A stretch of 64,000 bases of DNA from Lepisosteus oculatus. Its lineage: Eukaryota > Chordata > Actinopteri > Semionotiformes > Lepisosteidae. The notes under the pieces were generated by a model, which did not search any database, was not told the DNA's origin, and saw only the letters and a list, made by a program, of their open reading frames with translations. The position numbers and the translations under genes are program-made. The DNA is taken from positions 11,547,532 through 11,611,531 of the forward strand of contig NC_090718.1 of NCBI RefSeq assembly GCF_040954835.1, in the 5' to 3' direction. Shown piece by piece: positions 1-64,000 of this stretch; position 1 is the first letter of the stretch; the number at the start of each line of letters is the position of its first letter.

Positions 1-1409
1 CGCTATTCCGGGAGCGCTGTTCACAGGGACTAGCAGCCTCTGAGGATACCAACCGTATCGTTTTCGGCTGAAGTGGAAACCGTAACTATACAAGAAAACA
101 AGGAGTTAAGATTACAGCTTCCTCGCTGGGTGTTCGGCACTGTGGGCACAGCCCGGAGACGAAGAGTAAGGGGGGAGAATTTAAAAAGGAAGATATATAC
201 AAAATAATGTATCTAAATTATTACTAGTGTCGTGCTTGCTCTACAGACGCTGGCATTACTGCGTATTAAACCTTGACAATGATTTTTTTTTGTTAAAAAA
301 GGAAAACTGGTTGCATAGGTTGCCGTTTAGATGTAGCGTTCGTAAATAATCCTAACCCACTAGCTATTAATGATACTGTAACTACTGACGCGATTATATT
401 TGATGGACATTTGTGGTTATTATTTGAACACGGCTACAACAAAAACAAAAAAAAACATCCAGGGGTGACAATATCGATATAACCCACGTTGCAGCTAATA
501 CTATCAAATCAACTACGCAAATTCCGTGCATCAATGGAATATTACACAAGACCGAGGGAGCGGGTCTGAATGTGGATTCTGAAAATGTGGGACGTTAACC
601 GGAGCAATGTAAGGCGATATAACCTGGACGGACTGAAACACCTGCGCTGGTAAATTCTCAAGACTAAAAGTGGTCAGTGGGGAAACTGGTTTTCACACAC
701 ACAAAAAAAACCCACGAGCGAGACAACGAAACGAAGGGTAGACACAGAAGACGGATTTTTTTCATTCTTTCATTATTTTTTTGTGCACTTTGCATACTGT
801 ACCTCAGCCATGCATCTTTCTCGACGTCAAGAACATGACGCCAGGACCCCAGTTGTCTAAACACACGCGAAACTCTCGACAGGAGAGGAAGACTTTATTT
901 CACTCTTGGTCACAAATAACCAGGGCGACCCCAGAAAGCGCCCTGCAGCTGAAAGTGTGCCGGAGACCACCGAATATGCGAATATTAAACACAGAGACAT
1001 TTAATGACATTGTTGCATTAACGTAAGCCTGTGAGAATATTTGTGTATTAACGCACGTTTATCTATCGTACATCATAAATGATATGAATATACATTACGT
1101 TTACCGCACTGTTCATACATTGAATGCTGTATATTATTTAACTCACGCTCAGCTATAGGTTCATTTCGGATGCCCTTTTCAAACATCGGATGTCTAATTC
1201 AAACATCCTTTGCCATTCCTATAATTTGTGACTGCGCCCCAGATGACTGACATATTTCATTTTATCATCATCCTAAGGACATCGTGAAGAACAGAAGGAA
1301 AAAGAAGCAGGCGTTCTCTTTTTTTTTTGTTTTGGCTTTTGCTGAATTCGCACTCGGACTGCACGTCAAGCATCAGCTCCCAGTACTTGGATAAGGGTGG
1401 ATATTAAGC
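1..1409. other. Upstream region and 5' UTR of C2CD2L
   Basis: No gene was recognised here. The stretch is AT-rich with several homopolymer A/T runs. It ends in the presumed 5' UTR of C2CD2L, whose ATG is at 1410. No TATA box in a convincing position was seen. CpG density rises only inside exon 1 (about 1480-1700), so the promoter may overlap the start of the coding sequence. In human, DPAGT1 is the divergent neighbour of C2CD2L. I looked on the - strand for its first exon and found nothing recognisable in these 1.4 kb. Confidence 0.5.
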
Positions 1410-4400
1410 ATGGCACTAGTACGGCTTCAGGATGTCAGCTGGTTCCTTTTAGTTGCGCTCTTCTTCGCCTCCGTCCTGACTGTCCTCTCGTGGCTGGTGC
1501 AGTATTCGAGGGGAGTATTGCGGCGGCGGACCGGCCGGCTGGGCTACCAGCGCAGCGGCTCGGTCTCTGTGCCCGGGACCGCACCTCGCCAGATCCGCGC
1601 CGGGGGCGTGTGGGGCTCCCTACTGAAGCTGGGGTTCGGGCTGGACGGAGGAAGCGGGGTCAGCGGCGAAAGCGAGGCAGGGGTGAAGGGCCTGTTGTCA
1701 TCCCTGTTCGCCTTCAAGTCGTTTCGGGAGAACTGGCAGCGGACCTGGGTTCGAGCCCTCAACGAGCAAGCGTGTCGGAATGGGGTGAGTGTGTGACATT
1801 CCCAAAGCGGGCGGGGGATCTTGGTGTGATGCCGGATGAAGACGCAATATCCTTCAAACGGACATCATTATTGAATAGGTAGATATTTCGGACTGCCTGT
1901 CAAAATGAATGCATTTCTATTCATACAGTATGTCAGCTTCAAATGTTTTCTTTGGGAAAATGAATTAAATGTCTCTTTTTTTTACCTTAAAGCATCGCTG
2001 GATTCCGCAAATTAAAGCCGCCCTTTACAGTGACAAGCGAAAACGTCTCACTTTTAAACTTCTATCATGCTCTAATATTGTTTTCAGTATGCTCTACCGT
2101 GAATCTAAGTGCTTAGACTTTGGGTGGTAGTTTGCAATATCATTTGTAAGTAAGGGCCAATGCCAATGTCTGTCGATAAGTGTTGATTTACAGCAGCTTA
2201 CTTCTCGTCAGCACAAGAGATGCCCAGTGCTGTCTGTGTGGGCGCAGCGATATTGATGGGTGGTGGGAGTTTTAGGACATGATATGTGGGCATGTTGCTT
2301 ATCTGTACACTGTGCTCTTGTGCTCATCTGTTTTACAGATGAAGGAGATGACGACAATAAAGAGGGAAAGTAGTCATTTTTAAAATGAACCACGGAGCTA
2401 ACATTTTAATCTCCTCTTGTTAGTGCTTCTGAAATGTAATTACATATAAGTGGCACAGACTATTGTTAATTTACTGTAAAGTCAAAACCTGGACTGTTTT
2501 AGGCCATGCAAAGTTTCATTTTTGTATTGCAATACAAAATGCAATAAAGAGAAGACAAATGTTGAATAACACAAGCAGACAAACTCAGCTACACAAAGGG
2601 CAGACCCCCAGACCCACAGAAACTTGACTTGGGCAAGAGCTGGAACCCATTTCTCATCTCTTCACAAACCAGTAAGAAGAGATAAAATGAGGCACACACA
2701 AGCCAGAACTGACAAATACACTAGCCATTGCAGCCTGTACCATGTTTCTACTTGGGGGGACAGGCATTTACAGAGTCACCTCAAAAATAGCGACACGAGC
2801 AATCAAAGCACTGGTTGTGCAAGGGATCACTTTCTAACGTCTTTGAGCCGCTTTCAAGATCAAGTGCACCAAAGTCAATGCAAACTTAGTCAGACATGCA
2901 CAAGTAGCAGCCCCAGAAGTGACACCACCCTCCTGTGATATCTAGACAGTGTAATACTCAGCCACAGTAGGGGACTGGCCTTTTGGCATAGGGGAATTAA
3001 CCACTGTCTAGAGAGCGGTGCTGTGCTAGGTCAGAGCCTGCGAGAGATCAGGGTAGGGGCAAGATCCCAGCAGGGGCAAGGGGAGCTGTACACAAGAGCG
3101 CCAATGGTGACCACAGTTACTGTCCCCACCAGAAAATAGTCACCCCCCGCTCCCCCCCCCCCCCCCCTTCTCCCTCTCCCCTGCACCCACTGGCTGTGGC
3201 AGGAGCATCTACTCTTCAGAGGTCCTCCCCTCTGTTTTGTTTTTCCTCCCCTGCACTTGATCTCTCCATATAAAAGCCGGGACGAGATGCCCCATGGACA
3301 TGAAATAAAATCGGCAGGCTACCCTTTCGGCCACCCATGTGTGAGGCAATAGAACTCGCTGGGATCAGAGCAGACGTTTGTGCAGGAGGGCTCTCACACC
3401 ACAGCAGGGCTCTGATGATGTGTCACACACCCTTGACCTGTGATAGTTTATTTGCCATTTATGAACATGTTCCTATATTAACATTAACTATGGATTCTTT
3501 TGGTGACTTGCTTTGAAGTTAGAAAACGTGACTTCAAGTCCACAATGCAAACCAGACTTTTCACAATGCTGAATCTGCATGATCAAAATCATGAGTGTGT
3601 TTTTGACTTCTGTGGATTTTGTACACTTTCCAACCTATTCTACAAGATCCACTTTGCAGTGGTTATTATAGGTACTTTGGATATTTGGTGCTTCAGGCAG
3701 ATGCAACGCAGCTTTAAATGGAATTCTACCAGGAGATCAGTCTGGAAATTCTCACTGGCCAAAGGTGTCAGATTGCCTTCATAAAAAAAATGCGATTTAT
3801 TTTTATAGAGGTTTTGAAATGACGTTTACTGCACAGGCAGGGTGAGATTACTCATCAATTAAATTCATGTCATTTCCAGGATTCCCAACTCTTTCCGGTT
3901 ACAGCTATTCTATCCGAAAAGTCTTACAATCCAAGAAACATTTTTTGGTTCAGCACTATTTGATATCAGTTTTTTTTTTCAGTTTAATACCGATGTTAAC
4001 CGATTAACCGATTAAATCAAATTTGAAAAAGGGGGGTGATTTATATTCAGAAGAACAGCTGATAGAGAACAGGGGCTGGATATGACAGTTCTCATAGGAC
4101 ACAGGGCTTGTGGCTTTTGATCGACCTCAAAGCTCCAAATGAAGTCAAAAGCGTTCAGATTAGAGGCTCACCTGGACAGATTTAACGTTTTCGCGAGGTG
4201 GTTTAGAGCTTGCTATTTTAAAAGCCAAACCAGACCTGTGCGTTTGTGTAAGACAGCCAGCGCTGTGGAAGAGTGCTGATTGTGTGCAGTGACTCGAACG
4301 ATCCCACCTGACAGGCTGAGGGAGCTGGGGAGAGTCCACACAGGACACAAACCTGTGGCCCCCTGGGAAGACCTGTAACAGGGGAATATAAAACGTAACA

Positions 4401-7400
4401 CCTAGTGAGAGGTGCAGTAATAAATGCCAGGTATTTACCTGCTGCTCGGGGAGGAATGCTGTTGGGCCAGAAGCTCAGTCAGCCCACAGAACAGTCACCA
4501 TGAGTATGCTCATCAGCAGGGCCCAGGGCTGGCTTTTGTTTTGATACAAGCGGCTGTATTTTGAGAATTCAGCTTTGCGATAGAGGGAGACATTCCTGAA
4601 AACCTCTTCGCCGGGTTAATCACTGCCAGATTCAAATGCCATTGATCACTTAGGCATCAGGTTAGTCTTGTCTTTTAGGGAAGGTATTAATTCCAATGGT
4701 ACTAAGAGTCCCTTTGTTTTGTTGTCCATGTCACGTGAGCCTGTCACTGGCTGCAGAACAGAGACTGGTCTGGCCTATCCCCCATAACCACAAGATCTCA
4801 TTCACTCACAGCACAGTGTGTGTAAATACCTTGGACCTGACAAACCAGACTTGCAAGTTTGTACGGAATGACACACTTGAGCTGAGGGCAATATCAGAGG
4901 TTTCGGCGCATTCAAAAGTAATTCCAGTGACACCAGCCTGTCAAATAATGTCATCTTTTGACCAGTTCTGTTGCTTCTTGCTTACTAGACAGCTCTGCAT
5001 CCCCCAACAAAAAAGTGAATACAGTTGATTAGCACTGTCGAAAGAATGCAGAGACAGCAGAAGTTCCTCTGTGTCTTATGTACTGTATAACAACCCAGAT
5101 ACCTGCTTCGTTTACTGTTTGGCGTTCCCACATTTTCACTCGTTTCGGAAGACTGGACTTGCCATAATCCTGTCACCTAAACAATGGAGATAGCCTAGTT
5201 TGGAGCATAGTTTTGTGAGCCTGTTTGAGAAACGATGAGGAAGGTCTGTTTAAAAAAAAGGGGGGGATTTGTGCTTGAGCAATAAACATTTACACTTCAG
5301 TGTTTCAATGAAAATATTCTCAAATTGGAAGTATATTTCTATAGTCCTAAACAAATCGCAGGGTCATTTAAATGCATTGTGTGCATACAGGCAATGCATT
5401 TAGAATTTGTTTGTTTTTTTTTGCTTTAGAGGTTTTTAAAGTAAGGCGCAAATCTAATACAGCCCAAGTAGTTCATTTTGTCTGGATCCACATTGTCGAA
5501 TTTGAAGCAGCCCGGTTCTTGAGTTAATTCAGGCTCTGAATTCAAAGCTTTTACGCCTTTTCACCCCTACATCCCCACCCCCCCTTTCTGTGCAGTAACA
5601 TACCCAGCTGATTCCCCTTCTCTCTCTCCCTCATTGCTCAGAGGCAGGCCTGAGCGCCTGTGATGACAGCTTCCTTGAACAGCCTCCCCTGCATTAGTGC
5701 AGCTCTCCCCTGCTCTCTCCCAAGCTCTTGACACTTTTAAACAGCGCTTGCTAGCCACTGAGATTCGCAAACACATTCGCAGCCTGCAGGCCTTCACTGT
5801 ACCCACTGTGCTGCTGAACACACTGCAGATCCACACTTCCAGGCTGAGCTAGGGGCACACTGCAGATCGGCACTCCCAACATGGAGATACTGAACACCGT
5901 GCAGCTGAGCTCTCTCACGCTGAGCTACTTATTGCACAGCAGCCCACTGCTGAACCCTCTGAACTACTGAACACACTGCAAATCAACACTCTTGCACAGA
6001 GCCTAAAAACACCTGCAACACTAACCATCGATCTGCCACAGTGTGGTTCAGTACTCTTAACACTGTAGACTCACACTCATTCATTGAGCTGCTCAACACC
6101 TTCTGCTATAGGCTATAGGCACATCTAATTACTACAACACATTCTATTTTCTTAAAGCCATGATTTACCTACACATCTCTTCAAACACAATACTTCCTAG
6201 AGTCACCTTGGGATCACAGATGAGAAATCAAAATGGACTGCGTAGAAAGTGTTATGAAAACGTTTTTCCTACTTTGTCGTGTCATCTGGACTGAATTATG
6301 GTCTGTTCACCAATGGAGTCGCAAGATGGCTGACAAGGTTTGACCATCTGTCTGTTTCTTGGGAAGCTGTAGCATAGACACAATGAAAAGGTTGCTTAGT
6401 TAAGCCTGAGAACTGTGGGACAGAAAATGGCCACATTTTAAAACCTATTATACTGTATATGGCCAAGGAAATAATTCCACATGACTTCATCAGAAATACA
6501 AAGTTCCTTATTCTGGCTGTCTGTGCAAAAACTGCATTGTTCTACATCATATCATATAACAACACAGCAGGAGGTGGAAGACATACTGTATTTGTGGGTG
6601 GTATTTATCACTGACCCTCAAAACTGTGTTGATCAAGACCAAAAAAGTTAGCTGCATCAACACCGCTGTACAAAAGCACATTGTCTCTGAGCATTCAACT
6701 GCCGATTTAACAAGTCTTGTTTGGCCCAAGAGGCTAACGGGCACCTTACTGTTGTTACCTGGCTGCCCTGTTCATTCAACTGGCTGCACTTCAAATTACA
6801 TGCTGAGGAGGGTAGTCAGGCAACTGAGCACTGCTGTGTGGTGTGGTATAGTGTTACAACTCAGAAGAAAGACATTATGAGCAATACCTATTATCTTGAG
6901 AACCAACAGGGGGGTAACATGACTTGAAATCAGGAGAAAAGTGCTGCTTCATTCAGTGTGTACCTTCACATGATCTGAAGTAGCGGAATGAATCTGAGGC
7001 CTGAGTCAAATTACTGGTGCAGAAGAGGTTTCTAGCTGTATGCCTGATGTATGTTGTTGTTGTTGTTTTCGTTGCAATAATAGAATAAACACAGATTCAT
7101 TCAACATTTTTGAGTTGGGGTCTTCAAAGGATTCAGCTAAACTAAGCTCACAATATTACAATTAAAACAGTTTTGGGCGCAACAAAAAGAAAGCACTGCA
7201 ATTGAAAGCAAAACTCCTTACACGAGTCTTGCATGGGGTGACTTTTGAATCCTAAATATTGAGCTGTAAAATAAAATGGCAAAAAGAGTAAAATCTTTGC
7301 CTAATGTGTAATATGTTTTGGGAGATGTCAGACCATCTTCCCTTCTTAATCAGCACTTACAGTGCCCTCCAGAATTATTGCCACCCTTGGTAAAGATGAG

Positions 7401-10400
7401 CAAAAAAGGCTATGAAAAAAACGATTTAGTTTTTTCTTTGAATAATTGTACCTCACTGAAAGGTTAGATTTTTCTCATATTTTCAGTGTAAGATCAAACC
7501 GATAAACAACAGAGACATTTTTTCATAGCCTTTTTTGCTCATCTTTACCAAGGGTGCCCATAATTCTGGAGGGCACTGTACTGATTGAGATGTAAGTGCC
7601 GATGATGACTGGTGTAAATACACTGATCCTGGTGAGCTTTTCCCCTTCGACCATCATAATTGTTGGTAATATAGTAACCGTAGTGGGGGGGGTTCACTGT
7701 TTTGGAAGAGTTTCGAACCTGCGCCGCGCCGAAGCAGGAGCAGTGCAGCTGTTGACTCCCACGCTGTGACAGTGCACAGCTCCACCTTCAAAGCCTGGCT
7801 GTGCAAAAAAACCCACAGAAGCGCTAAGGAGCTTTCTACCTCTGTAATCCTGGGATTTGGCAGACGGCCATGGCACAGCTGGCCAATGTGTGGTGTTACG
7901 GACAGGACGCCCTCTCAGGGCACACAGCACCACGCAAGCTGAGCTGCATCCCTATCACTAGACACAAGCGCTCATAGATAAGCAGCCTATAGGTGACAGT
8001 TTAGACTCAGGCCAACATCTGTCTTTATTCAGTCCTTGCAAATCAGTCCTTTCAGATGATCCATTTCATACCAGGGAATTACCAATGGCTTTTCCTCCAG
8101 CAATTTTTTAGAGCAGTGATTAGGATACAGGGACGTAAAAGCCCTACAGCTATTTTGCACACATTTATCATGCTTGTATCATTGATTCAGCCTCGTTTCA
8201 AGAATAACAGCTGATTTTGCCTGCATTCTTGTCATCCAAACCAGACAGAGGGAAATCTTTTGCCAGACTTTTACTCCTTCATTGCCTGTATGGATACCGT
8301 TGGCTGTAAATCTGGGAATTTGGTCTTGTGTTGCATTTGCTGCACAGAGAGGCAGGATGGGAATGGGTCTGGAAGATGCATTTGTGCTTCTCAGTTTCCC
8401 CCTGCAGACACTCGTTTAGGGACACTGCTTTAACAGGGGGGTTCAGACCAATCCACTGCATCTTTGCCCAGTGTGCCCCACGGCATTATTGACATAAGGA
8501 GCACATGGGCATGTGTGAGTGCCGAATGGGACTTTTGCTCCCTTGTGAAAAGCGGCTTGCAGAGCTGTGTCCTGCATGTGCCTGTTGTGCAGGATTAATC
8601 AAAAAAGAGGTCCCGTTTTGTCCACAGTTTGGTCCCATTTGACTTTCTACTTGCGTACACTTGCAAACAATATCCCAAGGTCGCGAATGTACTAGTCTCA
8701 TTTCCTAATAATAACAGAGTCTAAAACATGTATGAGTGGGTGAAGCATTTTTATACGGGTGGTCCTGTGCCTCTCAACACACTTTTGCTGTGCTAGACTT
8801 AATGCAAACCTGATTTTTTTATACAAATCTCTTCATCTACGAACCCAGCTACGCCTCCTCAGCCAGCAAACATGAGGACCTAGGAGTGCAGGAACATTTC
8901 TAGAACAGAAAAAAGGGAAAAGGGGTTGAGAAATGCCATACAGGTACTTCAGTTGCCCACATCAGTGCCATAGCCACTATATTTAAAACAGATGACCAAA
9001 TTTAGACTTTAGACAGGTGAACTGGATGGCTTTTGGACTGTACGCGTCTCATCTTAAAAGGCCTACTGTTACTGGAAATATCATACTCTTGTTTTCCATG
9101 CACTACTGTACCATGCTGCTTCTAATAGGAATGTCATATTACATGCTTGTGGAGAAACACAGTGCACATTATTCATGGAAACACAGGACTGTAATTATGT
9201 GCTGGAAATGTCCAGAATTTTAAGACATTAAAGATTAAGAGCTCTGCAGGTGACTGTTCAATTGTACCTTTTGCCTGGGGGCTTCTAAAGGATTTTGGAG
9301 CTGCAGGACAACTGCACTTTTTTAAAAAATCCAAGTGCGATCAGAAACGCAGGCCTGCGCGCTCACTCCTGAAGAAAACACTGAGGCGCTGTGCTGGATG
9401 GGTCGAGCTCTGCCTTCAGGGGGTTGATATTTTTGGTGTGCCCCGAGGCCTCTTGCAGCAGGGCGGGGCTGTGGACAGCACGCTGCTGCTGAGCCCAGGG
9501 TGACCCCGAAATCCAAACAACACCCCTCTTAGCCTCTTACTGCAAAATGATACTCTCTTTCCAGGTGGCTGTTTTCAATCCCTGTGGGTTGGCCACTCTT
9601 GCAAATGTGCGACTCTGTATGGAAATTGGCAACCCACGGACACTTCAAAGCTGAGCACACTTTGTGCAGCCTTCCCAGCTTCCCCTGCTGCGCTGACAGG
9701 ATCAGTGCTTAAACCATTTTATTAAGCACCTCTGTGCTCTGACTCGGCCAGTGCGTTGTTCCCCACGTGGTTATTAAGCATCTGCATTAAGGTGCCTGAA
9801 ACACATTCCTTGAAGTCTGCGGAAGGCGTGTTCATTTTTCTCCCCACTGCCGTTCGTGAAAGGAGTGCTGCGATTTGCAAAGTGAAAAGCCCTGGGCTCA
9901 TGCAAATATATCTGAAGGGCCTTGTTTGCATTTAGCTTAGTCAGAGCTTGGATTTACTGTGTATTGCAAGACGAGATGATGAAATCTTTTTCTCCTACAG
10001 TACCTACTGCAAAAGCAGCATGCATACATGTACTGTATATATGTGATAAACAGTGACGAAGATAAGGACGGGCCAGAATAATGAAATTAGCATAGATGAT
10101 TCATTCTCAGTTATTTAAACAAAGCAATGAGATCTGAAAGGAAACACTACCTTTCATTAGTTTATCGTAAATTGAGGCATTGTAATACATCCTAATTTAT
10201 TGTTGAGTCAAGGCCATAAATTGGTTTAAAATAGCACACATGGATGTACCGGTAATTTGTGTGTATATATAGACAGACTCGCTGTATATTAAGGGATAAC
10301 CTTTATTTTTCTTTTCTTTGGTCTATGAAAGAAAGTTCGGGAGTGAAGGAGGGGGATGGCGAGTGTAATTCGTGACAATGGGATTTGATAAGCCCTCCTG

Positions 10401-13400
10401 AGCCGGTTGTATTACCTGATTAAAGCTGCCGAATGAGCTCTTTGAACGGTGCGGCTAATCTGGTGGTTGAGGGACACTGAGAAGGCAGGAGAGACACCCT
10501 TGTGAACGGCAGGACATCCTGCTCCTGGTGTCCTGTCCCACCCCACAGTCCTGATGGCCCCACTGGGTTGTACAGCCACGTCAGCTAACCTCACTTCTGA
10601 AGTCCACCGTCCTATTTTATTCTGAATCCTTTTTACGTGCTGCACGAAATCATCCAGGAAGGGGTAGGAAAAGGTGACTTCATGTTATACAGCCACTCGG
10701 TTTGGATCTTTCTGGGTCAGTACTTGTACAGGGTCGTGATTCGGCAGGGCTGGGGCTGTGGTAGGTTGCTGGGCAACATGTTTGTTTTGATGTGAAGCAA
10801 ACTACAGATCTGAGACTGGGGAGGTGACTGCGTCTAAACTGCATGGGCTAGGATCTCCTATGGTTCCTCTGCAGGTCCAGGCCTGTAATGCTTCTTTAAG
10901 TGGAATACCATCAGATTAATTGTTCATCTCCTTTTGTGCACTCTGGTGTTTTGGTCAGTGCTGAGCTATACATCTATGCAGTCTAATGTCAATGGTCCTC
11001 ACTTTGAATATGTTAGAGGAGATATTAGAACATCAGATAGGTCATTTGGAAACAATGTTTTACCTCATAATGATACGGGCCCTCCCTCTCCTCTCCTCAG
11101 AGCTCCATCCAGATCACCTTTGAGGACAGCCTCCAGCTCCCTTCCTCGGCCTCCATCAGTCATGTGACCTGCACGGACCAATCAGAGCAGAGCATGGTGA
11201 GCTCCCTGCCTTGCCCACCATGCCTGGGTGGTCACAGGAATATCAGTACAAAAGGATGGTTACGAATAAGAGGAGGCCATTTGGCCCATCTTGCCTGATT
11301 GTTAGGTAGTTGACCTGAGGATCGATTCATCTCATCGACTCAATTTGAAGAAGCCAGGGTCTGAGTTTTAAGACCATAATTGGGTAGCTTTTACTACAAC
11401 CCTTTGTGTAAAGACGTCTGGGTGTCTGTCGGTGCCTCCATTGACTTTTGAGGAGGCTTGTACCATGGTTAAAGTCTCAAAGTCTTTAAACAAGGCACTG
11501 AGCATCTCAAAACAAATTGTAGCCCACCTCTTAACTTGTGCCTCCTCCTAAACGTGTACCCAGAGCCAGAGAGCACTTTGAGCTCGGATTGGAGAGGTTA
11601 CCGGACACCCCTTCTATAACCTGACGCTATTTCTGGTTTTCTCTCTCCGTCTCTGGTTTTCTCCCTCACAGGTGTTGCAGTGCCACTGCGCGGTGGACAC
11701 AGTGGCCTTCCCAGTGACGGTCACCCAGCAGTCACCCGCTGCCGTCTCCTTGGATACTTATCAGGTCGCCATGGCGCCCATGGAAGCTCAGGTAAGAGGG
11801 ATGTGCAGGGTTTGCATTTGTGGGTAAGAGTGCGTGTGTGAAAACAAGCCTGTGTGAAGTGCAGGGCAGATGGATTAAGGTGCTGCCCAGTTTCTGTGCT
11901 TCGTCTTTCGCAACACGATCGCTCAGTTGTCCCCTTCCCGTCTCTGTACGTCTAACTGGGAGACAATGTCCCGAAACCCTGGCATTTTTTTATCGAATGA
12001 AAGGAAATGAGATGACTTCCATTGTAGTAATCAAAATCTGTTGCAGAATCCGAATTCCATCACCCTGTTTTCCTTGAAAACAAGAATGAAATTGCCTGGG
12101 CTGAGCTAAAATATTGAGCTAAACTTCTTTCTCTTGAGAAAAGGTCATTCAAAGACGTGTCATACCCCACTGGAGACTCAAACCAGCACAAACGGTGCAC
12201 TCAATCAGACACAAAATGGCGGCGCCGCTGGCTTTGTTTACATAAAAATAGTTTGCATCCTGGGTGCTGTGTAAGACTTGTGGACTACTCCCCCTGTGGA
12301 TAGACCTCAGGCAGCTCCAGCACCTGGGTTCCTGGACTGACGTGAATTCAGCTGACAGCTTGAAGAAACAGGTTCAATTGGCCCGCACAAGGTTACACAA
12401 TACCAGTGTAACCTGAACACCACATACTGAACTCTGTGTTTCTCTCCGTCTTCACCTATTTCAGTTGGTCATCTGCCTGGAGGAGGTGGAGGAAGAGGGC
12501 CTGCTGGTGTCCTGGACTTTCTCCCAGCAACCCCTGCTGTCCCTCACCGTCACCCCACGCAGGATCCAGAAAGACGTAAGAGCCAGGAACCCCAGTGCCT
12601 GCAGTGCTGTGGAAACACCCCAGCGCTTGTCCACTCAGACCAGGGCTTATCTGCAAAAAATACACAGTCTGATCATTTTCCAAGCTTTTGTCTCCCTCGC
12701 GTTCTAAAAAGAAATTAAATTTCTCACGACTAGTGGTCTTGTTCTGGGATTTTACTGAGCAGAGGTACAAGAGGAATTGATGGATTTGGACTACTTCAGA
12801 CGCCTTTAGTGAACAGTGAATATGTTACAGCTTGCACACTGCTTTAGAATGAGAGGAAGTTTTTGAAATAGTTATATGGAGATCAAAAACACTGAACCTT
12901 GGGTTCACCAACCTTCTGGAAGGGACGGTGTATACATGATGTCTTACTGTTCGTGTCTGTGTGGTTTATGCTGCCCAGGTGAATGATGGGAAGGTGGATC
13001 TCGGCACTATTGGGGAGCTGGTGAGGGACACCATCGTCAGCACACAGCCAGCCATGATCATCAACCTTAGGGCCTGCATCTCCAGCCCTGCGGTGAGACA
13101 CGTTTCCCAGCACGTTTTTCTAATCACTATGTCGTTACACAAAACTGCAGAAATGGTAAAGGAAATGGGAATCGCAATGCTATTTTGGGGTGGGGGGGTT
13201 TAGAAAAAATCAGCATTGATGAGTGCATTTCAAAGCACAACAAAAGTAAAATGTACACAGTAACTTGTAAAACCTCCGATTTACACTACAAAATAGACAA
13301 TTTCCAGGTCTGAGCTGCGCCAAGTTCTACGATTCAGAATGAGGCAACAAAACTTTCAGTGACGTAAAGCGGCCCTATGACATTGCAAACAAGCAGACTT

Positions 13401-16400
13401 GTGAATTCATCTCTTGTAATCCAATAGAAATATTTTTCTGGACTTCGAGACGGTCTTGCCGACGAATCCTACTTGTTAACCACGCGTGCAGACCACGTTG
13501 GCACATTCCTATGGTGAAAAATGCCTGCTGCACATTTAATTCCGCGCGCTGAGTTAATAACCGGCTGCAGTTCCCCTTTAAAATGTCTTTTCCCGTGGCG
13601 TGCAGGCGTTCGTGACCCGAACTCTTTTTCTCTCGCCCGAACCCCCAGGCGCCGGGCGAGCGGCTCGTCCGGCCCGTGCGCTCCCCCTCCCGCGCGGTCT
13701 CTGCGCGCAGGCTGCTGGTGCAGCAGCTCCGGGCGGCCGGCCTGAGCAGCGGGGCAGGACCAGGAGGTGAGACCGCACGCCCGCCGGGGCTCCAGCGCAC
13801 AGCACTCGACTCCCACCCGTTTTGTTTAAATAAAACCGTCCAGATGCAACAACCTCCCTGCAAGTCTCACAGTGCAAAAACTTCATAACGAAACTAGGGA
13901 CGATTGAGATCGCTGAGAAGCTAAAAATCCTACAAGTCTATCATTCAGATAGAATGCACGTACTGTAGGAGAAAATGCATGAGATTGATTGTTGTAGAAT
14001 TTGTGAGCCAATGTATTATTATTCTCAAGGAGCATTTGTTATGCCTACCGCAACACAATGTTGTAGTCCCGAGGTCTCCTGCTTCAACAAAACAGGCAAT
14101 TAACCTTATTAAAACGTTCGGGAGCAGTGCGGTGCTCAGCGCAGTGTTTGACGGCTCCCCCAACAGGCCAGGGTGAGCTGTGCTGCGTTCTGGACCTGGA
14201 TCCGCCCACACACCAGGGAAGGACCCACTTCCTGTCTTCCTCGGGACCGGACTGGGAGCTGGACTGGAACGAGGACATCACTCTGTAAGACACCAGTCAC
14301 GTTAGAAGGTTCAGGGTGCCGTTGGCCCCACCTAACCTGTTTGTGTTGCTAGCATCAGCCTGGCCCACGTGGCTGGGGAGCTTGTTCCAGACTCCCACAT
14401 CCCTTTGCTATAAAGAAGTGCCCCCTGTTCTCAGCTGAAAGCCTGTCAGCCTAATTTCCTGTTCCGTCTTCTGGGTCAGTGGGTCCCCAAGCAGTCTATT
14501 GGGTTAACTCTGTGGCCCTTGAGGGGTTGGAGTACACCAGTGGTTCTCAACCTTTTTGGCCGAGTTACCCCCTGGGGAGTCGTCTCGATCCCCAGGAACC
14601 CCCTAAGATTATCGTAGGCATAGAACGCTACGAAAGGGTTTTTTTTTTTTACATGTACACTATGTATGTGCTGTATCATAGCGGAATGAAAAAACGAATC
14701 GCTACTCTTAAAAATTGAAACAAACAAAAAACAATGTGCGTATTATTAAGACCCCCAAATGAAAAAAAAAATGAAAAAAATGAAAAAATAGACTTGCTGG
14801 GTGAATGTAATGAGAAACCCCCCTCCCTGCTGCGATGTAAAATTAAAATAAAAAATAGTTACCCAGCAAAAAAAAAACAACAACCACCACGTCGCTCCAG
14901 CACCAGATCACACCTCAGAGCGTTTCTGCGACTGCGTACAGATTTCAGCGGATAGAGGACACGCTCTGCAAATCGCGCTGCCCCCCCTTCTCCTCATGAC
15001 AACAGAAACGGGAATATCGTAAATATGCATAGATCATTTAGAATCTAAACGATTTCAGATGTAGCTGATAAATATCTTACTAAAACCTAAGCCCATGAAA
15101 ACCCCCCATTTTGGATGCGACGCCCGAGGTACCCCTGGTGCATCTCGAGGTACCCCCAGGGTTGAGAACCACTGGAGTACATAACTTAGGCCCCTTGTGG
15201 TCCTATCTGTTCAAAACTAAAAAAAAACCCACCAAACATTTGTCCCCCGAAACAAGTGTTTCTCTTTCCAAGGAGGAGTCGTCTCAGGAGAGACGTTCAT
15301 ACAGTAGTGCTCGGTGATGGTGAATTATCAGAAGACCAGCAGTCTTGCTGAGCAGTCACTTTTGCACTCATTAGTGGAAATGCCTAATATCAGCATGTTT
15401 ACAGTACTCACATTAGCAAATAAAGCATGGAATTGCTACAGGGTAACACTGTAACGTAGCCAAAGAGGAATCAGTCTTAGCATGTATGCATTTTATGCAA
15501 TGAGTGAGAGGGACAAAAAAAGGGCTGTGCAGATTTGTAAACAGTGGTGACGCTGGAAAAGACCATAGCGTTTGAAACCGTTTGAGAGATTCCTGCAAAG
15601 CGATGTGCTGTTGTGTCTTTACAGGGATCTGGGCCTGAACACCAGGGAGCTGAGAGTGAGGCTACTGGAGAGGAACAGAACGAGCGGAGGAGAACGTATG
15701 GCTCTTTAAATGCAAAGTAACACCGCAAAATGCAAATTAAGCTCTAGTACTTTCCAGTGCTCATTTTAAAACAATTATCCTTCGCTTACTACCCTTTTTC
15801 TCTGATGCCACCAAAGCTATAAATCCTTAATCTACATGTAAATGAGAGATAGTGGTCAATCGGACCGTGCCTTGAGATTTTAGATTTACTTATCTTCACT
15901 ACCTGCATTTAAAACCGTAAGTATTCTTAAACGAATGTTTTTTTTAAAAAATACACGTGCACGGACTGTGACAGGTGCAACTGCGAGGATGTGGCGACCT
16001 CTTGTGGACAGATGTTTTAAGCAAATTGCTGAAGGAAGAATTCCGCCGTGATCGACTCACCCCGTTCGCTATATTTGTATCGTGGAAGCAGTGCGATTAC
16101 ACTCAGCTATTCTGAGCCCGAAAGGGGACCCGTTTTCTCTTTCCTGCAGAGTTCCTGCCCGGCCAGGCCACTATCCCACTGGACGTCGGTCAGAAGGCTC
16201 CCACTGGCCGACAGGTCCTTCTAATCAGTCCAGGCCCAGGACTGCCCTCGAGTGGCACCGTCTCTCTGGAGGTCTGGAACCTATAACATTCAATTCAAAA
16301 TGCTTTATTTGTTCCCTTGGGGGGGGGTATACAACACATAATCAAAAAACAACATTTCTGAGCAAAAAAAATATATCCATACATGAAAACAGCAAATGGA

Positions 16401-19400
16401 CCATAAAAGTTAGGTATTAAGGAAGGTATTAGAGTACATGCTCATTTGTAGAAGGATTCTAATTCAACGATCAGGGAGCTGGTCGCAGGATAATCGTGTG
16501 ATCTGGTCGCAGGCCGATCAGCCCAGATAGAACGGTTTTTGACTCGAGCTAGTGTCCGAGACTGCCGATGTGTGGCACCACGCCCGGTGTCTGTCTGCTG
16601 ATGGGAAAGGGGCGATTCTCTGCAGCTGGTGTATCTGGAGCCCGGAGACCCCCACACCTGGCCGACGGCCACTCCCCTCCGCACCTCCCTCACCCCCACG
16701 AAGAAGGTGGAGATGGACCGCACCATCATGCCCGACGGCACCATCGTCACCACGGTTACCACTATCCAGTCTCGACCCAAGCTGGACTGCAAGCTGGGTA
16801 AGGCCGCTGGCGGGATGGAGACCAGTCTCTCGGCACTGGTCACGGAGTCGTGGCAGCGATTTTCAGCCCTGGTCCTAGAACAGGGTGAGATCTTAATTAG
16901 GCTAACTGATCTCTAGGCGTCTGAAAGTCTTAAGATGTTGCTTCAGGTTAGTAATGACCATCAACCCTGAACCAACTTAAGAGTTTCACACCTATGCTCA
17001 TTAAGAGTGTTTCAGTAACTGGACATCTGGAGATCAGTCACTGTTCACAGCCATGGTGGTGTCTAGACACCATTAATTGGCCACCTGTTAAGAGCTATTT
17101 CAACAGAAATAAGGCATTTGGGAAGCAAGTGGAGGAGAGAATGGGTGGAGTTCTGTTTGTTACACTTCTATGACCATTTTCTAAGCAAGAAGTTAGGAAT
17201 ATCTAATTAAGGAAATTAAAAATAACTGATTAAGTCTCAGTGATTAAAGCCAAATTAAAAGCCAAGGGGAAATCTTCTCAGCCCAGAGCTGAAAACGTTG
17301 TGTAAGGCAGGGTTCGCACACTCATCTTCCAGAGGGTCCAGTGTCTTCTGATTTTTTTTCACCCATGTTCTCAGTTATGTTGTTGAAAAAATCATTTAAT
17401 TAGCTGTGTAATTGCAACACTTCTAAGCAGGCTGACTTATTCCCTTCATAAGGGGTACCGTTAACTACAGTATGTATTGTGTAATAAACCATAAAAGACA
17501 CGTCTAATTAAGACTATCGTGAGGTTAATTGTTGACGACTCACGTTGGGCCAAAAGCTAGAAAAGACGAGACCCTCCAGGATCAGAGTCAGAGAATTATC
17601 ACAAAATAAATATCATAAATACATGGCTTTGTTAATTGTCTGTCATCTATCAGGTCAAAGCTGCACAAATACATTTAAAAGATGGAAGCAGAGTTGTCTG
17701 CAGTTTCTTGAAGGGGAATTTAAACTTCCTGTTGATCTTTGCATTTGAGAAATAAGATGGGTTTGATTTGCTTTGGGAAAGTGGCCTTCAGTGGAAGGCA
17801 GGTGGGACTGTCTCTGTCCTGGGTGGATCTCCTAACCCCCAGCATGCATTTCCCTCCAGACTCCCCCTCTTGCTCTCCCTCCAAGGTGGAAGTAACGGAG
17901 AAGAAACCCACCGTGCTTGCAGAGGAACTCCAGGAAGGGGTCTCCGCTACCACCAGCAGTAAGTCCCACGCATAGGCAACGCTTCTTGTAGGGGAAAAAA
18001 AGCCCCTAAAGACGCCACTAGCAATCTGGGCCACACCAGCATTCAGACAAGTGATGCAGGCTGGGACAGAACAGAGCACCATCTGCCTCCAGCGCAGAGG
18101 GCTTACTGATTACATCCTCACAGGGGGTAAGGGGTGGGGTGGGGGCTGTGGTTAAATTTGAGTGCAATCGAGCAGGGGGAATTTGCACGGTTGAAGTGTG
18201 TAGAGAGCAATACAACGGGTTAAGTGTTATTTGGGGCACATACAAATGTGTGCTCTTAAAGGGGAATTGCAACGCTATTTTCATATTGAAGGGTTAGGAA
18301 GAATCAGCATAGAAACGTGAATTTCAAACCACAATGAAAGTAAAAACATTCACAGTAACCTGTAAAACGTCCAAAACATGTCAGCGCCATATTCCGCCAT
18401 TCAGAACGAGGCAACAAAACCTCCGGTGGCATGAAGCAGCCCTATTACATTGTAAACAAGCAGGCCTGTGAATACATCTCTTTTAATCCAATAGAAATCT
18501 TGCTCTTGACTTCGAGATGGTTTTGCCGATGAATTGAATAAACTTTTTAATTCCGTGTGCAGGTCACGTTGGAACATTTCTGCGGTGAAATGTCTGCTGC
18601 GCAACCCATACTTATTCTCTCGTTCACCGCATTACAGTAGTCTTTACAGTGACTAGCGAGCAGGAAGGGCCGCTTCATGTCACAGTTCGTGGGAGCTCTC
18701 GCTCTTTACCCATGGCGAGACCAGCAGTTTGCGACAACATGGTGATTTACTGTACTTTCACAAAGCTCACGGTTAATTCCAGATTTGTAAACAGGACGGG
18801 GATTAACCCTCTGTAGAACTCTCCCGACAGTGCAACCGGGGAGGATCCCTTCCCCCTCGCAACTGCCGCCGGCCCTCGTCCGCTAAAACTAAACTCGCTT
18901 TCCTTCCGTCGGGCAGCAGAGAGCCACCTCTCGAACGGGCTGGACCCTGTGGCCGAGACCGCCATCCGCCAGCTGACGGAATCGGCCAGCAAGGCGGCGA
19001 AGAAAACGCCCACCAAGAGGAGCACGCTCATCATCTCGGGGGTCTCGAAGGTCAGGCCATACGCCGCAGGGGGGGAAAACGATCTCGAGCAACGCTTTCG
19101 AAAACGGATTAGCCCAGCTGCCAGCATGCTCAACAGATTAATATAGCAGAGTATAGGCTTGTTTAAGAGCTCAAACAATGTAGCACTTCCTTTCAGCACT
19201 GTGAAGCATCTCATCGATCCTATCTGTAACGGTGTCAAACCTGAATGGTAGTGTGGCTTTCCATTGGTCAGTCCCGTTGTGCCGGCGAGCGCTTGAAGTT
19301 GTCACCGCCAACATGACGCCTCCCCTCTGCCTCCCAGGTTCCAATCATGGAGGATGAGGCAGCCCTGTCAATCAACTACGCTGCAGCGATGGACGCCGCC

Positions 19401-19958
19401 CTGCAGGGGGAGCCTGTCCCTGGGGCCGCCAACCACAGCGGGGCCTCCTCCCAGGGTGCCGTGCAGCAAGAGCCCGACGAGACCACTCGCTCGGACATCT
19501 CCGAGCGGCCCTCCGTGGACGACGTAGAATCCGAGACTGGCTCAACTGGAGCCCTGGAAACGCGTAGCCTGAAAGATCACAAAGGTACCCCTGTCCGATT
19601 TCTTATCCCTTTCTCTCCCTCCAGCACTGCCACTGAGTAGCCTCTACCTCTTGCCACAGCTTGACATGTTTTTCTAACCCTCTCCAATTCGCCCTGTTCT
19701 CCCTCGTCTCTGCCGCCCGGTCCCGGTCCAGTGGGCTTCCTGCGCAGTGGTACCAAGCTCCTCTTCCGCAGGCGGCACCGGCAGAAGGACCCCAGCCTCA
19801 GCCAATCGCACGAGGACGTCTCCAATCTGGGCAACGGCTCGGCGGTGCGCAAGAAATCGGGCAGCTTCTCTCGCCGCCTCATCAAGCGCTTCTCCTTCCG
19901 CACCAAATCCAAGAGCAAGACCAGTGCCAACGGTGGGATGGGCGGCGCAGAGGACTGA
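1410..19958 (+). CDS. c2cd2l: C2CD2L (TMEM24), ER-plasma membrane phosphatidylinositol transfer tether, 14 exons
   Basis: Coding exons read by eye: 1410-1784, 11101-11196, 11672-11791, 12465-12575, 12979-13092, 13649-13766, 14167-14284, 15625-15695, 16150-16271, 16626-16797, 17860-17958, 18917-19050, 19338-19584, 19732-19958. All introns are GT-AG, all phases join, and the total is 2124 nt or 707 residues (human is about 706). Residues about 10-32 form one hydrophobic anchor ([20 protein letters not shown]). An SMP/TULIP-type lipid-binding region follows (about 75-260), then a C2 region. Exon 10 carries [12 protein letters not shown] and exon 12 [15 protein letters not shown], both characteristic of this family. 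The C-terminus is polybasic and serine-rich ([17 protein letters not shown]), which in the mammalian protein binds the plasma membrane and is released on phosphorylation. The protein is anchored in the ER and moves phosphatidylinositol at ER-PM contacts. Donors after exons 8, 9, 12 and 13 are weak (gtatgg, gtctgg, gtcagg, gtaccc). Identification is confident; exact edges of exons 9 and 12 are slightly less so. Confidence 0.93.
3142..3167 (+). repeat. Poly-C tract
   Basis: The tract is a C-rich run ending in 16 consecutive C residues, followed by pyrimidine-rich sequence to about 3182. It lies in C2CD2L intron 1 and is a simple low-complexity sequence that is probably length-polymorphic. Confidence 0.8.
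5808..6000 (+). repeat. Degenerate tandem repeat (unit about 40 bp)
   Basis: Imperfect units share CTGAACACACTGCAGATC followed by a CAC-rich stretch and often GCTGAGCTA. Recurrences are visible near 5812, 5855, 5890 and 5968. The units differ in length and sequence, so this is an old minisatellite-like array in C2CD2L intron 1. Confidence 0.5.
7360..7578. mobile_element. Tc1/mariner-type MITE, 219 bp, with TA target duplication
   Basis: The element begins CAGTGCCCTCCAGAATTAT and ends with the reverse complement of that sequence. Near-identical terminal inverted repeats are about 60 bp long, and both include GGTAAAGATGAGCAAAAAAG. It is flanked on both sides by TA (7358-7359 and 7579-7580), the insertion signature of Tc1/mariner transposases. 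The short AT-rich centre has no coding capacity, so this is a non-autonomous, probably inactive copy in C2CD2L intron 1. Confidence 0.9.
11255..11480 (+). repeat. Dispersed repeat, family R1, copy A
   Basis: It starts with GAATAAGAGGAGGCCATTTG, then has the family words GAAGCCAGGG and ACAACCCTTTGTGTAAAG. The same word order recurs at 14318-14470, 36640-36880 and, inverted, 53690-53985. It looks like a retroposon remnant (SINE or LINE 3' part). I recognise the words as common in fish genomes but cannot name the family. It lies in C2CD2L intron 2. Confidence 0.6.
13161..13541 (+). repeat. Dispersed repeat, family R2, copy 1
   Basis: About 380 bp in C2CD2L intron 5 are clearly similar to 18257-18607 in intron 11, in the same orientation. 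Shared words include AATCCAATAGAAAT, GAGGCAACAAAAC, TTGCAAACAAGCAG (TTGTAAACAAGCAG in copy 2) and ACTTCGAGA. Neither copy shows clear terminal repeats or an open reading frame. The class is unknown. Confidence 0.75.
14318..14470 (+). repeat. Dispersed repeat, family R1, copy B
   Basis: It contains GGCTGGGGAGCTTGTTCCAG, ACTCCCACATCCCTTTGC and GAAGTGCCCCCTGTTCTCAG. These match the inverted copy at 53690-53985 most closely. It lies in C2CD2L intron 7, just before the hAT-type element. Confidence 0.6.
14538..15174. mobile_element. hAT-type non-autonomous element, 637 bp, with 8-bp target duplication
   Basis: The terminal inverted repeats are CAGTGGTTCTCAACC on the left and its exact reverse complement on the right. 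The repeats extend imperfectly inward (a run of C/T-rich ACCCC words on both sides). The flanking 8-mers are GAGTACAC (14530-14537) and GAGTACAT (15175-15182), a target-site duplication with one mismatch, as expected for hAT transposases. The interior is A-rich with stop codons and no transposase. It sits in C2CD2L intron 7. Confidence 0.9.
18257..18607 (+). repeat. Dispersed repeat, family R2, copy 2
   Basis: This copy in C2CD2L intron 11 corresponds to 13161-13541. It starts AAAGGGGAATTGCAACGCTA and keeps the words AATCCAATAGAAAT, GAGGCAACAAAAC and ACTTCGAGATGG. Scattered substitutions and small indels show both are old copies. Confidence 0.75.
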
Positions 19959-22900
19959 GCTGTTGGGGGGGCTGGGGAGGGGGGCGGGGGAAGGCAGACA
20001 AAGGCATGCAACGCAGTTTAATTCAGGAACCTGGGATAGATCCCTGGTGAACGCCTCTCGTACCAACAACCACTTAATCCTGGATTCCATGGAGCGCTGT
20101 GAGCCAATTCCTCTGGGAACGGGGCTTTTTAAATGTTCAATTCCAGACTGATGCCTACCTGGGATACCTGCAGGAGAATGGCACTGTTTGTGGCATTTTG
20201 ACTTCCTCTACAGTAATAAGTCCTTATCCCCCACCCCCCCTCCCCCCACCAAACTAGCCTCACTGAATGCATCCAAAGTGTAAAGAGTTTTAAATACCCG
20301 GACGGCGAGTGGCCTGTACTGTTCATTTGTTAGAAGAAAGGGCCAGGTTTATTTTGATTGCACTATGAAAATGAGCAGAGAAAATACTCTATTTTTTAAA
20401 GGACTTTTTAAATCCTGCAGGGAAGGCATATTCTATCAATCTCACCACATGCTAATGGCCTCTTTATTTGATTAGAATTGTTCAGTTTTGACTGCACTGC
20501 AATCAAACTGAAACTGCACATCACAACGAGTTCTTTACTTACAATTGCAATTCAGGTCCAACAGTGGCTAAACAATTTATGAAGGAACTACATATTTAAA
20601 GGGTCAGTGCAATAGATGTACACAGGAGGTTACACTAGTCTGAGATAACTCAGGTATTCTTTAAACTACAGGTCCCATTGCTTGCAGTAGGAGAGGGGGA
20701 GACAGGTGTTGGGAAGGGTCACATCTTGGGGTGACAGATTTTGTATTTTTTTTAAAAAAGAAGAAATGATACTTCTCCACAGGTCTTCATTGACATGTAG
20801 GGTGCAGGAGAAAATACCCACTCTCTTTCACAGAGGGGCGTCTGATACTTTTTACAAAAATACACCACTGGAGGCATCCCAGTGCCTACACACACAGCCG
20901 CCACTCTACGAGCAGAGATCCAAGAGCCTTGTCCCAGATTCTGGGTCCAGTCTATCCGCATGCGAGGCTCGGAGTTCCTCCTTCTTTCTTGGGAACTCTG
21001 GTCATGGGTCTGGCTAAAAATGAAGCTAGGAACACAAGATAAAGCAAAGGGGGCAGAGTGGACAACTACGGGTTAGCAAGAAGGACTCATCTGTAACTGC
21101 AGTCGTGGAGATATGGGACTCTTAAGCCTTCCTTTTTAGGAAGAAGGACGTGTGTAAAAATAGTGCCGTTTACGGAGCACATTATTTTTGGGAAGTTTTG
21201 AAAGGAACCCTTGGATCCGCATCAAACACAGAGCTGTTCTGACAGCAGTTGGGTCTCCTCTAGAGCTCTCTGCCTCCTTTCTCCTTTTTTTTCCCCAATT
21301 GGATTAAGATCAAATTCCTCAAATACCAGCCCCTGCCTTGTGAAACCTAAAAATGCCATGAAGAAGATGGGAGAAACGTGACCATCCATCATTCCCCACT
21401 CTATACAAGCGCCAGAAGTGAAAGATTCTAGGCCACTGAAGCTTGTCAGTATAAACCACATCTGAGAACACGGAAGAAGCTTCAGATGACCAAACAGTTA
21501 CTGTATTAAGTGAGGAACACTCCACTACGCCGTGCTACGGTAAAAGGTAGTCTTATGGGGCATTTCAATAGCTACATTTCCATTTATCAGGGCCATCGGT
21601 AAGGAACACTAGCTACTAAAGCACATTCCAACATTCAGCATTTCTCAAAAATGAAACAAGGAAAAAATACAACTAGCGCTGAATGAACTCAGTTGAAAAC
21701 AGACCAAGTTTCAGAGCTGCAGTCCATGTACTGTATATGTAGGGGCTGTGGCTCCCTTTCTAAAGTACTAAAATCATTCAAAGGAAAAGGAGAGGGAAGT
21801 ATAATGAATTCCATGCAGTTCTAGAATATATGGAATTTATCACACAGTTGTGAGTGGGGACACACATTTATCATCCCTCCACTCCAAGCTCTTGGTTTCC
21901 GGCAAGCTGTGATAACTCAAAACAAGACAATGCCTCAGACCTCGCAATCCTGTTTAGAGACTATTTTTCATTAAAGTATAAACTGAAAATTTTACAGAAC
22001 TGGAAACCTACATTTACCATGACTTTGAAGCTTCTATACTGTAGAAACCAAGAGATTCGAGCCTGAAGCGTTCGTTCGTCCAGCCAAGCTTTATTGTAGG
22101 CATACAAGGAACTACAATAAGGACCATAATAGTTATAGTATCTATCGTAGTTCAAAGGGGATATGGCTCTACACAGCTTATATATACACATTTCTCTACA
22201 CACTCCCCCTCCTGTCTTTGAGGTAACTTTCTCACAACACTCCAGGACTCAGAAAGCACTTAAACCTTCCTTTCTCATCAGGAGTTTTGTGTAAAACTCA
22301 ACATTTGGGCTTTAGTAAGGGGGGGGGGAGCATCTCTGCTTAAGCAAGCGTGACGATCAAAGTTTAGCATGTGAGTTCACAGCTCCTACTACTATATGGG
22401 TACAGAGTAACATACAGATTCTGCTAGCAGACTCCATCACACTGTTCTCCTATGCCAGGGGGAGCATAATCGTTGTCATTTTAAACTTCTCCTCAAAGGT
22501 GTTTCCTGAAAGAGGAAACAGAGAACCTTGCTGTGTACACTAATGTATATAATTCTGCTGGGAGGTAGATTTACTGGATTTTTTTTTTTAAAGAAGAAAT
22601 GTTTAACTCCAATTCCGGAGAGGTGCAGAACAAGCAGGTTGCTTCCCAGAAGCAGTGAACATCAAAACAAAAAGACGCCGGTGCTGTAATGTTTACGATT
22701 GAGACAGACTGTGCAGGTGCACTGCAGGCACAGCCAGAGAAGAATCAATGAAGAGACAATACTGTTCAAGTACCTTCCTGTCAGCTGTGGCTTCTTAACG
22801 TTCATCACACACTGCAGAAACAGGGCCTTGCACTTGGGCTCCATTTACCACTGTCAAGACCTCAGACTGCTCTACTGTTGCATAACGGACTCATTCTGAG

Positions 22901-24645
22901 CCTGTTACAAGGCAACGCAAACCCCTAGGAAACCAGACTGTGTAAAAGTCTCCTGCTGTAGCAGGCCAGTCTTTTGGCAGAGATGAATTCAAACCTCTTT
23001 GGCATGCTATACCTCAAACCTGGGAGGTGTGAAATCTAAGATGAGCTAAATACCCCGCAGTAGTTTGGATTCTAGGATAGGTTGGAAATGATTCCAGAAA
23101 GCACTAGTTTATACCATGTCTCTCCGATTAGACTCTCTCGGAGTACCAAAAGTGCAAACCTGCTCCCGTTACAATTCAGTTTGCCTTTCATCGCTGTCCC
23201 CTGCTTCAGCTGAAAAACCCTGAAGGAACACTGCTTCCTTCCAGCTGTGCTCCAAATCTCCAGTGCTAAGGGCTTACTCAATTCACCTCCTTGCTTGTTT
23301 AGACTTAACTAGTATGTTCTGCAAAGCTGGGGGTGTCAATAATACATTTTATTTGGGCTTAAACAGCTTTTACTGGTTGATCGAGGTGAGGATGAATTTA
23401 CACAGTTGAGAATTACATGCACGCAATTAGCATTTTTGTCTTTCTATCTGACTGGTTACATTTCATTCAACATCTGTGTGAGGGACACTCTGATACTGAT
23501 CCAGGGTTGATGCCAGGTACAAATCCCAGTTCCCCTTTTAAGAGCGGAGGACAAATTGACAAATACACCCCTAAAATAGGAAACTGAAATCAGTTGGACT
23601 CCAATTAAGAACTCAGCTAGAGTAAATTCCAGAAAGCAGTGTTTATCTGGTCCAGGGTTGGGTACAACTGCACTGTGTTGCAGTGACACACATCTCCAAT
23701 CTTTTCCTTTCTTGCGACAGGGACCTTCATTAGCTAACCAAATTCCTAATGTGCTTAATTGGACAAGTTGAAGCCCTTCCTCGCTGTTGGAAATTTAACA
23801 AGCTTATAAAACCTACTGGACAGTGGCTGTGAGGGCTGGACTTGGTCACCTCTGCTGTGCAGCCTAAGCACTTGCTCAAACTCAGGCCAGGAATACAATT
23901 CTTGTTTATCTCCCCAATGGATGACTGAGTTTATTACCCTACAACATCCCTGCCAAGTCCCTCACAATACACAGGCCTTGGAATTAATAGAATGTGCACC
24001 CATCAGTAGCAAATTATATGCCCAGCACTAGACGACCACAGCTCTCTTGCTGCTATACACTGGGAACACACCATTCCATATATTACTGGGTTTGTAATTT
24101 GCAGTTGGAAGACAGGTTGAGGTTTGAGGTGTAGCCTGCTCACCCAGATAACATTACCCATTTTCAGGGTTTTAGGTTTCTGCAATCATGGTGGACAGAG
24201 CTGTGAGATCTGTGCTTTTGGTCTCCGATGACATATAACCACTGTAAAAGTACAAACAGGTCCCCCCCCAGCTCTCCAATATCCCTTTTGAGCTACTCAG
24301 TTTCCTTCCCCCTGTGTCTCCTAACCTCAGTGTCCTGGTCAAGAATCCAGCAGGCTTGGCCTGTACTTGTGGCTGGTTCCCCTGTGCTGTGGTTCTCCTC
24401 TGCACTCTTCTGTCTCCAGTTCCTGTGTGCTGCTACGACAGTCCCTCACCTGCTGTTGAGAGCTGCTTTCCTGGATATTGTAGTAGTGCTTCAGTTTAGG
24501 GAATACTGTTTCTTTTACAATGCTGAATATAACAATGATACAAAAACAAAGCCTTTTTTTTTTCTTTTTAAATGTTTGGAATCTGGTTTACACTACTGTA
24601 ATGGATTTCATTTAACTTATAAATAAAGAATCAAACTGATATAAA
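19959..24645 (+). other. Presumed 3' UTR of C2CD2L
   Basis: No gene was recognised between the C2CD2L stop codon and the poly(A) signal at 24622. The stretch is AT-rich without coding similarity on either strand. An earlier ATTAAA is present near 21971, so shorter transcripts are possible. The long 3' UTR is inferred only from the absence of a better signal before 24622. Confidence 0.5.
24622..24627 (+). terminator. Poly(A) signal, probably C2CD2L
   Basis: A canonical AATAAA is followed within 40 nt by a G/T-rich stretch (TTGTGGGCTGGTGTTTAG) that fits a downstream element. It is the first AATAAA with such context after the C2CD2L stop codon. Confidence 0.6.
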
Positions 24646-24830
24646 GCATGCTTTTAATTGTGGGCTGGTGTTTAGTGGGGTGGATGAAGTGTCCATTACT
24701 GCAACTAACAGCAGCGTCAAAACCTTCCAGCCTGACATAACTCTACAAATACCAGAAGCTGAACAGTTCTGGGACAGGAGACCTCTAAGGAAAATCAGAC
24801 TACTGCTGTTGCCGCAAGTGGTGTTGAGGA

Positions 24831-24845
24831 CCAGCAGGTGGCGCT
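24831..24845 (+). promoter_or_regulatory. CTCF-like motif
   Basis: CCAGCAGGTGGCGCT fits the vertebrate CTCF core consensus CCASYAGRKGGCRS at every position. It lies about 200 bp after the C2CD2L poly(A) signal, in the spacer before H2AX. Binding is inferred from the motif only. Confidence 0.55.
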
Positions 24846-26548
24846 CTCAGAATTAAGAATTAATCTATTTTCTACCAAACAAGACTGTGCTTCTGGAGGG
24901 GTGGATCTTTAGGTGAGATGGTAACTAGAGGTTCTGACTACTTGCTCATTAAAGATCCAATGGAATTATTGGGCGTTGTGGTGGTTAAGGACCTGCCACC
25001 TGCCGTTACACCCAAACACCATGAGGTCCGAGTGTGACAGTCTAGCTGCTGTCAAACGCCTCTTCTAGTGCTTGATGTCACCCTGGCTGCATGGTGCTAC
25101 ACTGCCCATGCCATGGGTCCTCACTACCTGGCCTTCATGCAGACTCAACCCGAAGAGACAACGTTCCAGCAGGACAGTGTATGTTCTCCTGCTGCTCCTG
25201 GAAAACCAGCTGGTGTGCGGGATGAGAACGAGACAGTCCAAGCAATGAAGGCCCCACTCACCTGACTGAAGTCCCACTGAATGTGTAGCTGTCAGTGACC
25301 AGGGAACAGGCTGTCCAGGTTCCGGGAGAGAGAAATCAGGCCAAATCCCACAAGAGAGCAACCTGGTGCAAGACAGGCACTGCAGATATGCAATAAAATG
25401 TCACTGCACCTGCTACACAGATTACCATTTTCCTGATAAAGACCTGCAGCAAAGTGAGAGTTAAGCGACGTTTCTTTTGATGCTCAGTATACTTAAAATT
25501 CTCAAGCTTTTTTTGTGCAATGTTGTAAATATAATCTAGTTTGTCCTCATAAGCAGCGCCAGAGCAGCCATTTCGGGATTTCTCGAAAACCAAGATTTAC
25601 CACGTCTACAGGTCTAATGAAAAACACCACGCCTCAATCTATACTGGATTCAGATTAGAAAGAAAAAACGTCAAACAAGTACGGCACAAAAAAGAACACT
25701 GACTCTCGAAATCGCTACCTCTGGGTCTTCGCAAAACGCGAAAACGTTCTGTTTTATTATTTGTGTGTGGGACTGGAAAAATCAATACGAACAATGTGGA
25801 ACAAGTTTTAAAAAAGTCATCATTAATTGGTTTCAGCAGTGTCAGGTCACGGATCCTGCGACTGAACCAGATATTCTGCAAAATAATACCAATAAAAGAG
25901 ACATGAATATTCACCAAGGTTCGGCTAAATAAAAAGGTTTCAGCCCCTTTCCTTGCCAAGGCAAACTGAACCACATTACAACGATTTCAGACTTAGAACT
26001 TTAAAATATTTGTAACATAAAGGGCATTCGCCCTTTTATTTCACAACCGTTAGTCAACCTAGTAAAGTATATTTAATGACATTTTTTATTATTTAAATTT
26101 TACTTAATACCACCACCAAACACACGCCGAAAACTCAGTCACACCTGCAAAAATACTGTCAATGACTACAGGCCTCCCCCCACGTTCAAGTAAAGTTTTC
26201 TCTAAAATGCAACAGTTAACTCACGGTTCATTGAGTGCCTTACGCATTGAGTGGCTTTTAGTACACCCCGAAGCACGAACATACATTGTATCGCACTTTT
26301 CGGAGAAAGGTTTAAATGTTTCAAAGCAATATAAGCTTCGTTATATTATTGTATTTTATAAAGTAAATCGCCCCCTTAAACGTTTTAGTTTAGACGTAAA
26401 GTTGTTTGCAGTTTTAAACAAAGCGAGTGCTTCACTCAATGTTTGAATGAGGTCCTTGCGGAGATTAAGAAAAGAGGATTCACTCAGCATCGGTAAGAGA
26501 AACTGAAATATTGAGCTAGGTGCTCATTGTTTGTGGAAGGGGTGTTAG

Positions 26549-26990
26549 AAGGGCCAGTAGGGGGCGCTCAGTCTGCAGTCTGTGGGGGTCCTTATGCCCC
26601 AGTATAGTGACGGGGACACCATACTGTAAAAAGGGACTGTTCTTTGGATCTGACGTAAAACCAAGGTCTTGACTCTCCATGGTCATTAAAAATCCCAGGG
26701 TGTTTCCCGAAATGATTAAGAGTGTTAACCCCGGTGCCTGGCCAAATTTTCCCATGGTCATTACAATCATGGCCTCCTAATAATCCCTATATATGAACTG
26801 GCTTCATCACTCTGTTCTCCTCCCCACTGATAGCTGGTGTGTGTTGAGCGTACTGGTGCACTATGGCTGCCGTCGCATCATCCAGGTGGGGCTGCACATT
26901 GGTGGAGGAGGAGGAGAGTCTCCATTACCTGTAAAGCGCTTTGAGTGGAGTGTCCAGAAAGCGTTATACAGGTGTAAGCAATAATAATAA
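26549..26990 (+). mobile_element. SINE-like retroposon, family R3, near full length
   Basis: The copy begins with CCAGTAGGGGGCGCT. It includes TGCCCCAGTATAGTGACGGG, AATCCCAGGGTGTTTC and GGCTGCCGTCGCATCATCCA, and ends with GTAAAGCGCTTTGAGTGGAG plus a tail TGTAAGCAATAATAATAATA. I recognise these words as an abundant fish repeat, but the family name is not certain. Partial copies of the 3' end occur at 26993-27022, 45291-45392 and 45508-45582. Confidence 0.75.
26554..26568 (+). promoter_or_regulatory. CTCF-like motif inside the R3 repeat
   Basis: CCAGTAGGGGGCGCT matches the CTCF core consensus perfectly and lies at the 5' end of the R3 repeat copy. Occupancy is unknown; only the motif is seen. 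Confidence 0.55.
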
Positions 26991-26992
26991 TA

Positions 26993-27022
26993 ACTTACAC
27001 TTATATAGCGCTTTTCTTTTAT
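26993..27022 (-). repeat. Inverted 3' tail of an R3 repeat
   Basis: CTTACACTTATATAGCGCTT is the reverse complement of the R3 3' end. It directly abuts the tail of the + copy, giving a tail-to-tail pair around a short (ATA)n tract. Confidence 0.6.
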
Positions 27023-27720
27023 TATTATTATATCATATATCTGTATGTATATACCCGTTTGTTGTATTTTAAAAAATAATAAAAACCTTAAAAAAGCATA
27101 CGCGAGAATCTGTCTTGCCATGTGTCTGTGTCTGCAACGTTTCACTAAGAAAGGCTGTATTTTCACTGGGATTTAGAACAAGGCACATATGCATTTTATT
27201 TTTATCTTCGCCTCATTGGCATCGACACGTCTGTCTGTGAGATCAGAACACGCGTGCGCACTCACTCCTAAACAAAAACAAAAAGAAAATATTAAGAGAG
27301 CGTTTTAATGTTAAGTTCTTACTGCTTTAATTTTATCCTCCCCGAACTTTAGGGAACAATGGATAAAGCAGTTAAAACTGGTAATTCGTTTGCAATTTTG
27401 TTTGGCGATATTACTAGTTTTCAACGCTGGACACAGTAGTACTTAAAAATAAGAAAACGTTAAAGATTGTTTTATATCGCATAGTGCGCGTTTCCTTATG
27501 AAGCGTAATTAATAGGATTATTAAATTCAATATATAACACGAAACTCTGTTATTTTGTAAATACAACCTACAAATTCTCAATGCGAGCTATTTTATAGCA
27601 CAATAAAACACGTATTCTCTGGCGCCACAATCTTTCTTTCTCGTTTGCATTTCAAGGGAACGGTCCTTATTTGCTGAAAGTGGCGCACTGAGGTTTGAAA
27701 TTGATTGACGGCAGTTTAGC

Positions 27721-28457
<737 letters not shown>

Positions 28458-28543
28458 ACTGGCCGGAGAGGAAGACGGGCGAGCGGCGTCACGGCACCAC
28501 CTTACTACCGACTGACCGATACCATCCACCCCTTCAACACAAA

Positions 28544-28585
28544 GGCCCTTTTAAGGGCCGCCCAGATGGTCGCAGAAAAGAGCTG
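28544..28585 (+). terminator. Histone 3' stem-loop and histone downstream element
   Basis: GGCCCTTTTAAGGGCC at 28544-28559 forms the canonical 6-bp stem and 4-nt loop (TTTA) bound by SLBP. AAAGAGCTG at 28577-28585, 18 nt downstream, is a purine-rich histone downstream element that pairs with U7 snRNA. Together they direct cleavage without polyadenylation. The stem-loop starts 87 nt after the H2AX stop codon. An ATTAAA near 28760 could serve a polyadenylated longer form, as known for mammalian H2AX. Confidence 0.92.
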
Positions 28586-28851
28586 AATTTCATTCTGATG
28601 GGGGGGGTTTGTTGTGTGTCTCGACTGTATTGGGGTTTAGCTTAAGTCCCGGGGAGCGCTGACTTTAAAAAGGCTGGCGCTGCCGTGGGCGGACATCACT
28701 CGTGCTAAACAGGTTTAAATCTATGTCCCTTACACATTATTAAGTAGGGCGGTCCTTTGTATTAAAAGCTGCTATAAGCTTTTTTTTTTTTACTTAAAGG
28801 TGGTTGTTTCCCTGCACGAAGTTTAGCAGTCGGTGTTGGGGGGGTTAATGT

Positions 28852-28975
28852 CACTTCCGGTGAAGACTTCACCCACGTGTCTGCCTGGGCGCCAGATTTG
28901 AAAATGTGGCGATTAAGAGGCGGCGGGGTTTGTTTAATATCCGCCAATGCGGGTGGGTTGGTTGACGTATATTCC
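28852..28975. promoter_or_regulatory. Promoter-like CpG cluster downstream of H2AX
   Basis: The segment contains CACTTCCGG (ETS type, 28852-28860), CACGTG (E-box, 28874-28879), a CpG-rich GGCGGCGGGG stretch and GCCAAT, close together in otherwise AT-rich spacer. No gene begins here that I can recognise. It may be a promoter of a non-coding transcript or an enhancer. Confidence 0.35.
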
Positions 28976-28985
28976 TTTATTCCAT

Positions 28986-31190
28986 TTTGGAAAGTTATCT
29001 GTTAACATACAATGTTTAAATTGTCGCACGCGGTTTAAGTTAAATCGCTACATCCATAAATCGCAACGCCTAGGGAAACGCAACGGTCGATTAATTTCAT
29101 TCTTATTATAACTTCCAAAACCAGACAATTCTAGCAAGTCTTCAGACTATTTACTCTGTAAAAAGCAGTTGGTATTGTTTAGATCTCAAAATGGTCTAAT
29201 CTTAACTGTAGATGGGTTAAAATTACCAACAGTGAGCATGACGTGTTGCCGCCGCTACCCCCGTCCTGGTTTTGCGGGTGAAGAGTGGAATAGAACAGTT
29301 AAAACAATTTACCAACAGGTGCTTCCTCTCTGTGCTCATTTCAAAATGAGCACATGCTTTCCAAAGGCAGCTGCTTCAGATGTGGGGTTTTTCAAGGCAC
29401 GTCTGCTAACGGTTGCATTTTTTTTTTAAAACGGGCTTATTCTTTGCATTTGAAGTATCAATTCAGAATGCCATCTGAAATACAGTAAAACTTTCTGCCA
29501 ATACAGACATCTTTTTGTGCATCTGCTGTTACTACTCACCATGAGGCCACGTGCACTACTCTAGCAACAAGCCTGTGCCCTCTGAAGTGGTTTTAAGTTG
29601 GGGGAGGTTACTGATCAAAAAGTTCCAGCTCAAGAAGAAGGTAAAAATGAGAAAAATACATCTTTCAAAAAGTTTGGACAAAACATTTTTATTTTGTTTC
29701 CACAGATGAGTCAGTGCCAGATTATATTTAATACCAGTTACATTTCTAACAGTTGATCATTAACACAGGTCTTTAAGGCTGTTTACCTTTAACTATGAAT
29801 TCTGGGTATATGTAAAAGGCACATAGTATCTGGTGATGTTCAGGAAATCCTTCCTTAACTCTGCATATTGAAGAGTAGAGATCTATATTTTTAAAAATAA
29901 GTTTTTATACACATATATTAACAACCACCCATGTATAAAAAAAACATACAAGTACAATGCAAGACATTTAACGAACTGAAAGCAGCTTGTAACAGCATTT
30001 CAAGAGCATTGTGGCTGAAAGTATAGAGACATAATACATGCTGTATTGTAACACAAATACTGTCTATTCCAGTAAATCCTGTTACATTTGTGATCATGAA
30101 TTAAGTAAAAAAGCTTTTTACAGGCAAAGTATAATTGCCTATTTTTCTGTCTCGGATGTATTCACCTACTGCTCAAGGCTCAGTAGAATTACAAGCCCAG
30201 AGCTCTTTAAATACAGCATGCTGAGATGTTAACGCTAAAGTATCACTTGCATTGTCTTGTGCTTAAGAAAAAAAATCCAGTGTTGTAAACTTACAGAAAG
30301 TTTGAATCCCCCCACATTAGTCAGCTAATCTTGAAATCTTTATCTGACAAATTTGACAATCCTGTCTGTTCTGCAACATTAACTAGTGTACCTCAAACAT
30401 TCCAAGTCATCATTGCTAGCAAACACTGCTAGTGTACATAATCTGTCTGTCATGCTCCAATCGAGAGAATGGAAAACAGAACTATACGTCTTTGGGAAAC
30501 ATGTCGTATATATATAGGTTTGCATACATTCTGTATATATCAACAACTTTATAACACTATAACACATCCAATTTCTTTTTGGATAGAGGGAAGTGATGGT
30601 ATAAATGAAGAGACAGTTTGGTCAAAGTACATATGTGCAATTCACAAAGGCAAAACTTTAAAAAGAAAATGGGGGTTTGAGGTTCCCCTGCTTACGAAAT
30701 CTTATTGAACATCAATTCCCACCGCATGCCGTTTTCACAGCACCTGATGCATCTTTTAAAATCCTAGGGAACAAAGGGAGGTTTGAAGGTATGATGATGA
30801 GACTAGAGTATCTGTCAAAGCTGAGATTGAGTCACACTTGTTGGAGCAGCAGTGAGACTCAACTCAGTTAATGCTCACAGTGCAAAAGTGTTGCAATTTA
30901 AAAACCAACATCTGAATGTTGATTCTGTAGGGGATATGTCAGGGCTGGAGAACCACCATACTCCCAACGACTTCTATCGCTGCCAGAACATGGCAAGTCA
31001 CAGGAGGCAAAGCCAATTTGAGTAACGTCTGCCCAATCGGCCCGTTGTGCCCCTGGTTCTTGGGCAACCCTGGCAAATGTCGGCTAGTGACACGGTCCCG
31101 GGCTCGAACCCGCAACATCTGGGCCTAACGGCATGACTGGTGCTCCAAGAAAGGGTCTGTACAGCTAAAGCCACTACAGAGCCCCTTGGG
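28986..31190. other. Spacer between H2AX and the HMBS 3' end
   Basis: The spacer is AT-rich with no recognised coding sequence on either strand. The only structured part is the tRNA-like element at 31000-31190. The spacer is about 3 kb from stop codon to stop codon, larger than the few hundred bases between the human pair. Confidence 0.55.
31000..31190 (-). mobile_element. Possible tRNA-derived SINE fragment
   Basis: Read on -, GGTTCGAGCCC (complement at 31100-31110) is a good Pol III B box, with an A-box-like TAGTGGCTTTAGC about 70 nt upstream. No cloverleaf can be drawn, so it is not a functional tRNA gene. It lies just past the HMBS poly(A) signal. Confidence 0.4.
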
Positions 31191-31212
31191 TAATAAAAAC
31201 CAAACACCTGAG

Positions 31213-31218
31213 TTTATT
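31213..31218 (-). terminator. Poly(A) signal of HMBS
   Basis: AATAAA on - lies 222 nt after the HMBS stop codon. A GT-rich stretch (AGGTGTTTGGTTTTT on -) follows immediately and fits a downstream element. The resulting 3' UTR would be about 240 nt. Confidence 0.8.
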
Positions 31219-31439
31219 CAGTTTTCTAGGACGTCAACAAACCACAGCGGCTTGTTTCAGGTGTTCACAGGGAGAAGCTGACGTGCTGCAAGTCGAGACA
31301 GGGAGGGTGTCACTGGGAGTACGGGAGGGGATTGGTCAGAGTCACCTCTAGCATGAACGATCTATTCTGATGAGCCTCCTGGTGGGGTGGAAACTTTCTG
31401 CTTGGCCCCCCGGGGGTGGAGTGATGCGGAGAGCAAGGG

Positions 31440-34400
31440 TTACTTGGCGTCATTGAGCTGCCTGGCCACGGTCAAGATCTCCTTGGCACCTTTGCTCAGC
31501 AGGAGCTTGGCCAAGTCCACCCCCAGCTTCTCTGCCGCTTCCTGTGCCAGGTGGGGCACGTTCCCCGCCGTGATGCCCACCCGCTGGGCGCCGTCGTCCA
31601 CCCCGTCCTCCTCCTGCGCCAGGACCAGAGAGAAAGGCACCGTCAGGCCCGTTGCACTGCAGCGAACTGGACTGACCGACCTGAGCCCGACAGGCACGCC
31701 TCACAGTGAAGGGCTGGGAATGCGTCTGTGCCTCAGCAAAGCAACACTCAACTGCTTTATAAAATCATAGATGCAGGAGCGGGAGGAACTACAAGGTTGG
31801 GTTTTTTTGGAGAAGTTTGTCCTGGTTTCTTCGCACACATTAGTGTATTCTATAGTTTTCTATAGCATAGTATTCCATCATACTATGATCTCTTCGCAGT
31901 TCTTCCTGTACCCACAATGACTGTACTCCTACATCACTACATACACGACAACTGAATGTAAGCTTAAATTGTACTTAAAACTGTACTAGTTGTACTATTT
32001 AATAATTTAATAATTATTTTCGCACTGTTTCGCACTGTTCGCCGTATTAAGTTAGCACTGATTTTGAGAAACACTTTTCACTATACTACGCACCCGTGTA
32101 AGTATAATGACAAATAAAGTTGATTTGAACATCATGAATTCAAATCAGGTCTCTGAGTTTGAAAGAAAATAAGCAGGTACTCTTTGACTAAGGAAACCCA
32201 CATCTATAAAAAGCTCTAGTTTTCAGTTAGTAATTTTCTAGTTCCTTTCTATGTTTCTCAAGAAAAGGAAATTTGCCAAGATGCCCCACAGACAAAATCA
32301 GTAACAACAAGCTACTTTTCACTCACTTGCACTGATTTCACTTATTGGCTCCAGTGTTCATCTCAGCCAAGCAAGTGACATTTCACTTATTCATTTCAGT
32401 TTAAGGGCAATATTAAAATCCCATCTTTTGGCCTAGTGTCCCATGGGACAGAATTCCTACAGCGTGACCAGTCTTTGGACTTCAGTCCCACCGACGGCCC
32501 TAAGCCTGCTGCTGGCGGCCCAGTCCCGCTGCAGAACCAGGACTGGGCCGCCACTGTTCCGAGACGCAGCGAGAGACCAGCATGCCGAGCTCTGAGAGGA
32601 GCACGAGCGGGCCTCACCTGCTTGTCCGAGGCGACGCTGGCCTGCATGGTCTCCTTCAGGCTGTCCGAGCCGTCCAGACTGTACACAGCACCCGTCAGGT
32701 AGAGCTGAAACAGAACGTCCGACAAAACCAGAGCTGAGACAGCGGCCGGGACACGGAGTTCTGCTCCCCCCAACAAGCCACACTGTCTCACTCCCGCGCC
32801 CCAGCAATCAATTCAAACGTTGGAAAAAAAAGACGCCCCCTTTCTTCAAGTTCCATCCAAACTAAACAGGATTTTTTTTGTGTTTGTGTGAGCCACACTT
32901 CAAAGTGTGGAACGTGCCGGAATGATCTGCAGTTTGAATGAGTCGGGCTACAATTCTGTGCCGGAGCACGGCAAGGGTCAGATTTGGGCCCCTGGTTTTA
33001 CTTCCGGAAGCACATGTTCCCTCCTGCCCGGTCAGTTTTCATTACCTGGGAGTCCTTGATCTCGGTGTGCACTGCCACTGGCACGCTACAGCCGCCCTCC
33101 TGGGAGACGGAGAAGGACACGGTGAGGGCGTCGAAAGAAAGCGTGTGAGCACCATATCGCTACACAGTAATAGACTCCAAATATTAAACATATAAGACTT
33201 TCTACATAAGTATTTAAAAAGAAAATAATGTGTAATCGGAAGCATAGTGACGCAGTGGTTAGCACTGCGGCCTTGACGCGCTGGGACCCCAGATTCAGTT
33301 TTTGGGGTGCTGTCTGCGTGGAGTTTGTATGTTCTCCCTGTGGTCACGTGGATTCCCCCCCCCCACAGTCCAAAAACGTGCTGGAAGGTTAATGAGTTTC
33401 TGGGAAAGTGGTCTCTGGTGGGACTGTATGTGCGTGTCTGTGTTTGTCCTGCGATGGACTGGTGTCCCATCCAGGGTGTACCCTGCCTTGCTCCCGTTGC
33501 TTGCTGGGATAGGCTCCAGCTCCCCCACGACCTGTAAAGCTGTTACAAAATGAATGAATTAATGGATAAATACTGTATAGATTGTGTTTTTATGCCTACT
33601 GTCAGCATAAATGTGCTGCTGCCTCACAACTCTTGGTTCTCTCTCTGATCCTGGGGGTTTCCTTGCAACGGCATGCTGGCTATTAAGTGTCCCCATGTGC
33701 GCCGATATGGTCTGGTGTCCCACAATAGGAAGGATTTCTGCCCAAAATCCAGGCCAGAGCAGGAGGTGAAAAGTGAAAAGGGCCCCGTTTCGGGATATAC
33801 AGCCCTCCCTGCTGCGTGTGCCGTCCGGGTGTCGCGTGGAGAACTTTACCAGGTACTTGAGGAAGGCTCTCTCGGCGATACAGCGCAGCACGGTGTCGGG
33901 GTCGTGCAGCACGGACACCATGTCCAGGATGTCTTTGTCACAGGCACGCACCTCCACTGCCAGAGCACCCTGAAAACAGGACACGGGGGTGGATGTTCTG
34001 AGCGGGCAAACACAACAACATTGTCCCCCCCCAGATATTTCCATGGTAACCGGGGCACTCAAAACAGCAGCTGAAATACTGGAACAAAGCACTGCCTGCG
34101 GACTGATGAACAGCAAAATCGTTTGACTATGGGAAGGATTAACCACACAAATTACAGGTTTGTTTTTTTTAACAAATTTTACTAAGCACAGAAAAATAAG
34201 GGGAATAACAGCTGAAACACATTAAAAGGAGCAACAATGACTGCCGGTTTGTGTTGAGTTACATTTGCCAATCATCCGGGCAAAAACTGCATGAATTGCA
34301 GGACTAACACAGAAGGATACGACTCATTCTTTAATTGGGGGAAAAAAAATAGATTCTCTTTTTACTTTTTAAATACCAAAAGCTTGAAATGGCTAACTAA

Positions 34401-37400
34401 CAAACTGGCATTTTACATTTTGGTGCCTGCCTTCATTTCATGAGAACAGAAACAAATGTACCAACCTGGCCAACGGCGTACATACAGTCTTCAGGACCCA
34501 GGACCTGCAGACGGGACAGAAACAGAGAGCCATTCGCTATTGTAGAAATCTGACTCCGGCCTGGGGTCATTACCCACGACCCGGCTGGGGTGATGTTTGA
34601 ACAGACACCTGCTGCTGTACATGTTCATCTCAGAAACAGCTGATAACATCACCAGCAATAACCCCTGGGCCAGAAGGGAAAGGGTCATTTATAAACCTCC
34701 ATTCATGGTTATAACATGGGTTGACCATGGCTGGATCCTTGACTATAAAACTCTCCATAATACTGTTGTAATTCGGGGCACAATGGGAAATACACCCAGT
34801 GTGTTTCTCCTTCAGTGATCTCCGGAAGTGGCCATTTTCATCACAAAACGTGACCCCATGCATCTCTACACGATGTATTTTCCCCCGTCCCCACTCCGAG
34901 TTTAGCATGCTTTCTTATAAAGGGAACAATCCCCCTAATGAAACAAAGTAATTGTTTAAGTAATTCCCTTCACATTTCCTTTGCTTTCAAGAAAGAGAAA
35001 CAAGTGCTGTAGAGTAACACAGGTGAACGTGGTTCCATTCACCCCCATCACGCCCCTTTAGGATACCTTACACGCACTCTCCTCCGAGAGTGGTGATCAC
35101 ACTGGCCCCCTCATCGGGGTAGGAAGGTACATAAGTGCATATTCTGTTACTTCTGGGCCCTTTGCCTTCAGAGGCTCAGGTTCCCCAAGTTGTCCTCAGT
35201 GCTAGGAACCTCCTGCTCCCAGACACCAACACGGTGCCTCCTGCTCCTACTCCATCAGGCCACCCTCTCCCACACAGCCAGCGCCCCGGACTCCCAGGTC
35301 CGCCTCCAACCCCCGACGTCCTCTCCCGACGCCGCCAGGTTGGGTCGCACAAACCCACACTCCCTACATCACTGCACGCCTCGCCGAGACCCAGCACCCA
35401 GTCCGTCTTCAACACACCCTGGCGACCTCTCTGGCGCCTCACTCTCACGCCCTTAGGTGTTGAGCTCCCAGCTGCCAGCGCACCCCACGTTGTGCCCCTG
35501 TGTTAGAGCTACACCTGCAAGGCTTTAAAACAGCAGAACGGCTGGGACCAGTACGGCAGACCAGCGTGAGAGCGGCTCCAGTTAGTGAACACGAACGGTA
35601 CTGGTTCTGCGAGGAGCCTCTCACCTGGCCCACGCGGTTCTCCCAGCCCATCCTGCGGAGCCCGGCGGCCGCCAGGATGATCGCCGCAAAGTCCTCCTTC
35701 TCGTCCAGCTTCTTCAGGCGGGTGTTCAGGTTCCCCCGCTGGCGGGGCAGGGGTCAAGGAAGCACACAACCCCCCCCAAGCGGAGCTCGGAAGCCCACAA
35801 ATGGAAAGAGAGGGAGCACCAGATCTTTCTGGCAAGAGGCAAAAGGCCTCTGTGGCCGGGTTTAAAAAAAGAGAAAACGATAACCTTAACATGGTCTGAG
35901 GAAGAACTTTGAGATGGCCACGGTATAGATTCAAATGTAAGTAAGCAAGGCTTGCAGAGCGTGGGATTGTTTTGTATGTTGTGGTAGACGAGCTGTGTGT
36001 TTCACAGGACACAGGAAGCCTCGGTCTTTGGGTCAGGAGCCTTGGGGGGGGGGGTGTTCTGGGAAGGATACGATATCTTTGAACTCCAGGTGAGGAAACC
36101 TCTTCTTCAGCTGGGCAGCTCGCCGCAATGAGCTGGTGCCAACGACGCTGTGCAGAAAGAGAGTGCATACTGTATGGACAGTCTTTTTAACCTGGCTGCT
36201 CCGCGAGAACATCTGATGTCTAATGCAGTGATGCGGGGTGCCTTTAACCTTAACCTGCAGTGCCCTCTGGGGGTGAGTTTTTAGGAGGTCAAATCTTTGA
36301 AAGCACAAATTAAGCAGACACATAAGTGCAACTGTTTCGTCGAATCAAGCTTTGGTATTTTAAGGTACGCTTGAAAAGGAGTGTGTAATTTTTCATGTAT
36401 TCTTAATTTGACCGCAAAACTAAAATAAAAGTATAATTCCATTTCTTTCATTCTATAGTTATGATATATCTTAGGTTTAAGGAACTGACCTACTGCAATG
36501 AGTTTTGATAAGGGGTGCAGAGAAACAGAGGGGTGCAGGCTGCAGTAAAGGTTAAGACCACTGGCGTAACACGAAACATATCCTGCCACCTCCCCCTAAG
36601 AACATAAAGTTCACAAACGAAGAGGATGCTGTTTGTCCCGCCTAGCACATTTTGTAGAAAGTATTTAATAGTTTCAAGGGTCTCCAGTTGTTTTGTGAAA
36701 GAAGCCAGGTCATTGACTTCAGGAACATGGTTAGGCAGCTTGTTCCCACAACCCTTTCGCAAAGAAGGCTTTCGATTTTTAAATGCACTTCAACCAAGTT
36801 TTCACTTCTGCCCTCTAGTTCCTGTTTCACTGTTGAATCTGAAAAGGTCCCTGCCTTCATTCATGTGCTTTGCTGGTATTTCATTCCTGCTCTGTGAATG
36901 AGAGGGTCTGAAGTTCGCCCTGATCTCCAGCCCGTTACTTACCTCTTCTCTGGAAGAGTGCCCAGGGTTTTCCCAGCATTCTTCGGGTGAAGAACCACTG
37001 CATCATGGGGATTTTCACGCCTGAAAGCAGTTATCCATCAGGGTGAGGGTTCAATGGGACAGGGCGTGCCAGAAATAAAAATCACAAAATGGTCTACAGT
37101 GAAAGGAAGTAAAACTGTTACTTAACTTCTTTTACTTGAAAAGCCTCACATTTGGAAGTTAACCTCTCTGTTTTACGGAATGAGGCTCCTTATTTTCAGG
37201 GTAATAGAGCCTCAGATAAGGTATATTTGCTAGTACCTCTTCACTGTTCCTGTGAGATGAGTGTGATTTACCAAAAATATTCACATTTGTGTCTCATTTC
37301 ATAAACTGGTCCAAAAAGAATTCTCACTTCAAATCACATTCAATTACTTTTTAAAAAAACAACTGACCGGGCAGTTTTTGATTTACAGCCCAGTTCAAGA

Positions 37401-40400
37401 TCTCGCAGTTTGGGATACTGCCCAACTTCTAGTGAGAACCTAACTCCTCAAGTCTTCTGGGACAAAGATGCGGTTTTGCAAGGACGTTTACAGGCTCCAT
37501 AATGCCCCACTCTTCTGTCTGAGGTCGTCCATGTCGATCTAGTTACTCACTTGAGCACAGCTCCGATGGTGAAGCCAGGAGGCAGAGAGGTGGGCAGGTC
37601 CTTAAGGGAGTGCACAACCAGGTCCACCCTGTGAGCAACACACATGGAGGAAGAGGCTTAACAGAATCAGAGAGTCACACAGCAGCCCAGACCAAACCTT
37701 CTGCACTTTACTCTCCATGTTGTGCAAAAACACTTGTTGCAAAAAAGATCAGAAAGCACACAGGCACGCATTGAAGCCTTATTTTAAAATAACTGGTTGC
37801 CATCGTATAGTACTAAACATCCCAAAGGAACCCCCACAAAAATCCCATTTCACCCATTGAAATGCAGCAGCAACTGGGTGCCGACTGCCATACTGCCCCA
37901 GCAGTCCCACTACATAGCCGATCAATTGGGAGGAAATTACATCACCAAGTTGAATTAAGGAAGAAACTACAGGGCCCAGACAGCCAGGACCCCCAGATTT
38001 ACACACTGCCACCAGATCTGTAAAGACCAAACCGTCGAGACTTCTGTATAACTTATCTGAAGGACGCCACCTTCTACAGTGCAGTGTCCCAGGTCACCAT
38101 ACTGGGCCAATGGGTTGGAACTTCTGGTTCAGGGGTGTGAAGAACCCCCTACTGGTCCAGCAGCATAATGGTTTTCTAAGATCTCCCATCCCTGAACTGA
38201 CCGGTACTTGGTTAGGTTCCGAGATCTTGATAACACTGCTATCAGTCTTGGTAACGAGAGGATCAGTTTGAAATTCAAGGTTTTAAATGGTCTTAAGCAT
38301 ACAGGCCCTGTACATAAGGAGCCTTACTCGTTCCTCTCCAAGGCGTTCTCCAGTTCCTTGGTGAAGAGGCTTTTCTCTCCAATCTGAAACACACAAACCA
38401 ACAACTCCATATCAACGGGTCATAGTTAAACTGAAATCCTGACACTCGTATACAGAACACCATTCCAGACTTTTATGAATTCCAAAAAGATCTGATGATC
38501 ATTACCTTTTCAAAATCTATGAATGCTGGCTGAAGACCAAAACTAAGGTTACAATTTGATTTTTCCCCAATATCATACTGTTTCACTATCTGAGATTCTG
38601 TAAGCATTTTCCTGGTTAAATTGTACAGATAAAGGAAAGGCCCAGGGAGAGCTCCAGTCCAGTAGGTCACTATTAAATCAATCTATTTCTAAAGATATGG
38701 AATGATCCCACTGAGATCAGCTGTTACACCAAGTAATTTAAGAGATAATTTCAGGCTCAAATCAAGGTCCTCTTCAGCTCTTGAGGACCAGAGTTCTGTT
38801 ATTTGAACAGATTACTGGTTTGATTCATCAATAGCTTACAGGCTTTGCCAATTTTTCCCAAAACAGACAAACAGTCCTTAAGAATTCGACTAAGTGGATT
38901 GAGGCTCTCCATGACCAGGGTTAGACAGCCCTGCAATAGAGGCAGCAAAACAGGACTTGTATTAATGTACTCACACTGACAGAGAACCATTTCCAAGCAG
39001 GTGTTCAAACAACAATCTTACATTTGTTATTAGGTAGCAATTATTACCCAAAGGGCTAATTCGTAACCAAGTCACATGGCAGATATCCAGTATGATCCTT
39101 GTAACAAATTAGGGAAATCCAAATTGCTTGTGTACTGTAGTGCTGGGGCAGTGACAAAAAAAGCTCACCTTTGACAAAGCCGTATCCAGGATTTTGTCCC
39201 CAGTCGTTGACATGGCAACTGGCACAGGAAAAAAAAACCAAGGTGAACACAGCAACGATACACCAGGAAACCAAACCCCGAGACACCAGGACAGTCAGCA
39301 GATGGCTGATTTCCTGAGCGTTTAAAGATCAAGGCTTAACGTTTTAAAGTCAAGGTACTGCCCCAAGAAAATGTACAAGCAGCAGATGGAAAGAGTTTTA
39401 AGTTTGAGCCCTGTCTGAGTAACAAGTGTCTGAAAATTAAATATGCTAAAGATGCTTTTGTGGCTCATAAGCAAGGATATGTTACTCAGCTGTAAGTGCA
39501 TTATATTGAGTCTGAATTGTACACTGCATTTGTAACTATATGTGGATAAAATGTCTAAATTGCACATTAATGAAAAGACTGTTCTTTCAGTCCTTCCTTT
39601 CTTTCTTTCTTTTCTGTCTAAGGAATGACACCTCTTCCTCGCACTTGCAGTAACATAGGAACTGTGGGATGACCCAGGCAGTCACAGCGAAAGAAAAGAT
39701 AGGAAACTGAACTGCGCCCGATTCTTCGCAGCACAATCAGCTTTCTTGTGAAGCACACAGACTTCCCCTTATTAACTGGAAGTGAGACAGTTTGCTGGTG
39801 GAAATCCAGAACATCTGAGTCAGCTCTCTTTGCAGGGGGCTGACCAATCGGAGGCGCTGAAGATCACACTGACAGAAGGGAGATGTCTCTTGTGGTTGAA
39901 GTAACCAGTTGCATCATTTACCGCTGTTCCAGAACCAGATGCATACTCTTCCAGTTTGTGACAGTCAAGTGACCCTCATGTTGGAAAAAACACTCCCGCC
40001 CACAGCAAAATATGGCAGGAGCATTTGATCAGCTTGAGCTCTTTTTATGCCCAAGGTAAAGCTGATGAGCACGTACAAAAAGCTCACTTTTTCACTACAC
40101 CTACTTTGGTCAATATGACAATAGTTAACTGAAAATAAAAGGCCTCAACTACCCGTCTGAACTTGCAGACCTCAATCCAATTGAACAGGTGTGATTCAAA
40201 ACCAAGAATGCCTTCACAAACGGAACCGAGAGCAATTCTGCCTGGAAGAATAGAGCCGAGTAGCACACGTACATTGGTATTCTTAATCGCGCTGATCTCT
40301 CAGGACATGCACAGCACAACAGACAACACCACACAATGCAGACAAATGGAGCACTAAATATGTTGTGGGACAATATATGTAAATAAATATGTAGAAGTGA

Positions 40401-43400
40401 GACAAATAAAAACATGGCAGACCATGCAAAAAGTGCATAGGGCAGATGTGTGTATAGGCACTGTCGTTAGCTGTCGAGAATATGCACTGCAGTGGGATAG
40501 AAGCTGTTCTTGAGTCTAACGGGTCCCTGCTTTAATAGTGCAGTACCACTTGCCAGAGCCAGTCCGTGGCCGGGAGTTTTGGGATCACGAATGATGGATT
40601 GGGCCGGTGCGCCAGCAGTTGGTGTGGATCTCACCGATTGGTGGTAAATCACATCCTATAATCGCCGGTCCCGTTGCCACAACCCTTTGTAGCGCATCTC
40701 TGACATGCATGGCAGCACCACGCAGCGATGCCGCTGGCGAGGACACTTTCTATGGTGCTGTGGTAGAAGCTCATGAGGAACTGCTTCCCCATATCGCATT
40801 CCTTTAAGCACCGCAGAAACTGAGAGCTGTTTTCAGACTAGTCAAATTAGTCCACATTTGACAGAATAGTCCAAAATCTCTCTTCAGAAGAGCCACAGTC
40901 TCGAAGTGCACTACAGGAGGGGTCTAAGACATGGAATCCCTGCTGGGGAGGATTTAGAAGATACTACAAGGGTGCCAATCAATGTGAACCTCATGTTCCC
41001 TGGGCTTTTTAGACTCTCTATGAAGCTTATAACTTTGCTCTGTGCCATAAAGATAACTGTATAACATGTGCAGATTTTTTTTATGCAAGGCATTATCCAA
41101 TCTGTCAACCGTCTTGTTCGACGATCTTATTAGTTCCTATTTGGGGTTTAGAACACATCTGGGAGAGCCTGTACTGGGGATGCTGTCTCTCTCAGGGTGT
41201 GGCCTGCCCTCACCGATCTCGAGTTGCACCTCAGGGTAGAGTTCCTTCAGCTTCTCTGCCACACTGTCGGTCTGAATCCGAGCCAGCTGAAAAACAGCAG
41301 CACACACATAAAAATGAGCCAAACAAAGAAGGGCAGTGTCGCCCATTCACAGGATGTCCAGTCTAAATCCAGGCAGTGCAAACCCACTCCAGCATCCCAG
41401 ATCGTGTGTTCTTCACCGAGTTAGTACCTGGGCGATAGCAAACACCCTTTTACAGTGAATAGGGTGGATGAATCTTTTTATGACTACAAATGTATTATTG
41501 AACAGAAACAAAACCATGCTTTAATCTTCTTATATAGAGCAAAACCATTTTTTGAGAACTATCTAAAAATGATACAAGGAACTAAATTCTGCAAAGGATA
41601 GCTTTTAAAATAATCTTCTGTTTTTCAAAATCCCTGCTCCGTCACATATTGCCATATCCTACTCCTTGCATGCAAACACTGAAAATATATGAACTGTAGA
41701 CAATTAAAAGTTGTTGCTCAAGTTGCAAAAAAAACTATTGCATTAACTAACATCTGTCTTTTATCCAACTTTTTTCATCACAAAGGATACCAAGCGGGGC
41801 TTTACACACACAGAAGACTGACTTTGTGCCAACTAAAATCCAGCCCTCACTACACAGCAGGCAGAGATGTGAGAAATTAAAGGGGAAGCTAACACCCTTA
41901 ATTAATTAAGATGGCCAGATTGTGTAAAATGAAGCCAGGACTCTGGGGTTACACCACTAGAACCCTTATGAACAAGGCCACAGGATCTTAGTAACCAAGA
42001 AGATCTCTTTCTGAACATAACTGGACCACCAACCCAATGTTTTCTGAAGACATTCCCTTCCCTTAGCTACTGCCGAGATCAGGCTCGAAGTTGATAAAGC
42101 TGTAAAAAGCATTACTCCTGTAATATTCGAGCCCCTGATATACAGTTTTTATATACCAGTAAAAAACTGATCCTGTACAAAGGAATGGTGTCAGATAACA
42201 CCTCTATCTCACTCTCTGGAGTTTAAGTCAAACCATTTGTGCATTGAAGAGACTCCATGTTATCTGCAAAGACAGAGTGGCATGGCTTCATATCTGATTG
42301 CACAGCCCTGTCCCTCCCTCTCTCTGAAGAAAAAAGCGCTAAAATTTGACAGAAAAGTCAATTTTTGCTTGAATTCCACTGATCATTCCATTTCAACTGC
42401 TTTCCAATTCTAAAACTTTAGCCCGGGTTAAGGATTTTTGTAGGTAAAATAACACCTCCACCAGTGTTCCCCCAACTGAAAACAACTCAAACAACTCACT
42501 ATCTTGGGAAGATACTAGTTGAGTGTGGGGCAATATTAAATACTCAGAAGCTCGTCGGGAAACAATATTGGGGTCACAAGGATATGAACTGAAGATTCCT
42601 GTTGCAGGAGTGTCCCCAATATAGTTCACTACAAATAAATTACAACCACAGCATGAGGAGAATATGCTCATCAACCTTGGTCTCTTCTGGTTTTTGTTAC
42701 AGCTGTGCTTTTAAATAGTGAAGCCAACTGATCCATGGAACTGATCTTCTGACTTACCGATCATTGTAAACAACTTCCACACTCAATGTTCGGATTTACA
42801 AAGACTTCTGCTTGTTGTTACAGGACAAATTGATCTAACAAATCCATCCATGTTTTTTATTTGTAATAAACACTCTTCCATTTCTGGCTAAACAACTTTA
42901 TAAGATGTTTATAAGACCAATGGTGATAACCACTCACAGGTGTATCTGACACTTCCTACCACTAAGGCTAAATAGTTCTCAACGGACGGGGAAAAATAAA
43001 TATCTTAACTAGAGAACAATTTGCCTCAGGTGATTGCTCGTCACGAAAATCAGAAGACTGGTGATCTTCCAGGAAAAGAGAGAAAAGGATACATTTTTCA
43101 AAGAAACAAAAAAAGATGATAACATCTAAAGATCTATACTGTACCTGGCTCTTCCTGGTTCCCATCCGTATGACTTGGCTGGCTTTTCCGTTCCCATCCT
43201 GCAAAGGAAGGGAAAGACAAGATCCCTCTGAGGTGCTGAACTCACATGGCGAATGCAGTGCCACTGACAGAACACAACCCTTCCCTCGCGATGAATTAAA
43301 ACATGTGGGGGGGCACCGATAATTCAAACGCACTGGTAAAACAGAAGCATTTTCAACCTCAATCCACATTTAAGAAGCCTGCTAATATATCCAACCCACT

Positions 43401-45017
43401 AAAGAGATGGATCCCGTTTACTGCAGCAATGAACAAGCAGCTCTTGCAGTAAGTACTCTGCCTCACATTCCTTAACATCGAGAGACCCTCTCATCGCAGC
43501 TTATTTTACTTACCCTTGTGGATTTAGGAACCCCGTTCTCCATTGTTCCCGAGAGCAAATCGCCGTTTTATTAACAGGAATGAAGGAACGACAATTTCCC
43601 CCGTCTCTAGCAGAGAGCAGTGCTGAAAAGAGGGAAGCTGACTGGAGAGAACAGTGTCTAGCCCTGTGTGCCTGTGGGTTCTTCACCGCCCACCCCTGGC
43701 TGCTGCTGATAAGACAGTACTGTCGATTCATGGCAGCCGTTGGAGAGGGTAGGGAGGAGCACCTGGACCTTCTACAGATCAGTACATTGTAGCAAAAAGA
43801 CTTGGGGGGGGGGGATTCATAGAGAGGTGAATAACTTAAAAAATACAAGCCCATTACACACTACCCTTGTGTTTTCCAAACTGCCCTCACGTTCTCTCTA
43901 CCAGATCAAGGTCTCTCCAGCACTGCGGTACAAGTGTTCAGCACCACAGCTGTGAAATGCTGCTCGGATGCACTACATTTGCATGGCACCTAAAATACTT
44001 TGCATATCCGCTCAGTGGTGATCTTGACTGTTCTGACAAGTGTTTAAGATTAACCCGAAGAAAATGCAGTAGAGATATGAGATCCAAGAGAGACATAACA
44101 TTGCACAATATGGAGGTGAATTGGTTCATGAAAGCGAAACAGAGTTCTGCTTCATTCAATATGACGTTTTTTTTACATTCCTGCTCTCTATGGCTTTGTT
44201 AATCTTCTCATTAAGTAAATTGGACCAACTGAACATTTTTCAAAGATCTTCAGCTGTCGACGATTTAACGAGCCCTAAAAAAACCTTCTGGATTCTAGTC
44301 TTTAGGTATAGGAGATGTGCTCCTTTCTAAGCGTTGTGTTCTACGTGTTCTCTCTCTATGCCAGGAGCTGGTCTGACTGCTGTCAAGAATGGGTTTAAAA
44401 ATGTCACGTATGCTTCCTTGGAACCACATGTGTGTTCTCATGACTTCCAAGTAATCCTCTCAATCCGTATTAGGACGTGCCATTTACGTAAAAGACTGCA
44501 GATTTACTTTCGGCACATATGGTTACGAAATATACACATTTAATTTCAGCGCAATTTATTCACAGTTTTACATCACTAAATGTGATGTAATGTAATGTAA
44601 TGTGATGAAATTAATGTGATCGCATGATTTATTAGACGTTTTCGGTTTATTTCTTTCTTTTACCTACAGATATAAAGCCCAGTTATCAGCACCATAAACC
44701 AAATGGTGCATACTCCATACTTTACACTCATAACAATCATTCAACTGAGTCATCTCTAATTGAACTTTTACAGTGTTATGAACAGGTCCTCTGTCTTCTT
44801 AAGAATTTATTATTGTATTCCCCCCACTTTGAAAGTTCTTGTTCATTTCAGCCGCCTACCAACATACAGGTTTTCTCGGTTTTAACCAATGGCAGCGCTC
44901 AGACACACAGATTGACATTTACAACAGCCAATCGCAGCTCTCCGAATTCAGCTCCAGGAACTTCAGGTTTCCGCGTGTCTACCGTAAACCCACCTGGGCG
45001 CCGGGCTCGCGTGACAT
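31440..45017 (-). CDS. hmbs: HMBS, hydroxymethylbilane synthase (porphobilinogen deaminase)
   Basis: The cytosolic third enzyme of haem synthesis, which joins four porphobilinogens into hydroxymethylbilane. Coding exons on -, in order: alternative first exons 44994-45017 or 43514-43543, then 43145-43198, 41214-41286, 39169-39218, 38328-38383, 37551-37628, 36943-37020, 36072-36147, 35625-35738, 34466-34504, 33850-33969, 33046-33099, 32618-32704, 31440-31613. Phases join throughout, giving 358 or 360 residues (human 361). In the 360-residue numbering: catalytic Asp98 in HSLKDLP, Arg148/149 in GTSSLRRAA, Arg166 and Arg172 in [10 protein letters not shown], and the dipyrromethane-bearing Cys260 in EGGC. 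All are one less than human numbering. The C-terminus [16 protein letters not shown] is typical. Donors after exons 8 (gtatcc) and 10 (gttggt) are unusual. The gene is convergent with H2AX. Two promoters are proposed in separate entries. Confidence 0.95.
31880..32135 (+). repeat. Retroposon-like 3' end with ATAAAGTTGATTTGA tail
   Basis: The segment contains the words CGCACTGTTTCGCACTGTTC and GTATAATGACAAATAAAG, ending in TTGATTTGA. I recognise the combination of CACT-rich words and a final AATAAAGTTGATTT as a common fish interspersed repeat. It lies in HMBS intron 13 in the opposite orientation to the gene. Confidence 0.5.
33238..33565 (+). mobile_element. tRNA-headed SINE with LINE-like tail
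   Basis: The head ACGCAGTGGTTAGCACTGCG contains an A-box-like segment, and the B box is degraded. The body has GGAGTTTGTATGTTCTCCCT, CACAGTCCAAAAACGTG, TCCAGGGTGTACCCTGCCTT and GGGATAGGCTCCAGCTCCCC, ending near GAATGAATTAATGG. These are classic words of a very common vertebrate SINE with an L2-like 3' part in fish. It lies in HMBS intron 11, antisense to the gene. A second decayed fragment may continue at about 33600-33730. Confidence 0.8.
35160..35505 (+). other. C-rich asymmetric block in HMBS intron 9
   Basis: About 350 bp are strongly C-rich on + with scattered CpGs. They contain an open frame of 123 codons on + (35135-35506) that is proline-, leucine- and serine-rich and has no recognisable domain. 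The composition differs sharply from neighbouring intron sequence. It may be a repeat fragment or simply low-complexity. I do not call it a gene. Confidence 0.3.
36640..36880 (+). repeat. Dispersed repeat, family R1, copy C
   Basis: It carries GAAAGAAGCCAGGTCATTGA, AACATGGTTAGGCAGCTTGT, CACAACCCTTTCGCAAAGAA and TCCTGTTTCACTGTTGAATC in the family order. It lies in HMBS intron 7, opposite in orientation to the gene. Confidence 0.6.
40430..40870 (+). repeat. Probable dispersed repeat in HMBS intron 3
   Basis: Words such as GAAGCTGTTCTTGAGTCTAA, CACAACCCTTTGTAGCGC and ACTTTCTATGGTGCTGTGGT, TAGAAGCTCATGAGGAACTG resemble an abundant fish repeat I have seen, but the family is not certain. It is diverged and interrupted, with no intact reading frame. 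Confidence 0.4.
43514..43543 (-). CDS. hmbs: HMBS alternative first coding exon 1b
   Basis: ATG at 43543 (on -) has a strong context (AACAATGG) and opens [11 protein letters not shown] good donor (AGG|gtaagt) follows in phase 0, matching the phase-0 start of the next exon (DGNGKASQ). Upstream on - lie CTCTTTTCAG, a possible acceptor near 43634, and a CACCC-GATA pair at 43686-43714. The exon can therefore be read either as the first exon from an erythroid-type promoter or as an internal exon. Confidence 0.7.
43686..43714 (-). promoter_or_regulatory. CACCC box and GATA site, candidate erythroid promoter of HMBS
   Basis: CCGCCCACCCC (43686-43696, KLF1 type) and CTGATAAGA (43706-43714, GATA1 type) lie 10 bp apart and about 150-170 bp upstream of the exon 1b ATG. 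The human HMBS erythroid promoter is known to use CACCC, GATA1 and NF-E2 sites. No clear NF-E2 site was found, only TGCTGA near 43627. The erythroid role is inferred from motif type and position. Confidence 0.5.
44581..44620 (+). repeat. (TGTAA)n / (TGTGA)n microsatellite
   Basis: Short tandem words TGTGATGTAATGTAATGTAA and related TGTGATGAAATTAATGTGAT form an imperfect simple repeat in the first HMBS intron. Confidence 0.75.
44994..45017 (-). CDS. hmbs: HMBS alternative first coding exon 1a (housekeeping type)
   Basis: On -, ATG at 45017 opens MSREPGAQ, with a purine at -3, and ends at an excellent donor (CAG|gtgggt). The 24 nt end in phase 0, exactly what the next exon (43145-43198) requires. 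The exon lies in a CpG-rich stretch with ETS, NRF1-like and CCAAT motifs 200 bp upstream. This is the expected arrangement for the ubiquitous HMBS isoform. No transcript evidence is available. Confidence 0.65.
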
Positions 45018-45209
45018 CCCTGTCCCTTCGACACCGTCAGCGTGGGAGAGAGAGGAGATCGGCTGTGCCGTGAAGGTTGTCCCGCTCTGTACGCGCTGAA
45101 CAGGAAACTGCAGCAATCCCGGCTACAACGCGCCAAGCTGTCAGAGAGGACAAGAGCGAAGCGCTAAATGAAAAATATTCCGTCCTCCTTCCCGTGTCCT
45201 CCAAAGAAT

Positions 45210-45253
45210 GTCATTTCCGGGGGGGAAGGTCACGCATGCGTGTTGCGCCCAAT
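45210..45253 (-). promoter_or_regulatory. HMBS housekeeping promoter elements
   Basis: TTTCCGG (ETS type, 45214-45220), ACGCATGCGT (NRF1-like palindrome, 45232-45241) and CCAAT (45249-45253) lie within 45 bp at the edge of a CpG-rich segment (about 44990-45250). No TATA is seen. This composition is typical of housekeeping promoters and it lies about 200 bp upstream of exon 1a. Confidence 0.6.
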
Positions 45254-45290
45254 GAAAGTGAGGACAAAATATTAGGAATAATTCCAATAT

Positions 45291-45392
45291 TATAATAATA
45301 ATAATAATTGCTTACACTTATATAGCGCTTTTCTGGACACTCCACTCAAAGCGCTTAACAGGTAATGGGGACTCCCCTTCACCACCACCAAT
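45291..45392 (-). repeat. R3 repeat 3' fragment, inverted
   Basis: It reads, on -, as the R3 3' end. On + it shows (ATA)n, then GCTTACACTTATATAGCGCT, TGGACACTCCACTCAAAGCG and the remains of the GGTGGTGGAGGGG block. The 3' tail points towards HMBS. Confidence 0.7.
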
Positions 45393-45507
45393 AATATACT
45401 GTCGTTTTTATAGCTTTTTCATTATTCAATTATAGAGACGGATTTGGTCATTATAATAGGTTAGCGATTTCGCTTGAGTTACTTCTAAAAGTAACACATT
45501 AAATATT

Positions 45508-45582
45508 ACACATTGGTGGTGGTGGAGGGGATCCCCATTACCTGAAAAGCGCTATATAAGTGTAAGCAATTATTAATTATTA
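45508..45582 (+). repeat. R3 repeat 3' fragment
   Basis: CATTGGTGGTGGTGGAGGGG, CCCATTACCTGAAAAGCGCT and TATAAGTGTAAGCAATTATT form the R3 3' end in + orientation. With 45291-45392 it makes a head-to-head inverted pair around a 115-bp centre. Confidence 0.7.
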
Positions 45583-46158
45583 TATTCCTTTAAATTTTTG
45601 TGTTGTTCCTCTAGAGTGAAGAATTTATTATCACCGGCTTTTGTGGGTTTTTAGGAAACACTACTGTACATTTTGGAAAAGCGGTTACTTCACGCGCCCG
45701 TGGGGCATTAAGATTATACGCAGCTAAGTTCTTCATGGTTCAGTCTTCAGTCACTTTATTTTAAATATACTCTTCTGCGAATAGCAGGTACTCCTGCAAA
45801 CCGTGCCGTACAGTCTGCGATGTCTGTGCTAGGTGCTGTTTTCCGTCTTTAAAAAGGTTAGAGAAAATCTGACATTTGTCTACCGTGAGACTGAGAGTAT
45901 CGTTCCCCACCATCATGTTTAGTACAATATTTCACTTAAATGATGAAGCGTTAGGATAACAATGTTGGAATTCCACTGCAGCATTCAACTTTTAAGTTTT
46001 TGAATTTGTCAAACACCCTTTTTTTATTTCTGCTACAGACCCAAAAGAGGACAAACGCATTGGGATGTGCCTGGATTAACACGATTTGGAGTGTTATTGT
46101 ATTGCACAATGTAACGTCCCATTTCAAGGCATTTTAAATCAGCTGTCAATCAGGTCAG

Positions 46159-46245
46159 CGAGCCCGCCTCCAGAATGACGGTGAGCAGACAGGCCCCGCC
46201 CCTCTGCGCGTCAGGTGCGCTGCGGCCGGCAAGATGGCAGCGGGT
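46159..46245. promoter_or_regulatory. CpG-rich promoter-like segment with GC box and AAGATGGC
   Basis: CCCCGCCCC (about 46194-46202) and AAGATGGC (46231-46238, YY1 type) lie in a short CpG-dense segment within AT-rich spacer. No gene start was recognised. It may be a promoter of an unidentified transcript or the relic of one. Confidence 0.3.
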
Positions 46246-46384
46246 CCAGTTTCCGTTTATCTGGAATTTTACTAAATTGTTCGGTTTCAGTTTTGTTTTG
46301 GTATTACTATTTATTTTCCGCGCAGATAAAGCTAAAATATCAATTGTTTTATTTGACGTTATAATGCTGCTGTCTCCTCTCATT

Positions 46385-46465
46385 GTGCTGCCCCCCTCCC
46401 CCCACTGTAAAGCACTTTGAGAAGCCAATTTCAAAGGAGCTATATAAAAGTGTACTATCATTTAA
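46385..46465 (+). repeat. SINE-like 3' tail
   Basis: ACTGTAAAGCACTTTGAGAA followed by GGAGCTATATAAAAGTGTAC is a common fish retroposon 3' end, related in form to R3 but not identical. Confidence 0.5.
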
Positions 46466-47612
46466 ACCTGGAAAGGCAACTTAAAGTACAGCACATAGGA
46501 TTCTGCTTTGAGACTAGGGGAAGAAAATCAGCCGTGTTCGGTATTAGTCATAGATGACAAGTCATCTGAAATTTGTCAAGATATTAACTGCCAGTGTCTG
46601 TACATAAATGTACATTATCATTCAGATAAACTGGATATGACTAATAAATGTGTTCTATTAAATATTAAGACACACACTTGCCTATCAATTGTCTTTATTT
46701 TACTTTTAAAACTAAAGTGGCGATTTAACTTTATTTGTACACAGGCCTAAGGAGAATGATTTGTAGAAATTCGACATGCTGTTCATCTTTCTTCAGTTAT
46801 GCAGCTCCAAGCCCTCAGTGTTCTTCTGCTGACCAGTCCCCAGTCTCAGCTCAGTTGCTGGGCAGGTCTTGTGCTGGTGAGGTATTCATTGCAGTTCAAT
46901 ACTGACCAGCATTTCCATCTGCAATCTGGCTCTCAAGTGGTGTAACTCGTGTTTAATTATAAAACAGTTAAAGTTCCCCACCCCACCCTTTTTCGTACAG
47001 ATCGTTAGTGTTTTGCGTTTCTGTAATAAAAGGTGTTTGCTTGGTTTGGGAATTGTCTTTTATTTTTTTTATGTATATGATGTATAATGAGAATTTATTT
47101 GGCTAGAGAATCTATACTAGGAACTCAGAACAGCCAGTTGCTATAGTTACAAAGTTGTCTTCTAATAAGGACTTCAGCCTTGAAAAGGAGAACCCAATTT
47201 ATTTATGTTTTTCTTAGAAACTGGTTGAGCTACTTCCGTTTTAAATTCATACACATTTTCCTGGTATTAGACGTGTGGGATTCACGTCTACCCATATATT
47301 AAAACTAACCCGTCTGCTCCAAAGGAGGAAATAAAAAAAAAAAACAGGCAAGGTATAAAGACTGACCACTGATCAAAGCAAGCTGGAGACACAGTTTGGG
47401 AGCTACAGTGATATGGCCTGTCTACAATGCAGCCATTTTGTCAGTCACAAGCACTGATAGACCCATGTAGCTCACCAAAGGATGTGCTCACTGTCTGTAT
47501 CATAAATCAGATAAGTAGAAACCGTTCGTTCTGGACCATGTCTGGCCACCTATAAGTTTGGGGGAAATGCCTACAGAGACGTTGTACCAGTTCCGAAGTG
47601 AAGGGTCCTCAA

Positions 47613-47690
47613 CGGTTTGTCTGTAATGGCACTGGTCTGCATGGTGCTCTTCAGGCTATCCGAACTGTATACGGCGCCCATCCGGCGAAG
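47613..47690 (-). pseudogene. Relic copy of HMBS exon 13
   Basis: Read on -, a retained acceptor (TCTGTTGCAG at 47691-47700) is followed by 78 nt that align to HMBS exon 13 (87 nt, 32618-32704). The only gap is a 9-nt in-frame deletion. Conserved stretches include GTATACAG (GTGTACAG in the gene), AGCCTGAAG and ACCATGCAG. The frame is still open and reads SSDSLKSTMQTS where the gene has [15 protein letters not shown]. The donor is lost: the GTGAGG of the gene is TTGAGG here. Because the acceptor is kept, the copy came from genomic DNA, not a spliced mRNA. No other HMBS exon was found nearby. It cannot make a functional enzyme alone. Confidence 0.8.
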
Positions 47691-49064
47691 CTGCAACAGA
47701 AACGCAGAGCAGCGTCATGGTCACAGCTTGGTGCAACCAGATACTCGGTTTATTCCTCAAGAACCTTGCAGTTAGCAACGCAGTGTGAGCTCATAATTAT
47801 ACTCACTATCTCGGTTGTTATGAAGTCTTTCACCGTTGGAAAGGTTAGATTTAGAGACGCAAACTATACGACTCGACGCATGTGCAACAGAAATAAAAAT
47901 GTCAACAATTTAGTCTTTGTTCTACGGCATGAATAAAAGGGGCTTGTTGTTTACATTGTCAAATTTAAAGCCCGCACCTCAAGTCCAGTCTTTAAATTTT
48001 AACATTCGTCAATTAGATCTGATCGCACCTTTATAGGTTTACGGCAGGCCTTTAAGGATATTAGCTCGGTTTTCAACTTGACGGTGCTTACTTTTCCCCC
48101 TCGACTTCACCTACGTAACTATCATGCCTTTAAACCAACAGTTAAGAACAGATGCATCGGTGGCTCTCCAAAGGAAGGTGCTTGGAAGTTTCCGCTTGTC
48201 TGGCATTTTGTGGTCTTGGTAAGATGGTTTTTGACATTAGAAGAGAGGACATCGGTGAAGACCCTCGCAATGGCTGGCAAAAAGAAAGACTGAAATCAAT
48301 ACAGACGTGCTCTTACTGCTGTTCGCGAGGTTTCACAAGATGCATGTGGCTTAAATGGGAATTTTAATCAGGGATGAATCATAAGATCTTAAATCAAACG
48401 TGATTCTGGCACATTTTGATTCACCGTGTGCCCGATTACAAACATCGGCACTGCCCTCTATCGGCAGGATTTTTAAAAAGTCATTCAGAGTGGTGGAAGC
48501 AAGGTCACTCGCGCAGCATAAGAAGAGTAATTCATATAATTATACCCGATACACAAGTTGTCCAAAAGAAGAAAATATTCGACGTCCCTCCTTGCCAGCA
48601 CAAGGGGTTACTAAACATTGATCCAGTTATTCCTGGATCGGGAATACAGTGCCATTTACAAATCGGTCCTTACAGCTGCTCGGATCATGTAAACTTTTTC
48701 CAAAGCATGCAGGGAACCAGCTTTAGTAACATAGAGGGGTTGCATTAAATGCTTTGATTCCAAGCCGTGTTTAAAAATCCGTCCAGAATCATCGCATATG
48801 CGGCTTTGCGGAGATGTGCTTTAAAATTTCGTAGCAAGTAGTATTACTAGGTTAGGCTGGTGTTTAAGTTGTGGGTGTTGGCGGTTTCTTAAAGCTAGGG
48901 ATTTCTGAAAAAAAAAAGGGTTGAACCCACCCCGCAGGGCTTACAAACGCTAACGGGAAAGATATGTTTAATTAGCAATTAAGCTACGCTACTGATGCTG
49001 ATGTTGAATCTTCCACATGTTCGAATGCTACCTAACGCCGTGCACTTTGACCCCGTGACAAGCT

Positions 49065-49103
49065 GCTTCCGGTTGGAGACGTGGCTCTGTGCTGCCATAT
49101 TGG
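49065..49103 (+). promoter_or_regulatory. ARCN1 promoter elements
   Basis: GCTTCCGG (ETS type, 49065-49072) and GCCATATTGG (49094-49103, with a CCAT YY1-like core) lie 135-175 bp upstream of the ARCN1 ATG, without a TATA box. The spacing fits a TATA-less housekeeping promoter or initiator region. Confidence 0.5.
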
Positions 49104-49237
49104 AGCCGTAGGCTGGGAGACGCCAGTGGAAAGCAGCGGATCGACTCTTGAATATTTTGCAGAGAAAGCGTCTGGAAATTGGGAGGATCCCCCTATCATT
49201 AGGAACGTAATATCTTTTGCAAGCACAAGGAGCGAAA

Positions 49238-52200
49238 ATGGTAAGCCTTGAAGTCTTCTAGTCGGTTACCGAACAGTGCGTTTTAACCGAAAGATGATCG
49301 AGACCAGTCCTTGTTCCGGCTTGGTCAGTGGACGAGAGTCGGAAAGGAAATATAAAGTCTTGATTGAGACAAGGACCGTTAACGGTCCGATTCGCAAGCT
49401 GTTAAGAGGTAGTTTTATTTTTATAAAGAGTTGTCGGACTTCGCGCAGACAGTATCATTAGCGGATAGAGGTTTATAGCGATCAAACCGCTGCTGTCGTA
49501 GGCCCCGCTGGAAATAATGCACTTGGCAGTGAATACAGTAGCTGCTGGCTCGGGTAAAATACCCATTTTTCCTCCCATCCAAGTCATGGTATAAAAAGAG
49601 ACCTTAACTAGGTGAATGGAATAACTCTGTCCTTGTAGCGTAAAACACGGCTCGAGTGACGTGGCTGGCACGTTTAGTGGAGATCGGGAAGAATTTCAGC
49701 TTGGGTGTCTCATACAGCCATGCAATATGGTAAACACTAACAATCAATTATAGTGTGCCTTTTCGTAGACCTCGCCATGATCAAGCTAGCCGATTGCTTT
49801 AGGAAAATGCAAGCTTGCAGCATTTTTATTTACCGACATACTGAACACTAAAGAACCGTCGTTACAAAATAACGAAACCTGTCAAACAAGTTACTTTAAA
49901 AATCTGAATACAGCATTATAAAAACAAGCGACGGACCTCGTACCTACAGCGTTGGAGTAGCACCGACGTCCGAAGGCGATACGTACTTGAATGAACAACT
50001 TCATCAGCTCGGGTCTTGAAATAAATACTACTGCCCAGTTGGGGACTTGGACACCAGTACACGATCTCGTTGTATTCCAGAAAAGGAATCGCACAGATAG
50101 CTGTTGGTCTAAGACCAGGTGATTACGCGCAAGATCGCTTATCGGAGTGCTTCTTAAGCTGGTATTGATGGCGATAGTGTCGCCTTCTGATTTTTATAGC
50201 CGAGTATTTAATCGCAGGCTAAGTGTTTTCAGTTGGCTTTGAGGCGTTCTATAAAATGCTTTGGGTTCACAAAACTAATTAGTGTCGGCCGCGTACTAAT
50301 TTTCGAGATTCACAACTCCCCTGATTCAGGTGTTAGCTGAATTTGTTTACAATTAAGCCACTGGAGGGGAGAGGCAGGAGACACTCTATGGAGTTTGACA
50401 ATCACCCACAAGCCCTTTAGCCAGAATTAAGGGAGCCCGAGAAAAACTGCTTAAAGTTCTGCATGTTGAAGTGGTCAAAAAAACATGAAATGCAATGGTA
50501 TGTCTGAAACCAAGGACGCTGATCAATTCAAGGCATCAGTTAGCACCAGGAATTTAAGAGAGCGGGTGAAACAAAAACTAGCAGAGTCCGTAGGCTGATG
50601 TACTGCTTTTCTGTTCCATCTCATATTTTGGAAATCACAGTACAGATTGAAACGGTTTATAAAACCGGAACACCTGTTTTACTGACCAGGTCACAAGGCG
50701 GTGAAATCTACACTGTTGCGTGTATGAACTGCATCCATCACAGTCTACTTCGCAGGTCCTTTAGGTGTTTTTCAGTGACTCTGTCTGTTCCCCAATATAA
50801 AACAGTTTACATGTCTAGGTTATAGGTGTAGTCACGGTAGACTAGACCTCACAGATGTTTACGTTTACCAGAAAAGCCCAACTATTTGTTGGTCATTTAT
50901 AGATCTAGCGGTGCTACAATCTGACTATATTTAAGGTCTTTTCAAAATATTATGATCTGTGTAGCAAACTTTCTCCCTGATTCTTTCTATGTGTGATGGT
51001 TAAAATCAGGTCTCAGGTCAAATGTTATTGGTGATAATTAAGTGCTTCAAAGGAAGTATAATTAATTGCTTCTCAAGGAATAATCCTGTCTGCTGGTATT
51101 GATTTCAGCAACAGATCTCTCCAGGATTGCATTTCCTTTTCTTTTTAAAGTTCAGGTTGGTGAAACCTGCACACAAACTCCCAAAATGTATTCATCTGAC
51201 AGTTTTAAGAAACACATCCGCAGGGCCAGTCATAGGACTACTTTCAAATAAGCAACAATATGTTTTGGAGTCTTGAGGTTGCTATTTGTGTGTGTGTGTT
51301 GTGTACTTTTTAAAGGGCAGGATGTAGGAAGGAGCAGGCCTTTTCCACAAAAAATGCATCATCACTTTTAAGTATTACGTGCTAATCAGGATGCTGTTTC
51401 AGAAACAGCTCATCTGATTCAGCTGTTGGATTGGTGTAAAATTTCACCATCCTTCCCCATGTGTTTGCTCAGCTTCCAGTACAAAAAGGGGAAAGTACTC
51501 TGATTATTTTCTCCGATGCAGGTTTATTCTACTTATCTAATTCTGCATTTTGCTCCTTGAACACCATGGTGAACACGTAACTGGAAAGTGACGTTGCCGT
51601 GCAGAAATGCTGTTTACCTTATGGATTTTGGGTTAAAGACAACAACAAATGCCTATAGGTTCTTTCTGTGCAAGTTAAGCCTGAGGACGATCGGGATGAA
51701 TCCAGTGCTTGAAGGTGGCTGTCAGTTTGCCACGTGCCAGAAGACCATTGTGACCACTGTGCTGCCGTTGGCTTCAGTCTGACCCCCAGTTCTTAGAAGC
51801 ATGAGAAAGTGTCCCATCTTCCTTCTGGTTACAGCAGACAAGTATATTGGTAGCACCTGGGAACGTTTGGCAGTGTTCATCCTTTGTGCACTTTGGGCAT
51901 GATTTAAATTGGATCATTTCAGGTGTCTTGGTGTTCGAATCATCTGAGCTGTGAAAGGTGTATTCCTTTTAAATGTGTGGTTATGAGACCTTGGGTAAAT
52001 GTAAGGTCCCTTTGCTGCCTTCTTAAATTAGATTATTTCAGTCCTCCGAAATTGGTTTTCGAATTATTAAACCACGAAAGAGATGTACAAGAAATGAAAG
52101 CTATTTATTTTTTTTGTTTGCTTTGTTCAACACAGGCCCCGGCCTTGTTGTATGAAAGCTGTGATTAGAATCCTCCGCGGTGCGGAGCTGGTTCTGTCTT

Positions 52201-55200
52201 TCCAAGATATGTTCTTTTAAAGGTCTGCTGCCTTCCTCTGTAAACAGCACCGTCGCCCTGCATTTCTTAACATTTTTCAGGATACAAAGTAAAAAAAAAA
52301 CAGCATTTAAAATTAAAATAAAGTCTTTGTCCGTTTCCATGGCGAATTTGGATTTTATTACTTCACAGCAGTATGGTAGCAAAAATTGCCACGTGTTTTC
52401 TGAAATGAACGGCCCGCGCTACGGTTTATTCTGGACCTTCGGAACGGGAGAAGAATTGAGGACGCAGAAAACGGGCCAAGAACCTTCAGAACCTTTTGCC
52501 AAGCGTCTGTGCGTGTATTCCTGAGTGCTCATCGGTCCCTTGGAAGACTCCTGCTTGGCAAGGCGGAGAGAAGCACACAGAGTAAACCAAAATGAGGGGA
52601 AGAAAGAAAAGAATCCGAAATCCTCTCCCTGCCATTCCAGGTTAACGCGGTGTTTTTGTGTTTGATAACGGAAGAGCAGCTTTCCATCTTTGTAGGAGTC
52701 ACCCTTCTCGTCTTAGCCATCTAAATGGGGAAAACGTTTCATGAGTACACGATTTAATTACCTGTCTTGTCAGTATTTTTAATATGGCTTGTAAGTTTAG
52801 GGGGAGGAAAATCTATCCTAAAGTTTAATTGCACAAGAGTGCAAAAAAACCTTTCTCCCGTCCCCAGAGTGAACAAAACCCGTCGGGCTTGTGAGACTGA
52901 ACGTGCGAGAGGTCCCCACGCGTGTCGGTTTTCTTCACCGCGCTACAAATCTCTTGTTCCACCTGTGGGCCAGAGAGGGCGCTAACCTGGCTTCAGCACG
53001 GCTTGACAGCTGACACCCCCGTTTTCCCTTCTCTTCCCCGAGGTGCTGTTGGCAGCGGCAGTGTGCACCAAGGCGGGCAAGGCCATCGTGTCGCGCCAGT
53101 TTGTGGAAATGACCCGCACGCGCATCGAAGGCCTGCTGGCGGCCTTCCCCAAGCTCATGAACACGGGCAAGCAGCACACCTTCGTGGAGACGGAGAGCGT
53201 GCGCTACGTGTACCAGCCCCTGGAGAAGCTCTACATGGTGCTCATCACCACCAAGAACAGCAACATCCTGGAGGACCTGGAGACCCTGCGCCTCTTCTCC
53301 CGTGTGGTAAGACGCCCCCCCCTTCCTGCCTCGCCAGGCGTCAGGCCCGACGCAGAAAGTCATCCCTGGTCACGATAAGCCCGCTCATAACTTTCCTACA
53401 GGTTTGTTTTAGTCGTTTGGGCCACCACCTAGAGTGGGACAAACCCAGCCAGGTGAAGTCCATTTTCTACATGGGTCAGAATGTTTTTTGCTGGGTAGCA
53501 GTAGTTGTAGCCAGTAATCTGCCTTTCCTTACCCTTAAATGGGGAAGTGGCATCATTGAGACAAGTTCCAGTCCTCCGGACAGTGCTAACCATCCTTTCA
53601 GCTTAAACAAATGTAAATTACCCCTTCTTTTGTTAATTAATGACCAGTTACATTCTGGGGCTTAAGAGGGTGTCCTGTTCTGATAGGCTACAGGAGCAGA
53701 ACCAAAATTCATTGCATTGATCAAGTCAAACCAGCAGACTTCTGAATGAAGAACCACAAATCAGAGGACACTAAGAGGAAAATATGCTGAAGTCCATTTA
53801 AAACTGAGAACAGGAGGCACTTCTTACCCAAAGGGTTGTGGGGAGCCTGGAACAAAATGCACATCCATGAAAGATCCATGCCAATGCCCTGGCTTCTTTC
53901 AAGAGACAAGTGATCATTAGATGAGCTAACTATTAAACCAGCTAAATGGGCTTAATAGTCTCCTCTTATTCGTAACGTTTCTTATGTCCTAAAACAAACA
54001 CACCTAATTCATAATATAAACACAACATATGGATTCCCAAATGTCTCTGAAAGCTGGCTGAGCTCCATTATCCAGACATCACTAGTTGAAGCCAGGGTTA
54101 CTAAAAGTGTCACCCTGCTGTGGCTGGGATTTACAGACATCGCTAATTGAAGTCTGGGTTACTAACTGTGTAATTTGCTGTAGCTGGGATTCCCAGACAT
54201 CACTGAAGCCTGGGCTAGTAACCGTGTCACCTACTACACCCGGGATTCCCCAGGCTCTGGTGCACTGGGTAGGGCTGGGATTAGCCAGAGCTCTTGCATC
54301 TTTCTAGGAATCAGCTACTCCTGTGACTAGCTGGATCCCTCTTAGGCTTGCAGTGGCGTCAGTGAGACAAGTGTCAATCCTCCAGACAGCGCTAACTGTC
54401 CTTTTGGGTAACGAGGAGTGTGCAGCACCTCGGGTAACGAGTGTCTCTGTGGGAGGGTGTCCGGGGAGCATCTCTTTGTGTCTTTTTGTCCTCGGCGGGT
54501 GTGTGGGATTTTTTTCCACCAGAGAACTGAGTCTTCAAACAATTGAAAATTGTTTTTAAGGTAATAAAAATGAATTGGCGAGTACAAGTTAAAGGACATT
54601 TTAAGTCATCCAGGAGAGATAACTTTAGGGTTTTCTTATTTAGGCCTACATTGTAATAGCTTTAGATATTTACTAAAGATGTAGTCTTAACCTGAATTGC
54701 TCATTCTAAGGATGGCTTAATTGCTTTCAAGTCTTATATCGAAATGAGGTAAAGAATTGTGATTCAGTAAGGACCAGTAACCGGCTTCAGACCAGTAACC
54801 TTGATCTGAGCTTGTACATCGTGATTGCAGAGATATCCCGATGCTTGTGCAGAGGTGACGTGAAAGCCGGGACGCAAATGCACTGTTCACGGCTCGCTCC
54901 TCCCTGCAGATTCCCGAGTACTGTCGCGTGCTGGAGGAGAGCGAGATCTCGGAGCACTGCTTCGACCTGATCTTCGCCTTCGACGAGATCGTGGCGCTGG
55001 GCTACCGCGAGAACGTCAACCTGGCGCAGATCCGCACCTTCACGGAGATGGATTCACACGAGGAGAAGGTGTTCCGCGCTGTGAGAGAGGTGAGGAGCCA
55101 CGGTCTTCTGCTTTTGTGAACCCATCACAAGATCAATCGGTTACTCAGGTGTCCCTTACCTAATGAAATCGTGAGCTTTGTTTTGGAACTATTGTGGCTT

Positions 55201-58200
55201 TTTAAGCTACGCAGATGAAATGATTTCAGGAAAATCTACTCCAACCTCTGGGCTGTAGACTGTTCTACAAACTAAAGGACACAGATCTCCAATCAGTAAA
55301 ACAAGCAAGCAGTCGAATTCAGATGCATTGATCTGCTGTTTTTTAATCGTTCTTTTTGCAAAGCAGGATGCCCCACTGCACATGTGTTTCATATTCGTTA
55401 ATTTGTGTTAATTTGATGTTGGCATTCCAAAACAGGTTGCATATTTATGCAACTTACGCAGCTGGGCATTTTAATAAAACCACCTGAGCGAAACCCCTTG
55501 CTGTAGGACAACCCAGTTTCTGAAACTGCATCCTGTCATTTGCAAGTCCAGAACACTGACCACTACTCCACATTGCTCTTTCTGTGGTATAATTCTAAAG
55601 TACAGGGATTGCGTAGGATTTTCATGTGTATAGTACTGCAGTGAAGTTGTTTTAAGTGGCTCAAGCATCATAAGAATAAATAAAAATGTTCTCGCGTTGG
55701 GAAGATGTGAGCCTGCAAAGGTTTGGTCCAGACTCCGGATCTCACTGTCTCCCACTCCCTTCCCTCAGACCCAGGAGCGCGAGGCCAAGGCCGAGATGCG
55801 CCGGAAGGCCAAGGAGCTGCAGCAGGCCCGCCGCGACGCCGAGCGCTCGGGGAAGAAAGCCCCTGGCTTCGGTGGCTTTGGCAGCTCGGGCATGTCGGGC
55901 AGCAGTCCCATCACCATCACCGACACACTCATCGAACCCGAGAAGCCCAAGGCGACACCAGCACCCAGCAGGTACCCGCGATCACAGCCTGCCTGGCTGA
56001 AATGTAGACGCATTGCTTGACGGATTATTCGAACAGAACGGACAGTCATGACACCGCATTGCTCGTGAGATCATTCAGACAAGAACTGATAGTCATGACA
56101 CCGCATTGCTCGTGAGATCATTCAGACAAGAACTGATAGTCATGACGCAGCTCTGCTCTAGAGATCATTCAGACAAGAACTGATAGTCATGACTCACCTC
56201 TGCTCTAGAGATCATTCAGACAAGAACGGATAGTCATGACGCAGCTCTGCTCTAGAGATCATTCAGGCAGAACGGATAGTCACGACGCAGCTCTGCTCCC
56301 GTGACCCATCAAAAGGAATGGACCGTCGTGACGCAGCTTTGCTCTAACACTCTTCAAACGGAACGGATAGCCTTGAGAGACAGAGAACCCCACATTTCCC
56401 TTCTTCTTTGGGAGGAGTACCAGGGTTTTTCTCCACAGCTGAGTTTTCTTTCCACCTGCAAAGCTCTGGGGCACACCTGTTGCCTGTACCTTGCTTGCCA
56501 GTGTTCAGTGGTAAAAATGGGATCAGTTTCACCTGTGGTTAGAATTGTGCTCTAACGTCTTACAATAACGTTTTCGTTGGATGTTTTGCTGTGGCAGGTC
56601 GAGCGGCCCCAGTAAGGCCCTGAAGCTGGGGGCGAGGGGGAAGGAGGTGGATAACTTTGTGGACAAGCTGAAATCGGAGGGCGAGAACATCATCCTACCC
56701 AGTTCGGGGAAGAGACCCTCAGAGGTGTCCAAAGTGCTGCCCCCTCCTGTCAACATGGAGAGGTAACGGGCAGCTCATGTGGCAGAAGCCACCTTTTCTT
56801 GGGTCGGTAGAGGGTGCACCAGTGAAAACATCAAGAGTGGAAGCACTTGCACGTTCTGATACATCAGTTTTTATGGTGTTTCTTTCTCAAGGAATTGTGC
56901 TCAGTCCTGCCTGTCCAAAGAAATGTTAAAGCTTCTAAACGTGCATGTGCTGTCATAGGGGCGGTTGGTTTTTCCCGTGCACGGGTCCAAACGGGCTCAA
57001 AGCCAGTTCTTCAGGTGATCTGGATGCTTGCAAAAAAACAAGCCACAGCAGTCCAAGATAGAGACTTTCTAAGAATGGACGGCAGAAATGAGATCACCCA
57101 CCCCCACCCCTGACTGCACCTGTCTCTGACCCCTCTCCCTGCAGCGTGCACTTGCGGGTGGAGGAAAAGATCTCCTTGACCTGTGGGCGGGACGGGGGGC
57201 TGCAGAACATGGAGGTACTGGGGATGATCACCCTGCGTGTCTCGGAGGACAAGAGCGGGCGCATTCGCCTGCACGTCCACAACGACGACAAGAAGGGCCT
57301 GCAGCTGCAGGTGAGAGTCCGCCGAGCGGTTAGGGCCATTTCATTTTCCCCCCCAAGCGTCTTGCAGCTCGTATTTGCATGCATGGTAGTTGCATCAGAG
57401 CAGGTGTGAAGAAGCTCATGTTTATGCTCTTATTCAGATTGATCTGGACATCAGTTTAGTTCGACCAGATTTTTTTCCCTAATAAGAGGGGCAGATCCCC
57501 TTTGCTGTGTGAAGCGGTGCTCGTTCTTTTTTTTCCTGCATCCCTCCCTGATTTCTATGACTGCTTTGCACAGACCCACCCCAACGTGGACAAGAAGCTG
57601 TTCACAGCGGAGTCTCTGATTGGCCTGAAAAACCCAGAGAAGTCCTTTCCCCTCAACAACGACGTTGGTGTGCTGAAGTGGAGGCTACAGACCACAGACG
57701 AGTCCTTCATACCTCTCACCAGTGAGTAGTGCCCTGGCGCTGGGGGCTTTCCAGATACTCCTGAAAGGAGCTTGTGAATCTCTCGGGACACTGGGCTGCC
57801 GTGCTATTGTTATCAGCTGGGTCCCACGCGAATCCTAACCTCCCAGGATCTGGGAATGAAAGCAGCAGCATTTAGTGCCAGCCAGTGCAGCGCTTGTTGA
57901 CCTTTTTCTTCCTACAGGACACTTCTGTAAATAGAAAATGTGTGCCCCACACCCACACAAATTACTGGCTTGAGCACATTGTTATTACTGTTCCAAACAA
58001 CGCGTGAACGCAACACAAAACTAATGAAATTAAGCAATATTGGATTTTGTTTTTCCTTTTTTCTTTCCTAAATTCTGCACCACACCTGTTAATGTCTCAC
58101 TGTGCCGCGCTTGAGTGTATTTCAATAGAGCAGTTGCTTGACAAATCCCGAATTTCCGGTCGGCTACCGAAATGCAATCACTACACGCAGTCGATATGCC

Positions 58201-60716
58201 AGTTGACGGGGTTTAAAATAGGCTCTTCAGTGATTCCAATTGTAACAGGCTCTTTTTGGCTGTGTTTCGCCTGAAAAGTCTCGAAAGATTCTGACAAGCT
58301 GCTGGTGGTGATCCAAGCTAAAATGTGCATCAGCTGGGAAGAAAAATTCTGAAAACAAAGGGAACTTCGGGCACTGTATCCTTCAGAGTTTGTGGAAGAC
58401 CTGAAATCATAGTAAAGGGGACATTTCAGCAGAGCCCAGTGGTCATGCTTGATTGAGTCCAGTGCCTAGTTCCTGAGATAATCCAGGTAGCCAGGTGTGC
58501 ACTGACGCTGGGTGAGCAGCGAGGGGTTGCAGTGGTTTCAACTTGCAACAGGCTGGCAAAAAGGTGGATGAGCAGAAAACAAAAAAAACAAGCAAACCCT
58601 CATGCGGTGCAGCCATTGAAGGGGTGGTGTTTTTGCATTCATTGCACCTTGTGGTAGAATTCTGCTGCATGCCTCCGTGATGAAAGACTTGAATTGTCTT
58701 TCAGATCGTCAGCCTCTTTGTCCAGTTCTAACCGGCTCTGATAATTTGGCTCTGCGCGGTTCCCCTTGGGGCACGGGGCCTGGTGGTTTAGAGTCCGCCG
58801 TTGGCAAGAGGAAGCGCTAATCGCTGTAATCGTCACTGAGCTCGCCGCTCTGCGGCACCAGGGGTTAAGCCACTGACTGTGAAGTGGAAATAATATTTAC
58901 AGCATTCCCTGTCGTCGTCCCCCCCCCCGTCTCTCTCCTGCGAGCTAAGTGAAGCCGATTGAGATTGGAGTAGCGTTTCTCCAGTTCAGCAACCATTAGA
59001 AGTCTCAAAGGCACTTACTTACTCAAAGTGCTGTACTAAGGGAATGTAGCGCAGATGAGGGGAAAGTACAACAGTATAGCAACACAGAAGGTAGAGGCGA
59101 GCTAGGCTGAGACCCGTGCATGACAACATGGCTTCAGTTCTCCGATCTTCAGCTCTTTTGGTCTCTCCGGCTGTTTATTTTTCCTCAATGTACTTAACTT
59201 TACATTGCAAACTGTTTTCATCTGTGTTGGTGTAACCTATTGTTAACCAAGGTCAATTTTGTGGGGGGTCATCTCAGTTCTTGATGTGCTCTTTTGTGGT
59301 ACGATGGCTGTGTGATTTGACTAGCAGACGTCACCTGCCCCTCCTCTGTCCCCCTGCAGTTAACTGCTGGCCTTCAGAGAGTGGGAGCGGCTGCGATGTG
59401 AACATTGAGTATGAGCTGCAGGAGGAGGGGCTGGAGCTCAACGATGTCGTCATCTCTATCCCAGTCCCGTGAGTATGCCTGGCCCCCACATGACGCACAC
59501 GCGTTCAGCATGGGCATGAGGTGCCCACAGACTCAACACGTCCACCCTGTTCTCCCATCAGATGAGACCTGAGCCAGATCTAGCGTGCAGCTTTCTTCGT
59601 TACCGTTCCACTCGCATCCTCTGCCTTCCCTCGTGCAGCCATCAGTAAATGCATGCCTGACACTCTTTGGAGGCTGTAGAGAGCAGAAGCTGCTGTGCAT
59701 CTCTGCACCAGCCACGCAGTGCGTAAGAAGCTCTTGAGTCACAGCGCTGGGTTTGCGTCATTTACTCATTCTTACTCAGATGTAGTTTTCCAGGATGTCC
59801 CTAAGCTAAGACATTAGGAACAGCCCGCGCATTTTGACATAGTGGCTTTTCAATCATGAGCCGACGCGTGAGTGTGGCCCCTGCCTCCCCCCCGCTGCAG
59901 CTCGGGAGTGGGCGCCCCCGTGATCGGCGACCTGGACGGCGAGTACCGGCACGACAGCCGCAGGAACGTGCTCGAGTGGTGCTTGCCCGTCATCGACGCC
60001 AAGAACAAGACGGGTAGCCTGGAGTTCAGCATCGCGGGCCAGCCCAACGACTTCTTCCCCGTGCACGTCTCCTTCGTCTCCAAGCGCAACTACTGCGACA
60101 TACAGGTGAGCCTCCGCGCCCCTCCCGCGTGCTGGCGAGAGTTGCCACGATTGGTCTGTTTGTGGTCACATGGTCGCAGTGTTCTGATTGGCTGTTGTGT
60201 GCGGCCAAGATTTCTCGAGCCTACCTCGAGGAAAAAAAGTGGTCTGAAAAAAGGGTAAAGACTGCAGTTAAACTTTAGAGAACTTAAGATTGAAGGGGAG
60301 TGTAGAATCAGTTTGGTGTAGGCAATAAGGTTTTGTAGTAAAGAAAAACTATTTTATTGGAAAAGTCGTGGAGAATTTTCGTGGAGTGACTGTGGGATCC
60401 CCGGTGTGAATATATACATGTGCTATGAGGTGCACTCATCAATACCGATTCTTTCTAACCCTGAAATATAAAAGTAGCGTAGTAGTTCCCCCTTTAAATA
60501 AGGTCCAGCAGGGGGAGCTTTGCTTATTGGAGGAAGAGGCGGGGCGAATGTTCCGTGGGGAGTTTGACTTTCCGGATTCCTGCTCTTTCCTTATTCTTTG
60601 CGCTTGGTTTCCCTCCTCCACCCCAGATTTCCAAAGTCACCCTGGTGGACAGCGACAGCCCTGTGAGGTTCTCCTTGGAAACGTCGTTCGTCGTCGACAA
60701 GTACGAGATACTGTAA
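49238..60716 (+). CDS. arcn1: ARCN1 (archain 1), coatomer subunit delta, 10 coding exons
   Basis: Coding exons: 49238-49240, 53043-53306, 54910-55089, 55769-55971, 56598-56762, 57145-57310, 57574-57721, 59360-59468, 59901-60105, 60627-60716. All introns are GT-AG and phases join into 1533 nt, 510 residues (human 511). The first coding exon holds only the ATG. The N-terminal longin domain (about 1-140) starts [21 protein letters not shown] charged helical linker ([20 protein letters not shown]) follows, then a Gly-rich segment ([13 protein letters not shown]). The C-terminal mu-homology domain (about 270-510) includes [30 protein letters not shown] and the terminal VDKYEIL. Delta-COP is part of the COPI coat that carries cargo from Golgi back to ER. 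The protein is nearly identical to vertebrate orthologues. The linker (about 180-215) is the most diverged part. Introns hold two minisatellites and retroposon fragments. Confidence 0.97.
49241..53042 (+). other. Intron 1 of ARCN1 (3.8 kb)
   Basis: Directly after the initiator codon. No coding sequence or clear repeat was recognised in it. A large first intron behind a minimal coding exon is a natural place for regulatory sequence, but no specific element can be named. Confidence 0.6.
53690..53985 (-). repeat. Dispersed repeat, family R1, copy D
   Basis: Read on -, it has GAATAAGAGGAGACTATTAA, GAAAGAAGCCAGGGCATTGG, TTGTTCCAGGCTCCCCACAA, CCCTTTGGGTAAGAAGTGCC and TCCTGTTCTCAGTTTTAAAT in order. 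This is the longest copy of R1 in the window, and it lies antisense in ARCN1 intron 2. Confidence 0.65.
54071..54252 (+). repeat. Minisatellite, period about 56-61 bp
   Basis: Three and a half units of the form CCAGACATCACTAGTTGAAG, a CTGGGTTACTAA-like word, TGTGTCACC, then GCTGTGGCTGGGATT. Units start near 54072, 54131, 54191 and 54240. It lies in ARCN1 intron 2. Confidence 0.75.
55481..55575 (-). mobile_element. tRNA-derived SINE fragment
   Basis: Read on -, GTAGTGGTCAGTGTTCTGGA is a typical A-box region of fish tRNA-derived SINEs, followed at the right distance by a degraded B box (GCAGTTTCAGAAACTG) and GCAAGGGG. It lies in ARCN1 intron 3. Confidence 0.5.
56010..56370 (+). repeat. Minisatellite, period 47 bp, about 7-8 units
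   Basis: Units read GATCATTCAGACAAGAACTG followed by ATAGTCATGAC and a variable CGCAGCTCTGCTCTAGA or ACCGCATTGCTCGTGA end. The five central units (about 56067-56290) are nearly identical and the edge units are decayed. It begins about 40 bp after exon 4 of ARCN1, in intron 4. Confidence 0.9.
60505..60519 (+). promoter_or_regulatory. CTCF-like motif in ARCN1 intron 9
   Basis: CCAGCAGGGGGAGCT matches the CTCF core except for one base (A for C in GGC). It is a motif match only. Confidence 0.35.
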
Positions 60717-63700
60717 GCGCGCGGGCGCCTCGCGATCCCTGATGGCCGCCGTCAACCGCGAGAAGACGAGAGAAGAAGAAAAGAAAAGGAGAAACCGATA
60801 GTAGCCTGTCCGCTGTGTACCAGATTGAATACAACACATCAACGGGACGCAATCCTGCTAAGCCCTTACCGCCATGGCGTGCAGTATTTGGTGTATTTAT
60901 ACCTTTATATGTAAAAAAAAGAAACAGAAATGCTATATATATAAATAAAACCGAACAGGACGCAGTTGTGCTGCATCAGCAAAGGAGAATCGTAATATAC
61001 AAACAGGAGGGCTGTGGGGGAGAGGAGGGACAAGTAGTGTTTAAAGGGGGCTGGGGTGGGGATGGGGGGGGAGGGCTAGGGGTTGTGCTTCAGGTGTGAT
61101 CCAAAAATTGAATACCTAAATAAAAAGAACGTCCTGATAACCTGAGCAGCATGACGTTTCCCCGGACGTCCAAAGACAGGTGTGGAAAGATCCCAGGCTC
61201 GTGGACAGCCTTTGTAACGAGGGTGTGTGTGTGTGGGGGGTCAGATGAGCCGATTTCCTGCGACCGCAGTCAGAGGAAGAGTACGGAGTGTGGCTTGAGC
61301 AGCTATGTTGCTTTCTGGGCAAAAAAAAAAGAAAAAACACTAAACGAGTTGCTAGATGACTGCCTCACGTCCAGCTTTAACCTGCACCTATTGCGCAGCC
61401 TCTTCGGATTGACTGGGAGTCGTGTGAACCCGGCTTGTTATGTATCCCAGTGTGGGAACAGCCCAAGGAGCTGGACGTTCGGCTAAATCTTATCAGGGGA
61501 GAATGCGAGTACAGCTGGGCACCTTGACATGTTATTAAAATATCAACAGAGCTGCGGGGGGGGAAAAATCGAAACCTTGACCTTATTATTGCTGCACTCC
61601 CTTCAGTCCATGTAAGATCCCAGCTGCACTGTGATTGGAAATATTTTTAAGTAACAGCTTCAAATTCAGACAAAATGGCATGTTCTATTATATATGGCAT
61701 TTTGGCTGAATGTGGCCTCCAGTACATATCGGTTGAAAATTAAGATTTTCAGTACGTTTTAAAATCCAATTAATTCGTGCATAGGCAGTGATTTTCCGCA
61801 GCTTTGCTTTGCTTCTGATACAAGATTGCAAGATAAAAACAGATGAACTACATTGTCCCTGTGGGGCAGTAGCATCTAAGCGGGTAGTACTGTATATCAG
61901 CCAGATTGCGATTTATCAGACCGTTAGGTGGTGCTTGGTAAACGCCTGCTCCTGTTTTTTGATGTGGCCAATCTTCCCTGGGCTCGTTTGTCCTTTTACC
62001 ACTGTTCCAATTACACTTAAAATGTGGCTTTTGTGAAATAGCACTGGAAGCCTGGGTTTCTCTGTTGTTTGGCCTTCTAAAGAAATTCCAGAAGATCAGG
62101 CTGGTGCAGAATATTACCAAGCTCCTGGATGTTGAAACCTCTTAACATGATTCAATATCCAGCAGTAGTCTATTGTCGGGATCAAGTGATAAGGACTTCC
62201 TTTTAAGCACCTTTGGCCTAAACAGTTCCGGCGGTTGGTCACATGGTGTAGTTTTTGCAGCTCTGGCGGGAAACCAGGAAAACATCATGCAGGTTCTTCA
62301 GTTTTGTGGTCCGTGGAGTGACTCCTGCGCAAAGTGGTTCAGGGATCAGGATGGACCTACATCTGAGCTGCCTTTATCTTCCAGACCTAACAGAACCTTC
62401 TGATGTTGAGGTTTATTGGGCAGAAAAACAAGGGACGCTCAAAATTCATCAGGCTTTGGGAAATGTAGGATGAAGTACGGATGCCTGCCATGTGGTTGAA
62501 TTTCTGAAACGTCTCGGTTGTGATTAAGGATCTGGCATCAGAAAGAGTGTATATATTGGTGTAGGATATCACGTGTACAAAAACTGGAGGCTCCCTTGAG
62601 GTTGAGGGGAACCGGTACCACCCCACCCCCCCAACACTATCCCATTTCCTCCCCACAGCCCACGTCATGTAAACAAATGTTGCTACTCTATGGTCCTGAC
62701 TCCAGTGACGTTACTTGTTACGTACCGACTTCTTTTAGCCCTGATTGTCGATCTAGTTGGAAGACAAAAGAAAGGAATATTTGTTTTGTTTTTGTTTGTA
62801 TTCTTTGAATTTTCGGGGAGGGGAGGGAGGGCTGGGGGGGGTTTCTGAGTGAGGTTAGGGGAGGTGGAAGGTTAAAGCTGAAACCGTTTTGTAACCCTGT
62901 AAAAAAAAAAACTAGAAGAGGGAATTGCAAATAACATTCCAGTGTAAAAAATAAATAAAAAGGCAAAAAAATCTTTAATCAATTAAAGTGTATTATAAAA
63001 TGTGACTTAACCGTGTGCAGTTTGTTCCGGTAGTCTGCTCGGGAGGCTTTATTTGGAGGATAAAATGATCAATGTATATGATCCTGAGATTGGGGAAGAA
63101 GGTTCATGCAAAATGTTTATTATGGCCATTTTGTACTGCCTGTTTGATCGTGTATCTCATGCTCTTAATCCCACTTTCAACTTGGCTGAGGCTGGAAGGC
63201 GTGTTAATTCCCCATCCTTCCTAGAGAGGGCTCCTGGGATCGTCGCATTGTTGCGTGGAGACGGAGGAAAAATGATACGGAAGGCGGAAAACCGGGAGAA
63301 GAGAATTGAAATTCAGTTCTGGGTTTTTATTGGAACAGCAGGCCTACCTCTGCCCCTGCCCTGTCTGATCACGAGCTCACTGCTGCATGATGCGTCTCAG
63401 GTTAGAGGAAAAGGAACTGCGTTTACTTGCACTCCTGTATGGCAGGTCTCTACTTCAAGACGCACTTCTGTCAGAGGAACTGAAAAAATGAAAGCTTTGA
63501 AGGCTGGAGGAAAGGGTCTTTTTTTTTTACGTCACAGTGTTCTGAACTCTTCACGCTTAAGAAACTTCAGGATTGTGAAGCATAAGGACATTTTCTAACT
63601 TTAGACTGGGCGGGCGTTCGTCTTAAAAAAAACAAAACAAAACATGTCCATTGCTGGAAAGTGAAACCGCCTGAAAATGTGTTTGAGAACGTCCTCAGCC

Positions 63701-64000
63701 ACCATGACCGGTGAAAGGTTTTAAATAAGAATAAACATTTGCTAGCAAGCAATTACCGCTATTTTAATCAGAGATTCTCATCGAGCTGTTTCGTGAAAGA
63801 AAGGTTGTTATCGTGAAAGGTTGGTTATCAAGAAATGACAAGGTGGCTGGGTAGCCCTGGTCCAGACCCCCATAACCCTCTGTCCCCAGTGTTCGTTGCA
63901 CTTGTACTTAATTTCCACTCCTGTCTTTATTTCTGCCTTTTTCTTCCTGCAGAGTTCCATTTCAGCCAACAACCCTGTTCTCTTTTGAGTTCTGGGAATT
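60717..64000 (+). other. ARCN1 3' UTR and downstream spacer
   Basis: No further gene is recognised. Poly(A) signals at 60944, 61119 and 62950 bound possible 3' UTRs. A 181-codon open frame at 63053-63598 (+) has no recognisable domain and no good ATG context. Near the right edge, TTCTTCCTGCAG (ending at 63952) resembles a splice acceptor and could belong to the next gene, but the following 48 nt give no recognisable protein. Confidence 0.5.
61119..61124 (+). terminator. Poly(A) signal, ARCN1 proximal
   Basis: AATAAA lies about 400 nt after the ARCN1 stop codon. An earlier AATAAA is at 60944-60949, and a doublet is at 62950-62959, which would give a 2.2-kb 3' UTR similar in size to that of mammals. 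Which is used cannot be decided from sequence. Confidence 0.5.

Follow-up and report, generated by a model that had tools for sequence, protein, structure and literature searches.

The HMBS gene on the minus strand of this window (the whole 64,000-nucleotide stretch of Lepisosteus oculatus DNA that was analysed) raises the question of whether one enzyme is made from two promoters, each with a coding first exon of its own. The housekeeping and erythroid promoters of human HMBS were reportedly described by Chretien in 1988 and Mignotte in 1989. We put at roughly 80% the probability that the gene has two tandem promoters, P1 and P2, with mutually exclusive coding first exons, and that P2 would be raised in erythroid cells by GATA1/TAL1/KLF1-type factors.

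The identity of the gene was established by two Pfam families within an intact frame (PF01379, E 2e-83; PF03900, E 3.9e-21) and by a match to the human HMBS chain 7ccx_A (E 9.9e-175). On the minus strand the gene extends from exon 1a downstream as far as its stop codon at 31440. Exon 1a (44994..45017, 24 nt), the alternative first coding exon of housekeeping type, encodes MSREPGAQ and reads ATGTCACGCGAGCCCGGCGCCCAG/gtgggt at its donor (CAG/gtgggt, score 10.37). Exon 1b (43514..43543, 30 nt), the alternative first coding exon of putative erythroid type, lies 1.45 kb from exon 1a, encodes ten residues and reads ATGGAGAACGGGGTTCCTAAATCCACAAGG/gtaagt (donor AGG/gtaagt, score 10.29). Both exons finish in phase 0 ahead of common exon 2 (43145..43198; minus strand, 54 nt, 18 residues), which is separated from exon 1b by a 315-bp gap. 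This equivalent of human exon 3 aligns with the human protein without gaps and has the acceptor tcccttcctttgcag, its borders being tttgcag/GATGGGAACGG...AGCCAG/gtacag. Exons 3-14 (31440..41286, minus strand) were assigned from the open joined frame, the intron positions and the two Pfam families. Translation of the joined frames gave 358 residues for exon 1a with exons 2-14 and 360 for exon 1b with exons 2-14, with no internal stops, and human residues 4-360 aligned gap-free with the exon 1b protein. The original prediction that either first exon can join 43145-43198 in phase 0 held at all coordinates, both frames being open through exon 14.

Corrected for the difference in exon 1 length, the exons end on the human scale at 33, 87, 160, 210, 266, 344, 422, 498, 612, 651, 771, 825 and 912, with a total of 1086 nt. 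Human intron positions were read from HMBS variant names in the available part of PMC7464722, which made eight of the 13 positions comparable, and all eight (33, 160, 344, 422, 651, 771, 825, 912) were identical. The donor of exon 8, ATC/gtatcc (36066-36074), is unusually weak in this gene model and may reflect inefficient splicing or a different boundary.

One HMBS locus was found in the 1.2-Gb genome (813 contigs). A search of that genome with exons 11-12 returned three matches, two being exons of the present gene and the third probably noise (E 0.65, 29% identity, one stop). A single scan of viral contigs for relatives outside the genome gave 15 pattern matches, none of which was confirmed. 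Near HMBS, a plus-strand frame at 27990-28454 ends in SQEY (H2AX type) and was confirmed by Pfam as histone H2A; we take HMBS and H2AX to be neighbours in human as well. Plus-strand frames at 53007-60255 are presumably exons of coatomer delta (ARCN1); the frame at 59872-60255 matches Pfam Adap_comp_sub, and 53007-53378 matched no Pfam family. The frame at 1395-1793 gave a match below the cut-off to the SMP domain of C2CD2L (E 4.1e-4), a gene that we assume lies near human HMBS.

The promoter and leader of exon 1a (P1; 45018..45290, minus strand) proved to be CpG-rich, with an observed/expected ratio of 1.00 (44950-45250) compared to 0.57 window-wide. The region carries CCAAT boxes (ATTGG at 45288 and 45253), an NRF1-like motif (CGCATGCG at 45240) and an ETS core (CCGGAA at 45220), bearing out the proposal that exon 1a lies in a CpG-rich ETS/NRF1/CCAAT promoter. 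Neither a GATA nor a CACCC box was found at 44950-45300. The 300 nt upstream of the exon 1a start hold two out-of-frame ATGs and no in-frame ATG, and an in-frame stop lies 108 nt upstream. Directly upstream of P1, inspection by eye showed an inverted repeat resembling a mobile element (tatagcgcttttc ... gaaaagcgctata) at 45295-45580.

At P2 the CpG ratio is 0.48 (43500-43800), NRF1, ETS and CCAAT motifs were not found, and the interval 43544-43900 contains one GATA and one CACCC box. The CACCC/KLF-type box CGCCCACCCCT occupies 43687..43697 and the GATA site 43696..43713, both on the plus strand, where CGCCCACCCCTGGCTGCTGCTGATAAG reads as a CACCC box abutting CTG-N8-TGATAAG. The original prediction had placed exon 1b about 150 bp after these two sites, and we measured 152 bp from the CACCC box (43695) and 169 bp from the GATA core (43712, gene strand) to the exon 1b ATG. 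Sites co-bound by TAL1 and GATA1 in mouse erythroid cells are described, in the available text of PMC4702602, as having TG 7 or 8 bp upstream of WGATAA; the P2 site fits this composite spacing but does so without a full E-box. The strict pattern CTG-N7/8-WGATAAG occurs only here in the window on either strand. Since the looser TG-N7/8-WGATAA has ten matches in the window, the P2 site among them, the spacing by itself counts for little, and it is the combination of motifs that carries the argument. The CACCC box overlaps a GC box (GGGCGG), a possible Sp1 site, and binding by KLF and by Sp1 factors is indistinguishable from sequence. A search of 43544-43900 for an NF-E2 site or a TATA box found neither. 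The stretch at 43544..43690 (minus strand), which probably comprises the exon 1b core promoter and 5' UTR, is free of ATGs, and the RNA fold of 43514-43690 is unremarkable (z -0.06). An iron-responsive element in the exon 1b leader was considered and rejected, given that fold and the lack of any Rfam match in the window at the gathering score; in Table 4 of PMC3904948, as far as the accessible part of that paper goes, none of three teleost PBGD leaders has such an element.

A GATA site spaced as in the TAL1 composite and adjoined by a CACCC box is the motif signature that we take for an erythroid promoter, and factor binding to it is predicted. The exons, splice-site sequences, phases, intact frames and motifs can be read directly from the DNA, and transcription from P2, the factors involved and the tissue specificity are inferred. 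As a prediction, the housekeeping/erythroid promoter pair is well supported. Related observations come from excerpts of two papers: intron 1 of PBGD contains sequence that is conserved among vertebrates and is accessible to DNase in human, with GATA1-KLF1 binding there cited (PMC3904948), and zebrafish klf1-klf17 double mutants have reduced pbgd expression (PMC10415360).

We considered whether P2 and the coding exon 1b might be real but P2 mainly induced by hypoxia or cold, rather than a standing erythroid promoter. The P2 of zebrafish hmbsb is described in just this way in the accessible portion of PMC4432979, where every control RACE clone derived from P1, four of five clones under hypoxia came from P2, and the P1/P2 ratio in the cold was 3/6; the gar sequence has a single RCGTG core (ACGTG) at 43892. 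However, hypoxia also increased gata1a and alas2 in the same zebrafish study, so that more or busier red-cell precursors could account for the induction of P2; the P2 described here carries both GATA and CACCC boxes, and a five-base RCGTG core is common by chance. The parts of that study available to us also cite hmbsb expression as blood-specific and mention the human erythroid promoter, leaving the significance of P2 open. We regard a mainly stress-induced P2 as improbable.

The support for exon 1b as an exon was compared with chance. Scored with a vertebrate donor matrix, the donors of exons 1a and 1b ranked fifth and sixth among the 886 GT sites at 31400-45100, and the four donors scoring above them are the constitutive ones of HMBS exons 13, 7, 4 and 9. 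Exon 1b is the sole phase-0 ATG-to-donor frame in intron 1 (at most 59 codons, donor score at least 8). When a donor score of at least 10.2 and a full Kozak context were demanded together, five candidates remained on both strands of the window: exon 1b itself, another within HMBS exon 9, and three unassigned ones on the plus strand. Our null model consisted of 2000 dinucleotide shuffles of the 1.8-kb intron 1, which address chance alone and say nothing on the actual use of exon 1b. An ATG frame with a donor of at least 10.2 arose in 155/2000 shuffles, and in 22/2000 when Kozak -3R/+4G was added. A GATA-CACCC pair no more than 30 bp apart was found in 172/2000, and the strict composite CTG-N8-WGATAAG in 12/2000. 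The window itself holds three GATA-CACCC pairs of this kind, one of them at the exon 1b promoter.

These counts bear on the possibility that exon 1b is an open frame arisen by chance, the clustered motifs forming an erythroid enhancer within the intron that acts on P1. The excerpt of PMC3904948 does propose conserved first-intron regions as either an alternative promoter or an enhancer, but a Kozak start with donor and phase, lying downstream of a GATA-CACCC pair by no more than 250 bp, appeared in 0/2000 shuffles, and zebrafish, in the portion of PMC4432979 that we had, provides a precedent for a second coding first exon. We therefore give the enhancer interpretation little chance.

We then asked why an erythroid first exon would need its own start codon. 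In human erythroid mRNA, according to the available parts of PMC7464722 and PMC10577081, translation starts within exon 3 and yields 344 rather than 361 residues. In our alignment the position of this human start, Met18, is occupied by Ser17 of the gar exon 1b isoform, and the next methionine of that isoform, Met22, corresponds to human Val23 and falls within the Pfam domain beginning at residue 20. A non-coding erythroid exon would thus truncate the enzyme, and a transcript from P2 would need an ATG of its own. Such an ATG is present in exon 1b, as had been noted against the non-coding human erythroid exon, whose start in exon 3 agrees with the consulted part of PMC7464722; a human-type erythroid isoform, with a non-coding first exon and a start at the Met18 position, does not fit this locus. 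The exon 1b ATG lies in the context AACAATGG and has an in-frame stop 27 nt upstream (TAA at 43570); the closest upstream ATG is 188 nt away and out of frame.

It might still be argued that the erythroid transcript from P2 is real but is translated mainly from Met22 in exon 2, with exon 1b as leader, as the human non-coding first exon with its downstream start would suggest (PMC7464722, in the part available). We consider this very improbable: the exon 1b ATG has a strong context with 187 ATG-free nucleotides upstream, Met22 falls inside the catalytic domain, and the zebrafish start codon sits in the alternative first exon in the text accessible from PMC4432979. That exon 1b is instead an internal cassette exon between exons 1a and 2, using the acceptor-like CTTCCCTCTTTTCAG that ends at 43622 (pyrimidine tract 82%), is hardly credible and was rejected on frame, since such an exon would be 109 nt long and break the frame, and the exon 1b ATG would be left without purpose.

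In the model of two tandem promoters, the CpG-rich P1 would drive exon 1a in most cells, and P2, located in intron 1 some 1.4 kb further downstream, would be raised in red-cell precursors. The factors expected to act on P2 are GATA1, with TAL1 partners, through the GATA site and one of KLF1 type through the CACCC box. Transcripts from P2 would start 3' of these two sites, with exon 1b joined directly to exon 2 by splicing. Either first exon would bring its own start codon, and the two proteins would differ only in their first 8 or 10 residues. These residues lie outside the Pfam catalytic domains; the likely purpose is more enzyme for hemoglobin and not an altered enzyme. The functional maps of the human HMBS isoforms agree (r = 0.96 in the available part of PMC10577081), which fits a regulatory rather than an enzymatic role.

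We tentatively propose, at somewhat less than even odds, that HMBS of bony vertebrates ancestrally had a coding erythroid first exon, and that this was lost in the human lineage when the following exon acquired Met18, the old coding exon becoming an untranslated leader. If so, the gar locus, with serine in place of Met18, would be a single example of the older state; if, in addition, the source lies outside the teleosts, the coding erythroid exon would predate the teleost hmbs duplication. The results suggest that another vertebrate shares the two-promoter control of HMBS known from human and zebrafish, and they offer a specific, testable account of how the start codon of the erythroid form may have shifted between exons. 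They also name a compact GATA/CACCC element as a candidate; no established view is overturned.

The closest known system is zebrafish hmbsb, for which the accessible parts of PMC4432979 report two promoters by RNA-seq and 5' RACE, start codons within the alternative first exons and peptides that differ in their first ten residues. A coding alternative first exon is therefore already published and not new, and the housekeeping/erythroid layout seen here looks like a further example of the zebrafish-type arrangement. The gar gene likewise appears to have two ATG-bearing first exons, phase-compatible with common exon 2, and its exon 1b encodes exactly ten residues. Unlike zebrafish, with hmbsa and hmbsb, a single HMBS locus was found here, and the gar P2 is read as erythroid from its motifs, whereas the zebrafish P2 is described, in the portion of that study we consulted, as hypoxia- and cold-induced. 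The proposal that the locus mirrors the human promoter pair stood for its anatomy (phases, intron positions, motifs and CpG content), its erythroid specificity here being a prediction. Like human HMBS, as documented in the available sources, the gar gene would have two promoters with two alternative first exons, a first coding exon that ends in phase 0 and eight comparable intron positions that are identical; the human erythroid first exon differs in being non-coding, with the start in exon 3 and a protein 17 residues shorter.
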